Of a stretch of 64,000 nucleotides of DNA, positions 1-64,000 are shown one piece after another; positions within the stretch are counted from its first letter, which is position 1; each line of letters opens with the position of its first letter. The DNA is from Bacteroidetes bacterium RIFCSPLOWO2_12_FULL_35_15 (GTDB taxonomy: Bacteria > Bacteroidota > Bacteroidia > 2-12-FULL-35-15): NCBI GenBank assembly GCA_001769385.1, contig MEPB01000049.1, positions 62,001 to 126,000 of the forward strand. Direction: 5' to 3'. The position numbers and the translations under genes were made by a program. The notes beneath the pieces were generated by a model. It saw only the letters and a program-made list of their open reading frames with translations, did no database searches and was not told the DNA's origin.

Positions 1-589
1 GATTAAAAAGCAGATCGACAATACTTAAGTTAGAAATAAAACCTTGTTTATTTTCAAACACTTGAATGTAAGTTGGCGGGATATAATCAGGATCACGCGA
101 AAGAGGTTGTTTGGGTGAAATAATATTCCTGAAATCATCAGCATCAGAATATGTTTTAAGATATTCTGTTGTAAACGAATAATTCGTTTTTAATTTTAAA
201 AGCGTCAATATTTCCTGCTGAATACGTTCATTAAAATCAATCAGAAATTCATATTTTTTTTCGAGATAAAATCCTTGCAAATCATCTTCGAAATATTCAA
301 AAAATGGAGATCGCCTGTAACAGGATTCTAATGAGCGCCAATGTAATTTCTGCCAATCATAATCATTTGCAATTTTTACATCTTTTATAACTTGTCGTTG
401 ATTTCGTTTTACAAGCGGAATGCTTAATGTTAAAATGCCATTCGGAGAATATATATCACAGCGGCTTCGGAAAGTTTGTTTGGGTATATGCTCAAATTGC
501 TCAATAACACAATTCGAATAATTTTTTAATTTAGAATAGTATTGAATAGGAGCGAGGTAGGCGGTAGATAAGATAGTTGATTGGTTCAA
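1..589 (-). CDS. WbqC-like family protein, partial (C-terminus beyond the window edge)
   Basis: About 196 residues are readable from the minus strand before the gene runs off the left edge. The N-terminus reads LNQSTILSTAYLAPIQYYSK, followed by a segment with SRCDIYSPNGILTLSIPLVK and then YDWQKLHWRSLESCYRRSPF; this is the characteristic start of WbqC-like proteins, whose biochemical role is poorly defined (some members lie in polysaccharide loci). No in-frame ATG exists: an in-frame stop lies at 602-604, so TTG at 587-589 is the only reasonable start. It lies downstream of the tandem signal peptidase genes on the same strand, but 183 bp of low-complexity DNA separates them, so a shared transcript is uncertain. 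Confidence 0.82.
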   Translation of the reverse strand, partial: MNQSTILSTAYLAPIQYYSKLKNYSNCVIEQFEHIPKQTFRSRCDIYSPNGILTLSIPLVKRNQRQVIKDVKIANDYDWQKLHWRSLESCYRRSPFFEYFEDDLQGFYLEKKYEFLIDFNERIQQEILTLLKLKTNYSFTTEYLKTYSDADDFRNIISPKQPLSRDPDYIPPTYIQVFENKQGFISNLSIVDLLFN

Positions 590-591
590 TG

Positions 592-684
592 TATAGGTTA
601 ATTAGGTGATTGGGTTATTTTTGATTAAGTAAATTAGGTTTATTGTTTATTGGTTGATTAAGTTAATCGGGTTTATTGCTTAGA
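592..684. repeat. Degenerate GGTTAATT/GATTAAG low-complexity repeat
   Basis: The gap between the WbqC-like gene and lepB holds irregular copies of short AT-rich words (ttaattaggtgatt, ttgattaagtaaatt, ggttgattaagttaatc) that are variants of one another. A similar tract lies at 14171-14283. No reading frame or recognisable RNA is present. Such words are common in Bacteroidota intergenic DNA; function is unknown. Confidence 0.5.
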
Positions 685-772
685 TAAATATTTTTTTTAA
701 TAATTATTACAATTTCGTTTTCAAAAACATATCCATTTTCCCTAATTAACTAATTCAACCTTTCCCTTCCCC

Positions 773-1831
773 TTAATTAACTCCTTTAAACCATCTGTTC
801 CAACGTATGTGATTTCCTTCTTCTGCTTTATTAATAGACATTATCACACCAACAGTTTTTCCTACAACATGATCTTCAGGTACGAACCCCCAGAAACGAG
901 AATCAGCAGAATTGTGCCTGTTATCGCCCATCATAAAAAAATAATTCATTTTAAAAGTATAATGGGTAGTATATTTATTATTTAGGAAGATGGAATCATT
1001 CGAAATACGTAAGTCGTTTTTTTCATATGTTTTTATAATACGCTCATAGAGTGGGAGGGAGTCGATACTCAATTTCACCGAGTCGCCTTTTTTAGGAACA
1101 TACAGTGGGCCGAAAAAATCTACATTCCATAAAAAATGTTCGTTGGCAGGAAACATATAATCATTGTAATGTCCTTTGTTTTCCAGAAAGGGTTCAACAC
1201 TTTTTATACGCGGAACTTTTTTTATATTTTCAAGATCTTCCAGATTCAATGTAAACCAAAACTCTCCATCTTTCCGCATATTACCTCCATTTACAAGTCC
1301 GTATTTTGTTAAGGTATCCGAATTAAGATATACTGTATCAGAAACAACTTTATATGTAAATTGTAATTTTTCCGGCAAGTCGTTGTATTTCCCATTTATA
1401 TAAACTTGTCCGGTTCTTATTTCAATCGTATCACCTGCAATAGCTACACAACGTTTGATATAATACGTTTTTTGATCTATCGGATAATCATCTTCAATTG
1501 GAAAATTGAAAACTACGATATCGTTTCTATCAATATCCGGTGAACCAAACAAACGTATGTAAGGAATTCTTATCCAGTCGAGGTATGATTTTGTCCTTTC
1601 GGTAAAAGGCAATCGCTGATGAGCAAAGGGAAAGGAAAAAAGAGTAATGGGGATACGTGGTCCGTAACTTAATTTACTTACTAAAATATAATCACCGGTA
1701 AGTAGTGTCTTTTCCATTGAAGCAGATGGAATTGTAAATGCTTCGAAAAAGAAAACACGAAATAAAATAATGGTAATAAAAGCCAAAAGAATAGCTTTTG
1801 CCCACTCCTTTATTGTTGATTTTTTTTTCAA
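773..1831 (-). CDS. lepB: Signal peptidase I
   Basis: Type I signal peptidase of 352 residues, which cleaves signal peptides from exported proteins on the outer face of the inner membrane. One membrane anchor at about residues 11-30 is followed by the catalytic serine box (S38 in PSASMEK), the lysine box (K126 in KRCVAIAGD) and the C-terminal GDNRHNSADSRFWGFVPEDH box. It is longer than E. coli-type minimal domains because of an insertion between the lysine box and the GDN box, as in the neighbouring paralogue. It starts 2 bp after the upstream lepB paralogue ends, so the two are almost certainly co-transcribed. All catalytic residues are present. Confidence 0.95.
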   Translation of the reverse strand: MKKKSTIKEWAKAILLAFITIILFRVFFFEAFTIPSASMEKTLLTGDYILVSKLSYGPRIPITLFSFPFAHQRLPFTERTKSYLDWIRIPYIRLFGSPDIDRNDIVVFNFPIEDDYPIDQKTYYIKRCVAIAGDTIEIRTGQVYINGKYNDLPEKLQFTYKVVSDTVYLNSDTLTKYGLVNGGNMRKDGEFWFTLNLEDLENIKKVPRIKSVEPFLENKGHYNDYMFPANEHFLWNVDFFGPLYVPKKGDSVKLSIDSLPLYERIIKTYEKNDLRISNDSIFLNNKYTTHYTFKMNYFFMMGDNRHNSADSRFWGFVPEDHVVGKTVGVIMSINKAEEGNHIRWNRWFKGVN

Positions 1832-1833
1832 TT

Positions 1834-3543
1834 TTATTTATTTACTTTTTTTTCTGAACGTTTTCTTCTGAAATAGCCAAAACCTGTGATGGCAATTACA
1901 ATAACAATAAAATGAATAAAGTAAGAGTGTGATAAGCCATCTTTAGTAACAAAGCAGAAAAAACGAGCTCTACGCGCAGGGTCATCAAATAACGATGTTT
2001 TTAATTTTTTTACGAATCCGCTTTGATGACTTTGATCTGAAGTGTTTTTATTATCTTCCTTAATACTCATCCATACAAAAACAGGTTTCCCTACAATGTG
2101 GTCCTCCGGAACAAATCCCCAATAGCGCGAATCTGCAGAGTTTTGTCGATTATCTCCCATCATAAAATAATAGTCCAGTTTAAATGTATAGGTTTTTGAT
2201 TCTTTTCCATTAATGAAAATTTTATCACCTTTAATTTCCATTGTATTTAATTCATAATTAATTATGATCCGGTCATATAATGAAATATTGGTGGTATCTA
2301 TATTTACAGTTATACCTTTTTTCGGAATAAATAAGGGTCCGAAATTATCATTGTTCCATTTGTAATTTGGATTATGTGGAAATATTCGGGCACTATACTC
2401 TCCTCTGATTTCGATAATGGAATCAACGGATTTGATGTTCCCGATTTTTTTAAATTGTCCGACTTTATTATTCGGCAAATTAACGATATAATAAACTCCA
2501 ATGCTATCTTGTTCAGTTTGAATTGGATCAGAAATATCAAATTTCTCAATCAGTTTTGCATTTAAAGTAGTTCCATCGGATGTCCTTACTTTATATCTGT
2601 ATTGCATGGTTTCCGCAACATAGGCCGGTTTCGAATTGATATAAAGTTTTTGATTTTTTATTTCTAAAGTATCACCTGCAATTGCGACACAACGTTTTAC
2701 ATAATTTTCACGTTTATCAGGAGGACGCGCAACTATATCACCAAAATAAGGTTTTCCTGTTTGCGGATTAATATCGTTATTGGTCCAAACAACATTACGA
2801 CCATAATCTCTGCAAAGCTGATAATAGCTTTGATCCTGGGCATATAAAGCAACAGTATCACCATCGGGATAATTGAAAACAACTATATCATTGTTTTTTA
2901 CAGATCCCAATCCGGGTAAACGGAAGTAAGGTAACTTAAACCACTCTAAATATGATTTGGTTGTTTCTGTACCGGGTAAGGTATGATGTGCAAAAGGAAA
3001 TGATAAAGGAGTATTTGGAATTTTGGCCCCATAACTTATTTTACTTACAAATAAATAATCGCCAACCATCAATGATTTTTCTAACGAGGAGGTTGGGATA
3101 GTAAATGCTTCCAGAAAAAATGTTCTGATAACAGTAGCTGCTATTACTGCAAATAAGATTGCTTCGGTCCATTCGCGGGCAATAGAAGGTTTTCTTTTGC
3201 TCATATCTTCCGGACCAACGTATTTTGTGTCTTTCTGAAAACCGATGTAGGGCAAATAAATAAAACCAAAAGCTGCAGCGATTGCCTTTTCCGAAAAACT
3301 CCTTTTGTTAAATGCTTTCGCCATCAATAAACACATAATGACATACATCAAAAAGTTTACTCCCGGAGTAATGATTAAGAAAATCCACCACCATGGTTTT
3401 TTAATGATCTTCAACCAAACGATAAAATTATAAACTGGAATAAATGCTTTCCAACCCCCTTCTCCGGCAATGGAAAATAGTTTCCAAAGGCCAATCATTG
3501 TGGTGATAGAAAATAGAATTAGAAATAAATACGAAGTATCCAT
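1834..3543 (-). CDS. lepB: Signal peptidase I with N-terminal multi-span membrane domain
   Basis: Second, larger signal peptidase (569 residues). Residues 1-110 form a separate membrane module with at least three hydrophobic spans and the pattern GEGGWKAFIPVYNF, typical of DUF5684. The peptidase domain begins with an anchor at about 123-145, the catalytic serine S153 (PTSSLEK), the lysine K283 (KRCVAIAGD) and GDNRQNSADSRYWGFVPEDH. The residue after the catalytic serine is Leu, where the tandem partner has the usual Met. A final hydrophobic span near the C-terminus (SYFIHFIVIVIAITGF) adds another membrane crossing. It is the first gene of the lepB pair; the two may divide substrates, which is inference. 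Confidence 0.93.
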   Translation of the reverse strand: MDTSYLFLILFSITTMIGLWKLFSIAGEGGWKAFIPVYNFIVWLKIIKKPWWWIFLIITPGVNFLMYVIMCLLMAKAFNKRSFSEKAIAAAFGFIYLPYIGFQKDTKYVGPEDMSKRKPSIAREWTEAILFAVIAATVIRTFFLEAFTIPTSSLEKSLMVGDYLFVSKISYGAKIPNTPLSFPFAHHTLPGTETTKSYLEWFKLPYFRLPGLGSVKNNDIVVFNYPDGDTVALYAQDQSYYQLCRDYGRNVVWTNNDINPQTGKPYFGDIVARPPDKRENYVKRCVAIAGDTLEIKNQKLYINSKPAYVAETMQYRYKVRTSDGTTLNAKLIEKFDISDPIQTEQDSIGVYYIVNLPNNKVGQFKKIGNIKSVDSIIEIRGEYSARIFPHNPNYKWNNDNFGPLFIPKKGITVNIDTTNISLYDRIIINYELNTMEIKGDKIFINGKESKTYTFKLDYYFMMGDNRQNSADSRYWGFVPEDHIVGKPVFVWMSIKEDNKNTSDQSHQSGFVKKLKTSLFDDPARRARFFCFVTKDGLSHSYFIHFIVIVIAITGFGYFRRKRSEKKVNK

Positions 3544-3637
3544 AAATTTAGTTAATAGTTAATACTAATTAGTTGTTGGTTGTCTATCGCTAGTTTAAAA
3601 AATCATTTTCAAATTAATACATTTTCAAATTTCCAAA

Positions 3638-4351
3638 TTATTTTAATAAGTCATTCATTCCAAAAACTCCTTTTTTACCAATTGTAAATTCAGCAGCTAA
3701 TACAGCTCCCAATGCAAATCCTTTACGGCTGTGTGCGATATGAGTAATGTTGATTTCGTCAACAGGTGAAGAATAAGTTACAGTATGAGTTCCAGGGACT
3801 TCGTCAATACGTTTTGAAATAATACTCAATTCATTTTTATTGTCGGTTGTGTTATTTACCCATTTATTTTTATTGTCATTTAATTCAATTACTTGATTTG
3901 CTAATGAAATAGCCGTTCCACTTGGTGCATCTAGCTTATGAACATGATGAATTTCTTCCATAGTAATAGTATAGTCGGGATAAGAATTCATCAATTTGGC
4001 AAGGTATTGATTGAGTTTAAAAAATAAATTTACTCCGATACTATAATTAGAAGCATAAAATAATGTTTGATCTTTTTCTGCACATTTTTGCTTCACCTCC
4101 TCTAAACGATTCATCCAGCCAGTCGTTCCAACTACAATTGGAATCCCGGCATCAAAACATTTGTAAATATTATCAATAGCCGATTCAGGAGTACTGAATT
4201 CAATAGCAATATCAGCTTGTCTTAATTCATCAATGGTAAAAGTTGAAGCATTTGTTATATCAACTTTCAACACAATTTTATGTCCACGGGATAGCGCAAC
4301 ATGCTCGATCTCTTTGCCCATTTTTCCATATCCGATAAGTGCAATGTTCAT
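3638..4351 (-). CDS. dapB: 4-hydroxy-tetrahydrodipicolinate reductase
   Basis: NAD(P)H-dependent reductase of the diaminopimelate/lysine pathway, cytoplasmic, 237 residues (compact, as usual for Bacteroidota). The Rossmann loop GYGKMGKEIE is at residues 7-16. The signature EIHHVHKLDAPSGTA contains the catalytic His135 and Lys139, followed by the substrate loop APSGTA. SRKGFALGAV near the C-terminus completes the family pattern. It lies between lepB (94-bp gap) and a DUF5683 gene (13-bp gap), consistent with one operon reading towards lepB. Confidence 0.95.
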   Translation of the reverse strand: MNIALIGYGKMGKEIEHVALSRGHKIVLKVDITNASTFTIDELRQADIAIEFSTPESAIDNIYKCFDAGIPIVVGTTGWMNRLEEVKQKCAEKDQTLFYASNYSIGVNLFFKLNQYLAKLMNSYPDYTITMEEIHHVHKLDAPSGTAISLANQVIELNDNKNKWVNNTTDNKNELSIISKRIDEVPGTHTVTYSSPVDEINITHIAHSRKGFALGAVLAAEFTIGKKGVFGMNDLLK

Positions 4352-4364
4352 ATACCCGGCAAAG

Positions 4365-4970
4365 TTAGAACTTAATATTTAAACCAATCCCGGTTGTGTA
4401 ATGATTTACATTAGCGGTGTTTATTAATGTTGGATGGAACTGCAATGTAAGATCATCAGACACATCAAACGTGAACATATGTGCATCAACACTGGCATCA
4501 ACAATATTCAGAAGGTATAAAGCTGCAATTCCTATTGCTGAAAGATCGCGGTACCGATGATAATATTTTTGAAGCATTTCTAAATCAGCATTTTGGTATT
4601 GAGGATAATCATCAAGTGTTAAAGGGTCATCATCAATGCGTAATTTATAAGCATTCCGGAATTTAACATAACCCGACTGATTAAACTGAAATGAATAAGC
4701 CAATGCTCCAAATCCAACATAAATAATAGGAACTTTCCAGTATTTTTTATTGTAAACCTGTCCTAAACCAGGCAATGCAGTTGAAAACCAAGCTGCTTTT
4801 TTTGGGGAATGATATTTAGGGGTTTCAGATTTAGGGATGACTGTTTCCGCTTTTGTAGTGTCAGTTAATTGTGCGAATGAAGTGGAAGTATATAAAAGCA
4901 AAAAAGTTATTCCAGTAAGAAATTGAAATAACCTGATTTTACAAAACGGATGCTTCATTAATTTTAACAT
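4365..4970 (-). CDS. DUF5683 family membrane protein
   Basis: 201 residues: an N-terminal export signal (hydrophobic core about 15-33, ending TSFAQ), then the DUF5683 core with PKKAAWFSTALPGLGQVYNK, a hydrophobic span IPIIYVGFGALAYSFQF-like and a second span IGIAALYLLNIVDASVDAHM. The family is typical of Bacteroidota and regularly lies between dapB and parB, as here. Function unknown. The ATG used could be replaced by the internal Met5 (MKHPFCK) without changing the signal peptide. Confidence 0.85.
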   Translation of the reverse strand: MLKLMKHPFCKIRLFQFLTGITFLLLYTSTSFAQLTDTTKAETVIPKSETPKYHSPKKAAWFSTALPGLGQVYNKKYWKVPIIYVGFGALAYSFQFNQSGYVKFRNAYKLRIDDDPLTLDDYPQYQNADLEMLQKYYHRYRDLSAIGIAALYLLNIVDASVDAHMFTFDVSDDLTLQFHPTLINTANVNHYTTGIGLNIKF

Positions 4971-4996
4971 TTATAAATATGATCGTGATATAAAAA

Positions 4997-5902
4997 TTAA
5001 ATATCCAACAGATCAAGGATACGTTTTAGATCATTATCCGATTTAAATGGAATAACAATCTTTCCTTTTCCATTTACTTCACGATTGATAGAAACTTTGG
5101 TATTAAAAACTGCACGAAGATCATCCACAAGGATTTGTTGTTCAACAGATAACGATGATTTTGTAGTTTTATTACCAGAAGATGTTTTTACTGATTCAAC
5201 AATAGTTTTAACCCCACGCGCAAGATCCTCCGCTTCACGTACCGATAAATTATTTAAAATTATTTGATTAAAAATTTCCAGCTGTTTTTCAGGATTTTCA
5301 ATATTTATCAATGCACGTGCATGACCCATTGAAATATCTCCGTTTCGAATTCCTAATTGAATTTCGATGGGTAATTTTAATAAACGTAAATAGTTGGTAA
5401 TGGTGGAACGTTGCTTACTCACTTTTTGAGAAAGTTGTTCTTGTGTTAAATTACATTCATCGATCAAACGTTTGTAGCTGATCGCTACCTCAATGGCATC
5501 TAATTGCTCGCGTTGGATATTTTCTACCAAAGCCATTTCTAACATTGCCTGGTCATTTGCAATACGAATGTATGCCGGAACACTTTCTAATCCGGCTAAT
5601 TGAGAAGCACGGAAACGTCTTTCACCGGAGATCAATTGATATTTATCGTATCCTAATTTACGGACTGTTATAGGCTGGATAATTCCGTGTTCCTTTATGG
5701 AAGCAGCTAATTCATTTAAAGCGTCTTCTTCAAAATTTGTACGTGGTTGAAATGGGTTTGCTTCAATTTTTGAGATCTCAATATTTGAAATAGCACCCAC
5801 CACTTTTCCTTCACCTTCTAATCTATTGCTTGTAATATCTGTATTGGCATTTTCCAACAATGCGCTTAATCCTCTTCCTAATGCATTTTTCTTTATTGAC
5901 AT
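4997..5902 (-). CDS. parB: Chromosome-partitioning protein ParB
   Basis: ParB/Spo0J family, 301 residues. It binds centromere-like parS sites, spreads as a CTP-dependent clamp and works with ParA in origin segregation (family knowledge). Visible here are the N-terminal domain from IEISKIEANPFQPR to the GERRFRA box (about residues 42-105), the helix-turn-helix LTQEQLSQKVSKQRSTITNY (about 152-171), and a C-terminal dimerisation segment ending LKRILDLLDI. It lies directly downstream of parA. I found no canonical parS in the window. Confidence 0.95.
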   Translation of the reverse strand: MSIKKNALGRGLSALLENANTDITSNRLEGEGKVVGAISNIEISKIEANPFQPRTNFEEDALNELAASIKEHGIIQPITVRKLGYDKYQLISGERRFRASQLAGLESVPAYIRIANDQAMLEMALVENIQREQLDAIEVAISYKRLIDECNLTQEQLSQKVSKQRSTITNYLRLLKLPIEIQLGIRNGDISMGHARALINIENPEKQLEIFNQIILNNLSVREAEDLARGVKTIVESVKTSSGNKTTKSSLSVEQQILVDDLRAVFNTKVSINREVNGKGKIVIPFKSDNDLKRILDLLDI

Positions 5903-5920
5903 GATTTTTTAATGTTGTTT

Positions 5921-5969
5921 AGTTACACGCCTAACTCCTCTGAAGAGTGGAATTGGCGCTGTAGTTATT
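5921..5969. other. Imperfect inverted repeat between parA and parB
   Basis: The parA-parB gap contains cgcctaactcc (5928-5938) and ggaattggcg (5949-5958), complementary apart from small mismatches and flanked by further weakly complementary bases. It could fold in the parA-parB transcript as a processing or attenuation hairpin. It does not match the widespread parS consensus. Only the weak symmetry is directly supported. Confidence 0.3.
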
Positions 5970-6026
5970 AATTTTGCTACAAACACAGATTCGTACATTC
6001 GTAAAAACTAGTATTTCGTAGATTGC

Positions 6027-6842
6027 TTAGTTTCCTTCCTCTATATTTATAATTTTCTCTGAATCGTTCATTCTGGTTTTCCCGTTCTTTTGCAGAATTT
6101 CACGAGCCAAATTTAAATAATTTATTGACGCTTTTCCACTTGCATCATGCATAATAATACTTTGTCCGAAGCTTGGCGCTTCACCCAATTTTGTATTACG
6201 TTGAATGATGGTGTCGAAAACCATTTGCTGAAAATGAGTTTTTACTTCTTCAACAACTTGATTGCTTAAGCGTAAACGCATATCATACATGGTCAATAAA
6301 ATACCTTCAATGGAGAGTTCCGGATTTAGGCGTGATTGAACAATTTTTATGGTGTTTAATAATTTACCTAAGCCTTCCAATGCAAAATATTCGCATTGTA
6401 CCGGAATTAACACTGAATCTGCCGCTGAAAGGGCATTAACAGTAATTAATCCCAATGAAGGAGAACAGTCAATGATAATAAAATCATAATCATTTTTAAT
6501 TTTCTCCAAGGCCATCTTCATCATTTTTTCACGATTCGGAAGATTGATCATTTCAATTTCTGCCCCAACAAGATCAATATGTGCAGGCAAGAGAAAAAGA
6601 TTTGGTGTTTCAGTTTGCAGAATTATATCTTTTGGATTAACCCCATCAATGATACATTCATAAATCCCTGTTTTAATGTTGCGTGGATCAAAGCCAACAC
6701 CGGAAGTTGAATTCGCTTGAGGATCAGCATCAATCAATAAAGTTTTAAATTCTAATACTGCTAAGCTTGCTGCCAAATTAATAGCTGTAGTGGTTTTTCC
6801 TACTCCGCCTTTCTGATTTGCTATCGCTATTATCTTTCCCAT
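6027..6842 (-). CDS. parA: Chromosome-partitioning ATPase ParA
   Basis: 271-residue ParA/Soj-type ATPase. The deviant Walker A motif KGGVGKTT is at residues 11-18, Walker A' is in TLLIDADPQANST (about 35-47), and Walker B is FIIIDCSPSLG (about 122-132). It moves or positions ParB-bound origin DNA on the nucleoid. It lacks an N-terminal DNA-binding extension, so it is the chromosomal type rather than the plasmid type Ia. First gene of the parA-parB pair, separated from parB by 124 bp containing an imperfect inverted repeat. Confidence 0.96.
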   Translation of the reverse strand: MGKIIAIANQKGGVGKTTTAINLAASLAVLEFKTLLIDADPQANSTSGVGFDPRNIKTGIYECIIDGVNPKDIILQTETPNLFLLPAHIDLVGAEIEMINLPNREKMMKMALEKIKNDYDFIIIDCSPSLGLITVNALSAADSVLIPVQCEYFALEGLGKLLNTIKIVQSRLNPELSIEGILLTMYDMRLRLSNQVVEEVKTHFQQMVFDTIIQRNTKLGEAPSFGQSIIMHDASGKASINYLNLAREILQKNGKTRMNDSEKIINIEEGN

Positions 6843-6912
6843 TCTTTTTATTTATTTTTCTTATTTGTTTTTTTCTTTTTCCTGTTAACTATTCCCTGCT
6901 ATCTATTCCCAG

Positions 6913-7602
6913 CTATCTATTCCCTATATTTTTGGTTTCTCCTATTTCGAATAAGATCAACTCTTTTCCGGAGTTTTCAAATTTTCTGACTGCCTCGGGG
7001 AGATCAACTTTTATATAACCATACGTTTCGTAATGCATTCCAATAATTTTATTACATTTAACAAATTCAGCTGCAATAATAGCATTGTCATCGCTCATTG
7101 TAAAATTATCACCAATCGGCAAAAAAGCAAAATCAATAGTTCTGTAATCACCAATAAGCTTCATATCATACGTTAATGCAGTATCTCCGGCATAGTAAAA
7201 ATTACCTTCGCTTGATTCGATGATAAACCCCATTGGGTTTCCACCATATATACCATCAGGTAAACTACTGGAATGAGCAGCAGCAACACATTTTACAAAA
7301 CCAAAGTCAAATTTCCATTTCCCTCCCATATTCATTGGATGGGTATTTTCAACACCTTTATTATTTAACCAGTTGTGAATTTCAAAATTACAAATAACTT
7401 CAGCACCTGTACGTTTTGCAATACTTACTGCATCAGCAATATGATCTTCATGGCCATGAGAAACTAAAATATAATCAGCTTTCACAGAATTTACATCAAT
7501 GTGTTTTGCTAAATCATTCGGAGAAATGAATGGATCGAATAATAAATGTTTTCCATTTACTACAACTCCAAAACACGAATGACCGAAATAGGTAATGTTC
7601 AT
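6913..7602 (-). CDS. UPF0173-type metal-dependent hydrolase
   Basis: 229-residue metallo-beta-lactamase-fold protein of the UPF0173 (YtkL/Rv-type) family. The metal motif is SHGHEDHIADA, giving H49, H51, D53 and H54; further ligands are expected in AAAHSS and YYAGDTALTYD. The start MNITYFGHSCF and the GMHYETYGYI segment are family typical. The physiological substrate is unknown. It lies 70 bp upstream of parA on the same strand, across a stretch containing repeated ctattcccagctatctattccc words. Confidence 0.9.
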   Translation of the reverse strand: MNITYFGHSCFGVVVNGKHLLFDPFISPNDLAKHIDVNSVKADYILVSHGHEDHIADAVSIAKRTGAEVICNFEIHNWLNNKGVENTHPMNMGGKWKFDFGFVKCVAAAHSSSLPDGIYGGNPMGFIIESSEGNFYYAGDTALTYDMKLIGDYRTIDFAFLPIGDNFTMSDDNAIIAAEFVKCNKIIGMHYETYGYIKVDLPEAVRKFENSGKELILFEIGETKNIGNR

Positions 7603-7725
7603 TTTAATGAAAATGTGTTACTTTGTGACTGAAATTTTAGAAAAATTAAAAGTACACTTTTTACAGGCATATCGTCTCAAAACTTATTATACTTTTTAAA
7701 CAATATTTGTTAATAATTTTTTATA

Positions 7726-8247
7726 ATGATCACAATTATTTCTGCTACCAACCGGCCAAATAGCAATACACTTAAAATTGCGAGAATTTATAACCAATTA
7801 ATGGAAATCCAAGGGCTTACTTCTAAAATTCTAACATTGGAATCATTGCCGGTTGATATTGCTTTTGGTGATTTATATGGCAATCGTTCGGAAGAGTTCC
7901 AAAAGTTATTAAACGAATTTATTATTCCTGCTCAAAAATTCGTGGTGATTTCTCCCGAATACAACGGTAGCTTTCCCGGGATTTTGAAAATTTTTCTGGA
8001 CGCATTGCCTCCTGAGTTAAATCGTGGAAAAAAAGTATCATTGATAGGTGTTTCAAGTGGTCGCGGTGGAAATATGCGCGGGATGGACCATTTAACTGGA
8101 ATTTTCAATTATCTTGGCTTACACGTGCATCACAATAAATTAGCCATTTCAAATGTTCTATCTCTTCTGGATGAGCAAGGAAATGTTACTGATGAAAGAA
8201 CAATACATTTTTTTAATAAACATATCCTGGACCTTATCAGGTGGTAA
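7726..8247 (+). CDS. NADPH-dependent FMN reductase family protein
   Basis: 173-residue flavodoxin-like reductase. The phosphate-binding loop is near the N-terminus (ISATNRPNSNTLKIA) and the FMN-contacting segment is VVISPEYNGSFPGILKIFLDALP, with a third segment GVSSGRGGNMRGMDHL. These proteins use NAD(P)H and FMN to reduce quinones, azo compounds or metals; the substrate here cannot be inferred. It is a single gene, divergent from the UPF0173 gene. Confidence 0.88.
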   Translation: MITIISATNRPNSNTLKIARIYNQLMEIQGLTSKILTLESLPVDIAFGDLYGNRSEEFQKLLNEFIIPAQKFVVISPEYNGSFPGILKIFLDALPPELNRGKKVSLIGVSSGRGGNMRGMDHLTGIFNYLGLHVHHNKLAISNVLSLLDEQGNVTDERTIHFFNKHILDLIRW

Positions 8248-8503
8248 GAATATTATCCTTGTAAATAGTTATAATTTTTTCATGCCCCTTGCGTCTATTT
8301 CAAACAGGAGTTGGTTGGTACTTTTATCCAAATATCGAATTTAAAATTTCACGAAAATAAGATGATAAATATTTTTATTTTATCGTAATTAATTGATATT
8401 CAGGTGTTAGTTTAAGTTACATGTGTATTTACTTTAGTGTTTAGGATTCTTAGAATTAATAAAATATTTTTCAAAATATTCTTTCTCATAAGGCAAAATT
8501 TCT

Positions 8504-8511
8504 TACATTTG
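8504..8511 (+). promoter_or_regulatory. Bacteroidota -7 element (TACATTTG) for rpsA
   Basis: TACATTTG fits the Bacteroidota -7 consensus TAnnTTTG and is followed by gcatcccc. It gives a leader of roughly 90 nt before the rpsA ATG at 8610. No clear -33 TTG is present at the right spacing. The rest of the 362-bp gap (8248-8609) shows nothing else I can identify; autoregulation of S1 through its leader is possible but not visible. Confidence 0.6.
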
Positions 8512-8609
8512 CATCCCCTTAATAGTATAGGGCGAAAAAAATATAGTACTAACCTCTTCAAATACTTATAGATAATAGGTTTTGAATACAAAAAAACAAG
8601 CCAAATACA

Positions 8610-10427
8610 ATGGCAGAAACATTATCAGCTCCTGTAGAGCTACAAGAATTCGACTGGAGTTCAGTTGGAAAAAAAGGTGAATCATACACGAAAGATGAGC
8701 GTGAGAAATTAGACGCGATGTATGAGAAAACCTTGAAATCAGTTGCCGCAAATGAAATCATTGACGGTAAAGTGGTATCAAAAAACAGTAAAGAAGTTGT
8801 TGTGAACATTGGATACAAATCGGATGGTGTAGTTCAATTATCTGAATTTCGTTACAATCCTGATCTGAAAATTGGTGATATTGTTGAAGTTTATGTGGAA
8901 AGCCAGGAAGATAAAAGCGGTCAGCTGATCCTTTCTCATAAAACTGCTCGTGCCATGAAATCATGGGATAGAGTTAATCAAGCACTTAATAACAATGAAA
9001 TTATTAAAGGATATGTAAAATGCCGTACAAAAGGTGGTTTGATCGCTGATGTATTTGGTATTGAAGCATTCTTACCAGGTTCGCAAATTGATGTGAAGCC
9101 TATTCGTGATTACGATGTTTACGTTGGTAAAACAATGGAATTTAAAGTTGTGAAAATCAACAATGAGTTCAAAAATGTTGTTGTATCTCACAAAGCACTT
9201 ATCGAAGCTGAATTAGAACTTCAGAAAAAAGAGATCATTTCTAAATTAGAAAAAGGTCAGGTATTAGAAGGTACTGTTAAAAATATCACTTCTTATGGTG
9301 TGTTTATTGATCTTGGTGGTGTTGACGGATTGATCCATATTACCGACTTATCTTGGGGACGTATCAATCATCCTGAAGAAATTGTTAAATTGGATCAGAA
9401 GATCAATGTTGTTATCCTTGATTTTGATAATGAGAAAAAACGTATTGCTTTAGGCTTGAAACAACTTTCTCAACATCCTTGGGATTCATTAAAAGCTGAT
9501 TTAGCTGTTGGTGATAAGATCAAAGGAAAAGTAGTTGTTATTGCTGATTATGGTGCATTTGTTGAAATCGCTCCTGGTGTGGAAGGTTTGATCCACGTAT
9601 CAGAAATGAGCTGGAGCCAGCATTTACGTACTGCACACGATTTCTTGAAAGTGGGTGAAGAAGTAGAAGCTCAGGTTTTAACGCTTGATCGTGAAGAACG
9701 CAAAATGTCTTTAGGTATTAAACAATTAATGCCTGACCCTTGGTCAGTAGTATTGGATAAATATGCTAAAGGAACGAAACACACTGCAACTGTTCGCAAC
9801 TTTACCAACTTCGGTATTTTTGTTGAATTAGAAGAAGGTGTTGATGGTTTAATTCATATTTCTGATCTATCTTGGTCTAAAAAAATCAAACATCCTTCTG
9901 AATTCACTAAAATTGGCGATAAAATAGATGTTGTTGTTTTAGAAATAGATGGAGAAAACCGCAGATTAAGTTTAGGACACAAACAATTGGAAGAAAATCC
10001 ATGGGATGTGTTTGAAACCATCTTTACTGTTGACTCGATCCACCAAGGAACTATTATCAATGTAATGGAAAAAGGTGCTATCGTTTCAATGCCTTATGGT
10101 GTTGAAGCATTTTGCCCAACCCGTCACTTGGTGAAAGCAGATGGTTCTTCTGCAAAAGTGGAAGAAGTATTGGATTTCAAAATCCTTGAGTTTAACAAAG
10201 AAGGCAAGAAAATAATTGTTTCTCACAGCAAAATAAACGAAGAAGTAGTTGCTGCTGAAAAAACTGCCGTTGCTAATGAAAAGAAAGCAGAAGCAGAAGA
10301 AACAGTTAAAGCAGTTAAAAAAGTAAAAAGTAGTGTTGAGAAAACAACATTAGGCGATATGGATGTTCTTTCAAATCTGAAAGCAGATATGGAAGAGTCA
10401 GAAAAAAAGTCTAAAAAATCTGAATAA
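8610..10427 (+). CDS. rpsA: 30S ribosomal protein S1
   Basis: 605 residues with six S1 (OB-fold) repeats, roughly at 49-118, 132-200, 217-285, 302-372, 389-459 and 474-545. Repeats 3-5 carry the strongest signature (GVFIDLGGVDGLIHITDLSW, GAFVEIAPGVEGLIHVSEMSW, GIFVELEEGVDGLIHISDLSW). A Lys/Glu/Ala-rich tail follows. S1 binds mRNA on the 30S subunit; in Bacteroidota, where Shine-Dalgarno sequences are weak, it is thought to be important for initiation. Upstream of the ATG I see no Shine-Dalgarno, in keeping with that. Confidence 0.97.
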   Translation: MAETLSAPVELQEFDWSSVGKKGESYTKDEREKLDAMYEKTLKSVAANEIIDGKVVSKNSKEVVVNIGYKSDGVVQLSEFRYNPDLKIGDIVEVYVESQEDKSGQLILSHKTARAMKSWDRVNQALNNNEIIKGYVKCRTKGGLIADVFGIEAFLPGSQIDVKPIRDYDVYVGKTMEFKVVKINNEFKNVVVSHKALIEAELELQKKEIISKLEKGQVLEGTVKNITSYGVFIDLGGVDGLIHITDLSWGRINHPEEIVKLDQKINVVILDFDNEKKRIALGLKQLSQHPWDSLKADLAVGDKIKGKVVVIADYGAFVEIAPGVEGLIHVSEMSWSQHLRTAHDFLKVGEEVEAQVLTLDREERKMSLGIKQLMPDPWSVVLDKYAKGTKHTATVRNFTNFGIFVELEEGVDGLIHISDLSWSKKIKHPSEFTKIGDKIDVVVLEIDGENRRLSLGHKQLEENPWDVFETIFTVDSIHQGTIINVMEKGAIVSMPYGVEAFCPTRHLVKADGSSAKVEEVLDFKILEFNKEGKKIIVSHSKINEEVVAAEKTAVANEKKAEAEETVKAVKKVKSSVEKTTLGDMDVLSNLKADMEESEKKSKKSE

Positions 10428-10490
10428 TATTTTGTAAGCAATACACGGCTCACAAAATCTAAAAATCACGCCATGGTTTTTAGGAAAAAA

Positions 10491-10516
10491 GGTCGTCTCT
10501 TTGAGACGGCCTTTTT
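10491..10516 (+). terminator. Intrinsic terminator of rpsA
   Basis: ggtcgtctc (10491-10499), a three-base loop and gagacggcc (10503-10511) form a 9-bp stem with one G-U pair, followed by ttttt. It lies 64 bp after the rpsA stop. Confidence 0.88.
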
Positions 10517-10533
10517 ATTTGATTTATTTTGGT

Positions 10534-11100
10534 TTAAAAATGAACAGCCAAACCAAATGTAGAAACTCCGGATGAAAGATCAAGAAACAATCCTGCTTTG
10601 TTATTTAAGTGATATTCTGATCCTATATGAAGATCAAGATACAAAGGTCCGGTACCTTCATTAACAGTTGTAGTTCCATAATACCCACTTTCCCATGTGG
10701 TTTTTCTATAGGCAAACCCCACAGAACCGGCTAAATAAAAATCCCATTTAGGACCTGCTTTTAATAATTGGTCAAAATAATACGTGGCTTTTAGTCCAAG
10801 CGGAATTACTGTTTGATGATAGTAGTAATTTCTGTAAGGATAATGAGAATTACTTCCCCAGTAATAATAGTTTTTATAGGTGTAAAAAGATATGAAAGGA
10901 GCAAGCGTAAAGTTTTTAGCTACATCAAATTCAAAGTCGGCATGAACAACTGGCATCGAGTGTCCAACATATCCATAATATCCCACACCTATTCCCAGGT
11001 TTAATGTTTTGCCATACTTTTCGGCAGAAGCAACTTCCTGTGAGTTACCATAAAAAGCGAAACAAGTAATTGTTGTAAGTACTAAAATTATTTTTTTCAT
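10534..11100 (-). CDS. Exported beta-barrel-like protein (outer-membrane-protein type)
   Basis: About 188 residues from the ATG at 11100 (an upstream in-frame ATG at 11118 would add six residues before the signal peptide). The signal peptide MKKIILVLTTITCFAFYGNS is followed by alternating hydrophobic/aromatic strands (LGIGVGYYGYVG, FTLAPFISFYTYKNYYYW, HQTVIPLGLKATYYF, WDFYLAGSVGFAYRK, LYLDLHIGSEYHL) and ends in a strand closing with Phe (STFGLAVHF), as expected for a small outer-membrane beta-barrel. Specific function unknown. It is convergent with rpsA and lies in a row with two other envelope proteins. Confidence 0.75.
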   Translation of the reverse strand: MKKIILVLTTITCFAFYGNSQEVASAEKYGKTLNLGIGVGYYGYVGHSMPVVHADFEFDVAKNFTLAPFISFYTYKNYYYWGSNSHYPYRNYYYHQTVIPLGLKATYYFDQLLKAGPKWDFYLAGSVGFAYRKTTWESGYYGTTTVNEGTGPLYLDLHIGSEYHLNNKAGLFLDLSSGVSTFGLAVHF

Positions 11101-11147
11101 TTTTTTTATTGTTAGCATTAGTTGAATATGATTTTATTTTTTTCAAT

Positions 11148-11573
11148 TTATTTAATGTTTTGAACTGTTAAATCTTTAATGGCTTTAACTAGTTCATCCA
11201 TATCATGATTAAACTCCTCTTTGAATTTCATCCATTTTTCCACTCCTTCTTCCTTATATTCAGTCAGGTTTTTATTCAGTTCATTATTTTTTTGTTCAAG
11301 TTGATCCACCATTTTATTTGCTTCAACTCTGACTTTTAGATCTGTAGTTACCATTTTTTCTTTCAGGATGGCAAGTTGTTCTTTATTATTATTAATTCTC
11401 ACTTCTGCCTCAGATTTGAATTGAATCCATTCTTCTTTTGCTTTTGCAGCTATTTCAGATTCGCTCACATTTTCTTTGGACCCTTCCTCTTTTTTTTCTG
11501 AAGGTCTGCAAGCAGTAATAATTGAAATTTCAAAAAGTCCGATTATTGCTAGTATTAAGATTTTTTTTATCAT
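11148..11573 (-). CDS. Coiled-coil lipoprotein resembling the sll1863 stress family
   Basis: 141 residues. A lipobox ends at C22 (ISIITAC), so the mature protein should be lipid-anchored. The rest is charged amphipathic helix: two long heptad-like stretches (about 42-90 and 92-138) with EEWIQFKSEAEVRINNNKEQL and EGVEKWMKFKEEFNHDMDEL, a layout I recall from sll1863-type stress-response proteins. Function not established. It shares strand and neighbourhood with the DUF6600 and lmo0937-type genes, which suggests an envelope-stress grouping by inference. Confidence 0.65.
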   Translation of the reverse strand: MIKKILILAIIGLFEISIITACRPSEKKEEGSKENVSESEIAAKAKEEWIQFKSEAEVRINNNKEQLAILKEKMVTTDLKVRVEANKMVDQLEQKNNELNKNLTEYKEEGVEKWMKFKEEFNHDMDELVKAIKDLTVQNIK

Positions 11574-11624
11574 GATTTCTTTTTATTTAGTGTAAAAAAT
11601 TATTAAAAATTAGTCGATTTTATT

Positions 11625-12965
11625 TCAATCTCTCTTACGAGGAGGTGGCGCTTGTTTTTTATTTTCCTTTGGTTGAATTATTTTTTGAGGTTGTTCCTGT
11701 TTTCTTTGTTCCTGTCGAGGTGGTGGTGGCTGACTCTTCTTTTCATTCATTTTTGGCTGAACTGTTTTTGGTTGCTGCTCCTGTTTCCTCTGTTCTTTTG
11801 GAACTTGTTGTTGTTGAGGTTTCTTAATTTCTTGTTTCGGCTGAACTGTTTTTGGTTGCTGCTCCTGTTTCCTCTGTTCTTTTGGAACTTGTTGTTGTTG
11901 AGGTTGCTTAATTTCTTCTTTCGGCTGAACTGTTTTTGGTTGTTGTTCCTGTTTTTTCTGCTCTTTTGGAACTTGTTGTTGTTGAGGTTTCATAATTTCT
12001 TCTTTCGGCTGAACTGTTTTTGGTTGTTGTTCCTGTTCCCTCTGCTCTTTTGGAACTTGTTGTTGTTGAGGTTTCATAATTTCTTCTTTCGGCTGAACTG
12101 TTTTTGGTTGTTGTTCTTGCTTTTTAGGCTCAGTCTTCTGAGCTGGTTCCCCGGATTTTCTTTCCGAAACAGGTTTTACTTCTTTCTTTTCAGCTATTTT
12201 TGAAGGCTTGACATTCGCATTAGCAGCTTTTGTTATTGCGGGCTTATAAATAGTAAGTTGGTCATTTTTCAGTGACTGTCCCCGTTCCGTACTTTCTTTG
12301 ATAGAAATTGCTTTTATTTCAGATCCACGGGCTTTTTCCACATCCTCTCGCTTGGGTCCGGCAATATATGTGGTATTACTACTGTTATCAACATACGTAT
12401 TATTAATCACCGTTGAATTGTTGATATAGGTTGTATTATTTTTTCGTGGACCATAATAGTTATAAATATCATTTCTACCCATATATTGCTCATTCACAAA
12501 AACCCAATGATCATGGGGAGGATTGTAACCGCCTCCCAATGCGATTGTAAGTGAGATATTTGGTCCTAAAGGTGCCCATCCATAATAATTTGGACTTGTT
12601 CTCCAGCATACCCAAGCTGGACCCCAGATATTATCAGGCATCCAGATCCAACCGTAATAATCATCATAATCCCAACGTCCATAGTGAAATGGTGCCCATC
12701 CCCAGCTGTAATAAGATACCCAGGTCCAGCCAAAATCTGTAAATACCCAATGACCATTGCTGGAATAAGGCATAAATTCAGGCCCATAATTAGGGACCCA
12801 TACATAACCGTAATTCGGATAATTGACCCATAGGCCATATGGACTCAAATCATCATAAAAAACCTGGAAACTAACTGACACCTGAGCTGTTGCTCTTTGC
12901 GGTGCCACCATGGTTGCTACATTCATTATGATCAGCAACGTGAACATTTTGATTAGAAATTTCAT
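11625..12965 (-). CDS. DUF6600 domain protein with Gln/Pro/Lys-rich repeat tail
   Basis: 446 residues. A signal peptide (about 1-27, ending ATAQ) precedes a domain dense in Trp, Tyr and Gly (about 28-175; YDDLSPYGLWVNYPNYGYVW, GHWVFTDFGWTWVSYYSWGW, WGPAWVCWRTSPNYYGWAPL), the YXWGXW-type pattern of DUF6600. A disordered tail from about residue 255 consists of 28-residue units such as EQQPKTVQPKEEIMKPQQQ. The protein is exported; no enzyme motif is seen. The plus strand is open over part of the tail (11652-12203), but this only reflects the repeat and is not a gene. Confidence 0.85.
   Translation of the reverse strand: MKFLIKMFTLLIIMNVATMVAPQRATAQVSVSFQVFYDDLSPYGLWVNYPNYGYVWVPNYGPEFMPYSSNGHWVFTDFGWTWVSYYSWGWAPFHYGRWDYDDYYGWIWMPDNIWGPAWVCWRTSPNYYGWAPLGPNISLTIALGGGYNPPHDHWVFVNEQYMGRNDIYNYYGPRKNNTTYINNSTVINNTYVDNSSNTTYIAGPKREDVEKARGSEIKAISIKESTERGQSLKNDQLTIYKPAITKAANANVKPSKIAEKKEVKPVSERKSGEPAQKTEPKKQEQQPKTVQPKEEIMKPQQQQVPKEQREQEQQPKTVQPKEEIMKPQQQQVPKEQKKQEQQPKTVQPKEEIKQPQQQQVPKEQRKQEQQPKTVQPKQEIKKPQQQQVPKEQRKQEQQPKTVQPKMNEKKSQPPPPRQEQRKQEQPQKIIQPKENKKQAPPPRKRD
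11628..12128 (-). repeat. 84-bp in-frame tandem repeat in the DUF6600 gene
   Basis: The word ttttggaacttg recurs at 11796, 11880, 11964 and 12048, exactly 84 bp apart, giving four close copies of a 28-residue unit. Two degenerate copies follow towards the C-terminus. Units differ by only a few bases, so copy number could change by slippage or recombination without a frameshift. Confidence 0.9.
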
Positions 12966-13016
12966 TTCTTTAATTTTTAATTATTCTTGAATAGGAGTGT
13001 AAAACAAATAGCTATT

Positions 13017-13172
13017 TTAAACAGGTCTTCTTCCTCCAATTATTCTAAGAAGCACTGCTATAATAGCAACAACAAGAAGTATGTGAATAATTCCACCAGC
13101 ATTGTATCCTAAAAATCCAATGGCCCAAATAATTACAAGAATAACTGCTGCGTAATAAAGTAAATTTTCCAT
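13017..13172 (-). CDS. lmo0937-type small membrane protein
   Basis: 51-residue membrane peptide starting MENLLYYAAVILVIIWAIGF, with two hydrophobic spans (about 4-21 and 26-43) and a basic end (GGRRPV), the pattern of lmo0937-family proteins. An upstream in-frame ATG at 13202 is possible, but the -7 element at 13200-13207 would overlap it, so ATG 13172 is preferred. The family is commonly stress-associated; molecular role unknown. Confidence 0.75.
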   Translation of the reverse strand: MENLLYYAAVILVIIWAIGFLGYNAGGIIHILLVVAIIAVLLRIIGGRRPV

Positions 13173-13199
13173 GTTTGATTTGTTTTTATAATTTAAGAA

Positions 13200-13207
13200 C
13201 AAAACTA
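13200..13207 (-). promoter_or_regulatory. -7 element for the lmo0937-type gene
   Basis: On the minus strand this reads TAGTTTTG, matching TAnnTTTG. Transcription would start near 13195, about 23 nt before the ATG at 13172. Confidence 0.6.
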
Positions 13208-13252
13208 AAAAGATGAGAACCCGAATGGAATTGAATTGCGCAAGTAAATGAA

Positions 13253-13264
13253 TGATTTAAATCA
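13253..13264. promoter_or_regulatory. Fnr/Crp-like palindrome TGATttaaATCA
   Basis: A perfect TGAT-N4-ATCA palindrome, the core pattern of Fnr-type binding sites, upstream of the lmo0937-type gene. Its centre is about 58 bp from the last base of the -7 element, placing it near -63 relative to the likely start, a typical class I activator position. Regulator identity is unknown. Confidence 0.45.
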
Positions 13265-13308
13265 AAAGGATGAGGAAGATGAAATAGGGTAGGAATAAAT
13301 AAACCAGT

Positions 13309-14166
13309 TTAATACAATGATTGTCCTCTCAAATATGCTACAATTACAACCGCTTCTTTCGCTTCCTTCACATCATGTACACGCAAAATTTTTGCGCCTT
13401 TTTGTAGAGCAATGGTGTTAAGTATAGTTGTTCCATTCAGAGCATCCTTGGCTGAAACATTTAATAATTTATTGATCATTGATTTTCGGGAAAATCCAAC
13501 CAATAATGGCAAATGGAAGGAATGGAATTTTTCCATTTCTTTTAATAATTGATAATTGTGTTCCAATGTTTTTCCAAAACCAAATCCGGGATCGAGAATT
13601 ATTTTGTTAAATCCCAATGAGTTTAATTCTTTTATTTTAGCAGCAAAAAAGGAATACACTTCTTCCGTTACATTTTCATATTCAGGTTTTTTCTGCATGG
13701 TTTCAGGTGTTCCCTGTATATGCATTAAAATATAAGGTACATTCAGTTTTGCAATGGTTTCAAACATTGTTGCATCCATTGTTCCGCCCGAAATATCATT
13801 GATGATGTTTGCACCGGCTTCAACAGCTTTTTCGGCAACCCCAGAACGAAATGTATCGGCTGAAAGAAGAATTTCAGGGAAGTGTTTTCTTACAGATTTT
13901 ATAGCCTTTATCAATTGAGATGCTTCTTCTTCTTCCGAAATGTTTTTAGCACCCGGGCGGGTAGAGTAGGCTCCTATATCAATTATTTCCGCTCCGTTCT
14001 TTATCAGTATTTTTGTTTGTGAAAGCCAGTTTTCTTCGGAATTATACTGTCCGCCATCATAAAAAGAATCGCTGGTAACATTTAAAATTCCCATCACAAC
14101 AGGTGATGAATCTTGCTTAAAAATCCGTTCCGTTTTTTGAGAAAAATCAGTATCTTGTGCGCTCAT
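13309..14166 (-). CDS. folP: Dihydropteroate synthase
   Basis: 285-residue TIM-barrel enzyme of folate synthesis that joins p-aminobenzoate to dihydropterin pyrophosphate. Signatures are GILNVTSDSFYDGG (about 26-39), IDIGAYSTRPGA (about 62-73), NIINDISGG (about 119-127), ILDPGFGFGKT and the C-terminal RVHDVKEAKEA. It is divergent from the DUF1599 gene across a repeat-rich spacer. Confidence 0.96.
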   Translation of the reverse strand: MSAQDTDFSQKTERIFKQDSSPVVMGILNVTSDSFYDGGQYNSEENWLSQTKILIKNGAEIIDIGAYSTRPGAKNISEEEEASQLIKAIKSVRKHFPEILLSADTFRSGVAEKAVEAGANIINDISGGTMDATMFETIAKLNVPYILMHIQGTPETMQKKPEYENVTEEVYSFFAAKIKELNSLGFNKIILDPGFGFGKTLEHNYQLLKEMEKFHSFHLPLLVGFSRKSMINKLLNVSAKDALNGTTILNTIALQKGAKILRVHDVKEAKEAVVIVAYLRGQSLY

Positions 14167-14170
14167 TATT

Positions 14171-14283
14171 GGTTAATTTGTAAAATAAGTTAAATAGGTT
14201 AATTAGGTTGGATAAGTTAATTGAGTTTGGGCTGCAAAATAGAAAAGCCTAAATTAACCAATCACTCAATCAACCAATCAACT
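14171..14283. repeat. Imperfect inverted repeat made of GGTTAATT-type words
   Basis: Between divergent folP and the DUF1599 gene, the left half (14171-14232) contains ggttaatt, aggttaattaggttgg and aagttaattgagtttgggct. The right half (14246-14283) contains roughly the reverse complement (agcctaaattaacca, atcactcaatcaaccaatca). The halves could pair imperfectly. The same vocabulary occurs at 592-684. Confidence 0.5.
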
Positions 14284-14292
14284 AAATAAAAT

Positions 14293-14832
14293 ATGAATAA
14301 AACTTCTACTCAATACGATTCCGCAATTGCTACTTGCAAAGATATTTTTTTGAAAAAAATGAAAGATTACGGAACAGCTTGGCGAATTTTAAGAACAAGT
14401 TCCATTACCGATCAAATTTTTATCAAAGCTCAGCGTATCCGCAATATAGAGGACAAAGGTACTCAAAAAATCTCTGAAGATATCCGTTCTGAGTATATCG
14501 GGATTGTAAATTATTCCATTATCGGATTAATTCAATTGGATCTGAAAAATGATACCCGAATGGAGCTTCCTGCAAAGGAAGTTAGTATTTTGTTTGATAA
14601 ATATGCAAATGAGGCAAAGAGTTTGATGGAGAATAAAAATCATGATTATGGTGAAGCATGGCGTGATATGAGAGTTAGTTCATTAACCGATCTTATTTTA
14701 GTGAAGCTGTTGCGTGTAAAGCAAATAGAAGATAATAAAGGTGAAACCATCATCTCAGAAGGGATTGATGCTAATTTTCATGATATGATTAATTATGCTA
14801 TTTTTGCCTTGATCAAATTGTCTGAATTGTAA
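14293..14832 (+). CDS. DUF1599 domain protein (duplicated domain)
   Basis: 179 residues made of two homologous halves: YGTAWRILRTSSITDQIFIK (about 27-46) is echoed by YGEAWRDMRVSSLTDLILVK (about 119-138), and each is followed by QRIRNIEDKG / LRVKQIEDNKG and an NYSIIGLIQL / NYAIFALIKL helix. This is DUF1599, a Bacteroidota family commonly next to folP and the BT_3928-type gene, as here. Its conserved YGxAWR pattern suggests nucleotide-phosphate binding, but function is not established. Confidence 0.88.
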   Translation: MNKTSTQYDSAIATCKDIFLKKMKDYGTAWRILRTSSITDQIFIKAQRIRNIEDKGTQKISEDIRSEYIGIVNYSIIGLIQLDLKNDTRMELPAKEVSILFDKYANEAKSLMENKNHDYGEAWRDMRVSSLTDLILVKLLRVKQIEDNKGETIISEGIDANFHDMINYAIFALIKLSEL

Positions 14833-14864
14833 TCTGTATCTAGTAAAACTAATTCTTTTCAATT

Positions 14865-15977
14865 ATGAAAATTGTTACAAACATTGTTCGAATCTTAACA
14901 GGCTTACTGTTTATTTTTTCAGGCTTCATAAAAGCAAATGATTCACTCGGTTTCGCCTACAAATTAGTAGAGTATTTTGAAGTTTTCGGAACACATTTTT
15001 TAATTCCTGTTGCATTGCCATTGGCAATGTTTATTTGCATTTTCGAGATTGTTCTTGGGTTTACTTTGTTGATGGGAGCGCGAACCAAATTAACGCTTTG
15101 GCTACTTTTGTTAATGATCGTTTTCTTTACATTTCTTACATTTTATTCAGCCTACTATCAAAAAGTATTAAGTTGTGGCTGTTTTGGTGATGCTATACCA
15201 CTTACTCCCTGGCAATCGTTTACTAAGGATCTGGTTTTATTAACCATGATCATCATTCTATTTATTGGTAAGCAATATATTAACCCGGTTGTTGGACCCC
15301 GATTTGAAAATATTTTGTTGATCATTATTCTTGCAGGAACAACAGCTTTCCCGATATATACCTATAACTATCTTCCGGTTATTGATTTCCGGCCTTTTGC
15401 CATTGGAAAAAACATACCGGCTCAAACAGTTGGAATTCCGGATGAATTAAAATATTTTTATATATTAAAAGATAAGAAAACAGGAGAAACAAAAGAGTTT
15501 GAAAAATTTCCACCTGACTATGAGAAGGATTATGATTATGTTGACAACAGAACTGAAGTAACTAAAAAAGGAATAGAACCCAAAATAAAAGATTTTAGCA
15601 TTTCTGATTTGAATGGTTCTGATTATACACAGGAAATTATTGAAAATCCGAACTACAATTTTTTATTGATCTGTTATGACCTTGACAAAACTGATAAGGA
15701 TGTTTTTGGAAAAATAAATGATTTTGCGACATTATGTAAACAGGATAGTGTAACATTTATTGCTCTTACTTCATCTACAAAAGAAACAATAGATAAATTC
15801 AAACAGGATACAAAAACCAATATTGATTTTTACAATTCGGATGGAACGGTATTAAAAACGATGATTCGTTCTAATCCCGGATTAATGATGTTAAAAGGCG
15901 GGACAGTGATTGATATGTGGCATTATCACAAATTTCCTTCTTTTAACGATGTAAAAGAAAAATATTTTAAGAAATAA
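14865..15977 (+). CDS. BT_3928-type protein with DoxX-like membrane domain
   Basis: 370 residues. The N-terminal half (about 1-155) is a four-helix DoxX/MauE-like membrane domain starting VTNIVRILTGLLFIFSGFIK, with SCGCFGDAIPLTPWQSF between helices (a Cys-x-Cys pair, as in MauE-like redox proteins). A further span near 152-170 leads to an exported C-terminal domain (about 235-368) that looks thioredoxin-like in secondary structure (FLLICYDLD, TFIALTSS) but has no CxxC. Possible role in periplasmic redox, not proven. Position between DUF1599 and tpiA is conserved in the phylum. Confidence 0.82.
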   Translation: MKIVTNIVRILTGLLFIFSGFIKANDSLGFAYKLVEYFEVFGTHFLIPVALPLAMFICIFEIVLGFTLLMGARTKLTLWLLLLMIVFFTFLTFYSAYYQKVLSCGCFGDAIPLTPWQSFTKDLVLLTMIIILFIGKQYINPVVGPRFENILLIIILAGTTAFPIYTYNYLPVIDFRPFAIGKNIPAQTVGIPDELKYFYILKDKKTGETKEFEKFPPDYEKDYDYVDNRTEVTKKGIEPKIKDFSISDLNGSDYTQEIIENPNYNFLLICYDLDKTDKDVFGKINDFATLCKQDSVTFIALTSSTKETIDKFKQDTKTNIDFYNSDGTVLKTMIRSNPGLMMLKGGTVIDMWHYHKFPSFNDVKEKYFKK

Positions 15978-15983
15978 AAACTT

Positions 15984-17063
15984 GTGATAAAATTTATAGT
16001 TAAGCGCTTATTTTATGGCTTCCTTGTTCTGCTTGGAGTTATTACCGTAGTTTTTTTGTTATTTAATGTATTGCCTGGTGATCCGGCTCGTATGATGCTG
16101 GGGCAGCGTGCCGACCAAGCATCAATTGATGCCATCAATAAAGATCTTGGTCGCGATAAGCCCATGACCACTCAGTTTTTAATGTATCTGAACGACCTTT
16201 CTCCCATATCTGTTCATGATGCTGAAAACAAAGAACATTTTTTGTATTTGAGTCCTGAAAAATATTCATCCTATCAAAAATTATTTCCTGTTTCGAAAAC
16301 AAAAGTGGTTGTTTTAAAATACCCATACTTACGAAGGTCTTATATCACCAAGAGGAAAGTGGCTGATATTATTAAAGAAACACTTCCTGAAACCACTGTA
16401 CTTGCATTTTCTGCCATCCTGTTCGGTTCTTTTTTTGGAATATTATTGGGTGTTTTTTCTGCTATCAAAAAAAATACATTCTTCGATAAGTTCTCTTTGA
16501 TCTTCGCCATTTTTGGTATGGCCCTGCCTTCGTTTTTTGTAGGATTGATCATTGCCTGGTTCTTTGGTTTCATATTGCGCGATTATACCGGATTGAGTCA
16601 TGTCGGTTCATTATATTATACAGATGATTTCGGAGACGAACATCTGGCATTGAAAAATTTAATATTACCTACTGTAACGCTTGGTTTGCGTCCATTGGCA
16701 ATCATTATTCAGTTGACCCGTAGTTCTTTGTTGGATGTGTTATCACAAGATTATATCAGAACAGCAACTGCAAAAGGCTTAAGTTTTTACAAAGTTGTTT
16801 TTAAACATGCTCTGAAAAATGCACTTAATCCTGTTATTACCGCTATTTCTGGATGGTTTGCCGGATTAATGGCAGGTGCGGTTTTTGTTGAAATTATCTT
16901 CAACTGGAAAGGTATAGGATACGAGGTTGTGGATGCATTAAACAAAAACGACTTGCCTGTAGTTATGGGTGCAACGCTGATTTTTGCAGTAGTTTTTGTG
17001 GTAATAAATATTGCAGTTGATATTATTTACGGAGTTTTAGATCCACGTGTGAGAGTCCAGTAG
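15984..17063 (+). CDS. ABC transporter permease, DppB type
   Basis: 359-residue inner-membrane permease of the peptide/nickel class. Start is GTG at 15984, 7 bp after the previous stop. N-terminal span FIVKRLFYGFLVLLGVITVVF and the segment FNVLPGDPARMMLGQRA are typical, and the EAA-like loop reads RTATAKGLSFYKVVFKHALKNALNPVITA. A loop of about 50 residues after the first span separates it from the core spans. No second permease, ATPase or binding protein lies beside it; in Bacteroidota this gene is often separated from its partners. Confidence 0.9.
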   Translation: MIKFIVKRLFYGFLVLLGVITVVFLLFNVLPGDPARMMLGQRADQASIDAINKDLGRDKPMTTQFLMYLNDLSPISVHDAENKEHFLYLSPEKYSSYQKLFPVSKTKVVVLKYPYLRRSYITKRKVADIIKETLPETTVLAFSAILFGSFFGILLGVFSAIKKNTFFDKFSLIFAIFGMALPSFFVGLIIAWFFGFILRDYTGLSHVGSLYYTDDFGDEHLALKNLILPTVTLGLRPLAIIIQLTRSSLLDVLSQDYIRTATAKGLSFYKVVFKHALKNALNPVITAISGWFAGLMAGAVFVEIIFNWKGIGYEVVDALNKNDLPVVMGATLIFAVVFVVINIAVDIIYGVLDPRVRVQ

Positions 17064-17201
17064 GTTAGAATAAAACGAATTTTCTGGTTACGAATACCAA
17101 TGATACTAATTTACTAAAAACATAAATACAAACATTGGTAAATTGATACAACTCGTTATTTTAAACAAAAGCAGGAATAAACCTTTATAAAGAATAAGAG
17201 C

Positions 17202-17969
17202 ATGAGAAAAAAAATAGTTGCCGGAAACTGGAAGATGAATAAATCACTTTCTCAAGGCTTACAATTAGTTGATGAAATAATTGCTGCAACCTCGGATAGT
17301 CCATCCAATTCTGTTTTAAAAATTATTGCGCCTCCTTTTACACATTTAGCTTCTGTACATGAAAAAATAAAAACAATAAGTGGTTTTTCTGTGGCAGCAC
17401 AAAATTGTCATCACATGTCAAATGGAGCCTATACCGGGGAAGTATCTTCTGAAATGATACACTCAACAGGTACAAGCTATGTGATAATTGGCCATTCGGA
17501 GCGAAGACAGTATTTTGGAGAAAGTGATTCGCTGCTTGCTCAAAAAGTAAATCTTGCATTAACAAATAATTTAATTCCAATTTTTTGTATTGGAGAAAAT
17601 GGGGAAGAACGTAAAACAAATCAGCATTTAGAAGTTGTAAAAAAACAATTAAAGGAAGCATTATTTCATCTGTCTCCACCTGATTTTTCAAAACTAATAA
17701 TTGCATATGAGCCTGTTTGGGCCATTGGGACAGGCGTGACGGCTACCAGTCATCAGGCACAAGGAATGCATAATTACATTCGCTCTGAGATCAATAAGAA
17801 ATATGGAAAAGAAATTTCTGAAAATACTTCAATTCTTTATGGTGGAAGTTGTAATCCACAAAATGCCCAGGAGCTTTTTGCTTGTTTAGATGTTGACGGT
17901 GGTCTTATTGGTGGTGCCTCATTAAAAGCTGCTGATTTTGTTTCGATCATTAATTCTTTTGCTAATTAA
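17202..17969 (+). CDS. tpiA: Triosephosphate isomerase
   Basis: 255-residue TIM-barrel glycolytic enzyme interconverting dihydroxyacetone phosphate and glyceraldehyde-3-phosphate. Active-site residues visible: N9 and K11 (GNWKMNK), H98 (IIGHSERR), E170 (AYEPVWAIGTG), and the phosphate loop LYGGSCNP / GLIGGASL. Length is normal. The prmA ATG at 17995 follows the stop by 25 bp. Confidence 0.97.
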   Translation: MRKKIVAGNWKMNKSLSQGLQLVDEIIAATSDSPSNSVLKIIAPPFTHLASVHEKIKTISGFSVAAQNCHHMSNGAYTGEVSSEMIHSTGTSYVIIGHSERRQYFGESDSLLAQKVNLALTNNLIPIFCIGENGEERKTNQHLEVVKKQLKEALFHLSPPDFSKLIIAYEPVWAIGTGVTATSHQAQGMHNYIRSEINKKYGKEISENTSILYGGSCNPQNAQELFACLDVDGGLIGGASLKAADFVSIINSFAN

Positions 17970-17994
17970 CAGCAACAAATTTTTACTTGTTTCC

Positions 17995-18834
17995 ATGAAT
18001 TATATTGAATTTTCTATTGTTGTAGAACCCAAAGAACCGGGCTGTGATGTTTTGATTGCTCAATTATCAGAACTTGATTTTGAAAGTTTTTTTGAATCTG
18101 AAACAGGTTTTTCTGCTTATATTCAAGAGAACAAATTTAACGAGGGAAAAGTTAAAAAACTGTTTTTAGCAAATTCTGATCTTTTTAAAATAGAGTATTC
18201 TTCAAAAATAATTCAGCAACAAAATTGGAATAAAGTATGGGAAAGCAGTTTTCAGCCTATTACTGTGGAAGGAAAATGTTTTATACGAGCTCCATTTCAT
18301 GAAGCCCCGAAAGGCTTTTTATATGATGTAATTATTGAACCCAAAATGTCGTTTGGAACAGGACATCACAATACCACTCAATTAATGATTCAAAAATTAA
18401 TGTTATTAAATGTTAAAAAAAAGTCATTGTTAGATATGGGCTGCGGTACAGGTGTTTTGGCAATTGTTGCCTCCATGATGGGGGCAAAGCCAATTACAGC
18501 TGTTGATACAGATGAATGGAGTTATGAAAACACAATCGAAAATTTACAAAGAAATAATATTAACAACGTTCTTGTTCATAAAGGAGATGCTCGAATTTTG
18601 GATGGAAAAATATTTCATACTATTTTAGCAAACATCAATAAAAATGTGCTGTTAATGGATATGAAAAAATATGTTGAATCCTTAGAAATTAATGGCAATT
18701 TAATATTGTCAGGTTTTTTTGAAACTGATGTCCATGAACTTTCTGCGAAAGCACAAGAATTTGGATTGAAGCTGGAGGGAAAAGCTGTTAATGACCAATG
18801 GACAATGTTACATTTTATAAAAACCAACCTTTAA
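17995..18834 (+). CDS. prmA: Ribosomal protein L11 methyltransferase
   Basis: 279 residues from the ATG at 17995 (MNYIEFSIVV); the frame stays open upstream into the tpiA 3' end, but that extension reads from tpiA codons and is not family-like. The SAM-binding loop is LLDMGCGTGVLAIVA (about 142-156), with the substrate-side segment SFGTGHHNTTQLM before it and the motif NPP/NIN-like ANINKNVLL after. It methylates ribosomal protein L11. The stop is directly followed by the ATG of the next gene (TAAATG), indicating translational coupling. Confidence 0.94.
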   Translation: MNYIEFSIVVEPKEPGCDVLIAQLSELDFESFFESETGFSAYIQENKFNEGKVKKLFLANSDLFKIEYSSKIIQQQNWNKVWESSFQPITVEGKCFIRAPFHEAPKGFLYDVIIEPKMSFGTGHHNTTQLMIQKLMLLNVKKKSLLDMGCGTGVLAIVASMMGAKPITAVDTDEWSYENTIENLQRNNINNVLVHKGDARILDGKIFHTILANINKNVLLMDMKKYVESLEINGNLILSGFFETDVHELSAKAQEFGLKLEGKAVNDQWTMLHFIKTNL

Positions 18835-21800
18835 ATGAGAAAATTAAAACCATTATTATGCTTTTTTATCTTGTTTTTTATTTCTCAAAGTTCCTTTGCA
18901 CAGCTAAACCCTATAAAGCAATTTACTGAAAATCCTATTCTATTTTTGGAGGAAGTAAAAACCATGTTGGAAGCAACTAACATGGATAAGAAAGAATTAA
19001 AAAGCTTTATGGAACAATTTACTTTGGTTTGGAATTCTCCCAAATATGATGAGCAATTAAAAAAAGCCACCTATACTTCCTTCAATCAAATGGTGAAAAA
19101 AAAGCTTCGTATTCTCCCTGAATATAGAAGTTACCTTGTTGCTGTTTCAAACTTCGTGAATTCAAATCAAAGTGAAGATAATTTTATTTCCTGGCAAGAG
19201 TGTATCAATAAAATTTTAAATGAAAAAACCATTCGAAATTATTCCGATTATTTGGATATGAGTTTAAATCTCTTTGCAACAAATACTTTTTATAAATCAG
19301 CTGTAGTGGAGTATGGTTCGAATAACAATAAGTATATTTTTGAATATGATAGTGTTCCAAAAATTATTTTTCCTTCTTTAAATCTTCGTTGTTATAATAA
19401 CCAAAATGATAGTGGAATAGTTTATAATACGCATGGGGTATATTATCCATATAAAGGAATTTTTATTGGTCAGGGTGGAAAAGTAAATTGGAAACGTACA
19501 GGTTTAGATGAAAATACTGTGTGGGCTGAATTAAAAAAATATCAAATCTCTCTAAAAACAAGTGGTTTTACGGCTGATTCAGTTATTTTTTACAATAAAA
19601 ATTATTTTCAAAAACCATTAATAGGCGTATTAAATGAAAAAGTCGTTTCGGAAAAAGGAAGTAATATCTCCTATCCACGTTTCGATTCCTATAGTAAACG
19701 GATGTTAATTCCAAATATAGCTCAAGATGTTGATTATGATGGAGGGTTTAGTATGCGTGGAGAAAAATTTTTAGGTTCTGGAAATAAAGAAAAAGATGCC
19801 CTGTTGATTTTTATGCGAGAAGGAAAAAAGTTTTTGATTGTTGGAGCTAATATGATTGGAATTACTAAAGATAAGCTTACTGCCGAAGCAGCCAACATCA
19901 AATTTTATTTTGATAAAGATTCAATTACGCATCCAAGTGTTAATATGAAATTTATTATCAAGACAAGAATGCTTTCACTTATTCGTACAGCTGATGGGAT
20001 TTCAAAATCACCCTTTCTAAATTCTTTTCATAATGTTGATATGTATTTTGAAGAACTTGCCTGGAAAATCGATGATCCCAAGATTGATCTACGAATGCTA
20101 ATAGGAAATACACAAGAAGATGCAATGTTTGAATCATCTAATTATTTCCGGTCCGACAGGTACGATAAACTTCAGGGCATTGATGAAGTAAATCCTTTAA
20201 TTAAAATGCGTGATTTTGTCAAGAAAAATGGTGATTCTCGTGATTTTACAGGAGTGGCTTACGCAAAATATTTAAAATTTTCAATAAATGAGGTTCGTCC
20301 CAATTTGGTTCGATTATCGGCAATGGGGTATATAACTTATAATGCTGTGGATGATGAAGTACATGTAAATGAAAAATTGTTTTTATGCATCGCATGTAGA
20401 GCAGGACACATTGATTATGATGTTATTCAATTTCCATCAGTTGTTCGAAATGCCAGTAATGCCAGTATAAATCTATTGAATTACGATATGACCATTTTTG
20501 GAGTAAGGCAAGTTTTTATGAGTGACTCTCAGAATGTTTCTATTTTTCCTGCAGAACAAAAAATAATTTTAAAGAAAAACCGAGATTTTACTTTTGCAGG
20601 GATAGTACATGCCGGCCGTTTTGATTTTTTTGGAAAAGAATTTTCATTTGATTACGATAAATTCATCGTAAACCTGAAAAACGTGGATTCATTACGATTG
20701 ATGGTAAGAGCAAATGAGCCGGATGCTTATGGTGAATATCCATTAGTTCGTGTAAAAACAGTAATTGAAAATATTAACGGAGATTTAGAAATAGATAACC
20801 CGGCTAACAAATCAGGACGAAAACCTTTTCCAAGGTATCCTGTTTTTAATAGTTTTAAGGATTCGTATGCTTTCTATAGTAAGAAGGTTATTCAAAATGG
20901 TAAATACCCGAAAGACAAATTTTATTTTCACTTAGAGCCTTTTACAATTGATAGTTTGGATAACTTCTCGAATGAAGGATTAAGGTTTTCCGGTGATATG
21001 GTTTCTGCCGGAATTTTTCCGACTTTTAAAGAAACCCTCACTTTACAACCTGATTATTCATTAGGTTTTATGAGAAAAACACCTAGTGAAGGATACCCTG
21101 TTTATAGTGGCAAAGGAACTTATAATAATATGATTAAATTAAGTAATCAGGGTTTACGGGGTGATGGAACCTTAAATTATATTACATCTCTTACAAAATC
21201 AAAAGATTTTATTTTCTTTCCCGATTCAACAAACGCTTTAGCACAGGCATTTGATATTACCGAGCAAAAGATAAAACCCGAATTTCCGCAAATGCATGGA
21301 GAGGATGTGAAAGTTCATTGGATGCCTGCAAAGGATATTATGAGTATAATCAATGGAAAAGAAAAAAAATTCATTGGTTATAACGGGCAATCAGAATTCA
21401 ATGGACGATTATCATTAACACCAAAACAACTTTTTGGAAATGGGACAGCTGAATTTTCAAAAGCGAAACTTGATGCGAAGTTGGTTAAATTCAATTTTAA
21501 TTCGTTCGATTCTGATACCGCAAATTTTAGTATCAAGGATCCGGATATTGCTCAATTGGCATTTTCTACTGATAATGTAAATGCTCATATCGATTTTGAT
21601 AAACGTGCAGGTGAATTCAAATCAAATGGAAAAGGTTCTATTGTTAAGTTTCCCGTTAATCAATATATCTGCTTTATGGATAGCTTTAAATGGTTCATGG
21701 ATGCCGGTAACATCGAACTGGGATCTGGAAAAGCGAGTGCAAAAGGAACAGCTGCTGGTGAAGATTTTGATTTAACGGGGCCTGAATTTATTTCAGTTCA

Positions 21801-23307
21801 TCCTAAACAAGATTCACTTCGTTTTTATTGCCCTACTGCAAAATACGATTTGAAAAAACATATTATTGCTGCGAAAGATGTAAAATATATAAATGTTGCT
21901 GATGCAAGAATCTTTCCGGATTCAGGAAAAGTGAAAATTTTAAAGGATGCTGTAATACCAACGTTAACGAATGCGAAAATTGTTGCTAATGCGATAACCA
22001 AATATCATAATCTTTATAATTGCACAACAAATATATATGCTCGTAAAAGCTATGTAGGTTCCGGCTTTTATGATTATATTGATGAAATAAAAACGAAACA
22101 AACTTTTTATTTCAGTAATATAAGTGTTGACACTACTTATCAAACCTTTGCTGAAACAAACATTCCCGATTCTTCAAAATTCAGACTAAGTCCCAACTTT
22201 GAATATAAAGGAATGGTAAAATTAAAAGCAAGCAATCAATTTTTAGTCTTTGCAGGAGCTGCTCGTATCCAGCAGGATTGCGCAGGAATTCCAAAAACAT
22301 GGTTTAAATTTGAAGCAGAAATTAATCCTTCAAATATTTATATCCCGGTTTCAAAAGAGCCTTTAGATGCTTCAGGTAAAAAAATTGCCGCATCAATGAT
22401 GGTTACCACTGACTCAACACATTTTTATTCTGCTTTTTTATCACCACTGGAATCAAGCAACGATCCTCAGGTTTTACCTGCTGAGGGATTTTTATTTTTT
22501 GATAAAACTTCGCGGGAGTACAGGATATCTAATAAAGAAAAGTTAATTGAAAGGGCATTACCCGGAAATTATTTGAGCTTAAATATCTCGGATTGTAAAG
22601 TTTATGGTGAAGGTAAAATAAACTTAGGTGGCGAATTTGGACAATTAAAAGTGGAATCATTTGGAAATGCCACACATTATTTAATCCCGGATTCAACAAA
22701 GTTTGATATGTTACTATCTTTCAACTTTTTCTTTGACGATGGAGCAATTGATAAAATGGGAGATGCAATTACAGTATTTCCTGATTTAAAACCAGTTGAT
22801 ATTACACGGTCGGTATTCGAAAAAGGGATGCGCGAAATGTTAGGAAAGGAACAGGCTGACAAATTAATTTCACAATTGAATTTATATGGTTCATTTAAAA
22901 AATTCCCCGATGAATTAAAGAAAACATTATTTCTTTCCGATGTTCAAATGAACTGGAATAAGGATACACGCTCCTATATTTCTAATGGACAAATTGGTGT
23001 TGGAAATATTAATAAAATTCAAATTAATAAATATGTAAATGGGAAAATAGAATTAATTAAAAAACGTGGAGGGGATATTTTAAATATTTATCTGGAACTG
23101 GATGAAAAAAATTGGTATTTTTTTAATTATACCAGAGGTACTATGCTGGCCGTTTCATCTAATGAATCGTTCAATAATTCATTTAAAGATCTAAAATCAG
23201 ATAAACGTCAAAAAGCCGGAGAGAAAGGGGAGCAAAATTATTATTATAATATTTGTCCACCGGATAAAAAGCGAATATTCTTACGAAAATTTGAAAAACC
23301 AGAATAA
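18835..23307 (+). CDS. Very large exported protein of unknown function
   Basis: 1490 residues; I do not recognise a named family. A signal peptide (about 1-22, ending SSFA) is followed by a mainly helical section of about 140 residues (EEVKTMLEATNMDKKELKSF) and then a very long region rich in predicted beta strands, full of Asp/Asn/Lys with repeated phrases such as RFSGDMVSAG, LTPKQLFGNGTAEFSKAKLD and KYDLKKHIIAAKDVKYINVADARIFPDSG. The latter resemble the strand-turn rhythm of OstA/LptA-like beta-jellyroll proteins, but this is only an impression. No enzyme motif or type IX sorting domain is seen. It starts with no gap after prmA and overlaps plsY by 17 bp, so it belongs to this operon. Confidence 0.85.
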   Translation: MRKLKPLLCFFILFFISQSSFAQLNPIKQFTENPILFLEEVKTMLEATNMDKKELKSFMEQFTLVWNSPKYDEQLKKATYTSFNQMVKKKLRILPEYRSYLVAVSNFVNSNQSEDNFISWQECINKILNEKTIRNYSDYLDMSLNLFATNTFYKSAVVEYGSNNNKYIFEYDSVPKIIFPSLNLRCYNNQNDSGIVYNTHGVYYPYKGIFIGQGGKVNWKRTGLDENTVWAELKKYQISLKTSGFTADSVIFYNKNYFQKPLIGVLNEKVVSEKGSNISYPRFDSYSKRMLIPNIAQDVDYDGGFSMRGEKFLGSGNKEKDALLIFMREGKKFLIVGANMIGITKDKLTAEAANIKFYFDKDSITHPSVNMKFIIKTRMLSLIRTADGISKSPFLNSFHNVDMYFEELAWKIDDPKIDLRMLIGNTQEDAMFESSNYFRSDRYDKLQGIDEVNPLIKMRDFVKKNGDSRDFTGVAYAKYLKFSINEVRPNLVRLSAMGYITYNAVDDEVHVNEKLFLCIACRAGHIDYDVIQFPSVVRNASNASINLLNYDMTIFGVRQVFMSDSQNVSIFPAEQKIILKKNRDFTFAGIVHAGRFDFFGKEFSFDYDKFIVNLKNVDSLRLMVRANEPDAYGEYPLVRVKTVIENINGDLEIDNPANKSGRKPFPRYPVFNSFKDSYAFYSKKVIQNGKYPKDKFYFHLEPFTIDSLDNFSNEGLRFSGDMVSAGIFPTFKETLTLQPDYSLGFMRKTPSEGYPVYSGKGTYNNMIKLSNQGLRGDGTLNYITSLTKSKDFIFFPDSTNALAQAFDITEQKIKPEFPQMHGEDVKVHWMPAKDIMSIINGKEKKFIGYNGQSEFNGRLSLTPKQLFGNGTAEFSKAKLDAKLVKFNFNSFDSDTANFSIKDPDIAQLAFSTDNVNAHIDFDKRAGEFKSNGKGSIVKFPVNQYICFMDSFKWFMDAGNIELGSGKASAKGTAAGEDFDLTGPEFISVHPKQDSLRFYCPTAKYDLKKHIIAAKDVKYINVADARIFPDSGKVKILKDAVIPTLTNAKIVANAITKYHNLYNCTTNIYARKSYVGSGFYDYIDEIKTKQTFYFSNISVDTTYQTFAETNIPDSSKFRLSPNFEYKGMVKLKASNQFLVFAGAARIQQDCAGIPKTWFKFEAEINPSNIYIPVSKEPLDASGKKIAASMMVTTDSTHFYSAFLSPLESSNDPQVLPAEGFLFFDKTSREYRISNKEKLIERALPGNYLSLNISDCKVYGEGKINLGGEFGQLKVESFGNATHYLIPDSTKFDMLLSFNFFFDDGAIDKMGDAITVFPDLKPVDITRSVFEKGMREMLGKEQADKLISQLNLYGSFKKFPDELKKTLFLSDVQMNWNKDTRSYISNGQIGVGNINKIQINKYVNGKIELIKKRGGDILNIYLELDEKNWYFFNYTRGTMLAVSSNESFNNSFKDLKSDKRQKAGEKGEQNYYYNICPPDKKRIFLRKFEKPE

Positions 23308-23971
23308 TTTGATCAATTCATCAAATATAATTTTATTGATTTTCGCTTACTTGTTAGGCTCGATTCCTAGTGCTGTATGGATTGGTAAGTTTTTTTATAA
23401 AATTGATGTTCGGGAATATGGCAGCGGAAATGCCGGAGCAACAAATGTTTTTAGAGTCTTGGGAAAGAAAGCTGGTATTCCTGTAACATTGATAGATGTA
23501 CTGAAAGGGTATGCGGCAGTGTCATTAGCTCATTTCAGTAATTATACACCAGGTTCAAATCAATTCATAAATCTTGAATTAGTTTTGGGGATCGCCTCCT
23601 TAGTGGGCCATATTTTTCCCTTATTTGCATCATTCAGAGGCGGGAAAGGTATTGCAACATTGCTTGGAATTATTTTATGCGTACATCCATATGCAGCATT
23701 CATTTCCATAGGAATATTTATTTTAGTATTACTGGTATCCAGTTATGTTTCTTTAAGTTCAATGATTTCAGCAATAATGTTCCCGATCATAGTGATCTTT
23801 GTTTTTAAAACTAAAGTACCATCCTTAATTATTTTTTCTGTTTTAATTGCAATAATGGTTTTAATAACCCATCAAAAAAATATTGAACGATTGCTGCGAA
23901 GGGAAGAATCAAAATCGAAATTGATAAAAAAGAAAAAAACAAAACTTCCGGATGAAGAAACGGAAAAATAA
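23291..23971 (+). CDS. plsY: Glycerol-3-phosphate acyltransferase (acyl-phosphate type)
   Basis: PlsY acylates glycerol-3-phosphate from acyl-phosphate, the first step of membrane phospholipid synthesis. Motifs: AYLLGSIPSAVWIGK, YGSGNAGATNVFRVLGKKAG, VGHIFPLFASFRGGKGIATLLG. Multiple membrane spans follow and a basic C-terminal tail (SKSKLIKKKKTKLP). There is no suitable ATG: TTG at 23291 (226 residues, overlapping the previous gene by 17 bp) or TTG at 23309 (220 residues, starting 1 bp after it) are the options. Confidence 0.93.
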   Translation: MKNQNNLINSSNIILLIFAYLLGSIPSAVWIGKFFYKIDVREYGSGNAGATNVFRVLGKKAGIPVTLIDVLKGYAAVSLAHFSNYTPGSNQFINLELVLGIASLVGHIFPLFASFRGGKGIATLLGIILCVHPYAAFISIGIFILVLLVSSYVSLSSMISAIMFPIIVIFVFKTKVPSLIIFSVLIAIMVLITHQKNIERLLRREESKSKLIKKKKTKLPDEETEK

Positions 23972-23999
23972 TTTTGCTTCTCTTTTTAAATTGTGATCA

Positions 24000-24734
24000 T
24001 TGAAAATAACAAAAAGTAAAGGATTTAAAAATAAGCGTCAATTAATTTTATTTGTATTGATGGGATTTCCTTTTTTATTATTTTCTCAACCTCTGATAAC
24101 TATTTCAGGGCAAGCATACGATAAAGAAAGTAAGTTGCCTCTACCCAAATTGATGGTTATTAATAAACGGACAAATAATGGAATTTTCGCTGATGCTGAA
24201 GGGAAATTTTTAATTTCAGCAAAACAAACCGATACTATTCTTTTTTCCGCGATTGGTTTTAAATTAAAGAAAATATGTCTGAAAGATTCTTCTTTAAAAG
24301 CAACCTATAATTTATATATACCCCTTGAAAAACTTTATTTTTATTTAAAAGAAGTCAGCGTTTTTGCTCCCCGGACATTAAAAGAAATTGATAAGGATAT
24401 TTATAATTTAGATTCCACCAAATCATACCGAAGATATACTGATATAAATGCTATTGAAAGCCCGATTACCTATTTATATGAGCGCTTTAGTAAATTTGGA
24501 AAGTCAAAACAAAAAGTGGCAGAATGGGAAAATGAGGATTTGAAACGGGATATTTTAAAGGATCTCTTTCGATTATATATCAAACATGATATAATTGATC
24601 TTAATGAAGAGGAGTTTGATGCATTTATTAGATATTGCAATTTAAGCGAAGAGTTTATTAAAAATGCTTCGCAGCTTGAATTAGTGATGGCAATAAAAGG
24701 GAAATTCGAAACATTTAAAGACAGGTGGAAATGA
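24000..24734 (+). CDS. Exported protein with CarboxypepD_reg-like domain
   Basis: 244 residues from TTG at 24000 (TGA at 23994 closes the frame upstream). After a signal peptide (FVLMGFPFLLFSQP) comes a CarboxypepD_reg-like Ig-type domain (about 32-115: ITISGQAYDKESKLPLPKLM, GIFADAEGKFLISAKQTDTI). A helical C-terminal part with EIDKDIYNLD and NAIESPITYLYERFSKFGK follows. These proteins are frequent in Bacteroidota, exported but without known enzymatic role. The gene sits 28 bp after plsY and probably ends that operon. Confidence 0.8.
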   Translation: MKITKSKGFKNKRQLILFVLMGFPFLLFSQPLITISGQAYDKESKLPLPKLMVINKRTNNGIFADAEGKFLISAKQTDTILFSAIGFKLKKICLKDSSLKATYNLYIPLEKLYFYLKEVSVFAPRTLKEIDKDIYNLDSTKSYRRYTDINAIESPITYLYERFSKFGKSKQKVAEWENEDLKRDILKDLFRLYIKHDIIDLNEEEFDAFIRYCNLSEEFIKNASQLELVMAIKGKFETFKDRWK

Positions 24735-24748
24735 TTTTTTGTGCCTAG

Positions 24749-24760
24749 TGACCAAAGTCA
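24749..24760. promoter_or_regulatory. Fnr/Crp-like palindrome TGACcaaaGTCA
   Basis: A perfect TGAC-N4-GTCA palindrome. Its centre is about 36 bp from the last base of the -7 element at 24784-24791, placing it close to -42 from the inferred start, the classical class II position of Fnr/Crp-family activators. Regulator unknown. Confidence 0.5.
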
Positions 24761-24783
24761 TTACTTTAGAACATCATCTGATA

Positions 24784-24791
24784 TACTTTTG
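24784..24791 (+). promoter_or_regulatory. -7 element (TACTTTTG) for the coiled-coil and rhodanese genes
   Basis: Matches TAnnTTTG; transcription would start near 24797, about 15 nt before the ATG at 24812. No -33 TTG is present at normal spacing, which fits a promoter depending on the adjacent activator-like site. Confidence 0.6.
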
Positions 24792-24811
24792 ATAGATAAA
24801 ATTAAAAAGCT

Positions 24812-25144
24812 ATGGAACCCACAACAGTAAACTCAAAGATTCATGAAAAATTAAATGATTGGATGACTAAATTAGATCATTTTCAGGTGCAACTCTCTTT
24901 AGGAAAAATGGAAGCAGCTGATGAATATGAAAAACAGAAAAAAAATCTTCAAGAGTATCTTCATGAATACGTTCAGTCTGCCACAAACATTAAAAACATT
25001 ACAAAAGAAAAGGCAGAAGATATGAAAAAAGTATTAGATGATTATAAAAGTAAGCTACTAAAAGAAGAAAAAGTAACCGAAAAAGTGATTGAAAAACAAA
25101 AAAATTCTGTTGAAAAAATTATTGATAAAATTAATAAGCTGTAA
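24812..25144 (+). CDS. Small coiled-coil protein
   Basis: 110 residues, almost entirely charged helix (KIHEKLNDWMTKLDHFQVQL, AADEYEKQKKNLQEYLHEYV, KVIEKQKNSVEKIIDKINKL), with no signal peptide or membrane span. General composition resembles sll1863-type stress proteins, but I cannot assign a family. It is followed 7 bp later by the rhodanese lipoprotein and preceded by an activator-like palindrome, so the two genes are probably co-regulated. Confidence 0.75.
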   Translation: MEPTTVNSKIHEKLNDWMTKLDHFQVQLSLGKMEAADEYEKQKKNLQEYLHEYVQSATNIKNITKEKAEDMKKVLDDYKSKLLKEEKVTEKVIEKQKNSVEKIIDKINKL

Positions 25145-25151
25145 TTTTTTA

Positions 25152-25547
25152 ATGAAGCAAATTTTTTTCTGTTTTCTCGCAATTTGCTTGTCTTCATGCG
25201 GAACCTGGAAACATTCCGATTCATTCACTTATGAAGCAGTTAATGTTGCTGATTTTCAAAAACGTTTGAAAGAAACGTCAGATTATATTTTGATAGATGT
25301 TAGAACGAAAGGGGAGTATAAAAAGGGGCATATCGAAAATGCACTTAATGTAAGTTATTTGGGTTCTGATTTTAAAGAACTCATTGAAAAACTTCCAAAA
25401 GATAAATTAGTTTTTATGTATTGTGAAACCCAACACCGAAGTCCATTAGCATCTAAACTAATGAAACGGAAAGGATTTTGTCATATTATTGATCTTCAGG
25501 GTGGGTTTATAAAATGGGAACATCAAAATATGCCCATGGTTAAATGA
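25152..25547 (+). CDS. Rhodanese-like lipoprotein
   Basis: 131 residues from the ATG at 25152; a longer frame from 25089 overlaps the previous gene and would hide the lipobox. The signal peptide ends LSSC, giving lipidated C16. The rhodanese domain (about 30-130) has YILIDVRTKGEYKKGHIENA and an active-site loop YCETQHRS with the candidate catalytic C91. It may handle persulfide or act on thiols outside the cytoplasm; substrate unknown. Confidence 0.85.
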   Translation: MKQIFFCFLAICLSSCGTWKHSDSFTYEAVNVADFQKRLKETSDYILIDVRTKGEYKKGHIENALNVSYLGSDFKELIEKLPKDKLVFMYCETQHRSPLASKLMKRKGFCHIIDLQGGFIKWEHQNMPMVK

Positions 25548-25658
25548 CCTTGTAAATTTCTCCAATTATTTAATTTATTCTGGTTGTTATTTACAACCTG
25601 ATTTCATATAATTTATAGCGATGTAAGTTTTATTTTAGCCTGAATTTAAACTTTAAAG

Positions 25659-27767
25659 ATGTACAGTTGGAATCAGGCTCCACTTATAAGATTAATAGTA
25701 CCTTTTCTTCTCGGGATCATTTTTGCAGTATATTTTCCTGTTCAATTTGAGATGGGGATATACATCATTGGTTCGTTGTCTTTTATTATACTGTGTATTA
25801 TTTTAATTCCTAAACTAAATTTTCCCTATCGCAATTCATTATGGTTCGGGTTGCTGATAAATATTATTTTATTTTTATCGGCTTATCAACTCACAATTTT
25901 TAAAACCGAAAAATTTTCAAATAACTATTTCTCGAATTTTACTGATTCTACTGAATTTGTTTTTGCAAGACTCAATGAACCATATATTGAAAAAAATAAA
26001 TCGCTCAAAGTTGTTTTAGAGATACTTGCAGTAAAACAAGGTGAAAAGTGGGAGAGGAGTTGTGGTAAAGCAATGGTGTATTTTAAAAAAGATTCTCATT
26101 CTTTACATTTATCTTACGGTGATGAGTTAGTTCTAAAAACTGATTTTAACGAAATTCCTCTTCCTCAAAATCCGGGAGAATTCAACTACAAACGATTTTT
26201 AGCTTTTCATAATGTGTTTCATCAGGCCTATATTAAAAATGGCGAATGGGTTGCAAGCGGTCATAATAGCGGAAATATTATTCTTAAAAATTCAATTTAT
26301 TTACGCGACATTTTATTGAATGTATTTATTACCAATCATATTCAAAAAGACGAATTTGCCGTTGGGGCAGCGCTATTGTTAGGTTATGTAGATAAACTGG
26401 ATGCAGATATTATTGCTTCTTATTCAAGCACAGGCGCCTTGCATGTATTATCAGTATCAGGATTACATGTGGCAATTGTATATATTGTTTTTAATTGGTT
26501 GCTTTTTTTCCTGGATAAAATAAAATATGGAAAAATTATAAAAGCAATAACACTTTTACTCCTGCTCTGGTTTTATGCTGCGCTAACAGGTTTGTCTCCT
26601 TCTGTTTTACGTTCAGCAGCAATGTTCAGTTTTATAATTTTTGCAAAAACTTTTAATCGACATACCAATATTTACAATACATTGGCTGCTTCCGCTTTCT
26701 TTTTATTGATCATAAATCCTTATTTGATAATGGATGTAGGGTTTCAATTGTCTTACCTGGCAGTAATCGGAATTGTTTACATTCAACCAAAAATTTACGC
26801 TTGGTTCGAAGTCGAAAATTGGCTGCTCGATCAAATCTGGACCATCACATCCGTTTCCATCTCTGCACAAATAGCGACTTTCCCTTTGGGATTACATTAT
26901 TTTCATCAGTTTCCTAATTATTTTTTATTATCAAATTTTATTGTCATTCCGGTGTCAACAGTGATAATTTATCTTGGACTTTCAATTTTTGCTTTTGCAA
27001 AAATTGCTATGCTGGTAAAATATTTGGCTATCGCTTTTTCCTGGGCAGTGTGGATTTTAAACTCATCGGTTGAATTAATTGAAAAATGGCCATATGCTTT
27101 ATTGAAGGATATTTCAATCTCCGTTTTCGAAACATGGTTAATGTATGGATTGATTATATTGTTTCTTTATTATTTTACAAAACGACAGTATAACTATATT
27201 TTAGTTGCTTTGTGTTTTGCAATAATTATTCTATTCTCTCAAATAGCAGAGCAACATGAGCAATTCAGCCAAAAGAAAATAATTATTTATAATATTCCAA
27301 AAACCAGTGCAATTGATTTTATTAGCTCTAAGAATAACGTATTTCTTACTGATTCTGTATTTGCGAAAAATGAAAAGGGGCTACTTTTTCGGGTAAGGCA
27401 TAATTGGTGGGATCTGGGGCTTACAAATTCAACAATTATTTCTAAAGAGATAAAAACAAATATTCTTACTATTAAAGATCAGTTCATACAATTTTTTGAT
27501 AAACGCATGGCAATTGTAAATAGTCAGCAAGTAATTAAGAACTATTCTTTCTCCTCCCTACAAACCATCAATGTTGATTACCTGATTGTGTCAATGAATC
27601 CTCAACTAAAAATGGAAGATATATTGAAAGTTTATCATGCCGGTAAAATTATTTTTGATTCTTCAAATGCTCCATATCGTGTAAGAAAATGGAAGGAAGA
27701 GTGCGAAAAACTAAAACTAAATTATTATTCAGTAATGGATTCAGGAGCATTTGTTATTGATATATGA
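25659..27767 (+). CDS. comEC: ComEC/Rec2-type competence membrane protein
   Basis: 702 residues. N-terminal spans and a DUF4131-like soluble domain (about 1-215, including GDELVLKTDFNEIPLPQNPGEFNYKRF) are followed by the multi-span competence domain (about 230-510) with STGALHVLSVSGLHVAIVY and LTGLSPSVLRSAAMFSFIIF. Family members form the inner-membrane channel for single-stranded DNA uptake. The C-terminal region (about 530-702) corresponds in place to the metallo-beta-lactamase domain of other ComEC proteins but contains no HxHxDH motif. Confidence 0.9.
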   Translation: MYSWNQAPLIRLIVPFLLGIIFAVYFPVQFEMGIYIIGSLSFIILCIILIPKLNFPYRNSLWFGLLINIILFLSAYQLTIFKTEKFSNNYFSNFTDSTEFVFARLNEPYIEKNKSLKVVLEILAVKQGEKWERSCGKAMVYFKKDSHSLHLSYGDELVLKTDFNEIPLPQNPGEFNYKRFLAFHNVFHQAYIKNGEWVASGHNSGNIILKNSIYLRDILLNVFITNHIQKDEFAVGAALLLGYVDKLDADIIASYSSTGALHVLSVSGLHVAIVYIVFNWLLFFLDKIKYGKIIKAITLLLLLWFYAALTGLSPSVLRSAAMFSFIIFAKTFNRHTNIYNTLAASAFFLLIINPYLIMDVGFQLSYLAVIGIVYIQPKIYAWFEVENWLLDQIWTITSVSISAQIATFPLGLHYFHQFPNYFLLSNFIVIPVSTVIIYLGLSIFAFAKIAMLVKYLAIAFSWAVWILNSSVELIEKWPYALLKDISISVFETWLMYGLIILFLYYFTKRQYNYILVALCFAIIILFSQIAEQHEQFSQKKIIIYNIPKTSAIDFISSKNNVFLTDSVFAKNEKGLLFRVRHNWWDLGLTNSTIISKEIKTNILTIKDQFIQFFDKRMAIVNSQQVIKNYSFSSLQTINVDYLIVSMNPQLKMEDILKVYHAGKIIFDSSNAPYRVRKWKEECEKLKLNYYSVMDSGAFVIDI

Positions 27768-27787
27768 TTCATATTGAAAATCATTAA

Positions 27788-27795
27788 TACCTTTG
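27788..27795 (+). promoter_or_regulatory. -7 element (TACCTTTG) immediately before the DUF2027-Smr gene
   Basis: Matches TAnnTTTG and ends 5 bp before the ATG at 27800. With the usual spacing, transcription would begin at or next to the start codon, so the mRNA could be leaderless. Confidence 0.45.
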
Positions 27796-27799
27796 TATT

Positions 27800-28843
27800 A
27801 TGAATTTTAAAATCGGAGACAAAGTCAGGTTCCTTAACGAAAAAGGTGAAGGAGAAGTCAGTAAAATCATAAATAAAACTACTGTTGGTATTACTATTGA
27901 AGAGGGGTTTGAAATACCATTTCTTGTTTCTGATCTGATCCTGATTGATACAGGGATCCAGGAAGAAACAAAAGCCACATTGAATAAAAAATCAATTTCA
28001 CTTTCAACTTCAATACCTTCCGAAATAAAGATAAAAAGTACGACTGATAACCCCGAAGAGGATGGGATCTATATTGCTTTTTCTCCTGAAAAAGTAAAAG
28101 ACATCGCTCATTCTGATTTTAATGTTTGGCTGATCAATCATACTACTTATAAAATTCTATTTTCCTATTCAATTTTACAAAATGGAAATTATACTACTAT
28201 CGAATCTGGCGAATTGGCACCTTTGGGGTCGATGTTGATTGAAACTATTGACAGAAAAGTACTGGATGAGTATTCAGTTTTTAAGATCGATGCGATTTAT
28301 TTTAATGAGGAAGAGCATGAATATCAATTGCCAATAAGTGAAGTAATTAAACTTAAACCTATAAAATTATACAAGGACAATGCTTTTGTTGAAAATAGCT
28401 TCATTTCTGAAAAGGCTTTAATTATTAATGTTTCCAGGTTATATGATTTTGAAGCAGAAAATGAACCTGCGCCAAAAGCAGATCTGTCAAAAATATTATT
28501 TCAAAAACAAAACTATTCGGGTGCTCCTAAAAAATCAAAGCCCCATTCAAATAATAATCCTGCAAACGAATTAGAAATTGATCTTCACATCGAAGAATTA
28601 TTGGATAATTATTCAGGAATGAGTAATGCGGAAATTATTCAGATCCAGTTAAAACATTTCCAAAAATTTTTAGATAAAGCCATTAACGGGCATTATCGGA
28701 AACTTGTTGTTATTCATGGAGTAGGGAATGGGAGATTAAAACAAGAAGTTCGAACAATTCTTTCTTCATATAACAATTTACGTTTTTATGATGGTTCTTA
28801 TTCAAAATATGGATTTGGAGCAACAGAGGTAATTATTAGTTAA
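27800..28843 (+). CDS. DUF2027 protein with C-terminal Smr domain
   Basis: 347 residues. N-terminal small beta domain (about 1-50: KIGDKVRFLNEKGEGEVSKI), central DUF2027 beta domain (about 85-215: EDGIYIAFSPEKVKDIAHSD), a linker, and a C-terminal Smr domain (about 262-347) with LEIDLHIEELL, a long helix, VVIHGVGNGRLKQEVR and YDGSYSKYGFGATEVII. Smr domains bind or nick branched DNA or cleave RNA; the LDxHxxx and HGxGxGxLK motifs are kept (here IDLHIEE). The overall family is typical of Bacteroidota and its role is not established. Confidence 0.9.
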   Translation: MNFKIGDKVRFLNEKGEGEVSKIINKTTVGITIEEGFEIPFLVSDLILIDTGIQEETKATLNKKSISLSTSIPSEIKIKSTTDNPEEDGIYIAFSPEKVKDIAHSDFNVWLINHTTYKILFSYSILQNGNYTTIESGELAPLGSMLIETIDRKVLDEYSVFKIDAIYFNEEEHEYQLPISEVIKLKPIKLYKDNAFVENSFISEKALIINVSRLYDFEAENEPAPKADLSKILFQKQNYSGAPKKSKPHSNNNPANELEIDLHIEELLDNYSGMSNAEIIQIQLKHFQKFLDKAINGHYRKLVVIHGVGNGRLKQEVRTILSSYNNLRFYDGSYSKYGFGATEVIIS

Positions 28844-28917
28844 TTCAATTAGCTATATTTAAGCTACATCAATCTTTCATAAAAAATCCTAATAACCAAT
28901 TACCAACAAAAATTAAT

Positions 28918-28925
28918 TAACTTTG
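28918..28925 (+). promoter_or_regulatory. -7 element (TAACTTTG) of rnpB
   Basis: Matches TAnnTTTG exactly and lies 5 bp before the first paired base of the RNase P RNA, the expected spacing to the start of transcription. Confidence 0.75.
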
Positions 28926-28929
28926 CATC

Positions 28930-29275
28930 GCAGGCCGTTCTATCGCTGCTCTATGAAAATAGGGGAGAGGAAAGTCCGGGCAACACAGAGCATCCCACTT
29001 CCTAACTGGAAGGCTTCATAGCAGTATGAATACAGATAGTGCCACAGAGAAATACAGCCCTACAGCAATGTAAGGTGATGGTGAAAACGTGAGGTAAGAG
29101 CTCACGGAAATAATTGGTGACAGTTATTTCGGGTAAACCTTGGGAGTTGAAAGACCAAATAAACCGAAGCGTGAGAGCTGCTCGCTCTATTCGGAGGGTA
29201 GGTTGCTTGAGTTTTGCAGCGATGCAAGATCTAGATAAATGATAGAACTCGACAGAACCCGGCTTATAGGCCTGC
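28930..29275 (+). ncRNA. rnpB: RNase P RNA (bacterial class A type)
   Basis: Catalytic RNA of RNase P, which matures tRNA 5' ends. The ends pair: gcaggcc (28930-28936) with ggcctgc (29269-29275). Universally conserved cores are present: gaggaaagtccgggc near the 5' end, cacagagaaataca and ggtaagagctcac in the middle, and agaacccggcttat near the 3' end. The T-run directly after 29275 serves as terminator and abuts the stop codon of the convergent FKBP gene. Confidence 0.95.
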
Positions 29276-29280
29276 TTTTT

Positions 29281-30843
29281 TTATTTCTGAAGTATTTTTT
29301 TTATTTCAAGTAATTCAACGTCAAAATAAAGGACTGTTTTTTCTGGAATGCCGGCATCAGGTATTCCTTTTTCTCCATATGCTAAGGAGTAAGGAATTAT
29401 TAATTTGCGCCCTTCGCCTAAGCACATTCCTTTCAGACCTTCATCAAAACCTTTTATTACTTTTCCTTTTCCTAAAACAAATTCTAAATTTTTATGGCTT
29501 TCTCTGGATGAGTCAAAAATTTTTCGTATCCCCAAAGAGTCTATTACATAGCCTGTGTATGCAACTGATATATTGCTTCCTGTATCAATTGGGATTCCGC
29601 TTCCTTTTCTCACTTGAATATATTTTAAGCCCGAAGTGCTTTTTACAGTGTCTAAGCCCGATACATCAAAAAATGGATAGGGTTGTGTTTTCATAATATG
29701 AACATCATAAATCAATGCTTTATTTGGTGGAATAATTCCCTTCCCTCTATTTCCAAATGCTAGTTTTGCAGGAACATAAATAATTGCTTTTTCTCCATTT
29801 GTTAAATAGGTTAAACCTTCGCCAAGACCAGGAAATAAACCTTGTGATCCGGGACGAAGAACAGCAGATTCTCCACGTTCAATAGATTTATCAAAAATGA
29901 TTGGATGGTTCAGTGAATCAATAAAATACCCGATATAGTCAAATAATACAACATCCTCAGAACTAATTCTTTTTCCTTCTTGTTTTAAAACAGGTAAGAT
30001 TTTTATTCCGTTTTTTCCAAAAATGGTATCATTGTTTATTGGATGAAAGAATGGATTATCTGAATTTAATAATTCAATATCAAAATAAACAGTAGAATTT
30101 CCTGGAATAATACCAGAATCTTCTTTGCCAAAACCAAGGTTCGGAGGAATAACAAAAGTAGCTTTTTCGCCAACTTTCATGGTTCCTATTCCTTCATCTA
30201 AGCCTTTTACCATTCGCCCGGTTCCTAGTTGAAAAATAGCAAATGTGCTGTTGGTGAGTGAAGATTGAAAAACACGTTTATATCCTTTTTTATTTAATAC
30301 ATAGCCTGTAAACTGCATGGTAACTTCATTATATGGCTTTGCGATTTCACCTTTGCCCGGACTGATTAAAATTTTCTTTAAGCCGCTTGGAAAAAAAACA
30401 GTATCCTTTCCAACTAAATTGTAGAATGCTTGTTCTATTTTTACAACTTTTACTGCCAGTAATAATGTGGTGTTAGCAGGTATGCTGCCTATTTTTTTTT
30501 CACCATAAGCCAATGATGGCGGTATACGAAATTGTGCACTATCTCCTACTGATAATAGTGATATTCCTTCTTCCCATCCTTTTAATACTTCTTCCTGTCC
30601 TAAAATAAATGTATATGGTTTCCCTGAACTTAAATTACTGTCAAATACACTGTCGGGATTAATTCGTGTTGTAAAATTAACATGGATACGGTAACCTTTT
30701 TTTGTTTTCTCACCAGTGCCTTTTTTAATAATAGAGTATTCTAATCCACTTGGAGTTTTTTTATAATTTATTTTCTGAGATTGAGCAAATAGGTTCGTAG
30801 CACAAAATATCACTAATGTAAAGAGTTTAAATCTTGTTTTCAT
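29281..30843 (-). CDS. Exported protein with four FKBP-type peptidyl-prolyl isomerase domains
   Basis: 520 residues: a signal peptide (about 1-20, ending LFAQ) then four FKBP-like domains at roughly 28-135, 148-258, 275-385 and 400-515. Each has the core pattern of a glycine-rich flap and a VLKGWEEGISLLSVGD / MVKGLDEGIGTMKVGE / LFPGLGEGLTYLTNGE / VIKGFDEGLKGMCLGE segment, followed by PPSLAYG-type loops (PSLAYGEK, PNLGFGKE, AKLAFGNR, YSLAYGEK). Domains 1, 2 and 4 keep most aromatic pocket residues; domain 3 looks the most divergent. It could be a periplasmic isomerase/chaperone. It lies 77 bp behind the usher-like gene on the same strand, so it may assist that system. Confidence 0.9.
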   Translation of the reverse strand: MKTRFKLFTLVIFCATNLFAQSQKINYKKTPSGLEYSIIKKGTGEKTKKGYRIHVNFTTRINPDSVFDSNLSSGKPYTFILGQEEVLKGWEEGISLLSVGDSAQFRIPPSLAYGEKKIGSIPANTTLLLAVKVVKIEQAFYNLVGKDTVFFPSGLKKILISPGKGEIAKPYNEVTMQFTGYVLNKKGYKRVFQSSLTNSTFAIFQLGTGRMVKGLDEGIGTMKVGEKATFVIPPNLGFGKEDSGIIPGNSTVYFDIELLNSDNPFFHPINNDTIFGKNGIKILPVLKQEGKRISSEDVVLFDYIGYFIDSLNHPIIFDKSIERGESAVLRPGSQGLFPGLGEGLTYLTNGEKAIIYVPAKLAFGNRGKGIIPPNKALIYDVHIMKTQPYPFFDVSGLDTVKSTSGLKYIQVRKGSGIPIDTGSNISVAYTGYVIDSLGIRKIFDSSRESHKNLEFVLGKGKVIKGFDEGLKGMCLGEGRKLIIPYSLAYGEKGIPDAGIPEKTVLYFDVELLEIKKILQK

Positions 30844-30920
30844 TCTGACAATAATTTTTTTATTTTTTTGCCAATAAAAGAATATTGGTAATTGAGAGTT
30901 TTCAATATCGGTTTGAGAAA

Positions 30921-33900
30921 TTATTTTACAGGAATAATACCTTCTTTAGTGAAACTGATTACAATAGCATCTTTGATACCTCTGCTAAGTAATTCCTTTT
31001 GGACACTCTGAGCTTGTTCTAAAGATTGGTATCCGCTAAGAAAACATGTTATTGTGCCGGTTTTTTTATCTTTATAGGATTCAATCTTAATGCCGGTACT
31101 CAATGCATGAGCAATTACATTTTTTGGTAACCCCGATTTATTAGCTAATATCTGAACCCCAAATAGTTTTTTATCTGCATAGTTTAAAAGGGTGGTTTCA
31201 TTTATTTTGCTTCTTTCAATTTTAGTAATATCTTGGTTTGTAAGCTTAGTGTTGAGAACTAACTTACCTAATAAAATATCAATAAAGGTATCCAATTCGG
31301 TCTTAACCGGACTGTTTAAACCTTGGCCTTCCGAAATTACCTTTCCATCCGGTCCAAATTTTTTATTAACTACTTTTCGTTTTTTCTCAATGATATAAAA
31401 AGTGTGATAATAACTTTCAACACCATCTGATAATTCAATCGGAATATCATTTTGAGTTAATTCAAAACTAGCTCCTAATATTTTTTCATCAAATTTTAAG
31501 ATGTATTTTCCATAGGGTACATAAAATTTAAAATTTCCACGATTATCTGTAACACTGGTTACTACTTTACCAAGGCTATCTATTAAAAATATTTTTATTC
31601 TGGAAATATCTATTTTCTCGGTAATATCGCTACTAAATTTTTCCCTGTCAATTTGTACATTACCCAATATTTGAACTCCTTTTGAAAAAGGAAGGTAAAT
31701 AACAGCAGGTCCGCAAACATCCATGCTATCCGGTACAACAGCAAACCATGCACCAATATCCACCAAGGGCAAAACCTGTAAGCTGTATTTCCCAAGTCCA
31801 ATATTAATGAAACTTGCTTCTCCCTTTTCATTACTGAGTACTTCAAACTCATTCATGCGAATTACAATATTTTCCAAAGGAATTTCATCCGCATCAAATT
31901 TTTTATTCCCATTAATATCCAGAAAAACTTTGAAGTTAGCATTACAAAATAATTTTTTTCTGAATTTTTTTGGAATAGGGATTCCAAAGTCTTTTTTTAT
32001 ACCTACACCCAACTGTAAGTTTTTACTTTTATTCTTCTTGTCGCTTGATTCCAAATAAAAATTATTGCTTGCTCCAGGCAGATAAGTGTATTTATAACTT
32101 TCTGAAATATTGTAGTTTAAGGCAGCATTAATATTAAAGCTCCAACCTCCATTGGTGAAATAAAATAGCTGAGTAAATAAACCCATACTATGTCGATTGC
32201 TTACATTGGTATAATTATAATTAACAGTGTTTTCCCAAATGAAATGCTTGTTTTTAAATTGGTACTGATTACTTATCGACCCTGAAATAGCTTGCGGATA
32301 CCTCTTTTGCTGCGTAAGTATATATACTAAATTGCCCAATCCTTGTGGACCATAAAAATAGCGTAAATATAAGTTCCAGGTTCGATAACTCAAAAACGAA
32401 TTAGTTTGGGCTGTAAAAAAAGTACCCAATTCAGGATAATTTAACAATTTATTATATCCTCCTTTTACAAAAAATCCCATTCTGAAATTTTCATCCATGT
32501 TGAATGTGTTTACAGACAATTGAAGTCCGGAGCTTAATAGTTCTTCAGCAAAATAATTGGAATAATTGAGATAAATGCCGGGAGTGTAATTTACTTTTGT
32601 TTTTGGAGGTAATGCAAAAGTTAATACATTATTAAACATTATGTTATTTTGTGCAAAGGCGGGGATTGTATAAATATTATAATTATCCGTTAATCGTATT
32701 TCCAGATTATTTTTAAAATGATAAGAGTTTGTTAATGCAATACCTATATCTTTTGTACTATTATTTACTAATTGTCCTGCTGTAAAACCGCTGGTTCCTT
32801 CCCTATAGGTGAAATTAAGACCTGAATTTCCTTTCCCTTTCAAATAATTTGCATTATAGTATAACGAAAAATAATTTCTGTTGGAAATTGTATTAAAAGA
32901 ATTGACTAAAGTGTATTGCCCCAGTACTCCTAAATTATGATTTTTATTTACCCGGTAACTTAAATTGGCATTAAAGCCATTTGAAAAAATGCCGGTAATA
33001 TAATTAGTTCTGTCATAACCGATTCCTGCCCTTAGTGCATTAAATTTAACTGCATAAGCTGCCCCGAGTGAGGTACTTTGATTGTTCAGGAAACTTAGTC
33101 CATTTCTTAAAAAGTATGCTCCTACTGTATGATGGGGTGTAATGCGGTATCCTGCTGCAATTCCTTTTCCATTTGATATTCCTCTGAGGTTGTCGAAATT
33201 TAAACCTATTCCGCTACCGACAGAAACAAAACCTTTTTCATGATAATAACTGATAACGCCATTTGATCCACTAATAATTCTGTTGGTATATTTGTAATAA
33301 GTGAAACCTGTTTGTAAAGAATAATCGAGGCGGGATTTTTTATCTAAAATATAATTTCCATAAAATATAACATTCATAATAGGTTGTTGCCCTAGAATAT
33401 TATTAATACTTGCAATCATGGTAACAGGAATAACTGAACTACCATATGGATTAATACGGGTAGCATCATGAAGTTTTACAAAATCCATGCTGTTTGCCAG
33501 TTTTACAAAATCTACTTTTTTATTTCTGCTTCCTCCTTTTCCTTTTGTGACACCAACTTCTGACGCTTTTAAAAAAAGACCATAATGTTTTTCTTGCTCC
33601 ATAAAATCGGGCATATAACCATAGGTATCGATTCGCTTAACATTACGCTGTGGTTTTTGAATTTGTACGCTAAAAGGAACCAAAGTATCGGAAAACGGAG
33701 GTAAGGTAAATTCCATATAATTTTTCTTCAAAAATTTTCCGGTGGTGTCAGAAACAATAAAATCTTTTCCAATTTTATTCATGGATAAGATTACTTGTTG
33801 TTCCTCATCTCCATCATTTGATAAATTAATTTGAAAGGGAGCAGTACTTTCATGATTTAAAAAATAAATTCGGGGTCTGGGTAATATATGCATCTGCCAA

Positions 33901-34364
33901 TTGCTTATTTTTGGGTGACCGGCTAAAAAGCTTGCAATAGCCATTTGTCGGCCTTCTTCAGTGGCAATAAAAACCGTAATATCATATTTAGTTCCACCTT
34001 TTGCTGCTTTGTTGTTAGTAACTAACCTTATCGGAACAAATAGGGAGTCACTTGGAGCAAGGGTGTATTTTTTTTCTGTCTTGTTTAAGGTTCGCCAACC
34101 ACCGGGCAAACTCATATTGATGGTAAAAGTGTATTCTTTTACGTTGTTATTTTTTACTTTTAAAACATTACTGATTACAGCCATTTCTTCATATTCAACA
34201 TCTGGGAAAAGAAATTCTGCAGTTAATGCTTTTTTAGAACTGGCAAGAGAAGTAGCAGTTTGTGAATAACTGGGGAAAGTCAACTGAAAACCAAACAAAA
34301 CCAAAAGAATAAATTTGGTTTGAAAAGAAAATTGCAGATGTCTGTTATTCGTTCGTATTATCAT
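30921..34364 (-). CDS. Usher-like outer-membrane protein with C-terminal SPOR domain
   Basis: 1147 residues. Signal peptide (about 1-35); periplasmic beta-domain region (about 45-245) with VISNVLKVKNNNVKEYTFTI and SLFVPIRLVTNNKAAKGGT; a long barrel-like region (about 290-790) of alternating strands (LDYSLQTGFTYYKYTN, LRAGIGYDRTNYITGIF, NLSYRVNKNHNLGVLGQYTL); a small Ig-like domain with an SdrD/usher-type DINGNKKFDADEIPLENI start (about 807-866); a second one (about 905-985); and a SPOR domain (about 1065-1147; FGVQILANKSG to QSVQKELLSRG). The barrel flanked by small beta domains, and tight coupling to a subunit gene (TAAATG), suggest a chaperone-usher-type secretion pore. It is not a recognisable FimD/PapC, so the role is inferred. 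Confidence 0.72.
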   Translation of the reverse strand: MIIRTNNRHLQFSFQTKFILLVLFGFQLTFPSYSQTATSLASSKKALTAEFLFPDVEYEEMAVISNVLKVKNNNVKEYTFTINMSLPGGWRTLNKTEKKYTLAPSDSLFVPIRLVTNNKAAKGGTKYDITVFIATEEGRQMAIASFLAGHPKISNWQMHILPRPRIYFLNHESTAPFQINLSNDGDEEQQVILSMNKIGKDFIVSDTTGKFLKKNYMEFTLPPFSDTLVPFSVQIQKPQRNVKRIDTYGYMPDFMEQEKHYGLFLKASEVGVTKGKGGSRNKKVDFVKLANSMDFVKLHDATRINPYGSSVIPVTMIASINNILGQQPIMNVIFYGNYILDKKSRLDYSLQTGFTYYKYTNRIISGSNGVISYYHEKGFVSVGSGIGLNFDNLRGISNGKGIAAGYRITPHHTVGAYFLRNGLSFLNNQSTSLGAAYAVKFNALRAGIGYDRTNYITGIFSNGFNANLSYRVNKNHNLGVLGQYTLVNSFNTISNRNYFSLYYNANYLKGKGNSGLNFTYREGTSGFTAGQLVNNSTKDIGIALTNSYHFKNNLEIRLTDNYNIYTIPAFAQNNIMFNNVLTFALPPKTKVNYTPGIYLNYSNYFAEELLSSGLQLSVNTFNMDENFRMGFFVKGGYNKLLNYPELGTFFTAQTNSFLSYRTWNLYLRYFYGPQGLGNLVYILTQQKRYPQAISGSISNQYQFKNKHFIWENTVNYNYTNVSNRHSMGLFTQLFYFTNGGWSFNINAALNYNISESYKYTYLPGASNNFYLESSDKKNKSKNLQLGVGIKKDFGIPIPKKFRKKLFCNANFKVFLDINGNKKFDADEIPLENIVIRMNEFEVLSNEKGEASFINIGLGKYSLQVLPLVDIGAWFAVVPDSMDVCGPAVIYLPFSKGVQILGNVQIDREKFSSDITEKIDISRIKIFLIDSLGKVVTSVTDNRGNFKFYVPYGKYILKFDEKILGASFELTQNDIPIELSDGVESYYHTFYIIEKKRKVVNKKFGPDGKVISEGQGLNSPVKTELDTFIDILLGKLVLNTKLTNQDITKIERSKINETTLLNYADKKLFGVQILANKSGLPKNVIAHALSTGIKIESYKDKKTGTITCFLSGYQSLEQAQSVQKELLSRGIKDAIVISFTKEGIIPVK

Positions 34365-35018
34365 TTACATTTCTTGTAAACAAAATTTTATATGTAATTC
34401 ATATCGTCCGGGACGATAAATGAAACCTAATATTGGATCATAAGGTTTTAAGCGGTAATCAATTGTAAAGCTAAATTCATTATAATTTGTTAAAGAACTT
34501 CCTGCTCCATTGGTTTGCAATGCAGGATTACACGTTCCGGCAGGTGTCAGAAGAAAAGGATCGTTAATAATATCAATTACACTGCCTGTTAATGGTGCAA
34601 ATTGTTGCCATAATCCGCTATTTATAGGAGTGTTACAAACATTACTTACCCGAAGTTCCAAAAGATCTAAAGCTGGAGTAACGCCAACACCAGCACCTCC
34701 ATAGGGTACCATGGTTTCCCAGTCAGTAGCAACTCCCCAGGCATTATTTGAAACAATCATGCTTAATTTCCATTTGCAGGGTTGCGCAGGGATGGTAATA
34801 ACTTTTAAGCGAATAATACTTGAACCATTAAGCGTAATGCCTCCTTTATATTCGCTAAAAGAATCGAAAATTAATTCGATTCGGTCAGGAGTTGTTAAAA
34901 CGATGTCGCTAAGTGCTTGATCACAGTTATTTGTAGGTGGCATACCACACTGGGAATAGCCACAATCTATAAATAAAGCAAAAAATAAGAAAATGAGTAT
35001 AAAACGGGAACTCCTCAT
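34365..35018 (-). CDS. Exported minor subunit candidate of the usher locus
   Basis: 217 residues with a signal peptide (about 1-23). It is paralogous to the next upstream gene: RIELIFDSFSEYKGGITLNG corresponds to NIDFVFDQISEYVGGITQYG there, the middle has WETMVPYGGAG, and the end has FTIDYRLKPYDP and RPGRYELHIKFCLQEM. The mature protein begins with a short Cys-containing segment (QCGMPPTNNCDQAL) instead of the strand-like leader of the major subunit. It ends flush with the usher-like start codon. I infer a tip or adaptor subunit; no known fimbrial family is recognised by eye. Confidence 0.68.
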   Translation of the reverse strand: MRSSRFILIFLFFALFIDCGYSQCGMPPTNNCDQALSDIVLTTPDRIELIFDSFSEYKGGITLNGSSIIRLKVITIPAQPCKWKLSMIVSNNAWGVATDWETMVPYGGAGVGVTPALDLLELRVSNVCNTPINSGLWQQFAPLTGSVIDIINDPFLLTPAGTCNPALQTNGAGSSLTNYNEFSFTIDYRLKPYDPILGFIYRPGRYELHIKFCLQEM

Positions 35019-35030
35019 AGTTAAATAATA

Positions 35031-35063
35031 AAAAGAAAAAGGAGGATTCCTCCTTTTTCTTTT
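35031..35063 (-). terminator. Strong hairpin between major and minor subunit genes
   Basis: A perfect inverted repeat with 16-base arms (35031-35046 and 35048-35063): an A-rich outer part, a GGAGG/CCTCC core and a T-rich outer part. It has the form of a bidirectional intrinsic terminator and lies 10 bp after the major subunit stop codon and 13 bp before the minor subunit start, suggesting partial termination inside the operon. Confidence 0.8.
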
Positions 35064-35072
35064 AAAAAAAAT

Positions 35073-35831
35073 TTATTGATTTTCTGTTAACACATATTTT
35101 ACATTCATTGTGTAAACACCTGGTTGAGCATAAGTACCTGGTGCAAGAGCAGCAGTTACACCAGCATTACTTGCTGCATTTGGAAATGTTGCAGGTAAAC
35201 CTGGTACAATACGATAGTCAATAGTATAATAGTAGCTACTACCAGAACCATAAATACCGGCTTGTGCAACTAAATACGAACCACCTACTACAAAATCTAC
35301 AGCAAGGTTACCACCAGCGATGTATTTTTCACCATCAACAGGTCTAACATAAGGAGTAGCACTTGCATAAATATTATTGCTACCTGTTAAAACTGGAGAT
35401 GTTACAAAAGCTGCATTGTAATCAGCAAAGTTGGTTGCTGCACCAGGAGCAGGATTTGCTTTGTCTTGGCGCATTTCCAGTGCTGTGATAGGCAAAAGAT
35501 CAATAGCAGCAGGATCAGCTCCGCCACCATAAATTACTTGTTGATCCCAATTTGCAGCTCCTGTAGAAGAATATCCTACTGCATATAAATCCCAACTTAC
35601 AGTTGAACTTACTTGCAAAGAAGTTGCTCCATATTGAGTAATACCACCAACATATTCAGAGATCTGATCAAACACAAAATCAATGTTTGAAGGACCGGTC
35701 ATATTTAACTGAAGAATTGGCTGCAAATCCATTGTTATTGTAACATTTGACTCATCAACTAATTGAGCATTTGCATTTGAGCTAATACCCATTGCAGCAA
35801 GAATTGCTGCACCACATAAAATTTTTTTCAT
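35073..35831 (-). CDS. Exported major subunit candidate of the usher locus
   Basis: 252 residues. Clear signal peptide (MKKILCGAAILAAMGISSNA, cleavage after NAQ region). The mature protein begins with an alternating hydrophobic strand (NVTITMDLQPILQLNM) before the shared domain (IDFVFDQISEYVGGITQYG; WDQQVIYGGGADPAAIDLLP). It is rich in Gly, Ala, Ser, Tyr and Thr with no cysteine in the mature part, and ends PGVYTMNVKYVLTENQ. Composition, signal peptide and the downstream terminator fit an abundant fibre subunit. It lacks the lipobox of Mfa/Fim pilins and type IV pilin features. Confidence 0.7.
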   Translation of the reverse strand: MKKILCGAAILAAMGISSNANAQLVDESNVTITMDLQPILQLNMTGPSNIDFVFDQISEYVGGITQYGATSLQVSSTVSWDLYAVGYSSTGAANWDQQVIYGGGADPAAIDLLPITALEMRQDKANPAPGAATNFADYNAAFVTSPVLTGSNNIYASATPYVRPVDGEKYIAGGNLAVDFVVGGSYLVAQAGIYGSGSSYYYTIDYRIVPGLPATFPNAASNAGVTAALAPGTYAQPGVYTMNVKYVLTENQ

Positions 35832-35971
35832 CTTGTCTGTTTTAAGTTATTTATTTATTTAATTTTCTGTAAACCACGCGTACAGTTCCGCTTTTGAAAA
35901 TCAAAGCCTTGCAATGATTTTTAAAAAATTTTTTAATGTTTTTTTTGTTTTTTTTAAAGTTTAAAAGTGTT

Positions 35972-36892
35972 TTAATCAATTGTGAACTCTAATTCTGCAG
36001 TTTGAAGCTCTTCTTTATTTCCAAAATCAAGAACTGCCAATACTGAATATTTTCCTTTATCAAGTTCTTTGGGTAATTCATATCTAAATTCCTTTTCGTA
36101 TCCGGGTAATATTCCAAATTGTTTTACTTTTAATTTTGTTTGTTTCCCGGTGAGTAAATTGGTTAATTCAATATAATACAAACAATAGCCAATACCATCA
36201 CCGGTATTTTTAGCTTTCATTACTAGTGATCTGCTCTTTTTTAATTCATTTTTTTCATATTTTAAAGATTTTATTTCTACATTATTGATTATCACATTTG
36301 GTGGGTTTTGATGAATATTAATTCCAAAACCAATACCTGTTTTAATACCCAAAGCGATTGCTGTTTTACTTGCATCGGGAGCTTCTAATTTAGGTCTTTC
36401 AATTATTTGATCTAAAACTAACGTGGTCCACATAGCAATAGCATAATCATCTCCTGGTGGAATGTCAACTGTAACGCTAATGGTCTTATGTTCATGCGGC
36501 TTCATTTCTAATAAGGTTGGTGATACAACAATGTATTTTGAAAGGGCATAATGATATTCTGCTCCAACCCCAATGCTTTCCGTGCCATCTGCCCCAACAC
36601 CATAATCCTGGAAATTAATCTGAAAACTAATAGCTTTTCGTGTATCATTTGTTACTTTGATAGTTTTAGTTTGTTGACTGCCAGGCTTTACATTAAAGCG
36701 CAAGGTAGATGGTGAAACCGAAATGCCGGTGTTGGTAGTATCATTATCAACAGGAACATCCTTTGGCTCTATTTGTTTTATAGAATCAGGGCTTGAAACA
36801 GCTTTTTTTAATGTATCCTGTGCTATTAAAGATGAGGAAACTAAGCAAACAATTAGCAAAAATAAAATTCTTCCAGTTAGGTATTTATGCAT
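35972..36892 (-). CDS. PapD-like periplasmic chaperone candidate
   Basis: 306 residues: signal peptide (about 1-25, ending SLIAQ), a linker, then an Ig-like N-terminal domain (about 56-175) opening GISVSPSTLRFNVKPGSQQTKTIKVTND and containing a sheet-edge pattern VSPTLLEMKPHEHKTISVTV. A second beta domain (about 185-304) has SLVMKAKNTGDGIGYC and ends AVLDFGNKEELQTAELEF. Two stacked Ig-like domains of this kind are the shape of PapD-type chaperones or DUF916-type proteins. First gene of the locus, 140 bp before the major subunit. Chaperone role is inference from fold pattern and position. Confidence 0.65.
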   Translation of the reverse strand: MHKYLTGRILFLLIVCLVSSSLIAQDTLKKAVSSPDSIKQIEPKDVPVDNDTTNTGISVSPSTLRFNVKPGSQQTKTIKVTNDTRKAISFQINFQDYGVGADGTESIGVGAEYHYALSKYIVVSPTLLEMKPHEHKTISVTVDIPPGDDYAIAMWTTLVLDQIIERPKLEAPDASKTAIALGIKTGIGFGINIHQNPPNVIINNVEIKSLKYEKNELKKSRSLVMKAKNTGDGIGYCLYYIELTNLLTGKQTKLKVKQFGILPGYEKEFRYELPKELDKGKYSVLAVLDFGNKEELQTAELEFTID

Positions 36893-36969
36893 ACAACAGA
36901 ATTAGAAATTGTGAGAAATTAATAATGACTGTTTTTTTATTTTCAAATGCAAGAATAAATCTCATATGT

Positions 36970-36981
36970 TGATTTTAATCA
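36970..36981. promoter_or_regulatory. Fnr/Crp-like palindrome TGATtttaATCA
   Basis: A perfect TGAT-N4-ATCA palindrome (extended: tTGATtttaATCAt) about 78 bp upstream of the chaperone-like gene, in the 523-bp gap before the DUF4476 gene. It lies just downstream of the best minus-strand -7 element (37005-37012), so it could act as a repressor site there or as an activator site for an unrecognised promoter closer to the gene. The remainder of the gap (37013-37388) is AT-rich without other structure I can name. Confidence 0.4.
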
Positions 36982-37004
36982 TTTGATAATAAAAAGTGAT
37001 AGTA

Positions 37005-37012
37005 CAAAGATA
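37005..37012 (-). promoter_or_regulatory. -7 element for the chaperone-usher-like locus
   Basis: Minus-strand reading TATCTTTG matches TAnnTTTG. Transcription would start near 36999, giving a leader of roughly 106 nt. No -33 TTG at standard spacing. Confidence 0.45.
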
Positions 37013-37388
37013 ATAAAATGTATGAATGATGTAAATAGTTTCAAAAATTTTATAACTCATTTTTAATAACGAACGTGTAATGAACTTTTACTCGAAAATA
37101 CAAATAAAGTTTCAAGGAGAAACCAATAATTTGTCAAGTAACTCAATATAAGCGATAAACTTATTTAAAAAAAAGATATTCATAACAAACAAAATCAACA
37201 TTTTTTTTTAAATAATAAAATTCACAAAAAATTAAAAGTGTAATTTAATATCTTAAATTTACGATGTATCGCGTAAAAAAAAATTAAAATAAACTTTACT
37301 TATTCATAAAAACAGGCTAATCAATTACCCTCTTTTCTGATTATTGAATTATTTAAATGAACAGAAACTCATGGCATAATAATTGAAT

Positions 37389-37396
37389 TATATTTG
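37389..37396 (+). promoter_or_regulatory. -7 element (TATATTTG) for the DUF4476 gene
   Basis: Matches TAnnTTTG; the start of transcription would be near 37402, which lies after the upstream in-frame ATG at 37383 and so supports ATG 37416 as the true start. Confidence 0.6.
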
Positions 37397-37415
37397 CAAA
37401 CCAAAACATAAAAAT

Positions 37416-38369
37416 ATGAAACGATTATCTACTTTAATCCTTTTATCTATATTATTAATACAAGGAATTGTGGCTCAGAACAACAACTTAGTTGTTTACT
37501 CGCAAGAAGGTTTGAAATTTACAATTATTTTAAATGGCATCAGACAAAATCCTCAACCGGAAACCAACGTAAAGGTTACTAATTTAAATGCGCCAAATTA
37601 TCAAACGAAAATAATTTTCGCAAACAATATGGCTGACATTAATCAAAATGTGTATTTAACAAATGGTGCTGAAACTACAAATAATACAGAGTTTACCTAT
37701 TCAATTGTAAATGTGAAAGGTAAGTACAAATTAAGGTTTAAAAGTATAGCGCCTGTTTCTTCTGTTGTTGAAACTGCAAGTCTCCAGCAAACAGTGGTGG
37801 TTTATACCCCTGTAGCTGTTTCCAACACAACAACTACTACTTCAACTACCACTACTAATTCCGGAAATCCCACTGGTGAAAATATAGGAGTAAATATGAA
37901 TGGAACAGGAATAAATATTAATATAAATAGCACTAGTCCGTCTAATTCGAATTCAACTTCCACAACAAGCTATTCAACAACCACAACAACTACTACAACA
38001 GGTGCTGGGAATCCGAATAATACTAGTCCAGGAAACAACAATTATGTTTTGCCAGGTTATTCAGGTGTTTATGGATGTCGTCATCCAATGAGTTCGGTTG
38101 ATTTTGAAAGTGCTAAACAATCTATCAAATCAAAAGGATTTGACGAAAGCAGATTGATTTTAGCAAAGCAAATTATTGGAAACAATTGTCTGCTTTGTTC
38201 TCAAATAAAAGAACTGATGGGTTTAATGAGTTTTGAGGAAACTAAATTAGAATTGGCAAAATTTGCATGGCATCATAATTTGGATAAAGGAAATTATTAC
38301 AAATTAAACGATGCCTTTAGTTTCGAATCTTCAATTGAGGAACTAAACAACTACACTCAAAGTCATTAA
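37416..38369 (+). CDS. Exported DUF4476 domain protein
   Basis: 317 residues from ATG 37416 (MKRLSTLILLSILLIQGIVA signal peptide). An N-terminal beta domain (about 20-130: NNLVVYSQEGLKFTIILNGI) is followed by a low-complexity linker rich in Thr, Ser, Asn and Gly (about 140-225), and a C-terminal helical DUF4476 domain (about 225-317) with CRHPMSSVDFESAKQSIKSK and SFEETKLELAKFAWHHNLDK. The family is common in Bacteroidota; function unknown. Confidence 0.86.
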   Translation: MKRLSTLILLSILLIQGIVAQNNNLVVYSQEGLKFTIILNGIRQNPQPETNVKVTNLNAPNYQTKIIFANNMADINQNVYLTNGAETTNNTEFTYSIVNVKGKYKLRFKSIAPVSSVVETASLQQTVVVYTPVAVSNTTTTTSTTTTNSGNPTGENIGVNMNGTGINININSTSPSNSNSTSTTSYSTTTTTTTTGAGNPNNTSPGNNNYVLPGYSGVYGCRHPMSSVDFESAKQSIKSKGFDESRLILAKQIIGNNCLLCSQIKELMGLMSFEETKLELAKFAWHHNLDKGNYYKLNDAFSFESSIEELNNYTQSH

Positions 38370-38400
38370 TTTATGATTTTTTTATAAAAAAATCGTTTTT

Positions 38401-38434
38401 AAAAAGTGCTCTGATTTTTCTGAGCGCTTTTTTT
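38401..38434 (+). terminator. Intrinsic terminator after the DUF4476 gene
   Basis: aaaaagtgctc (38401-38411) pairs with gagcgcttttttt (38422-38434), including one G-U pair, with a T-run. Confidence 0.8.
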
Positions 38435-38447
38435 ATAACTTTACCGC

Positions 38448-38864
38448 ATGCAAAAACGATTTTTAGTATTCAGTGGATTTTCAGGTGCAATGGCTGTTGC
38501 TCTTGGTGCTATGGCAGCACACTTCTTGAAATCAAAAGTTGATATCGGAATTATTACAGAAAACAATCTTCAAACATTCGAAACAGCAGCTCGTTATCAA
38601 ATGTACCATAGTATTGCTTTAATTGCTGTTGCTATATATTCTGATAAATTTAACCCAAAACTAATCGCTAAGGCAGGCTACTGCTTTATGGTTGGGATAG
38701 TCCTTTTTTCAGGGTCATTATATTTAATTGCTACTGCCGGATTAATTGGTTTCTCAGACGTTCGATTGCTTGGCCCGATTACCCCGATTGGTGGAATGTT
38801 TTTTATTGTTGGCTGGCTGATCTTGGCGTATGCCGGAATAAAACGAAAGTCTCCATCTAATTAG
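38448..38864 (+). CDS. DUF423 family membrane protein
   Basis: 138 residues with four hydrophobic spans: GFSGAMAVALGAMAAHFLK opening, MYHSIALIAVAIYS, AKAGYCFMVGIVLFSGSLYLIA and GGMFFIVGWLILAYAG. This is the DUF423 (YgdD-like) signature, including GAMAAH and RYQMYHS. Function unknown. A near-consensus -7 (TAACTTTA, 38436-38443) ends 4 bp before the ATG, so this transcript too may have almost no leader. Confidence 0.92.
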   Translation: MQKRFLVFSGFSGAMAVALGAMAAHFLKSKVDIGIITENNLQTFETAARYQMYHSIALIAVAIYSDKFNPKLIAKAGYCFMVGIVLFSGSLYLIATAGLIGFSDVRLLGPITPIGGMFFIVGWLILAYAGIKRKSPSN

Positions 38865-38902
38865 TTTTAATACTTTTTGCAATATTTCTTATTCCAAATT
38901 CC

Positions 38903-40393
38903 ATGACCAATTATTCAAAATATAAAGAACTACTGCGAAAAATTGCTGATGTACAATATGCCTCTGCTGTCTTAAATTGGGATCAGGAAACATATATGCC
39001 TCCAAAAGGTGCCGAATTCAGAGCGCAGCAATTATCAACTTTGGCAGGTATTGCTCATGAACTTTCGACAACTGAAGAATTAGGAGAGCTATTAGAACAC
39101 TTAAAAAATGAGGATTCTCTAACTGAAAAAGAAAAGCGAAATGTAAAGGAATCACTTAAGAAATATAAAGATAACAAAAAATACACTACTGAGTTTGTGC
39201 AGCAATTAAGTAAAACAATTTCTGAAGCATTTCAGTCGTGGCAGAAAGCGAAGTCTGAAAATAATTTTTCGATCTTCGCACCTTATTTGGAAAAACTTGT
39301 AAAATTAAAACGTGACGAGTGTTGTCTTTTAGGATTTCAAACTCATCCATATGATGCATTGTTGGACCAATATGAACCAGAAGCAAAAACAGCTGACCTG
39401 GAAGTTCTTTTTGCGGATGTCAGAAGCCAACTGGTTGATTTTGTAAAGCAAATTGCAGCCAAACCTCAAAATCAGGAATCTTTTATGTTTGCCCATTATA
39501 ATATACAAAAACAATGGGATTTTGGGATGAACCTGTTAAAACAAATGGGTTATGATTTTGATGCTGGCAGGCAGGATATTTCATCTCATCCATTTACGAC
39601 AAATTTTAGTTCTGAAGATGTTCGTGTTACAACCCGTATCAAAGAAAACGATCTGAACGAAATGATCTGGAGCTGCATCCATGAAGGCGGACATGCTTTA
39701 TATGAGCAAGGACTTCCGGCAAGCGAATATGGCTTACCATCAGGAGAATATATTTCGTTAGGAATTCATGAGTCCCAGTCGCGTTTATGGGAAAATAATG
39801 TTGGAAGAGGATTGTCTTTTTGGAAAGCTAATTACAAAAAGCTGAATGAAACATTTCCTGAAAATTTGAAAAGTGTTTCCGTGAATGATTTTTACAAAGC
39901 GATGAACATTGTAAAACCATCATTAATCCGTACTTCCGCGGATGAACTAACGTATCATTTTCATGTGTTGATACGATTTGAAATTGAAAAAGCTTTGATA
40001 GAAGGCTCTCTTGAAGTTAAAGACTTGCCGGGCTACTGGAATAAAAAATATAAGGAATATTTGGGTATCGATGTACCAAGTGATGCTCAGGGTGTTTTAC
40101 AGGATATTCATTGGAGTCATGGAAGTTTCGGATACTTTCCAACCTATTCATTAGGGAGTTTTTATGCTGCACAATTTTATGCATTTGCAAAAAAAGATAT
40201 CCCCAACTTAGAGTCTGAAATTGAAAATGGAAATATGTCTCCTTTGCTTGATTGGTTACGATTAAAGGTTCATAAGTATGGAAAGTTCAATACTGCAAAA
40301 GATTTATGTATTATTATAACGGGCGAAAAATTGAATTTTAAGTATTTTATGGATTATGCTAAAATCAAATATTCGAAGTTGTATGATTTATAA
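38903..40393 (+). CDS. M32 family metallocarboxypeptidase
   Basis: 496-residue zinc carboxypeptidase of the thermostable Taq/Pfu type. The zinc motif HEGGH is at H260-H264 (CIHEGGHALYEQGL), the third ligand is in the following GIHESQSRLWEN segment, and IRTSADELTYHFHVLIRFEIE and HWSHGSFGYFPTYSLGS are family blocks. It removes C-terminal residues from peptides in the cytoplasm. Length is normal and no signal peptide is present. Confidence 0.95.
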   Translation: MTNYSKYKELLRKIADVQYASAVLNWDQETYMPPKGAEFRAQQLSTLAGIAHELSTTEELGELLEHLKNEDSLTEKEKRNVKESLKKYKDNKKYTTEFVQQLSKTISEAFQSWQKAKSENNFSIFAPYLEKLVKLKRDECCLLGFQTHPYDALLDQYEPEAKTADLEVLFADVRSQLVDFVKQIAAKPQNQESFMFAHYNIQKQWDFGMNLLKQMGYDFDAGRQDISSHPFTTNFSSEDVRVTTRIKENDLNEMIWSCIHEGGHALYEQGLPASEYGLPSGEYISLGIHESQSRLWENNVGRGLSFWKANYKKLNETFPENLKSVSVNDFYKAMNIVKPSLIRTSADELTYHFHVLIRFEIEKALIEGSLEVKDLPGYWNKKYKEYLGIDVPSDAQGVLQDIHWSHGSFGYFPTYSLGSFYAAQFYAFAKKDIPNLESEIENGNMSPLLDWLRLKVHKYGKFNTAKDLCIIITGEKLNFKYFMDYAKIKYSKLYDL

Positions 40394-40678
40394 TATCTAT
40401 AGTTGATTTAATAATTCGAAAATCAAGTAATTTCAACAAGATCATTATTTTAATTTATTTAAAAACATTTCTTTATTATTCTTCAATAAAATTCCAACCT
40501 TTTGGGAACATTTTTTATGGCATGTTTTTTTTTGCCATTATACACACTAATTTATCAACAAAGTAAAATACAAATTTATGGATTTGTATTTATAATATAC
40601 TTGTAATCAGTTACTTGTATTAATTATTTTAAGAAATTATTTCGAAAAAAAAGTTCAAAAAAAAGTATTGTATTTTAA

Positions 40679-40707
40679 TTGCAATAGCTCAAAAATTAAT
40701 AAATTTG
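40679..40707 (+). promoter_or_regulatory. Promoter of pckA (-33 TTG and -7 TAAATTTG)
   Basis: TTG at 40679-40681, an 18-bp spacer and TAAATTTG at 40700-40707 match the Bacteroidota sigma consensus. The upstream part of this 352-bp gap (40394-40678) holds no gene, hairpin or repeat that I can identify. Confidence 0.72.
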
Positions 40708-40745
40708 TATAATAATTTAAAACTATTAATCAAAAAACAAAACTC

Positions 40746-42362
40746 ATGAACGAATTTGGAATTAAAGCCAAAAATGCAAGCATTGCAAGTTTAGGTTTAG
40801 GTAATGTTTCTGCAGCATATTGGAATTTAAATGCAGCAGAACTTGTTGAAGAAACAATAATACGAGGTGAAGGTGTATTGACAGATACTGGAGCTATTGC
40901 AGTTGATACAGGTGAATTTATGGGTCGTTCTCCCAAAGATAAGTTTGTAGTTTTGGATGAAAAAACAAAGGATACAATTTGGTGGGGCGATGTAAACTTT
41001 AAATTTGATGCCGGAAAATTTGATATACTTTATAACCGTGTTTGTGCTTATTTATCAGGTAAAGAAGTTTATGTGCGTGATTCTTATGCATGTGCCGATC
41101 CTGAATATCGTTTAAATATTCGTGTTGTTACAGAATTTCCCTGGTCTAATTTATTTGCAAATAATTTATTTTTACGTCCTACTCATGACGAAATTATGAG
41201 CTTCGATCCTGAATGGACCATTCTTTGCGCTCCTGGTTTTAGAGCTACTCCTGAGATTGACGGAACCCGTCAGCATAATTTTACTATTTTAAATATGACC
41301 AAAAAGATTATTTTAATCGGTGGCTCAGGTTATACTGGTGAGATCAAAAAAGGGATTTTCTCATTATTAAATTATATTCTGCCACATGAAAAAGGCGTTT
41401 TATCCATGCACTGCTCTGCAAACATTGGTAAAGAAGGCGATACGGCTATTTTCTTTGGATTATCAGGAACAGGAAAAACTACTTTATCAGCTGACCCTAA
41501 TCGTGGATTAATTGGTGATGATGAGCATGGCTGGAGCGAAAAAGGTGTGTTTAACATTGAAGGTGGTTGTTATGCTAAATGTGTAGATCTTACCAAAGAA
41601 AAAGAACCTCAAATTTTCGGAGCCGTAAAATTCGGAGCTTTATTAGAAAATATTGAGTTTTTCGAAAATACATCAACAGTTGATTTCAGCAACATTTCAA
41701 AAACAGAAAATACACGTGTTGGTTATCCTGTTCATTATATTGATAATGCCGTAGAGCCATCAGTTGGAAATATTCCAAAAAATATTTTCTTTTTAACTTG
41801 TGATGCCTATGGCGTATTACCTCCAATTTCAAAATTAACTACAGGACAGGCAATGTATCATTTCATTTCCGGTTATACTGCTAAAGTTGCAGGAACAGAA
41901 GTAGGAGTAACTGAGCCTCAATTGACATTCTCTGCATGTTTCGGAAAAGTATTTTTACCATTACACCCAACTCAATATGCTGAATTGTTAGGAAAAAAAT
42001 TAAAAGATAACAAAGCAATTAATGTTTGGTTAGTTAATACAGGTTGGTCCGGTGGTTCATTTGGTGTTGGTAGCCGAATGAAATTATCCTACACAAGAGC
42101 AATGATCACAGCGGCATTAACTGGAAAATTCGATGCTGTAAAATATGAGACATTACCAATATTTGGGTTGCAAATTCCAACCGAATGTGCTGAGGTTCCA
42201 ACCGAAATTTTGAATCCTCGTAACACTTGGAAGGATAAAGATGCTTATGATGCCACTGCGAATAAATTAGCAATAGCATTTAACAAAAACTTTGAGCAAT
42301 ATGCAAGCGCGGCAAATGAAGAAATTCTATCTGCTTCTCCTAAAGCGGCTGTAAATGCTTAA
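40746..42362 (+). CDS. pckA: Phosphoenolpyruvate carboxykinase (ATP)
   Basis: 538 residues. It converts oxaloacetate and ATP to phosphoenolpyruvate and CO2 for gluconeogenesis (or the reverse in some fermenters). The kinase-1a P-loop GLSGTGKTTLS has K244. Other blocks are FMGRSPKDKFVV, DSYACADPEYRLNIRVVTE, the metal/substrate region LIGDDEHGWSEKGVFNIEGGCYAK, and NTGWSGGSFGVGSRMKLSYTR. The ATP-type enzyme is identified by the last two motifs. Confidence 0.97.
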   Translation: MNEFGIKAKNASIASLGLGNVSAAYWNLNAAELVEETIIRGEGVLTDTGAIAVDTGEFMGRSPKDKFVVLDEKTKDTIWWGDVNFKFDAGKFDILYNRVCAYLSGKEVYVRDSYACADPEYRLNIRVVTEFPWSNLFANNLFLRPTHDEIMSFDPEWTILCAPGFRATPEIDGTRQHNFTILNMTKKIILIGGSGYTGEIKKGIFSLLNYILPHEKGVLSMHCSANIGKEGDTAIFFGLSGTGKTTLSADPNRGLIGDDEHGWSEKGVFNIEGGCYAKCVDLTKEKEPQIFGAVKFGALLENIEFFENTSTVDFSNISKTENTRVGYPVHYIDNAVEPSVGNIPKNIFFLTCDAYGVLPPISKLTTGQAMYHFISGYTAKVAGTEVGVTEPQLTFSACFGKVFLPLHPTQYAELLGKKLKDNKAINVWLVNTGWSGGSFGVGSRMKLSYTRAMITAALTGKFDAVKYETLPIFGLQIPTECAEVPTEILNPRNTWKDKDAYDATANKLAIAFNKNFEQYASAANEEILSASPKAAVNA

Positions 42363-42387
42363 AATAAACAGGTGTTAAATTATTTAT

Positions 42388-42420
42388 AAAAATGCCCTTC
42401 CGCCATGGTTGGGCATTTTT
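42388..42420 (+). terminator. Intrinsic terminator of pckA
   Basis: aaaaatgccc (42388-42397) and gggcattttt (42411-42420) form a perfect 10-bp stem with A- and T-runs; it could also stop transcription from the other side. Confidence 0.87.
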
Positions 42421-42440
42421 ATTTTAGTTCGGATACTTTT

Positions 42441-42559
42441 TTACCACATAGAAACATAGGAAAAAAGTTTTGATAGAAAATGAATTTTATCGCATAGCCT
42501 ATGTAAGTTCTGCCTATGTATTAAGGTTTTTTTGTTTTTCTATACATCTATGTGGTTAA
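42441..42559. repeat. MITE-like palindromic element (ACCACATAGA termini)
   Basis: Left arm ttaccacatagaaacatag (42441-42459) and right arm ctatacatctatgtggttaa (42540-42559) are imperfect inverted repeats with ten identical terminal bases. The 80-bp interior contains two direct copies of gcctatgta. There is no coding capacity. I recall similar CCACATAG-ended elements dispersed in Bacteroidota genomes. It lies directly after the pckA terminator. Confidence 0.6.
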
Positions 42560-42602
42560 TTTTTACAATTGATGTTAAATCTTCAATTTGTCAAAGAATA
42601 CT

Positions 42603-42610
42603 TACTTTTG
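42603..42610 (+). promoter_or_regulatory. -7 element (TACTTTTG) for rsmE
   Basis: Matches TAnnTTTG, giving a start about 15 nt before the rsmE ATG at 42631. No -33 TTG at the expected spacing. Confidence 0.5.
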
Positions 42611-42630
42611 TTTTCTAAATTACTTAATGC

Positions 42631-43344
42631 ATGCATCTATTTTATACACCAGATATAACGACCAATACTTACCTTCTTAACGAAGAAGAAAGCAGGCATG
42701 CCATAAGAGTATTACGTTTGCATATTGGAGATAAAATTCAATTAATTGATGGAAAGGGTGGTTTATATGTAGCCGAGATAATTGATGATAATCAAAAACA
42801 TTGTAGTGTAAGGATTACGGATACAAAAACAGAATTTTTAAAACGTGATTGGTACTTACAGATTGCCATCGCACCGACAAAAAACATGGATCGCTTGGAA
42901 TGGTTCATTGAAAAAGCAACAGAAATTGGAATCAATGAAATTTCACTTATTAATTGCAATAAAAGTGAACGTACTATTGTCAAAGCAGAACGATTAAATA
43001 AAGTAGCTATTTCGGCAATAAAACAAAGCATGAAAGCGTATTTGCCAAAAATAAACGATGTTGTTGATCTTAAAAAGTTCATAATTTCAACAAAAGATTT
43101 TGATGGGCAAAAATTTATTGCGCACTGTCATGATCGTGAAATATTACCTCATATTAAAACATTTTATAAATCTAAAGAGAATGTAATTATTTTAATCGGT
43201 CCGGAAGGCGACTTTTCTATTGATGAAATAAAATTAGCCTTGGAAAATGGATATAAGGAAATTAGCTTAGGTGAAAGCCGCTTGCGTACTGAAACCGCAG
43301 CATTGTATGCTTGCACAGCAGCAAATATTTTGAATGAGAACTAA
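42631..43344 (+). CDS. rsmE: 16S rRNA (uracil-1498-N3)-methyltransferase
   Basis: 237-residue SPOUT methyltransferase. Small N-terminal PUA-like domain (about 1-65: HAIRVLRLHIGDKIQLIDGK); family block IAIAPTKNMDRLEWFIEKATEIGI; SAM-knot motifs LIGPEGDFSIDEI and SLGESRLRTETAALYACTAAN. It modifies U1498 of 16S rRNA. It overlaps the convergent methyltransferase by 4 bp. Confidence 0.95.
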   Translation: MHLFYTPDITTNTYLLNEEESRHAIRVLRLHIGDKIQLIDGKGGLYVAEIIDDNQKHCSVRITDTKTEFLKRDWYLQIAIAPTKNMDRLEWFIEKATEIGINEISLINCNKSERTIVKAERLNKVAISAIKQSMKAYLPKINDVVDLKKFIISTKDFDGQKFIAHCHDREILPHIKTFYKSKENVIILIGPEGDFSIDEIKLALENGYKEISLGESRLRTETAALYACTAANILNEN

Positions 43345-44114
43345 TTTTTTCTTCTTCTAAATTCCGAACAAATAACAGAAGTCGCAATAGCAGCATTTAA
43401 TGATTCTGCTTCTCCTGTAACAGCTTTGTAATGCGAGAAAGAAGGAATTCTTATTTTGTCAGTAATATAAGGCAGTAATTTTTCCGAAATCCCTTTTGAT
43501 TCATTTCCGATAATAATAAATCCACTTGAAGGGAGTTGTTTGGAGTAAATGCTTTCACCTGCTAACAATGCTCCAAATACCTGATATTTAATAGTTGATT
43601 CTTGATTCATTAGAAAATCACTCAAATCAGTGTAATGGATTTTTATTCTGGAGATAGATCCCATTGTGGCTTGTACTACTTTTGGATTAAAAGCATCAAC
43701 TGTTTCATTGCTGCAAATAATATTTTCGATGCCAAACCAATCTGCAACACGAATAATTGTTCCCAAATTACCCGGATCTTTTATCTCATCTAATAGTAAT
43801 GTAAGTTTATCTTTTAAAGAATCAATTTCCAATTGATAATGCGGTGTTTCACAAACAGCAAGTACTTCATTGGGAGCCATTAGTGCTGAAACACGCTCTA
43901 ATTCATTTTCTTTTATTTCGAAACGTTCAATTGTAGCTGCAATTTTATTATTTCTAAAAAAATCGGAAGTGGCATATACTTGTTTCACATTAATATCCGA
44001 AACAAGTAATTCGGGAACAATTTTAGTCCCTTCAGCAAGAAATAAATTATGCTCTTCTCTAAACTTTTTTTGTTTAAGAGAATTCACATATTTGATTTGA
44101 TTTTTAGAAAGCAT
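43341..44114 (-). CDS. TrmH/SpoU family RNA methyltransferase
   Basis: 257-residue RNA 2'-O-methyltransferase. A substrate-binding N-terminal domain (about 1-95: NSLKQKKFREEHNLFLAEGT) is followed by the SpoU domain with LLDEIKDPGNLGTIIRVADWFGI, VQATMGSISRIKI and FIIIGNESKGISEKLLPYITDKIRIP, ending ESLNAAIATSVICSEF. The RNA target is probably 23S rRNA or tRNA. Convergent with rsmE and divergent from tamL, an arrangement I associate with Bacteroidota. Confidence 0.93.
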   Translation of the reverse strand: MLSKNQIKYVNSLKQKKFREEHNLFLAEGTKIVPELLVSDINVKQVYATSDFFRNNKIAATIERFEIKENELERVSALMAPNEVLAVCETPHYQLEIDSLKDKLTLLLDEIKDPGNLGTIIRVADWFGIENIICSNETVDAFNPKVVQATMGSISRIKIHYTDLSDFLMNQESTIKYQVFGALLAGESIYSKQLPSSGFIIIGNESKGISEKLLPYITDKIRIPSFSHYKAVTGEAESLNAAIATSVICSEFRRRKN

Positions 44115-44307
44115 AAATCCAATATTATTTTTGTACGGACAAATGTAGTAATTTAGTAGCCTTTAGTGTACCAAAAGTATTCGGGTTTCGGATTTTTTTG
44201 TTTTCTACTAATTATAATGAACGAATTATAAATTAAAAATCTGAATTTGTAATCAGAAGATTTTAATTCAAGGTAATTTTAATATTCAAGGCAATTTTTG
44301 ATATAGC

Positions 44308-46776
44308 GTGAGCAAAAAAGGAATCATCATAAAATTAAATATTATAGCTGTCGTATCCTTGCTATTCTTTGCCTGTAATCCTGCCCGTAAACTTGAGGAA
44401 GGCGAATATTTGCTTAATAAAAATCATGTTATTGATAAGGATACAAAAATCGAAAAAAACGAGATTGAGAGTTATATTAAACAAAAACCGAATAGAAAAA
44501 TTCTTGTTGTATTTCGATTTCATTTATGGATGCATAATTTAGCAAATGAAGAGAGAATAAAACAAAAACGCATCTTTCATGATAAAAAAGTAGAAAATAG
44601 AAATAATAAAAGAATTGCAAAAGGAAAGAGGCCGAAAAAAAGTAATCGGCAACTTTTTGGGGAATGGCTTTTGGATATTAGTGAACCCCCTGTAATTGTT
44701 GATTCTGTGATCACTAAAAAGTCAACGAGGCAAATAAAATTGTTGTTGAATAATAAAGGGTACTTTATAAGCTCTGTTTCAGATTCTATTTATTATGGGA
44801 AAAGAAAAAAAGCAAGTGTATTTTATAAAATAAAAGCATCAGCACCCTACACTTTTAATAAAATTGATTATAAGATTTCGGATGATCTGTTATCATATTA
44901 TGTCTTTGCAGACTCCTCGAACACTTTAATTTCGGGCGGTTCAAATTATGATATTGATGTATTACAAAATGAACGAGAACGAATAACCAAAGAGTTAAAT
45001 AACAATGGCTACTATCTTTTTACTAAAGATTATATTTACTATGAGATTGATACAACTATTGGAAATAGAAAAGTTAATATTACAATTGGTGTTAAAAATT
45101 TCGCTCAAAAATATTCTGAAAGTAGCGATTCTATTGTGGAAACGCATCACCAACGTTTTTATATAAATAATATTTATATCCAACCGGATTTTGCTTCAAG
45201 AAAAACGGATACAACTCCGGTAGATACTCTAAAAGTTGAAGATTATTTTATTCTTCATACCCAAAAATTAAGATATAAAAGCAAAGTTCTGTTAAGTTCA
45301 GTCTTTATCCGTAAAGGAGAGTTATACCAATTGCAAAATGCAGAAGATACTTATAAACGATTATCTGAGCTTAAAGCTTTTAAGTCAATAAATATATTTT
45401 TTGTTCCGGTAAAAGGAAATTATCTGGATTGTTTCATTCAATTAAGCCCGATTTTAAAACAATCATTTATGCTTGAAACGGAAGGGACCAACACATATGG
45501 AAATCTTGGTATAGCTGGTAGTATTGTATATCAAAATAGAAATTTATTTAAAGGTGCAGAAGTCATTGAGCTCAGATTAAAAGGAGGGATAGAAGCCCAA
45601 GGCAATAAAAGTAATAGCAGTTCTACAGCTACAAGTAATGCTACTCAACGATTTAGTACAATTGAACTGGGGCCGGAGTTAAATGTATCTATTCCTCGCT
45701 TTTTGCTTCCATTTAAAATTAGATCTTCAAAAAAATTCAACCCAAAAACAATTTTCACAAGCGCATTAAATTATCAACAAACTCCGGATTACCAAAGAAG
45801 CATTACCAATCTTTCTTTTGCTTATACATGGAAAGAAAATGAAAAAATTCGACATACCATTTCTCCATTTATTATTGGATTTGTCAAAGTAACTAAAAGT
45901 ATTTCTTTTCAAGAAAAACTGGATCAGATTCACGACATTTATATCCGTAACAGCTATGATAATCACCTATCAACAAGTACACGTTATACATTTACATTTA
46001 ATGAACAGAATTTAAAAAAGCAGGAAAATTTTTCTTTTTTTCGTGTCAATGTGGAATCCTCGGGTAATATTTTAACCGGTATTTATGATTTGACAAATTT
46101 AATTGAGCCAAATACTATTGCCAAAGATGCAGGAGGAAGTTATAAAATGTTTGATGTCATTTATTCACAATATGTTAGAATTGATGCCGATTATCGTTAT
46201 TATTATAATTCCAACGAAATTAATAAGGTTGTTTTTCGTGTTGCGGCAGGTATAGGAAAACCATTCAAAAATTTCCCTACATTACCATTTGAACGTAGTT
46301 TTTTCAGTGGAGGTGCAAATGGGATAAGAGCTTGGCAATCAAGAACTCTTGGCCCTGGTTCCTATTCAAACAATGGGCAATATGTTTTCGATCAGTATGG
46401 TGATGGTCAGTTGGAAGCAAATGTTGAATACAGGGTAAAATTATTTAGAATTATTAATGGTGCATTATTCGCTGATGCGGGTAACATCTGGTTACGAAAG
46501 CCTGATCCTAACAGACCGGGAGGTGATTTTCAATTAGATCGTTTTTATAAAGAAATTGCCATTGGATCCGGAGTTGGTTTACGTGCTGATTTTAATTTTT
46601 TTGTAATTCGTTTCGATTTGGGATTAAAAGTGCGTGATCCACAATTTGATGAAACTAAAAGGTGGGTTATTCAAAATCTTTTCAATGCGGAATGGAAAAG
46701 CAATTATCAAGATAACCACAATAATAAAAAATATGGATTTTGGGCATTTAACATCGGAATTGGATATCCTTTTTAA
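44308..46776 (+). CDS. tamL: Translocation and assembly module lipoprotein TamL (BamA/Omp85 family)
   Basis: 822 residues from GTG at 44308. The signal peptide ends FFAC, making C23 the lipid anchor; this lipobox distinguishes TamL from proteobacterial TamA. POTRA-like periplasmic domains (about 110-430: RERITKELNNNGYYLFTKDY, YQLQNAEDTYKRLSELKAFK) are followed by the Omp85 barrel (about 440-822) with the loop GGANGIRAWQSRTLGPGSYS and a final strand ending in Phe. The partner TamB is not in the window. Probable role: outer-membrane protein insertion or lipid transport. Confidence 0.92.
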   Translation: MSKKGIIIKLNIIAVVSLLFFACNPARKLEEGEYLLNKNHVIDKDTKIEKNEIESYIKQKPNRKILVVFRFHLWMHNLANEERIKQKRIFHDKKVENRNNKRIAKGKRPKKSNRQLFGEWLLDISEPPVIVDSVITKKSTRQIKLLLNNKGYFISSVSDSIYYGKRKKASVFYKIKASAPYTFNKIDYKISDDLLSYYVFADSSNTLISGGSNYDIDVLQNERERITKELNNNGYYLFTKDYIYYEIDTTIGNRKVNITIGVKNFAQKYSESSDSIVETHHQRFYINNIYIQPDFASRKTDTTPVDTLKVEDYFILHTQKLRYKSKVLLSSVFIRKGELYQLQNAEDTYKRLSELKAFKSINIFFVPVKGNYLDCFIQLSPILKQSFMLETEGTNTYGNLGIAGSIVYQNRNLFKGAEVIELRLKGGIEAQGNKSNSSSTATSNATQRFSTIELGPELNVSIPRFLLPFKIRSSKKFNPKTIFTSALNYQQTPDYQRSITNLSFAYTWKENEKIRHTISPFIIGFVKVTKSISFQEKLDQIHDIYIRNSYDNHLSTSTRYTFTFNEQNLKKQENFSFFRVNVESSGNILTGIYDLTNLIEPNTIAKDAGGSYKMFDVIYSQYVRIDADYRYYYNSNEINKVVFRVAAGIGKPFKNFPTLPFERSFFSGGANGIRAWQSRTLGPGSYSNNGQYVFDQYGDGQLEANVEYRVKLFRIINGALFADAGNIWLRKPDPNRPGGDFQLDRFYKEIAIGSGVGLRADFNFFVIRFDLGLKVRDPQFDETKRWVIQNLFNAEWKSNYQDNHNNKKYGFWAFNIGIGYPF

Positions 46777-46829
46777 TTTTGCGTTTAATAAATACCATCG
46801 TTTCGTTTTCATCCATAATTAAAAATTTG

Positions 46830-46837
46830 TAGCTTTG
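46830..46837 (+). promoter_or_regulatory. -7 element (TAGCTTTG) for fructose-bisphosphate aldolase
   Basis: Matches TAnnTTTG. The leader to the ATG at 46946 would be about 105 nt and contains the AT-rich words ggcaaatttgaaaag and ttcaattttcaaatg, common in this genome's spacers. Confidence 0.6.
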
Positions 46838-46945
46838 CCCTCCAAAAATAATAACAATTAATTAATTTGAAAATGTGGCAAATTTGAAAAGGAACAGTAT
46901 TCAATTTTCAAATGAACAAATTCTCAGATCGTCAAATTTTAAAAC

Positions 46946-48004
46946 ATGGCAACTAAAAAAATTGAAGAATTATTGGGCGCAAATGCCGATAACTTACTGA
47001 ATCATAAATGTAGCACTATATCCAAAGAAAATATTCACCAACCTGGTGCTGATTTCGTGGATCGCATTTTTGCTCAGACAAATCGCAATCCTCAAGTTTT
47101 AAGAAGTATTCAGCAATTGTATGGAACCGGAAGATTAGCAAATACAGGTTATATGAGTATTTTACCTGTTGACCAAGGCATTGAACACAGTGCAGGTGCT
47201 TCATTTGCTCCCAATCCAATTTATTTTGATTCTGAAAATATTGTTAAGTTAGCTGTAGAAGGCGGTTGTAATGCAGTAGCATCTACTTTTGGTGTGTTGG
47301 CCTCTGTTTCTCGAAAATATGCGCATAAAATACCTTTTGTTGTTAAAATAAATCACAACGAATTTTTATCCTATCCTAACAAGTATGATCAAATCATGTT
47401 TGGTTCTGTTAAAGAAGCATGGAACATGGGAGCAGTAGCCGTTGGAGCAACCATTTATTTCGGATCTCCGGAATCTGGCCGTCAAATTGTGGAAGTTGCA
47501 CAAGCCTTTGAACATGCACATGAGTTGGGAATGGCAACTATTTTATGGTGTTATACACGTAACAATGCATTTAAAGTTGATGGAATCGATTATCACACGG
47601 CAACTGATTTGTCCTCACAAGCAAACCATTTGGGTGTTACAATTCAAGCAGATATAATAAAACAAAAATTATCTGATAAAAATGGTGGTTATAATGCCGT
47701 GAAATTTGGTAAAACACACCCAAAAGTTTATTCCGAATTAACTACTGATCATCCAATAGACCTTTGCCGTTACCAGGTGGCAAACTGTTATATGGGAAGA
47801 TTGGGATTGATAAATTCAGGTGGGGAGTCAAAAGGAGCCTCTGATCTGGCCGAAGCAGTTGCTACAGCGGTTATAAATAAACGTGCAGGTGGTCAGGGTT
47901 TGATTTCCGGTCGTAAAGCATTTCAAAAACCAATGAAAGAGGGTGTTGAACTCTTAAACACAATTCAAGATGTGTATTTGGATAAAACAATTACAATTGC
48001 TTAG
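46946..48004 (+). CDS. Class I fructose-bisphosphate aldolase (DhnA type)
   Basis: 352-residue Schiff-base aldolase of the DhnA/FbaB family, cleaving fructose-1,6-bisphosphate in glycolysis and working in reverse in gluconeogenesis. Blocks: [83 protein letters not shown] and [19 protein letters not shown] with the GRKAFQKP phosphate-binding end. Together with pckA and tpiA it gives the window several central carbon genes, not in one operon. Confidence 0.94.
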
Positions 48005-48084
48005 CAAAATAGAGAATTAGAGAAATGGAAAATTAGAGATTAAATTCTTCAATTCATCAAATCTCCAAATCAATAATTAAAAAC

Positions 48085-48930
48085 ATGAGTTGGTTTAAAA
48101 GAATAAAAGAAGGCATTACTACTTCAACAAAGGAGAAGAAAGAAACTCCGGAAGGATTATGGTACAAATGCCCATCGTGCAAAAAAATTACAAACGCAAA
48201 TGAGCATGTATTAAATAAGTATGTTTGTTCAGAGTGCGAATACCATGAAAAAATCGGATCTGCCGAATATTTTGAAATAATTTTTGATAACAATGAATTT
48301 CAAGAGTTATTCCCAAATTTAACTGCTTCGGACCCTCTTCATTTTGTAGATACAAAAAAATATACCGATAGATTAAAAGATACCATTAAAAAGACCCAAT
48401 TAAAAGATGCTATTCGTGCAGCGCATGGAGTGGTGGAAGGTGAAGATTTGGTGGTTGCCTGTATGGATTTTACCTTCATTGGCGGTTCAATGGGAGCAGT
48501 GGTTGGTGAAAAAATTGCCAGATCCATTGATTATTGTCTTGAAAAACGCATTCCACTGATGATAATTTCAAAATCAGGAGGTGCACGTATGATGGAAGCT
48601 GCGTTTTCATTAATGCAGATGGCTAAAACATCAGCTAAATTGTCTTTATTGTCAGAGGCGAAAATTCCATATATATCATTCCTTACAGACCCTACAACTG
48701 GTGGAGTTACAGCATCTTATGCTATGCTTGGAGATCTGAACATTGCGGAACCGGGTGCCCTAATTGGATTTGCAGGTCCACGGGTGGTAAAAGAAACTAT
48801 CGGAAAAGACTTGCCAAAAGGCTTTCAAACATCTGAATTTGTATTGGAACATGGCTTTTTAGACAAGATTGTTAACCGTAAGGAACTTAAGCCAAAATTG
48901 GCCCAGCTACTTAAAATGTTCAAAAATTAA
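48085..48930 (+). CDS. accD: Acetyl-CoA carboxylase carboxyltransferase subunit beta
   Basis: 281 residues. A zinc ribbon C29-x2-C32...C48-x2-C51 ([26 protein letters not shown]) precedes the carboxyltransferase domain with [56 protein letters not shown] and [12 protein letters not shown]. It transfers carboxyl from biotin to acetyl-CoA in fatty acid synthesis; the alpha subunit is elsewhere. Spacer to the aldolase is 80 bp of AT-rich words. Confidence 0.96.
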
Positions 48931-49058
48931 AAAACAAACGGAATAGAACCCAGACAAGTCCCACAAAGCTTCTTTTACATTGGATATTTGTTAATTGGTT
49001 ATTGTCTAATTGTCCCACTTCTGCTAAGTATATCGAAAAACTATTTTTCTCCTTTTTA

Positions 49059-49088
49059 TTGCAGATTTAAAAAAGATATTTATCTTTG
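49059..49088 (+). promoter_or_regulatory. Promoter of rpsO (-33 TTG and -7 TATCTTTG)
   Basis: TTG at 49059-49061, a 19-bp spacer and TATCTTTG at 49081-49088 match the Bacteroidota consensus in both elements and spacing. It places the transcript start near 49094, downstream of the in-frame ATG at 49086, which fixes the rpsO start at 49125. Confidence 0.8.
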
Positions 49089-49124
49089 CATTCCGAAAAA
49101 AAAATAAAACAAAATATCATTACG

Positions 49125-49394
49125 ATGTATTTAACTACTGAAATTAAAAAAGACATTTTCAAAAATCACGGAAAATCTGAAAAAGATACAGGAAGATCTG
49201 AAGGACAAATTGCATTGTTCTCTCACAGAATTGACCACCTTACTGAGCATTTGAAATCGAACAAAAAAGATTTTGGAACTCAAAAATCACTTATTAATTT
49301 GGTTGCTAAAAGACGTAGCTTATTAGATTATTTAAAAGCGAACGACATTGAAAGATATCGTGCTATCGTAAAAAAACTTGACTTAAGAAAATAA
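49125..49394 (+). CDS. rpsO: 30S ribosomal protein S15
   Basis: 89 residues from ATG 49125 (MYLTTEIKKDIF), the normal S15 length. Core motifs GRSEGQIALFSHRIDHLTEHL and LVAKRRSLLDYLKANDIERY are present. S15 binds 16S rRNA and organises the central domain of the 30S subunit. An upstream ATG at 49086 lies before the predicted transcript start and is rejected. It precedes pnp, a classic conserved pairing. Confidence 0.96.
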   Translation: MYLTTEIKKDIFKNHGKSEKDTGRSEGQIALFSHRIDHLTEHLKSNKKDFGTQKSLINLVAKRRSLLDYLKANDIERYRAIVKKLDLRK

Positions 49395-49420
49395 GTTGAT
49401 TTCTTTAGATAAGATTATCA

Positions 49421-49453
49421 AAAAGGCATCCTGCTAATAAGCTGGGTGCTTTT
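49421..49453 (+). terminator. Terminator between rpsO and pnp
   Basis: aaaaggcatcc (49421-49431) pairs with gggtgcttttt (from 49444) through GCAtCC/GGgTGC, followed by T-run. It probably separates the ribosomal gene from pnp, perhaps incompletely. Confidence 0.65.
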
Positions 49454-49528
49454 TGTGCATATAAACACTAACAATAAAACATAAAATAAAAGAGGTAAAG
49501 AAAACAATAAATCTAAAACAAAAAAAAG

Positions 49529-51673
49529 ATGTCACAAATTGGAATTACACACACGTTTAAATTAGCGGATGGTCGTGAAATAACATTAGAAACAGGGAAA
49601 TTAGCAAAGCAAGCCGATGGTTCGGTAGTTGTAAAAATGGGAAATACGATGTTGCTTGCAACTATAGTATCAAACAAAGATGCTAAAGAAGGAACAGACT
49701 TCTTGCCACTATCTGTTGATTATCAAGAGAAATTTGCTTCTGCGGGTCGTTTTCCGGGTGGATTCTTTAAGCGCGAAGCCCGTATCTCCGATTACGAAAT
49801 ATTGATCTGTCGTTTGGTTGACCGTGCATTACGTCCACTTTTCCCAGAAGATTATCACTCTGATACACAAGTGTTGATCTCTTTGATTTCAGGAGATAAA
49901 AATACGATGCCTGATGCATTAGCTTGTTTAGCAGCTTCTGCAGCAATATCAGTTTCTGACATTCCATTTAATGGACCGGTTTCAGAAGTTCGGGTTAGTA
50001 AACTGGATGGAAAACTAATAGTTAATCCTTCAGTTGAGGAAATGGCAAAATCAACACTGGATATCATTGTTGCAGCAAATGCAAAAGACATTATGATGGT
50101 GGAAGGTGAAATGAAAGAAATTTCAGAAGCGGAGATGTTGGAAGCAATTAAATTTGCTCATGAAGCTATCCGTTTACAAATTAATGCCATCAATGAGTTT
50201 GTAACTAAAGTGGAAGCTGTTAAGGGTAAAATCGTTAAACGTGAATATAATCATGAAACAAATGATGCTGAATTAAAGGAGCGTGTTTACAAGGCACTTT
50301 ATGATAAAGCATACGCTGTTGCTAAAACACAAAATCCAAATAAAAAGGAACGTAGCGCTGCTTTCAAAGCTGTAGTAACTGAATTTATAGATTCATTACC
50401 GGAAGAAGAAAAAGCAACTATCAGTACAAGTTTGGTGAAAAAATATTATCATGAAGTTGAATATGATGCTGTTCGCAGATTTGTATTGGATGAAAGAGCC
50501 CGTTTAGATGGTCGCAAAACAAATCAAATTCGTCCTATCTGGAGCGAAATTGGTTATTTACCTTCTGCTCATGGTTCTGCAGTCTTCACTCGTGGTGAAA
50601 CGCAATCATTGACTTCGGTAACATTAGGAACTAAATTAGATTTACAATCTATTGATAGAGCATTATATCAGGGTCAAAATAACTTTATGTTGCATTATAA
50701 CTTCCCCGCATTTTCTACTGGCGAAGTAAAACCAAATCGTGGTCCGGGAAGACGTGAAATTGGTCATGGTAACCTGGCTGAACGCGCATTAAGACAAGTT
50801 CTTTCATCTGAAAATCCATATACCGTTCGTGTTGTATCTGATATTTTAGAATCAAACGGTTCGTCTTCAATGGCTACAGTTTGTGCCGGAACATTGGCGC
50901 TGATGGATGCAGGTGTTAAAATTAACAAACCTGTTTCAGGTATTGCAATGGGATTAATTACCGATGATAAAGGAAAATATGCCATCCTTTCCGATATTTT
51001 AGGAGATGAAGATCATTTAGGTGATATGGACTTTAAAGTATGTGGAACGAAAGATGGTATCACTGCTTGCCAAATGGATTTGAAAGTGGATGGTTTACCT
51101 TACGAAGTAATGGCAGAGGCTTTGGAACAAGCAAAACAAGGTCGTTTACATATCTTAGGTGAGATGGCAAAGACTATTACTGCATCTCGTGAAGATTACA
51201 AACCACATGCTCCACGTATTGTTAAAATGGTTATTCCAAAAGAATTTATCGGAGCAATTATCGGACCCGGAGGAAAGATCATTCAGGAAATGCAACGCGA
51301 AACAGGTGCTACTATTGTAATTGAAGAAAAAGATGGAATGGGACATATAGACATCGTTGCTGTTGATAAAGAGAAAATTGAGGCTGTATTAGCGAAAATA
51401 AAAGGCATTGTTGCACAACCGGAAGTTGGTGAAGTGTATGAAGGGAAAGTAAAATCAATAATGGCATTTGGTGCTTTTGTTGAATTTATGCCAGGTAAAG
51501 ATGGTTTGTTACACATCTCTGAAGTTGGTCATTCCAGATTAGAAAGTATGGAAGGCGTTTTGAAAGAAGGGGATAAGATACAAGTGAAATTAATTGGAGT
51601 TGATCCTAAAACAGGAAAATTCAAATTGTCTCGCAAAGCATTGTTACCAAAGCCTGAGCAAGCAACAGCATAG
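49529..51673 (+). CDS. pnp: Polyribonucleotide nucleotidyltransferase (PNPase)
   Basis: 714 residues. Phosphorolytic 3'-5' exoribonuclease with two RNase PH cores (about 10-235 and 315-545, the second with [15 protein letters not shown] and [20 protein letters not shown]), an all-helical linker between them, a KH domain (about 560-620: [20 protein letters not shown]) and an S1 domain (about 628-705: [20 protein letters not shown]). It acts in mRNA decay. All domains are present and the length is normal. Confidence 0.97.
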
Positions 51674-51693
51674 GTTTTGTTGAATTCAATATT

Positions 51694-51722
51694 AAAAAGG
51701 CTATCATTTCGATAGCCTTTTT
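51694..51722 (+). terminator. Intrinsic terminator of pnp
   Basis: aaaaaggctatc (51694-51705), five-base loop and gatagccttttt (51711-51722): a perfect 12-bp stem with T-run. Confidence 0.9.
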
Positions 51723-51846
51723 ATTTACAAAAAAAACAAATTAGAGGTCAACCCGTCCAATAGTTCCCTGAATTCTGAATAAGATCAAGCTTGAGGCCAT
51801 TCCTAAGTAATTCGGAATCTATGGGTGGCTAAAGAATCTAATAAGA

Positions 51847-52440
51847 ATGACAACCACAAAAATGTTGATGATGGAAAAAAATCATGAAAACAAAATTTTC
51901 GAAAAAGTCAATTTCGCTAATAAAGAATTGAAAAATGCAACATTCGAAAAATGTACATTTATGAATTGTGACTTTTCCAATAGCAATTTATCAGGCAATA
52001 CGTTTAATGAATGTTCTTTTGAAAACTGCAACATGAGTATGGCAAAGCTTAACAAAACAAAAGTGACACATGTGAATTTTGTCAATTGTAAGTTGATCGG
52101 CATTAATTTTAATGAGTGTGCCGATTTTCTTTTCAGTGCTGATTTTAATAATTGCATCCTTGATTATACATCTTTTGCCGGAAAAAAAATACCAAAAATA
52201 AAGTTTGTAAATTCCTCGTTAAAAGAAGCGAATTTTTCAAATACAGAGCTAAGCGAATCAATATTTCTAGATTCTAATTTGGAAGGAGCTGTTTTTAATA
52301 AAACGATTTTAAATAAAGCTGATTTTACTTCTGCTTATAATTTTACTATTGATCCGGAATCGAATAGTGTAAAAAAAACAAGGTTCTCAAGAAGCTCTAT
52401 TCACGGGCTCTTGATGAAATATGATATGGTAATTGAATAA
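51847..52440 (+). CDS. Pentapeptide-repeat protein
   Basis: 197 residues (the true start could be the internal Met9). From about residue 20 to 175 it consists of five-residue turns with a central Phe or Leu (KNATF EKCTF MNCDF SNSNL SGNTF and NSSLK EANFS), building a right-handed quadrilateral beta-helix. Several turns contain Cys (KCTF, NCDF, ECSF, NCNM). No signal peptide. Some relatives mimic DNA and protect gyrase, but nothing here points to a specific role. Confidence 0.88.
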   Translation: MTTTKMLMMEKNHENKIFEKVNFANKELKNATFEKCTFMNCDFSNSNLSGNTFNECSFENCNMSMAKLNKTKVTHVNFVNCKLIGINFNECADFLFSADFNNCILDYTSFAGKKIPKIKFVNSSLKEANFSNTELSESIFLDSNLEGAVFNKTILNKADFTSAYNFTIDPESNSVKKTRFSRSSIHGLLMKYDMVIE

Positions 52441-52458
52441 AGGAGAGTTTATAAATTT

Positions 52459-53787
52459 CTATTTTCTTAATTGAGCAAAAGCTTTTTTTAAAGGAGGGAT
52501 CACTACCATTAAAATGCCTGCAAACATTATAAATCCTGAAAAAGTAAAGACAATTAGGATAGGATTTATTTTTGCCATTACTTCAGCAAACGATAATTTA
52601 TCAACCACAATTCCAATTCCTTTTTCAGCACCGGCAATAATCAAACACACAAAAAATACCAATAACGAAATATTAAAAATCCAATAGCCACTTTTAATAG
52701 TTTTTTCTTCACCTGTTGTATAGTTTTTATCTGTCGCATCATTAATGATAAAGAAGCAGGATGCCAGAAGAATCATGGTGTTTATGCCAATCATACTTCC
52801 CATTGCATGAGCAACGGTAATATGAGTTCCATGTGTAAATAAATTAACTGCAGGAATGGAGATCGCCAATGCAAGTGTTAGATTAATAAATATCCAAATA
52901 TCAGCAGCTACTAAAAAGCGATATGATAAAATATGAAAATCTTTTTTGCTTTCCGAAAGAGTACTTTTCCAGTTCCAAATAATTTTTGCAAGCAGAATTA
53001 ATTCTGTCATGCTAATGATGTATGAAAGATAACGAATCCATTGGGCCGCAGGTACATTATAAATATGATGAGCCCAACCAAACATTAAATTCGTGAGACC
53101 AAGTAAATAGGTTAGAAAAGCTATTTTGGTTCTACTCATGCTATGGTCGCCTTTAATTTTTTCCATCACAAATATCGCTGTTCCGTAGATCAGCATATTC
53201 CATGAGCCAACTAAAGCCCCATTTGCTTTCCATTGTACCGTTATTTCACGAACAACATTATTTCTGAAATAGGGAAGAACCCAAAGATAACTTTCGGTAA
53301 AAGTGAAGAGAAAAAAGAAAATCCCGGTACCCCACATCCATTGGTACACAGGCCAGTTTTTTGCAGTTGTAAAAACTGTTTTAAAATAATTCCATCCAAA
53401 AATGATCCAGGAAATAAAAATTGGAATGGCAAGAATAGGAGGGAACTCCCAATATTCTCTTCCACCAAATTTTCCAAAGAAATAACTAAATATAATTAGT
53501 ATGCCTGTTAAAACGAAAATATAAAAATGAAATCTTCCTGCTCTTTCAGAATACAAAGGAGCTCCAATAAATTTTGGAAGATAATAGTAAATGCCACCAA
53601 CAGATGATAAAAATACCCATGCAACAACAAGTGAAACGTGAAGTGGGCGGTTTTTAAAGAAAGGTAATGAATCCAAAGTTCCGGGGAAAACAAATTGCAA
53701 AGCAGCGATACTTCCGAAAAGTAATCCGCCTAAAAGAGCGATAAGGCCAAGAGTAATGAATGCTAATCCTAAATTTTTTTTAATCAT
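52459..53787 (-). CDS. NorB-like haem-copper oxidase superfamily subunit with altered ligands
   Basis: 442 residues, about 12 membrane spans, related to cytochrome bc-type nitric oxide reductase (GREYWEFP motif; HHIYN; THGTHITVAHA). H50 fits the first low-spin haem ligand, H240/H241 two FeB ligands and H327 the haem b3 ligand. Aligning by motif and spacing (Trp to HH is 44 residues in both) puts N189 where NorB has the third FeB histidine, V193 at the FeB glutamate, N197 at the next conserved glutamate and M329 at the second low-spin haem histidine; E262 is kept. It joins norC with a 1-bp overlap. It may be a divergent NO reductase or another activity. Confidence 0.82.
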   Translation of the reverse strand: MIKKNLGLAFITLGLIALLGGLLFGSIAALQFVFPGTLDSLPFFKNRPLHVSLVVAWVFLSSVGGIYYYLPKFIGAPLYSERAGRFHFYIFVLTGILIIFSYFFGKFGGREYWEFPPILAIPIFISWIIFGWNYFKTVFTTAKNWPVYQWMWGTGIFFFLFTFTESYLWVLPYFRNNVVREITVQWKANGALVGSWNMLIYGTAIFVMEKIKGDHSMSRTKIAFLTYLLGLTNLMFGWAHHIYNVPAAQWIRYLSYIISMTELILLAKIIWNWKSTLSESKKDFHILSYRFLVAADIWIFINLTLALAISIPAVNLFTHGTHITVAHAMGSMIGINTMILLASCFFIINDATDKNYTTGEEKTIKSGYWIFNISLLVFFVCLIIAGAEKGIGIVVDKLSFAEVMAKINPILIVFTFSGFIMFAGILMVVIPPLKKAFAQLRK

Positions 53788-54203
53788 TATTGATTATAAT
53801 TTACACTTCCATCACTATTAATCGAATACTTGATTGTTGGTGAAACACCTGTTTTGTCAACGTATTTGAGGTATGCAATGAGGGAGTTTATTTCTTGTTC
53901 ATTTAAATGAAAATTTGGCATTTTCTGTGTTCCGCTCATGATAAGCGCTTTTGTATAGATTTCTCCTTTTCCCGGAGCAGAAATAACATTGGTTAGATCG
54001 GGGCCCATATAACCGCCAAGGCCATACAATTGATGGCATGAAAAACAATTATTTTGCTGGTAGATCACCTTTCCCGCTTGAGCATCAGTTGTCATTAATT
54101 CTTTTGCATCGCTGGGTGTATCGCTAGTATAGACAAAAAACGAATAGATACAAAAAGTAATAAATAAGAATCCAAAATAAATTTGTTTAGCGATCAATGG
54201 CAT
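53787..54203 (-). CDS. NorC-like membrane-anchored cytochrome c
   Basis: 138 residues: a single N-terminal anchor (about 7-25) and one c-type haem domain with C53-F-S-C56-H57 and a likely axial Met95 (GTQKMPNFHLNEQEINSLIAYL). The block CFSCHQLYGLGGYMGPDLTN is the NorC signature. It would carry electrons from the periplasm or respiratory chain to the NorB-like subunit, whose gene begins within its last codon region. Haem motif intact. Confidence 0.9.
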   Translation of the reverse strand: MPLIAKQIYFGFLFITFCIYSFFVYTSDTPSDAKELMTTDAQAGKVIYQQNNCFSCHQLYGLGGYMGPDLTNVISAPGKGEIYTKALIMSGTQKMPNFHLNEQEINSLIAYLKYVDKTGVSPTIKYSINSDGSVNYNQ

Positions 54204-54332
54204 ATTCCTATGTCTTTTCTTAAGCTATGAAATAAATATTATAGGTCGAATAAAAGTAAAGGCGCAAAAATAGTAAAAGAATGAGTAAAATCATGATTTA
54301 TTTTTCTTCTTGCAAGATTTTTTCATTGGATG

Positions 54333-54340
54333 CAAATATA
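54333..54340 (-). promoter_or_regulatory. -7-like element before the norC-like gene
   Basis: Minus-strand TATATTTG matches TAnnTTTG in the 176-bp gap between the Rrf2 gene and the norC-like gene. A second match (TATTTTTG, 54265-54272) lies closer. A degenerate palindrome TGAGtaaaATCA is at 54282-54293. Which promoter is used cannot be decided by eye. Confidence 0.4.
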
Positions 54341-54379
54341 TATATATTCTATAAACTTAGTAGAGTTTAATGAAAAATA

Positions 54380-54820
54380 TTAATTGTTCTTTGTTTTTGT
54401 TGTTTTTGAAGCATTTAGGAATGATTGAATTGTAGTTTTACTCATAACTATACGGGCACCTTCTCTTATTTTTATAAATTCATCACGCATGACACATGAA
54501 ATTTCATTTTTACAATCATCGCATTTTTCATAAAAATTAATGGACACACAAGGAACAAGTGCAATAGCGCCATCAAATAATCGATACACATCAGCGACTG
54601 AGATTTCTTTAGGATTTTTGAGAAGATGGTATCCTCCTCCTGTTCCTTGCTTACTGCTTACCATGTGAGCATGTTTAAGTTCAAGAAGAATTTGTTCAAG
54701 AAACTTTTTGGGGATATTTTCTGATTCCGCGATAAAAGCTGTCTGCATATAACCCTTTCCAACGTTTTTTCCAAGACATGTTAAAGCCTTTAGTGCATAC
54801 TTGCATTTCATCGACATCAT
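54380..54820 (-). CDS. Rrf2 family regulator, possibly NsrR-like
   Basis: 146 residues. Winged-helix N-terminal part (MKCKYALKALTCLGKNVGKG; IPKKFLEQILLELKHAHMVS; KQGTGGGYHLLKNPKEISVA) is typical of Rrf2. Four cysteines follow in PCVSINFYEKCDDCKNEISC (spacing C-x8-C-x2-C-x5-C), a probable iron-sulfur site. Regulators of this family with clusters sense NO (NsrR), iron-sulfur status (IscR) or redox. Its place directly upstream of the NorC/NorB-like genes on the same strand favours NO sensing, by inference. Confidence 0.88.
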   Translation of the reverse strand: MMSMKCKYALKALTCLGKNVGKGYMQTAFIAESENIPKKFLEQILLELKHAHMVSSKQGTGGGYHLLKNPKEISVADVYRLFDGAIALVPCVSINFYEKCDDCKNEISCVMRDEFIKIREGARIVMSKTTIQSFLNASKTTKTKNN

Positions 54821-54951
54821 AGTAAATCGTTCTTTGTGTTTTTACAAATATATAATTTTAATTTCCTTTTTTATAAATAGAAAAAGATAAAAAAAACAAT
54901 AAAAATTTAAATTTTAACATGGTTTTTAATGACAATTTGCATTAAAATAGG

Positions 54952-54963
54952 TGATGAAGATCA
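54952..54963. promoter_or_regulatory. Fnr/Crp-like palindrome TGATgaagATCA
   Basis: A TGAT-N4-ATCA palindrome in the 249-bp gap between the divergent Rrf2 gene and the type IX-secreted protein gene. It is 118 bp before the ATG at 55070. No consensus -7 element is seen at a classical distance, so the site is only a candidate. Confidence 0.3.
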
Positions 54964-55069
54964 GCTTATTTCATGAAACCTATTTGTCCTTTTTGCGTTA
55001 AATAAGTACTTGAATATTAATAGAATAGGTAGTATTTATGTTTTTGGGTAAATGGTTAAAATAATTAAA

Positions 55070-56770
55070 ATGAAAAAGTTGCTGTTAATTCCGATTTGCT
55101 TATTCTTTTTCTTGAGTGCAGAAGCACAAAATTTTGAATGGGCAAAAAATATGGGTGGTTCCAATACGGATGTTGGATATTCTGTTATTACTGATGCTAC
55201 TGGTAATTCTTATATTACAGGAAGCTTTCAAGGCACAGCAGATTTTGATCCTTCTTCTTCTATTGCTAATTTAGTTTCCAATGGTGCAAATGATTTTTTT
55301 GTCGCAAAATATGATGTTGATGGGAATTATTTATGGGCACATAACATTGGTGGTGCTGGTTCTGATTATGGGTATTCTATAACCTCTGATATGTCTGAAA
55401 ATATATATATTACTGGTGGTTTTCAAGGTACAGCGGATTTTGATCCTTCTCTTGTTTCAACAACATATCTAACTTCCAATGGCAATAGTGATATTTTTAT
55501 TACCAAGTTTGATGTTAATGGAAATTTTGTATGGGCAAAAAGTGTTGGAAGCACTGCAGATGATTATTCAGAAGGGATCATAAACTATACTTTGGGAGCA
55601 ATTTATTTAACAGGGGTTTTTCAGGGAACAGCTGATTTTGATCCGGATACTTCTACTTATAACTTAACCTCAAATGGTGGTTCTGATATTTTTATTGCTT
55701 CCTATGATTCGGATTGTCAATTAAAATGGGCAAAAAATATTGGAGGTGTAAACTCGGATAATGCGAGTTCTATTGCAAAAGACCCCAGCGGAAATATTTT
55801 TATAACAGGATATTTTAATGGAAATGCAGATTTTGATCCGGCTGCACCTGTTTCTACGCTTATCTCACATGGTTCTCAGGATATTTTTATTGCAAAATTT
55901 ACCAATAGCGGAAATTACTTATGGGCAATTGATCTGGGTGGAAGTAGTTCTGATATGGGAAATTCGATAAGTACAGATATTTCAGGGAATGTAGTAATTA
56001 CAGGATCATTTAATGGAACATCTGACTTCGATCCGGGTGCCGCCATATTAAATGTAATATCAAATGGTAACCAGGATATTTTTATTGCAAAATATGATAG
56101 TAACGGAAATTATATTTGGGCTTTTAATATGGGAAGTAATGGCCTTGATAAAGGCAATGCAATTGCCACGGATATTTACGAAAATATATATTTAACAGGT
56201 AGTTTTAAGTTTACGGTTGATTTCGATCCGGGAGCATCTTCAACAAACATATCTTCAATAGGTAATTCAGATAGTTTCCTTGCAAAATATGATGCAAATG
56301 GTAATATAAAATGGGTCAATCAATTAGGTGGAGCTGGTGCAGATGAAGGTTTTTCCATTAACGCAAATACAAATGGAAAAGTATATACAACAGGTTCTTT
56401 TTCCGGAACAGCCAATTTTTATTCTAACTTATCTCCTTTAGCTAATTTAATTTCTAATGGAAATACGGATATTTACATTGCTTCGTATTTGCAAAGTGTT
56501 GCCACCAATATTCAGTTAAGTAATAACCCCGAAATAGTTAACTTTTCTTTATATCCGAACCCGGCAACTGACATTGTGACTATTAATTTCGGAAAAAATT
56601 ATGAACATTTAAATGTAATAATAACAAATATAATAGGTCAAACTATGATCTCAAAAAAATATTTAAGTTCTAGTATTGTCGAATTAGATTTAAGTGAATT
56701 AACGGCTGGAACTTATTTTGTTTACGCAAATACAGATACTCAAATCGCTATCAAAATAATTAAGAACTAG
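55070..56770 (+). CDS. Type IX-secreted SBBP-like repeat protein
   Basis: 566 residues from the ATG at 55070 (MKKLLLIPICLFFFLSAEAQ signal peptide; an upstream ATG adds only six residues). The body has about eight repeats of some 55-60 residues, each with a WAKNMGG start, a GNSYITGSFQGTADFDP-type strand block and an N-G-[NAS]-D-[IF]-F-[IV] segment (a beta-propeller-like rhythm). The last 80 residues are a type A sorting domain (FSLYPNPATDIVTINF; TAGTYFVYANTDTQIAIKII). It should be exported by Sec, then by the type IX system to the surface. Confidence 0.93.
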   Translation: MKKLLLIPICLFFFLSAEAQNFEWAKNMGGSNTDVGYSVITDATGNSYITGSFQGTADFDPSSSIANLVSNGANDFFVAKYDVDGNYLWAHNIGGAGSDYGYSITSDMSENIYITGGFQGTADFDPSLVSTTYLTSNGNSDIFITKFDVNGNFVWAKSVGSTADDYSEGIINYTLGAIYLTGVFQGTADFDPDTSTYNLTSNGGSDIFIASYDSDCQLKWAKNIGGVNSDNASSIAKDPSGNIFITGYFNGNADFDPAAPVSTLISHGSQDIFIAKFTNSGNYLWAIDLGGSSSDMGNSISTDISGNVVITGSFNGTSDFDPGAAILNVISNGNQDIFIAKYDSNGNYIWAFNMGSNGLDKGNAIATDIYENIYLTGSFKFTVDFDPGASSTNISSIGNSDSFLAKYDANGNIKWVNQLGGAGADEGFSINANTNGKVYTTGSFSGTANFYSNLSPLANLISNGNTDIYIASYLQSVATNIQLSNNPEIVNFSLYPNPATDIVTINFGKNYEHLNVIITNIIGQTMISKKYLSSSIVELDLSELTAGTYFVYANTDTQIAIKIIKN

Positions 56771-56966
56771 AACTTATCAAACTTTTTCTTCTTTATTTTC
56801 TTTCCTTTTTCGGAACATAAAATATTATCCCTTCCTGTTCTATCTGTTTTATATCTATTTTTTATATTTTCAAACAAATATTGTTTTTGCTCTTAACCTC
56901 ATTATGAATCAATTAATTTGAGAAGAGATTGTTAAATCATTTTACAACGACTTTTGAAATCATTCT

Positions 56967-56974
56967 TATCTTTG
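56967..56974 (+). promoter_or_regulatory. -7 element (TATCTTTG) for the S9 peptidase gene
   Basis: Matches TAnnTTTG and is followed by cagcc, giving a leader of about 38 nt to the ATG at 57018. No -33 TTG is visible at standard spacing. Confidence 0.62.
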
Positions 56975-57017
56975 CAGCCAAAATAAAAGATCATTTTAAT
57001 AATTAATTTCTATTCCT

Positions 57018-58931
57018 ATGCGAAAAATAGTTACAGTCGTTTTGCTTTTTACATGTTGGTTTTCGGCTAGTGCACAACAAAATTTAACTCCGGAAATGTT
57101 GTTGCAACTTGGCAGAATTAACGCTTTTGGTATTACTAAAGATGGTAAATCTGTTGCATACAGTGTACGGACCTACAATGTTGAGAATAATAAAAAAACA
57201 ACTAATAGTTATATCATTCCTATTTCCGGGGGCGCAGCTATTTTAACAGAAAATGCAGCTGACTTGATTGCCAATAATCGTATCTCGCCAGACGGGAAAA
57301 TGAGTCTGACCGCTTATGATATAAAGCTAAAAAAAATATTTGGAAAGGATATTTATCCTGATCTTTCTCATTCAGATGTAATGATTTATGAGGACCTGAA
57401 TTACCGCCACTGGGATAATTGGGAAGATGGAGCTTATAGCCATATTTTTGTTAATCAACTTTCCGGAAATGCTATTATTACAGATAGTATCGATATCATG
57501 CCGAATGAGCCTTACGATTCTCCTCAAAAGCCTTTTGGTGGTGATGAAGATTTTATCTGGAGCCCGGATGGTAAACAAGTGATCTATGTGACTAAAAAGA
57601 AATTTGGAAAGGAATATGCTTTAAGTACAAATACTGATATATTTTCATACGATATTCAAACAAAGCATACAACAAATCTGTCGGAAGGAATGATGGGATA
57701 TGATGTTCAGCCTGCATTCTCTGTTTCAGGAAGATTGGCTTGGTTAAGCATGAAAACAGATGGTTATGAATCAGATAAAAATGATATTATTGTTAAAGAT
57801 GGTGCTTTAAAATTAAATCTTACAAAGGGGTGGGACGGGACCGTAACAGATTTCAAATGGAGCGCGGATGGCAAAAAAATATTTTTTGTAGCACCTGTTG
57901 ATGGTACAGTTCAATTATTTGAGGTAACAGACCCTGGTGTTTCAAAAAAACTTCCTGTTGTAAAGCAGATCACAAAAGGAGATTTTGATGTTCAAAGTAT
58001 GATAGGACAATCAAATAATACGATGGTTATAACACGTACTGATATGAATCATGCGGCAGAAATATATATCGTTGATCTTACAACAGGTGCCATGAAACAA
58101 TTAACTCATGAGAATGATGCAAATTATAGTACCATTTCATTAAGTAAGATTGAAAAGCGTTTTGTTACCACATCCGATGGACAAAAAATGTTAGAATGGA
58201 TAATTTATCCTCCTAATTTCGATCCAACTAAAAAATATCCAACTTTACTTTATTGTCAGGGAGGACCTCAATCTGCATTATCTCAGTTTTATTCTTTCCG
58301 TTGGAATTTTCAACTGATGGCAGCTAATGGTTACATCATTGTAGCACCAAATAGAAGAGGAATGCCAGGCCATGGTGTAAAATGGAATGAACAAATAAGT
58401 AAAGATTATGGCGGACAAAACATGCAAGATTACTTTACAGCCATTGATGAATTTGCAAAAGAACCTTATTGTGATAAGAACAGAGTAGGTTGTATTGGCG
58501 CTAGTTATGGCGGGTACTCTGTTTATTATTTGGCAGGAATACATGAAAAACGGTTTAAAACATTTATTGCTCATGATGGAATTTTTGATTGGAGATCCAT
58601 GTATGGCACAACTGAAGAAATGTGGTTTGTTAACTGGGATATTGGTGGATCTTATTGGGATAAAGATAATGTTGCAGCACAAAAAAGTTATAATCAATAC
58701 AATCCTGTTAATCTTGTTAAAAAATGGGATACTCCTATTTTAATCATTCAGGGCGGCCAGGATTATCGTGTGCCTATTGAGCAAGGATTAGGAGCATTTC
58801 AAGCTGCACAATTGCAAGGAATTAAGAGCAAACTTCTTTATTTCCCGAATGAAAACCATTGGGTGTTAAAAGATCAAAATGGTCTTGTTTGGCAACGAGA
58901 ATTCTATAAATGGTTAAAGGAAACTTTGTAG
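57018..58931 (+). CDS. S9 family serine peptidase (prolyl oligopeptidase-like), exported
   Basis: 637 residues: signal peptide (about 1-19, ending SASAQ), an N-terminal beta-propeller with WD40-like beta strands (FIWSPDGKQVIYVTKK; FKWSADGKKIFFVAPVDG) and a C-terminal alpha/beta-hydrolase domain (about 380-637). The catalytic triad is S496 in GASYGGY, D582 in GGQDYRVP and H614 in ENHWVLK. It should cleave short peptides in the periplasm, likely a dipeptidyl- or acylaminoacyl-type activity. A terminator follows. Confidence 0.94.
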   Translation: MRKIVTVVLLFTCWFSASAQQNLTPEMLLQLGRINAFGITKDGKSVAYSVRTYNVENNKKTTNSYIIPISGGAAILTENAADLIANNRISPDGKMSLTAYDIKLKKIFGKDIYPDLSHSDVMIYEDLNYRHWDNWEDGAYSHIFVNQLSGNAIITDSIDIMPNEPYDSPQKPFGGDEDFIWSPDGKQVIYVTKKKFGKEYALSTNTDIFSYDIQTKHTTNLSEGMMGYDVQPAFSVSGRLAWLSMKTDGYESDKNDIIVKDGALKLNLTKGWDGTVTDFKWSADGKKIFFVAPVDGTVQLFEVTDPGVSKKLPVVKQITKGDFDVQSMIGQSNNTMVITRTDMNHAAEIYIVDLTTGAMKQLTHENDANYSTISLSKIEKRFVTTSDGQKMLEWIIYPPNFDPTKKYPTLLYCQGGPQSALSQFYSFRWNFQLMAANGYIIVAPNRRGMPGHGVKWNEQISKDYGGQNMQDYFTAIDEFAKEPYCDKNRVGCIGASYGGYSVYYLAGIHEKRFKTFIAHDGIFDWRSMYGTTEEMWFVNWDIGGSYWDKDNVAAQKSYNQYNPVNLVKKWDTPILIIQGGQDYRVPIEQGLGAFQAAQLQGIKSKLLYFPNENHWVLKDQNGLVWQREFYKWLKETL

Positions 58932-58958
58932 TATTTTGTTTTAGGATAAATTTTAAGG

Positions 58959-58994
58959 AAAGCTAATTGAAAATTGTTTCATTTAGCTTTTTTT
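58959..58994 (+). terminator. Intrinsic terminator after the S9 peptidase gene
   Basis: aaagctaa (58959-58966) pairs with ttagcttt (58983-58990), with an inner tgaaa/tttca pairing and a T-run. Confidence 0.8.
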
Positions 58995-59294
58995 AATTTT
59001 TAAAATAAATTTCGTTTGAAATGAATGTTCTTTTATTTTATACCAATGCTTAATATGAATTAATCCAACGCTCCCTCTCCTTTGGAGAAGGATTAAGGGC
59101 AGTCAAAACAAATGGACTGGTTCATGTTAGGCAGTGGTTTTACTCTGTAAGTGTAAGAGTGTAAGAGTCTTTAATTTTAACAAAGCTCTTTCAATCTTTC
59201 CGGAAAAAAGTTGGTGTTTGCTTTGTTTTCCAAGGATCAAAAATATTCTTAGAATCATAATTACTCAACGAAGTAACATCTTTTTCAATTAATT

Positions 59295-59483
59295 AGAGTC
59301 TGTCTATAATGTAAAAATTAGCCGCAGATTCGCAGATTAAAAATTGAACTACTACACACTTTTTTGCCACAGATCATGCTGATTTTCGCGAATTATCCGC
59401 CAAAGGCGGATTCCTTTTTAATCTGCGAATCTGCGGCTTCTATTTTTTTGTTTTAATTTAATCTCACTCTATGGACAGACACT
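59295..59483. repeat. MITE-like nested inverted-repeat element
   Basis: In the 742-bp gene-free gap 58932-59673. Outer arms: agagtctgtctata (59295-59308) versus tatggacagacact (59470-59483), 12 of 14 complementary. Inner arms: a perfect 23-base inverted repeat (59321-59343 and 59415-59437) built on gccgcagatt. A central hairpin atccgcc-aaa-ggcggat lies at 59395-59411. There is no open frame. The words are of a type I recall in Bacteroidota dispersed repeats. Upstream, 59050-59220 has only a ccctctcctttggagaagga hairpin-like word and a short gtaagagt direct repeat. Confidence 0.7.
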
Positions 59484-59640
59484 AATTAATAATTATGAAA
59501 AGGAAGGATCAGTTCTTTTTAAAGGATATTTTATATTTCTAATAAGAGCCAGTTTAAATTGGGGTAAAATATTAGATTTTTAATATTTTTTGCCGTTTTT
59601 TCATTTCGAATGAAACCTAAAACCGGATCTAATTAAATAA

Positions 59641-59669
59641 AAAAATCCGATGGTTTTCATCGGATTTTT
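59641..59669. terminator. Bidirectional intrinsic terminator beside the DUF6089 gene
   Basis: aaaaatccgatg (59641-59652) and catcggattttt (59658-59669) are perfectly complementary with a five-base loop; on the minus strand it follows the DUF6089 stop closely. Confidence 0.88.
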
Positions 59670-59673
59670 CGTT

Positions 59674-60603
59674 TTAGAATTTGGCACGTATTTTACGTTT
59701 TTTGTATTTTTTATGTTTAAAAATACTACCATACTTTGATTTGTAGAAACTACTTTTGCCCCGTAATACATAGCTGTAATATACAGAAGTTGTTAAATAA
59801 GAATCCTTATGTGACGGATCCCCTCGTTTCATCCCCTCTCCCTTGACATAATCATAACCATAATTATTAGAAGCAGGTATCCCTTCCATATCTCCAAGTT
59901 CATCTCTTCGGTTTGCAAGAGCTTGTGCCTCTGCACTGGTTAATGTGGCAGGGTCAGCATAAACTGTACTTACATCATCTAAATAATCCGTAAACGTGGT
60001 CCTCCAATTAAATTCCCAACCAATCCTATGTCTTTTATTAAGTGTAAAAAGTAAGCCAATACCTAAAGGAATAGCCATCGAAACAGGTTTGTATTTTCTT
60101 CCTTCAGTTTGTAATGGTCTTAAAGCAATATATTTTCCGTTGTATTGTGCTTTTGGGTTGTTATAAAATCCTGATACTCCGGCAAAAGCATACATTTTAA
60201 AATCATTTCGGTAACGATAGGTATGGCCCAAATCAGGGATTTCATAAAAAAATACCTGGGCCTGAAGTTCTAATTCAATAAGATCATTTCTAAAAGATAA
60301 ATTTCGGCCAACACGGCCAGGGTTAGTTGATAAATTATCAGCACCAGCGATTCTGTTCCAGTTAAGCCCTAGTTTGGCAGAAAGAAGTGGGGTGAATTTA
60401 TAGCGCGCAAAACCTCCAACTGCAAACTGAGTTTTTGAAAGTTTTATATCACTGATAAAATTTTTTCTTGTTCCAGCTTTTCCTCCCATTTCACCTAAGT
60501 AATTAGAGCCACCAACATGGACACCAAAATCCCAATTGTATTGAGAAAAAACAACATTTGGAAGAATGAAAGCGATTAATAATAATAAAAATATTCTGCG
60601 CAT
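59674..60603 (-). CDS. DUF6089 family exported protein
   Basis: 309 residues with a signal peptide (about 1-20, ending VVFSQ). The mature protein has beta-barrel-like strands (WDFGVHVGGSNYLGEMGG; VGGFARYKFTPLLSAKLGLN; LIELELQAQVFFYEIP; MYAFAGVSGFYNNPKAQY; RIGWEFNWRTTFTDYLDD) matching DUF6089, a Bacteroidota outer-membrane-type family. C-terminal end is basic (KHKKYKKRKIRAKF) rather than a typical aromatic strand. Function unknown. Divergent from the nitronate monooxygenase gene. Confidence 0.9.
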   Translation of the reverse strand: MRRIFLLLLIAFILPNVVFSQYNWDFGVHVGGSNYLGEMGGKAGTRKNFISDIKLSKTQFAVGGFARYKFTPLLSAKLGLNWNRIAGADNLSTNPGRVGRNLSFRNDLIELELQAQVFFYEIPDLGHTYRYRNDFKMYAFAGVSGFYNNPKAQYNGKYIALRPLQTEGRKYKPVSMAIPLGIGLLFTLNKRHRIGWEFNWRTTFTDYLDDVSTVYADPATLTSAEAQALANRRDELGDMEGIPASNNYGYDYVKGEGMKRGDPSHKDSYLTTSVYYSYVLRGKSSFYKSKYGSIFKHKKYKKRKIRAKF

Positions 60604-60693
60604 AGGAGCAAATATAAAAAAAAATCAAATAAAAATACAATAAATAATATTTTTACCTTCGTAACCGCTGCAAAAATACAAAAACATATAATT

Positions 60694-61641
60694 ATGGACA
60701 ATAGGATAACGCATCTTTTAAAAATATCTTATCCAATCATTCAAGGTGGAATGATCTGGTGCAGTGGATGGGAACTAGCTTCAGCTGTCAGCAATGCCGG
60801 TGGACTGGGCTTAATTGGAAGTGGCAGCATGTATCCTGAAATATTACTGGAACATGTCCGAAAGTGTAAAAATGCGACAGATAAACCTTTTGGAGTAAAT
60901 CTTCCGCTTCTATATCCAAATGCGGAAGAACATATAAATACTATAATTAATGAAGGAGTAAAGGTTGTTTTTACCTCAGCAGGCAATCCAAAAACATGGA
61001 CAGAGAAATTAAAAGACAACGGGATTACTGTGGTACATGTTATAGCCAATTCGAAATTTGCAAAAAAAGCGGAAGAAGCAGGTGTTGATGCAATTGTTGC
61101 CGAGGGTTTTGAGGCAGGAGGACATAATGGGCGCGAGGAGACAACAACCATGTGTTTAATTCCACTGATAAAACAAACGGTAAAAATTCCTGTGATTGCA
61201 GCAGGTGGTATCGGTTCAGGTCGAGCCATGCTGGCTGCCATGGCATTGGGGGCAGATGCTGTGCAAATGGGAAGCAGATTTGTTGCTTCAGAAGAATCGT
61301 CAGCAAATACTAACTTTAAAAATAGTGTGATCCATTCCAATGAAGGTGATACCCGATTAATGTTGAAGCAGCTAACTCCTGTTCGATTATTAAAGAATAA
61401 ATTTTTTGATCTTGTTCAGGATGCAGAAAATAAAGGCGCCTCACCGGAAGAATTGACAAAAATACTCGGCCGTGGAAGAGCGAAAAAGGGAATGTTTGAA
61501 GGCGATCTGGATGAAGGAGAGTTAGAAATTGGTCAGGTAGCTGCTATGTTTCGTGAAATAAAACCTGCAAAAGTTATCATCGAAGAGATAATTGCTGAAT
61601 ACAAACAAGCTAAAGAAGAACTGTTGAAAGGTTTTTTTTAA
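60694..61641 (+). CDS. Nitronate monooxygenase family protein
   Basis: 315-residue FMN-binding TIM-barrel protein. Blocks: YPIIQGGMIWCSGWELASAVSNAG, FGVNLPLLYPNAEE, VAEGFEAGGHNGREETTTM, IPVIAAGGIGSGRAMLAAMALGADAVQMGSRF. These match the NMO/2-nitropropane dioxygenase family, which includes enoyl-ACP reductase FabK; the final third (RLLKNKFFDLVQDAENKG) is like the FabK/NMO border. It could oxidise nitronates or reduce enoyl-ACP. Confidence 0.9.
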   Translation: MDNRITHLLKISYPIIQGGMIWCSGWELASAVSNAGGLGLIGSGSMYPEILLEHVRKCKNATDKPFGVNLPLLYPNAEEHINTIINEGVKVVFTSAGNPKTWTEKLKDNGITVVHVIANSKFAKKAEEAGVDAIVAEGFEAGGHNGREETTTMCLIPLIKQTVKIPVIAAGGIGSGRAMLAAMALGADAVQMGSRFVASEESSANTNFKNSVIHSNEGDTRLMLKQLTPVRLLKNKFFDLVQDAENKGASPEELTKILGRGRAKKGMFEGDLDEGELEIGQVAAMFREIKPAKVIIEEIIAEYKQAKEELLKGFF

Positions 61642-61722
61642 TAGGATAACTAATTTTTATTTTGTTATTTGCCACACCTTAAATTACTCCCAACTTATTA
61701 AGAAATAATTATAGAAAAAGAC

Positions 61723-62961
61723 ATGATAAAATACGAAAAATTTGTTTTACAGAATGGATTGAAAGTAATTGTGCATCAGGATAAGTCAACACCATTAGCA
61801 TGCATCAATATTTTATACAATGTTGGTTCACGTGATGAAAATTCTGAACAAACAGGATTTGCACATCTTTTCGAACATCTTATGTTTGGTGGGTCCATTA
61901 ATATCCCAAGTTATGATGAGCCTTTACAAATGGTTGGTGGAGAAAACAATGCCTTCACAACAAATGATATTACCAACTATTATTTAACACTTCCTTCCGA
62001 TAATTTAGAAACAGGTTTTTGGCTGGAAAGTGACCGGATGCTGAGTTTGGCATTTTCTGAAAAAAGTTTGGAAGTTCAACGAAATGTGGTAATTGAAGAA
62101 TTCAAGCAACGATACTTAAATCAACCTTATGGAGATGTATGGTTGCTATTGCGACCTATGGCTTTTAAGGTTCATCCATACCAATGGGACACCATTGGCA
62201 AAGAGATCTCACACATCGAAAATGCAAAAATGGATGATGTTAAAAATTTCTTTAAGAAGTTTTATTGTCCGAATAATGCAATTATGGTTGTTGCCGGAAA
62301 TGTGGAAGCAGAGGAAGTAAAAAAACTTTCAGAAAAGTGGTTTGCACCTATTCCGAAAGGACCCGACAATAAAAGAAATTTACCTCAGGAACCGGCACAA
62401 ACAGAAGCCAGAATTTTATCCGTTGATCGAGATGTACCCGTGGATGCTATCTACAAGGCATATCACATGTGCTCCAGGTATGATAAAGAATATTATTCAG
62501 TGGATCTGATCTCCGACATTCTTTCCCGTGGTAATTCATCCCGATTATATAATGCCTTGATAAAAGAGAAAAAAATATTCAGTGACCTGAATGCATACGT
62601 GATGGGAGAATTTGATAAGGGATTGTTTGTTATTTCAGGAAAATTAAGCAAAGGTGTGAGCATGGAGGAGGCCGACAAAGCGATTGATATAGAGTTACAA
62701 AAGATAAAAACGGATTTTGTAACTGTTGATGAATTAACCAAAGTGAAAAATAAAATTGAAGCTTCACATGTTTTTGGAGAAGTGGAAGTATTAAATAAGG
62801 CAACAAATCTGGCAGTAGCAGAATTATTAGGAGATGCAGAGATCGTAAATCAGGAAGTGGAAAAATATCTTGCAGTAACTGCAGAACAAATAAAAGAACA
62901 AGCAAACAGTATTTTTAGAAAAGAAAATTGTTCAACCTTGTATTATAATACAAAAAAATAA
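61723..62961 (+). CDS. M16 zinc peptidase, catalytic subunit
   Basis: 412 residues. The inverted zinc motif HxxEH is at H48-L-F-E51-H52 (GFAHLFEHLMFGGS), with the third ligand in RNVVIEEFKQRY. This is the active half of a two-gene M16 (processing-peptidase-like) pair; the partner follows at 63062. It should cleave small peptides or fragments in a closed chamber. No signal peptide is evident, so it may be cytoplasmic, although periplasmic homologues exist. Confidence 0.93.
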   Translation: MIKYEKFVLQNGLKVIVHQDKSTPLACINILYNVGSRDENSEQTGFAHLFEHLMFGGSINIPSYDEPLQMVGGENNAFTTNDITNYYLTLPSDNLETGFWLESDRMLSLAFSEKSLEVQRNVVIEEFKQRYLNQPYGDVWLLLRPMAFKVHPYQWDTIGKEISHIENAKMDDVKNFFKKFYCPNNAIMVVAGNVEAEEVKKLSEKWFAPIPKGPDNKRNLPQEPAQTEARILSVDRDVPVDAIYKAYHMCSRYDKEYYSVDLISDILSRGNSSRLYNALIKEKKIFSDLNAYVMGEFDKGLFVISGKLSKGVSMEEADKAIDIELQKIKTDFVTVDELTKVKNKIEASHVFGEVEVLNKATNLAVAELLGDAEIVNQEVEKYLAVTAEQIKEQANSIFRKENCSTLYYNTKK

Positions 62962-63061
62962 GTTCCGGAAAAGATCCGGGTATGGCAATGATGAGATTGC
63001 AGCATGACTTAAAGTCCCCCAATAAATAAATCGTTGGTTTATAAAGCTAAAAAATAAAATT

Positions 63062-64000
63062 ATGCAAATCCTTGATAGAAAAAATTCACCCGCATTTAAA
63101 ACGGTAGAAAAAATTGAAATGATTCGTGCAAGTGAAAAACCGTTGAATAATAAAATACCTGTTTATTCTATAAACGCAGGCACTCAGGAACTAATAAAAA
63201 TTGAATTTTTGTTTTCTGCGGGTATGTATCAACAGAAAATGCCTTTGCAAGCTGCAACTGTAAATGCTATGCTGGAAGAAGGAACATCAAAAATGACTGC
63301 TGCTCAAATTGCTGATGCGGTGGATTATTATGGTGCTTTTTTAGAAGTAGGTGTTTCTCAGGATAGCGCATCTGTAGTGCTCTATACACTTAACAAACAT
63401 TTAAAAGCAACATTACCTGTGGTGGAAGATGTTATTAAAAATGCTGTTTTTCCTCAAAACGAATTAGAAACACATCTTAGGAATAAGAAACAAAAATTCC
63501 ATGTTAATAATCAAAAAGTTGCCAATGTAGCCCGTAAACGTTTTGCAGAACTGATTTTTGGAGAAAAGCATCCCTATGGAATAAATGTTAAAGAAGAAAA
63601 TTTTGATGCAATTAATCGTTCCAATCTGACTGATTTTTATAAAACATTTTATCGTGCCAATAGCTGCAAAATTATTTTAGCGGGAAAAGTGAATGAGGAT
63701 GTACATACATTATTAAATGAACATTTTGGAGGAAACGACTGGTTGGCAGAAAATGATCTGAAGCAGCCGGATTTCAATATTTCATCTGCAAAAGAACGAG
63801 AACAATTAATTTATAAAGAAGATGCACTTCAATCAGCTATACGTATCGGTAAGGTAATGTTTAATAAAACGCATCCTTATTTTCAAGCATTACAAATATT
63901 AAATACTGTTTTCGGAGGTTATTTTGGTTCTCGTTTAATGTAAAATATCCGTGAAGACAAAGGTTATACGTATGGTATAGGATCAGGGATCGCTTCGTTG
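63062..64000 (+). pseudogene. M16 peptidase-like partner subunit, interrupted by an in-frame stop
   Basis: The frame reads 293 residues and then TAA at 63941-63943, immediately after GGYFGSRLM. The same frame continues as NIREDKGYTYGIGSGIASL to the window edge, exactly what the M16 family normally has after SRLMK (usually FGSRLMKNIREDKGYTYG). One T-for-A change (AAA to TAA) explains it. The protein is the non-catalytic half (no HxxEH; GMYQQKMPLQAATVNAMLEEGTS at the matching place) that supplies substrate-binding residues. It could be a real recent pseudogene, a sequencing error or a polymorphism. Confidence 0.85.

Follow-up and report, generated by a model that had tools for sequence, protein, structure and literature searches.

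The locus and its genes

The window, by which we mean the whole stretch of 64,000 nucleotides that was analyzed, belongs to contig 49 of a genome of 5.39 Mb that is 99% complete. Between positions 29281 and 36892 it holds five open reading frames on the minus strand, with plus-strand genes on either side. A preliminary description, drawn up from the letters of this DNA, had read these frames as five genes that follow each other, and all five were confirmed at their positions. The barrel, chaperone, and subunit genes are each present in a single copy in this genome, with no second copy elsewhere. The genes and the features within and between them are the following.

35972..36892, minus strand: putative two-Ig chaperone, periplasmic and exported (306 amino acids)
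35073..35831, minus strand: sub1, putative major filament subunit (precursor of 252 amino acids; matches PDB 9ikk/9ikj)
35697..35765, minus strand: putative donor strand at the N terminus of mature sub1, an extension with the sequence QLVDESNVTITMDLQPILQLNM (near-invariant in homologues)
35031..35063, minus strand: terminator-like hairpin with a 15-bp stem in the sub1/sub2 gap, proposed attenuator of the downstream genes
34365..35018, minus strand: sub2, minor subunit, candidate tip or terminal subunit (217 amino acids; fold family of sub1)
30921..34364, minus strand: predicted usher-like outer-membrane barrel protein (1147 amino acids; AlphaFold2 model and Foldseek)
33558..34223, minus strand: barrel protein, two predicted N-terminal Ig-like domains, residues 48-269 (read from the model's strand pattern)
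31977..33434, minus strand: barrel protein, predicted 26-strand transmembrane barrel, residues 311-796 (model)
31386..31949, minus strand: barrel protein, two C-terminal SdrD/CarboxypepD-like beta domains, residues 806-993 (weak Pfam matches; SdrD in the PDB)
30924..31142, minus strand: barrel protein, SPOR-like C terminus, residues 1075-1147 (common to the SPOR-bearing relatives)
29281..30843, minus strand: exported four-FKBP protein (520 amino acids; PF00254, four times)

Searches of the five proteins against Pfam and NCBIfam returned named families for the FKBP domains only. Sub1 and sub2 gave nothing in Pfam, not even below the threshold, and the homologous loci in other families are likewise without a named family. 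The four FKBP domains that had been read in the last gene product are evident (PF00254, FKBP_C, E 2e-93), and this protein also scores 185 bits against the NCBIfam model NF053689 (BamJ; cut-off, 100), a value that is summed over the four FKBP domains. A DUF4476 gene (37383-38369 of the window, plus strand) adjoins the operon divergently and is kept in the closest relative (L025).

Conservation of the gene cluster

Profiles of the barrel core and of the chaperone were searched in 395 Bacteroidia genomes from 196 genera. The barrel core was found in 56 of these genomes (about one-seventh of the sample) and in 36 of the genera, the chaperone was found in 57 genomes, and the two occur together in 53, where 8 would be expected (hypergeometric, 4e-57). 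When 50 barrel loci were examined, the chaperone gene was at most four genes away in 42 and a recognized subunit was present in the neighborhood in 41. The order chaperone, sub1, sub2, barrel, which the preliminary description had read as chaperone-major-minor-usher, is repeated across many Bacteroidia families, and in some other families the chaperone gene is divergent or is placed after the barrel gene. Chaperone, sub1, sub2, and barrel form a unit that is conserved over many families of the class.

The FKBP gene lies within four genes of the barrel gene in 7 of the 50 loci, and it adjoins the barrel gene in the window's genus and two other families only. As it is near the barrel in so few loci, it counts as a local accessory, belonging to a few lineages, and not as a general member of the operon. 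Of the five genes whose co-conservation had been named as a check, the four core genes are co-conserved, and the FKBP gene is so only in a few families. When the phylum was sampled evenly, barrel matches at E 1e-10 were obtained in 17 genomes, and the five matches outside the class Bacteroidia are to the C-terminal beta domains only.

Several other genes were seen around these loci. Some members of the window's genus have one more gene between the barrel and FKBP genes, for an exported protein that ends in a SPOR-like part, and an OmpA-family protein (PF00691) is encoded after the FKBP gene (L023:10664-15073 and L024:5873-10136). In the variants with a divergent chaperone gene, this gene is adjoined by one for a protein with MORN-like repeats, recognized by eye (L031:572-1774 and L032:3841-5100). 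Outside the Bacteroidota, chaperone-like hypothetical proteins are encoded on two Deinococcus plasmids (NZ_CP034185.1:14104-14829, 24.9% identity, E 1e-3; NZ_CP026517.1:314099-314797, 25.2% identity, E 0.1).

Sub1 and the TLP-1 fibrils

A phmmer search of the PDB with sub1 hit 9ikk ("Cryo-EM structure of TLP-1b") and 9ikj ("TLP-1a"), which were both released on 2024-11-13 and contain 16 chains each (E 2e-61, residues 24-250, about 50% identity). The match starts at residue 24, which is the predicted mature end, and reaches the C terminus, spanning the whole mature length with the N-terminal strand. The predicted fold also agrees with the two entries (Z 20.5, with rmsd 3.3 and 207 residues aligned, and Z 20.1). 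The model behind this fold match is a fused sub1-stop-sub2 reading, folded in search of strand exchange, with a pLDDT of 62.6, in which the N-terminal strand is unplaced and the groove is without confidence, and for this reason the model was used for the TLP-1 match only. Based on the full-length sequence and the fold match, N-terminal extension included, sub1 can be considered a TLP-1 filament protein, and the fibre that had been read from this locus now has a homologous filament protein of solved structure. Using TLP-1b as the query on the 395 genomes, we found the window's own sub1 in second place (50% identity). Every genome with a TLP-1 homologue (30/30) also carries the chaperone and the barrel (p 6e-31). 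Extra TLP-1-type subunit genes were seen apart from the operon in three genomes (G289:C1:2435565-2436272, G125:C28:10945-11640, and G063:C50:5825-6580).

In the fibrils of the CryoSeek work, the N-terminal strand of one subunit is said to complete the Ig-like domain of another subunit several positions away, and the authors reportedly suggested uncharacterized bacterial pili as the identity of the fibrils. We take TLP-1a and TLP-1b to be the fibrils of this work (PNAS 2024), which reportedly came from pond water. The PDB entries contain the fibre protein alone, whereas the present proposal adds an operon, a host phylum, and a pathway of assembly. In a 2026 review, the pond filaments are listed as never identified (PMC12967142). 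With the locus described here, these orphan cryo-EM fibrils would be linked to a bacterial group, to one operon with candidate genes for each step, and to a testable pathway, so that the question of who makes them becomes a gene-deletion experiment.

The proposed donor strand, sub2, and tip-like proteins

No stretch that we saw is better conserved than the 20 residues at the start of mature sub1, QLVDESNVTITMDLQPILQL, and VTITMDLQP[IV]LQL is near-invariant among 26 aligned sub1 homologues. In the alignments, this N-terminal extension is present in the solved TLP-1 chains and absent from sub2, the body of which corresponds to the sub1 body without the N-terminal strand. The two subunits had been described as paralogues, and the profile of each family indeed matches members of the other, typically at E 1e-7 to 1e-20. 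As sub2 is without the strand, it could accept a strand and could not donate one, which would fit a position at the tip or the end of the fibre; sub2 is a candidate tip or terminal subunit.

At several loci of distant relatives (L105, L106, and L108-L113), small subunits are encoded together with a protein of 343 to 478 amino acids, the last ~140 residues of which are a subunit domain. A profile made from the small subunits only finds this longer protein at best domain E values of 1e-17 to 5e-30. Judged from its sequence, the longer protein has the architecture of a tip adhesin. Several of the loci L105-L113 are in finished genomes, often with two copies per genome, and a chaperone and a barrel protein of 930 amino acids are encoded alongside. 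In one family (L080, L081, and L084), sub2 is of double length (441 to 461 amino acids) and its subunit-like part lies in the second half; this long sub2 is possibly an adhesin form.

Type V (Mfa/Fim) pili of the Bacteroidota are assembled by donor-strand-type polymerization from precursors that are lipoproteins. To our knowledge, they have no dedicated chaperone or usher. The system proposed here would share with them the phylum and the donor-strand-type polymerization. However, neither sub1 nor sub2 has a lipobox (the mature ends are Q-L and Q-C, respectively) or a match to the Mfa/Fim families in Pfam, in agreement with the earlier view that these subunits are not lipoproteins and that this is not a type V pilus.

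The hairpin between the subunit genes

The hairpin in the sub1/sub2 gap has a z value of -2.4. A comparable hairpin is found in 23 of 24 homologous sub1-sub2 gaps, nearly all of them beating at least 48 of 50 shuffles, and the sequences of these hairpins differ between loci. In the chaperone-sub1 gaps, hairpins are weak and are present in only 5 of 19. The natural reading would be partial termination at the hairpin, leaving sub1 in excess. A scan for sigma-70 promoters gave nothing above chance.

A proposed chaperone-usher-like assembly pathway

We consider it probable that the five-gene region is a chaperone-usher-like pilus operon of the Bacteroidota that builds a TLP-1-like filament of sub1. 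Its product would most likely be a hair-like fibre made by a chaperone-and-gate pathway that is new for this phylum. For this species, we infer the following steps. Sub1 would reach the periplasm by Sec and would be held there by the two-Ig chaperone, which caps the open Ig-like fold. The complex of chaperone and subunit would then dock onto the barrel protein at its periplasmic Ig domains. Subunits would be exported through the barrel, and the N-terminal strand of each newcomer, VTITMDLQPILQL, would displace the chaperone from the groove of an earlier subunit. Such strand exchange would result in a TLP-1-like tubular filament of sub1, and sub2, which is without a donor strand, may start or cap the fibre. 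The hairpin after sub1 would make sub1 the most abundant product, and the FKBP protein may aid folding in some lineages. If so, a chaperone-usher-like pathway would be brought to a phylum that is known mainly for type V pili.

The barrel protein

The preliminary description had read the 1147-residue protein as a barrel with flanking beta domains, and the AlphaFold2 model of its core, made with 49 sequences, agrees with this at a pLDDT of 84.5. In the residue numbering of the model, the two Ig-like domains span 1-222, the 26 strands of the barrel 264-749, and the two beta domains 759-946. A Foldseek comparison, as had been suggested, gave FimD/PapC ushers as the top eight matches in the PDB (E 3e-13 to 5e-9), with TM-scores to the model that are low (0.25-0.37); LptD (4e-7) and TonB-dependent receptors (1e-6) rank below them. 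In the VIA ranking, which is mostly over the barrel part, MtrB (Z 20.4) stands above FimD (Z 16.0) and PapC (Z 15.3); a family missing from its listing was not counted as evidence of absence. The plug of the expected usher topology is absent from the model, where no domain is inserted between the barrel strands and the longest loop has ~20 residues. The Usher family PF00577 has no match in the barrel protein, with a control usher scoring 115 bits, and at the sequence level this protein showed homology to ushers in the C-terminal beta domains only. Ushers have 24 strands and one N-terminal domain, whereas 26 strands and two N-terminal Ig domains are predicted here. The C-terminal part has sub-threshold Pfam matches to SpaA/SdrD_B, and the profile of the barrel family finds SdrD in the PDB at E 2e-9. 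The SPOR-like C terminus varies among relatives, and weak Pfam SPOR matches are present in homologues. As far as the model goes, the barrel protein has an usher-like layout.

It is conceivable, but unlikely, that sub1 forms its filament on the surface by spontaneous polymerization, in the manner of TasA-like or type V systems, and that the barrel is a passive pore or a surface anchor. The lack of a plug and of an usher sequence signature would fit a passive barrel, as would MtrB being the best VIA match of the barrel part, and the SPOR-like and SdrD-like parts suggest anchoring. However, the barrel has a dedicated two-Ig chaperone that is conserved together with it, and Foldseek over the whole protein favors ushers (E 3e-13 versus 4e-7 for LptD). 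We prefer a barrel that exports chaperone-bound subunits.

The putative two-Ig chaperone

The best PDB match of the deep chaperone profile is EfmWxLIP1 (E 4e-5, over both Ig domains), a Gram-positive two-Ig protein from a family that binds WxL domains (PMC10599100). When tested directly, the profile gave 43 bits with WxLIP and 31 bits with the PapD_N-positive chaperone of a DUF4402 operon. The 19 bits obtained with an Acinetobacter pilus chaperone are not decisive, since an unrelated protein reaches 17 bits at best. Pfam matches to WxLIP_PGBD and MSP-like Ig domains are below threshold, PF06030 (DUF916) reaches 19.3 bits under a cut-off of 27.3, PF11797 (DUF3324) is absent, and the PapD families PF00345 and PF02753 gave no match above the Pfam cut-off. 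Going by these profile scores, the chaperone is related to both the Gram-positive WxLIP and the pilus chaperones. The resemblance to PapD/DUF916 proteins that had been suggested for it is therefore seen in the profile matches to WxLIP and to the PapD_N-positive chaperone, but not in any Pfam match above cut-off.

The kinship with WxLIP raises a second alternative, in which the locus is a Gram-negative counterpart of WxL/WxLIP systems and the two-Ig protein is the permanent partner of cell-wall-held surface adhesins that form no long fibre. In line with this, WxLIP is what the two-Ig protein matches best by sequence in the PDB, and WxL clusters combine two WxL proteins, one small and one large, with a WxLIP (PMC10599100). 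We nevertheless regard it as quite improbable. WxLIP has a transmembrane helix, whereas the two-Ig protein terminates at the second Ig domain with no such helix after it. WxLIP systems belong to Gram-positive hosts without an outer membrane, whereas a barrel is present in this locus, and the homologue of sub1 was solved as a 16-chain assembly. The subunits also have no detectable similarity to WxL proteins in the one test made, in which they gave no profile match to the protein encoded beside a WxLIP gene, a weak test because that protein itself is without a Pfam WxL domain. Least probable of all is an unrelated periplasmic or outer-membrane assembly (carbohydrate uptake, envelope lattice) that uses Ig proteins and makes no fibre: nothing specific speaks for it beyond the proteins being without named families, and sub1 is strongly homologous to a solved multi-subunit assembly and also to the subunit domain of two-domain adhesin-like proteins.

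Relation to chaperone-usher and DUF4402-type systems

The proposed pilus operon has in common with the classical and archaic chaperone-usher systems (PapC/FimD, Csu) the gene set of a chaperone, subunits, and a large barrel, the Ig-like subunits with a putative donor strand, and a predicted barrel fold that is nearest to FimD/PapC in Foldseek. It differs from the classical systems in that there is no PapD or Usher match above the Pfam cut-off and no plug. That the locus would work like a chaperone-usher system is well supported, and in this sense the chaperone-usher-like fibre locus of the preliminary description stands; membership in the classical family is borne out neither by sequence nor by a plug. 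We lean somewhat toward a separate class of Bacteroidota pili making TLP-1-type fibrils, with a plug-less usher and a chaperone that links PapD-type and WxLIP-type proteins, a class that would stand as an independent branch of chaperone-usher secretion or as a very early one.

The DUF4402-type systems, found on a Polaromonas plasmid (L116) and at three loci from the window's genus (L035-L037), resemble the present one in a homologous chaperone (hhalign E 6e-7), a similar gene order, and the C-terminal SdrD-like domains common to both barrels. They differ in their DUF4402 subunits and in an usher with a plug-like segment, as read from its sequence. Homology of sub1 and sub2 to the DUF4402 pilins was sought and none was detected. 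A homology of the barrel protein to the DUF4402 or Polaromonas usher was considered and rejected, as the sequence similarity is confined to the C-terminal beta domains. A search of the window's genome for a DUF4402 usher gave SPOR matches only. The three loci from the genus (L035:8748-14939, L036:3086-9676, and L037:8826-15190) encode DUF4402 subunits, a PapD-like chaperone, and a barrel with the plug-like segment and a SPOR end, and operons like these are also present on Polaromonas and sphingomonad plasmids.

Follow-up and report, generated by a model that had tools for sequence, protein, structure and literature searches.

What does a protein built like the NorB subunit of the NO reductase cNOR do when several residues of its metal and haem sites are missing? 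This question is raised by a pair of genes on the minus strand of the window, the whole 64,000-nucleotide stretch of DNA that was analysed. The NorB-like haem-copper-fold subunit, here NorB* (442 aa; 52459..53787, minus strand), was recognised from its ORF, its cNOR match, its AlphaFold model and fold Z-score, and a COX1 profile match of 131 bits, no other domain being found in the 442 aa. According to the ORF calls in the window, the gene directly upstream on the same strand encodes a NorC-like, membrane-anchored monohaem cytochrome c (NorC*, 138 aa; 53787..54203, minus strand), identified by its NorC match and haem motif. No NCBIfam model fitted NorB*; the top one, ccoN, reached 44.6 bits where the cut-off is 583. 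Searching the window's own genome with PF00115 retrieved a CoxA-like protein, a CcoN-like protein, NorB* and one weak match, with no further NOR-like protein.

Upstream of norC* lies a gene for an Rrf2-family regulator (54380..54820, minus strand; Rrf2 profile, 114 bits), and Rrf2 was found again upstream of the cytochrome c and NorB* genes in loci L064 and L065. The convergent neighbour of norB* (51847-52440 of the window) appeared by eye to be pentapeptide-repeat-like. Elsewhere in the same genome, on contig C26, a 431-aa protein encoded just after a RIC gene (L173:7780-9072) matched COX1 with 28.7 bits, below the cut-off, and from its sequence it reads as another very divergent haem-copper-like protein.

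Metal and haem ligands of NorB*

NorB* was compared with cNOR by phmmer against P. aeruginosa NorB (3o0r_B; E 1.4e-11), by a MAFFT alignment that included 13 canonical cNOR rows along with cbb3 subunits, and by a profile-profile comparison with 13 cNORs (probability 99.8, E 7.4e-29). The three agreed that the third FeB His, the Glu pair of helix VI and the second low-spin-haem His are unmatched in NorB*. They uphold an earlier note on this DNA, which had described a cNOR-like scaffold with missing ligands and an altered metal site, and the residues that it named (H50, N189, V193, N197, H240, H241, E262, H327 and M329) all stand where it placed them. In the segment of helix VI coded by the N189-N197 codons (53197..53223, minus strand), the two Glu positions of cNOR are taken by V193 and N197, while the second low-spin-haem His is replaced by M329. 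The note had also set Asn189 opposite the FeB His. There is no His there, but the profile-profile comparison aligns G190, after a one-residue gap, rather than N189; the alignment is uncertain by this one residue only, and neither candidate is His. The note's own counter-case, a His at the third FeB position or a second His on the low-spin haem, was looked for by profile alignment and did not appear, and between residues 87 and 215 NorB* has no His at all. By the haem and FeB ligand numbering of the P. aeruginosa enzyme, the residues absent from NorB* are in cNOR FeB ligands or lie close to FeB.

The same positions were followed in relatives. A pattern search of 84,980 species genomes gave 556 matches, of which 542 proved to be relatives, and the best 80 of these 542, hereafter the named loci, belonged to Bacteroidota, Woeseiaceae and other Gammaproteobacteria, Alphaproteobacteria and Ardenticatenales. 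Ligands were counted over 107 aligned rows, namely the window, 79 of the 80 named loci (L115 was left out, as the gene finder gave no target) and 27 other regions, with some genomes present twice. The low-spin haem ligand H50 (codon 53638..53640, minus strand) was retained in all 106 rows with a letter. The FeB-type histidines H240 and H241 (53065..53070, minus strand), E262, a candidate metal ligand (53002..53004, minus strand), and, within H327-A328-M329 (52801..52809, minus strand), the proximal b3 His H327 and the Met at the low-spin haem position were invariant in 107 of 107, as were E165, W186, K187, G190, N197, Y201 and Y243. In total, 61 columns were retained in at least 105 of the 107 rows. 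The haem/calcium region was also kept (R110 in 107/107, E111 in 105/107, E114 in 91/107, N315 in 101/107 and H319 in 106/106).

Column 193, where cNOR has a Glu of the FeB site, held Val (72 rows), Thr (33) or Ile (2) in all 107 rows. Column 189 held Tyr in 75 rows, Asn in 16, Gly in 12, Ala in 2, and Met and Leu in one each; because of this variation, we rejected the idea that Asn189 is a ligand substitution of the NO dismutase type.

Passages of PMC3413370 name a histidine sextet as the signature of haem-copper oxidoreductases, and six conserved His, serving CuB or FeB and the low- and high-spin haems, are the criterion in the relevant parts of both PMC3084760 and PMC3413370. NorB* has four of the six, the third FeB His and the second low-spin His being absent in 107 of 107 rows. 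By this six-histidine definition NorB*, judged on its sequence, is not a cNOR, a qNOR or an ordinary haem-copper oxidoreductase.

Extent and conservation of the family

In a set of 59 genomes (the window's own, those of the same genus and those of the same class), 25 carried a member of the NorB* family with 42-94% identity, below which no full-length match appeared until about 25%. One of them (G006) had two norB* copies, on contigs C94 and C6. A sample of 395 Bacteroidota genomes contained eight with a family member, the window's own included. In a sample of 299 Pseudomonadota genomes the only family-level match was in the centre genome; nine other matches at E <= 1e-20 were partial and their loci also matched qNOR/NOD probes, so no intermediate forms were found in this sample. 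Viral contigs held no relative of NorB*, and plasmids gave distant matches only, all below 60% identity, the 30 matches listed being at about 23-24%.

Compared with its nearest relative (94% identical), norB* showed a dN/dS of 0.038 and is under strong purifying selection. Given this value and the recurrence of the same residues across the 107 rows, the missing ligands are not due to chance or sequencing error.

The NorC* partner

NorC* matched P. aeruginosa NorC (3o0r_C) with E 2e-15 and was 30% identical to NorC of S. meliloti. A NorC-like cytochrome was encoded directly upstream of norB* in at least 57 of the 80 named loci, and those lacking it may reflect failure of the gene finder. The claim that NorC is intact held for the haem site, since C53/C56/H57 (CxxCH) and M95 were conserved in nearly every one of 58 rows, but not for the position equated with E70c of cNOR, where Leu replaces Glu in all 57 rows with a letter; Tyr65 was present in 45 of 57. 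PMC4816578 gives E70c and the residues of the calcium site by name.

Kinship and fold

In a tree of 47 rows, which held no B-family NOR, the 24 NorB* family members formed one clade (support 100/100; stem of 1.92 changes per column), separate from the cNOR clade (97/91). The NorB* clade stood beside cNOR and qNOR with a support of 89/79, not starred, and CcoN and other C-type-like rows fell outside this group. The best tree thus suggests, at that support, that the family is the sister of cNOR plus qNOR. The AlphaFold model of NorB*, which contains no haem, had a pLDDT of 87.4 and a pTM of 0.90. It was weakest at residues 231-280 (blocks of 63-76 pLDDT), which hold H240, H241 and E262. Fold comparison gave the same Z of 40.8 for cNOR (4xyd) and for cbb3 (9g6b), and VIA and Foldseek did not separate the two for NorB*.

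NorB* shares with cNOR the NorB fold, the NorC-type haem c partner, H50, H327, the HH pair and E262, together with the Ca/propionate residues R110, E111, N315 and H319. It differs in lacking the third FeB His and equivalents of E211 and E215, in having Met at the position of the second low-spin His, in the absence of NorD from its genomes, and in the Leu of NorC* in place of E70c. With qNOR it shares the same superfamily side of the tree; it lacks, however, the fused cytochrome-c-like N-terminal domain, its haem c being on the separate NorC*, and it lacks the aligned His that three qNOR rows keep.

The earlier note had left a choice between a described NOR variant and a new activity. Tree and profiles point to cNOR/qNOR and leave the described variant unsupported, the B-family NORs being considered by description only. 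Like NorB*, eNOR, bNOR, sNOR, gNOR and nNOR, which are shown or proposed NO reductases, have unusual active-site residues (Q, N or D for some, in an entry of table A4 of PMC8756737). They are described as B-family related in the pertinent text of PMC11388526, whereas NorB* groups with cNOR/qNOR. In the literature searched, which did not cover the NOR survey of Murali et al. (PNAS 2024), we found no description of the NorB* family, and absence from print is not claimed.

Genomic company of NorB*

The presence of NosZ was scored with profile TIGR04246, PF18793 being uninformative, as nothing matched it anywhere. Of the family-positive genomes, 18 of 25 had clade II NosZ above the cut-off, compared with 4 of 34 of the family-negative ones (Fisher p 2.7e-6). 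The association was seen within the genus (11/16 vs 0/20) and across other families (7/9 vs 4/14, p 0.036); it must be noted that the genomes are related and all these p values are therefore too small. In seven of the 25 family-positive genomes, NosZ above the cut-off was not found. The window's own genome has NosZ (contig C78) and neither NirK nor NirS, and 17 of the 19 NosZ genomes without NirK over the cut-off or full-length NirS carry the NorB* family.

A link to nitrite reduction was rejected. NirK was not associated with the family (3/25 vs 2/34, p 0.64), the only full-length NirS among the 59 genomes was in a family-negative one (G052), NrfA was found in 0/59, and no pattern emerged. 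RIC (ScdA_N) was present in 19 of 25 family-positive and 7 of 34 family-negative genomes, a difference that was not significant across other families (6/9 vs 6/14, p 0.40).

NorD is required for FeB insertion in cNOR, as stated in a passage of PMC9976466. It was found in 0 of the 25 family-positive genomes and in two of the 59 overall, both family-negative, NosZ-bearing and with a canonical cNOR (G036 and G052). One family-positive genome (G017) has, in addition to norB*, a gene resembling cNOR that adjoins NirK on a short contig, yet this genome too gave no NorD. Since NorD is missing from all family-positive genomes, FeB may be absent from NorB*; the second site may hold no FeB, or may be filled without NorQD.

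Near norB* itself, NosZ was encoded in 2 of the 27 regions (L168, where it is accompanied by NosD, NosL, ABC transporter genes and a cytochrome c, and L169) and, within the fetched DNA, in one of the 80 named loci (L082). Putative NO dismutases, which are qNOR-like proteins of 770-776 aa that have HN in place of HH and Gln in place of Glu, were encoded within about 5 kb of norB* in four lineages of Bacteroidota: L176:9060-11387, with identical proteins in L075 and L076; L143:13966-16275; L169:18365-19999, cut by the region's end; and L181:11084-13369, divergent from norC*. Two genomes (G038 and G043) do carry such a qNOR-like putative NO dismutase, the counts in the relatives having covered NosZ, NirK, NirS, NrfA, RIC and NorD. 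In sections of PMC3413370, putative NO dismutases are described as qNOR-like, with Asn for the second His of HH and Gln for Glu, without a proper quinol site, and as having lost electron entry. NorB* resembles them in its substituted FeB-site residues and adjoins their genes; it differs in keeping HH and E262 (107/107) and in having a haem c partner.

Other recurrent neighbours, each named from one representative, were Crp/Fnr (23/80 loci), AsnC (21/80), proline dehydrogenase (20/80) and class II ribonucleotide reductase (13/80). The last two followed norB* in many Bacteroidota loci (L067, L070, L131). In the Proteobacteria loci L096-L128 the regulator was a divergent one of the AsnC/Lrp type, in many cases accompanied by COX15 and HemN, and Bacteroidota had Crp/Fnr instead. 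At a Thermus cNOR locus the Rrf2 and cytochrome-norB neighbours recur, together with a DUF542 gene, and a Cupriavidus qNOR has ytfE before and ribonucleotide reductase after it. Searching 74 upstream regions for FNR, HcpR and NsrR-like motifs gave nothing above shuffles.

In 5 of the 27 regions a 411-aa unannotated membrane protein was encoded directly upstream of norC*, and its relatives adjoin nos clusters and RIC, the window's own genome included. These membrane proteins of 400-433 aa have an H(S/W)H motif and, where tested, no Pfam or NCBIfam match (L168:11196-12428, L180:7077-8309, L170:13266-14504, L172:15633-16931 and L173:4538-5761).

Proposed function

We consider it somewhat probable that NorC* and NorB* form a cytochrome-c-fed two-subunit enzyme that takes up NO, with reduction to N2O as its most likely reaction. 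Electrons would pass from a periplasmic donor to the haem c of NorC*, then to a low-spin haem b whose ligands are H50 and M329, and from there to haem b3 (H327). NO would bind at haem b3, beside a small metal site to which H240 and H241 contribute. E262 probably completes this site, which would be of a two-His-one-Glu type instead of three His plus Glu. We infer the His/Met ligation and this second metal from ligand residues that are invariant and at homologous positions. The haem content is likewise predicted, as are the existence and the nature of a second metal, and NO is the presumed substrate because kinship, the NorC-like partner, the company of NosZ and the NO dismutase neighbours point to it.

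The cNOR profile match, the retained haem/calcium residues and the company of RIC and class II ribonucleotide reductase were counted for NO reduction. Against it we counted the lost FeB-site residues, the absence of NorD and of a NirK association, the lack of support for RIC across families, the 7/25 genomes without NosZ above the cut-off, the relatedness of the genomes, the qNOR-like proteins of G038 and G043, the absence of a known NO-regulator motif, and the weakness of the AlphaFold model around H240, H241 and E262. The fuller proposal is more tentative, although plausible: a third C-family-related NOR lineage with a His/Met haem b, a two-His-one-Glu or metal-free site and no NorQD, which would be the unrecognised NOR of many Bacteroidota that are at present classed as N2O reducers lacking NOR and would, in some lineages, be paired with an NO dismutase.

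A different fate of NO would also suit an enzyme without the third FeB His, both Glu and NorD that lies beside putative NO dismutases in four lineages: NorCB* could disproportionate or oxidise NO, or only sense or trap it at haem b3, beside NO dismutase and NosZ, without making N2O. We regard this as unlikely, albeit worth attention, since the conserved haem c partner (CxxCH and Met) implies external electrons, unlike putative NO dismutases, and the NosZ association fits a producer of N2O. Rather less probable is that catalysis has been lost and NorCB* is an electron-transfer module feeding NosZ from quinol or cytochrome. The degenerate FeB site agrees with such a role, as do the association with nos clusters and the few cases in which the genes are linked to them; a module of this kind, however, would not need invariant H240, H241, E262 and H327, and NosZ above the cut-off is lacking in 7/25 genomes and encoded in only 1/80 named loci.

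It is very improbable that NorB* is a divergent C-type (cbb3) oxygen reductase, even though its structure is equally close to CcoN (Z about 40) and support for the cNOR side of the tree is only 89/79. Its genome already has a CcoN-type fusion, no CcoO or CcoP was recognised among the recurrent neighbour genes, its partner is another one, and it lacks the third His. Moreover, L234 aligns with what we take to be the exact position of the helix VII Tyr of CcoN. A cross-linking Tyr in helix VII marks the C-type oxygen reductases, according to a passage of PMC3084760. Finally, a decaying, functionless cNOR paralogue, as the loss of otherwise universal ligands might suggest, is contradicted by the dN/dS of 0.038 and by the 61 columns that are the same in 105 or more of the 107 rows, and deserves hardly any credence.

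Significance

The NorB* family is easily missed, because catalogues of haem-copper oxidoreductases require six His and marker sets seek cNOR or qNOR. One reference collection, as described in part of PMC3084760, discarded sequences without the histidine sextet, and the family would be filtered out of it for that reason. A conserved and selected family with four of the six His and a low-spin Met raises the question of what minimum active site NO chemistry needs.

In the portion of Graf et al. (2014; PMC4250227) concerned, 24 Bacteroidetes genomes had nosZ and no nir, and nor was recognised in only 17% of them; in comparison, 17 of the 19 comparable NosZ genomes here carry the NorB* family. If NorCB* reduces NO, many 'N2O-only' reducers would both make and remove N2O, and marker-gene surveys would have to be read differently. 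NorB* travels with the enzyme that destroys nitrous oxide, and it may be an overlooked NO reductase relevant to greenhouse-gas cycling.
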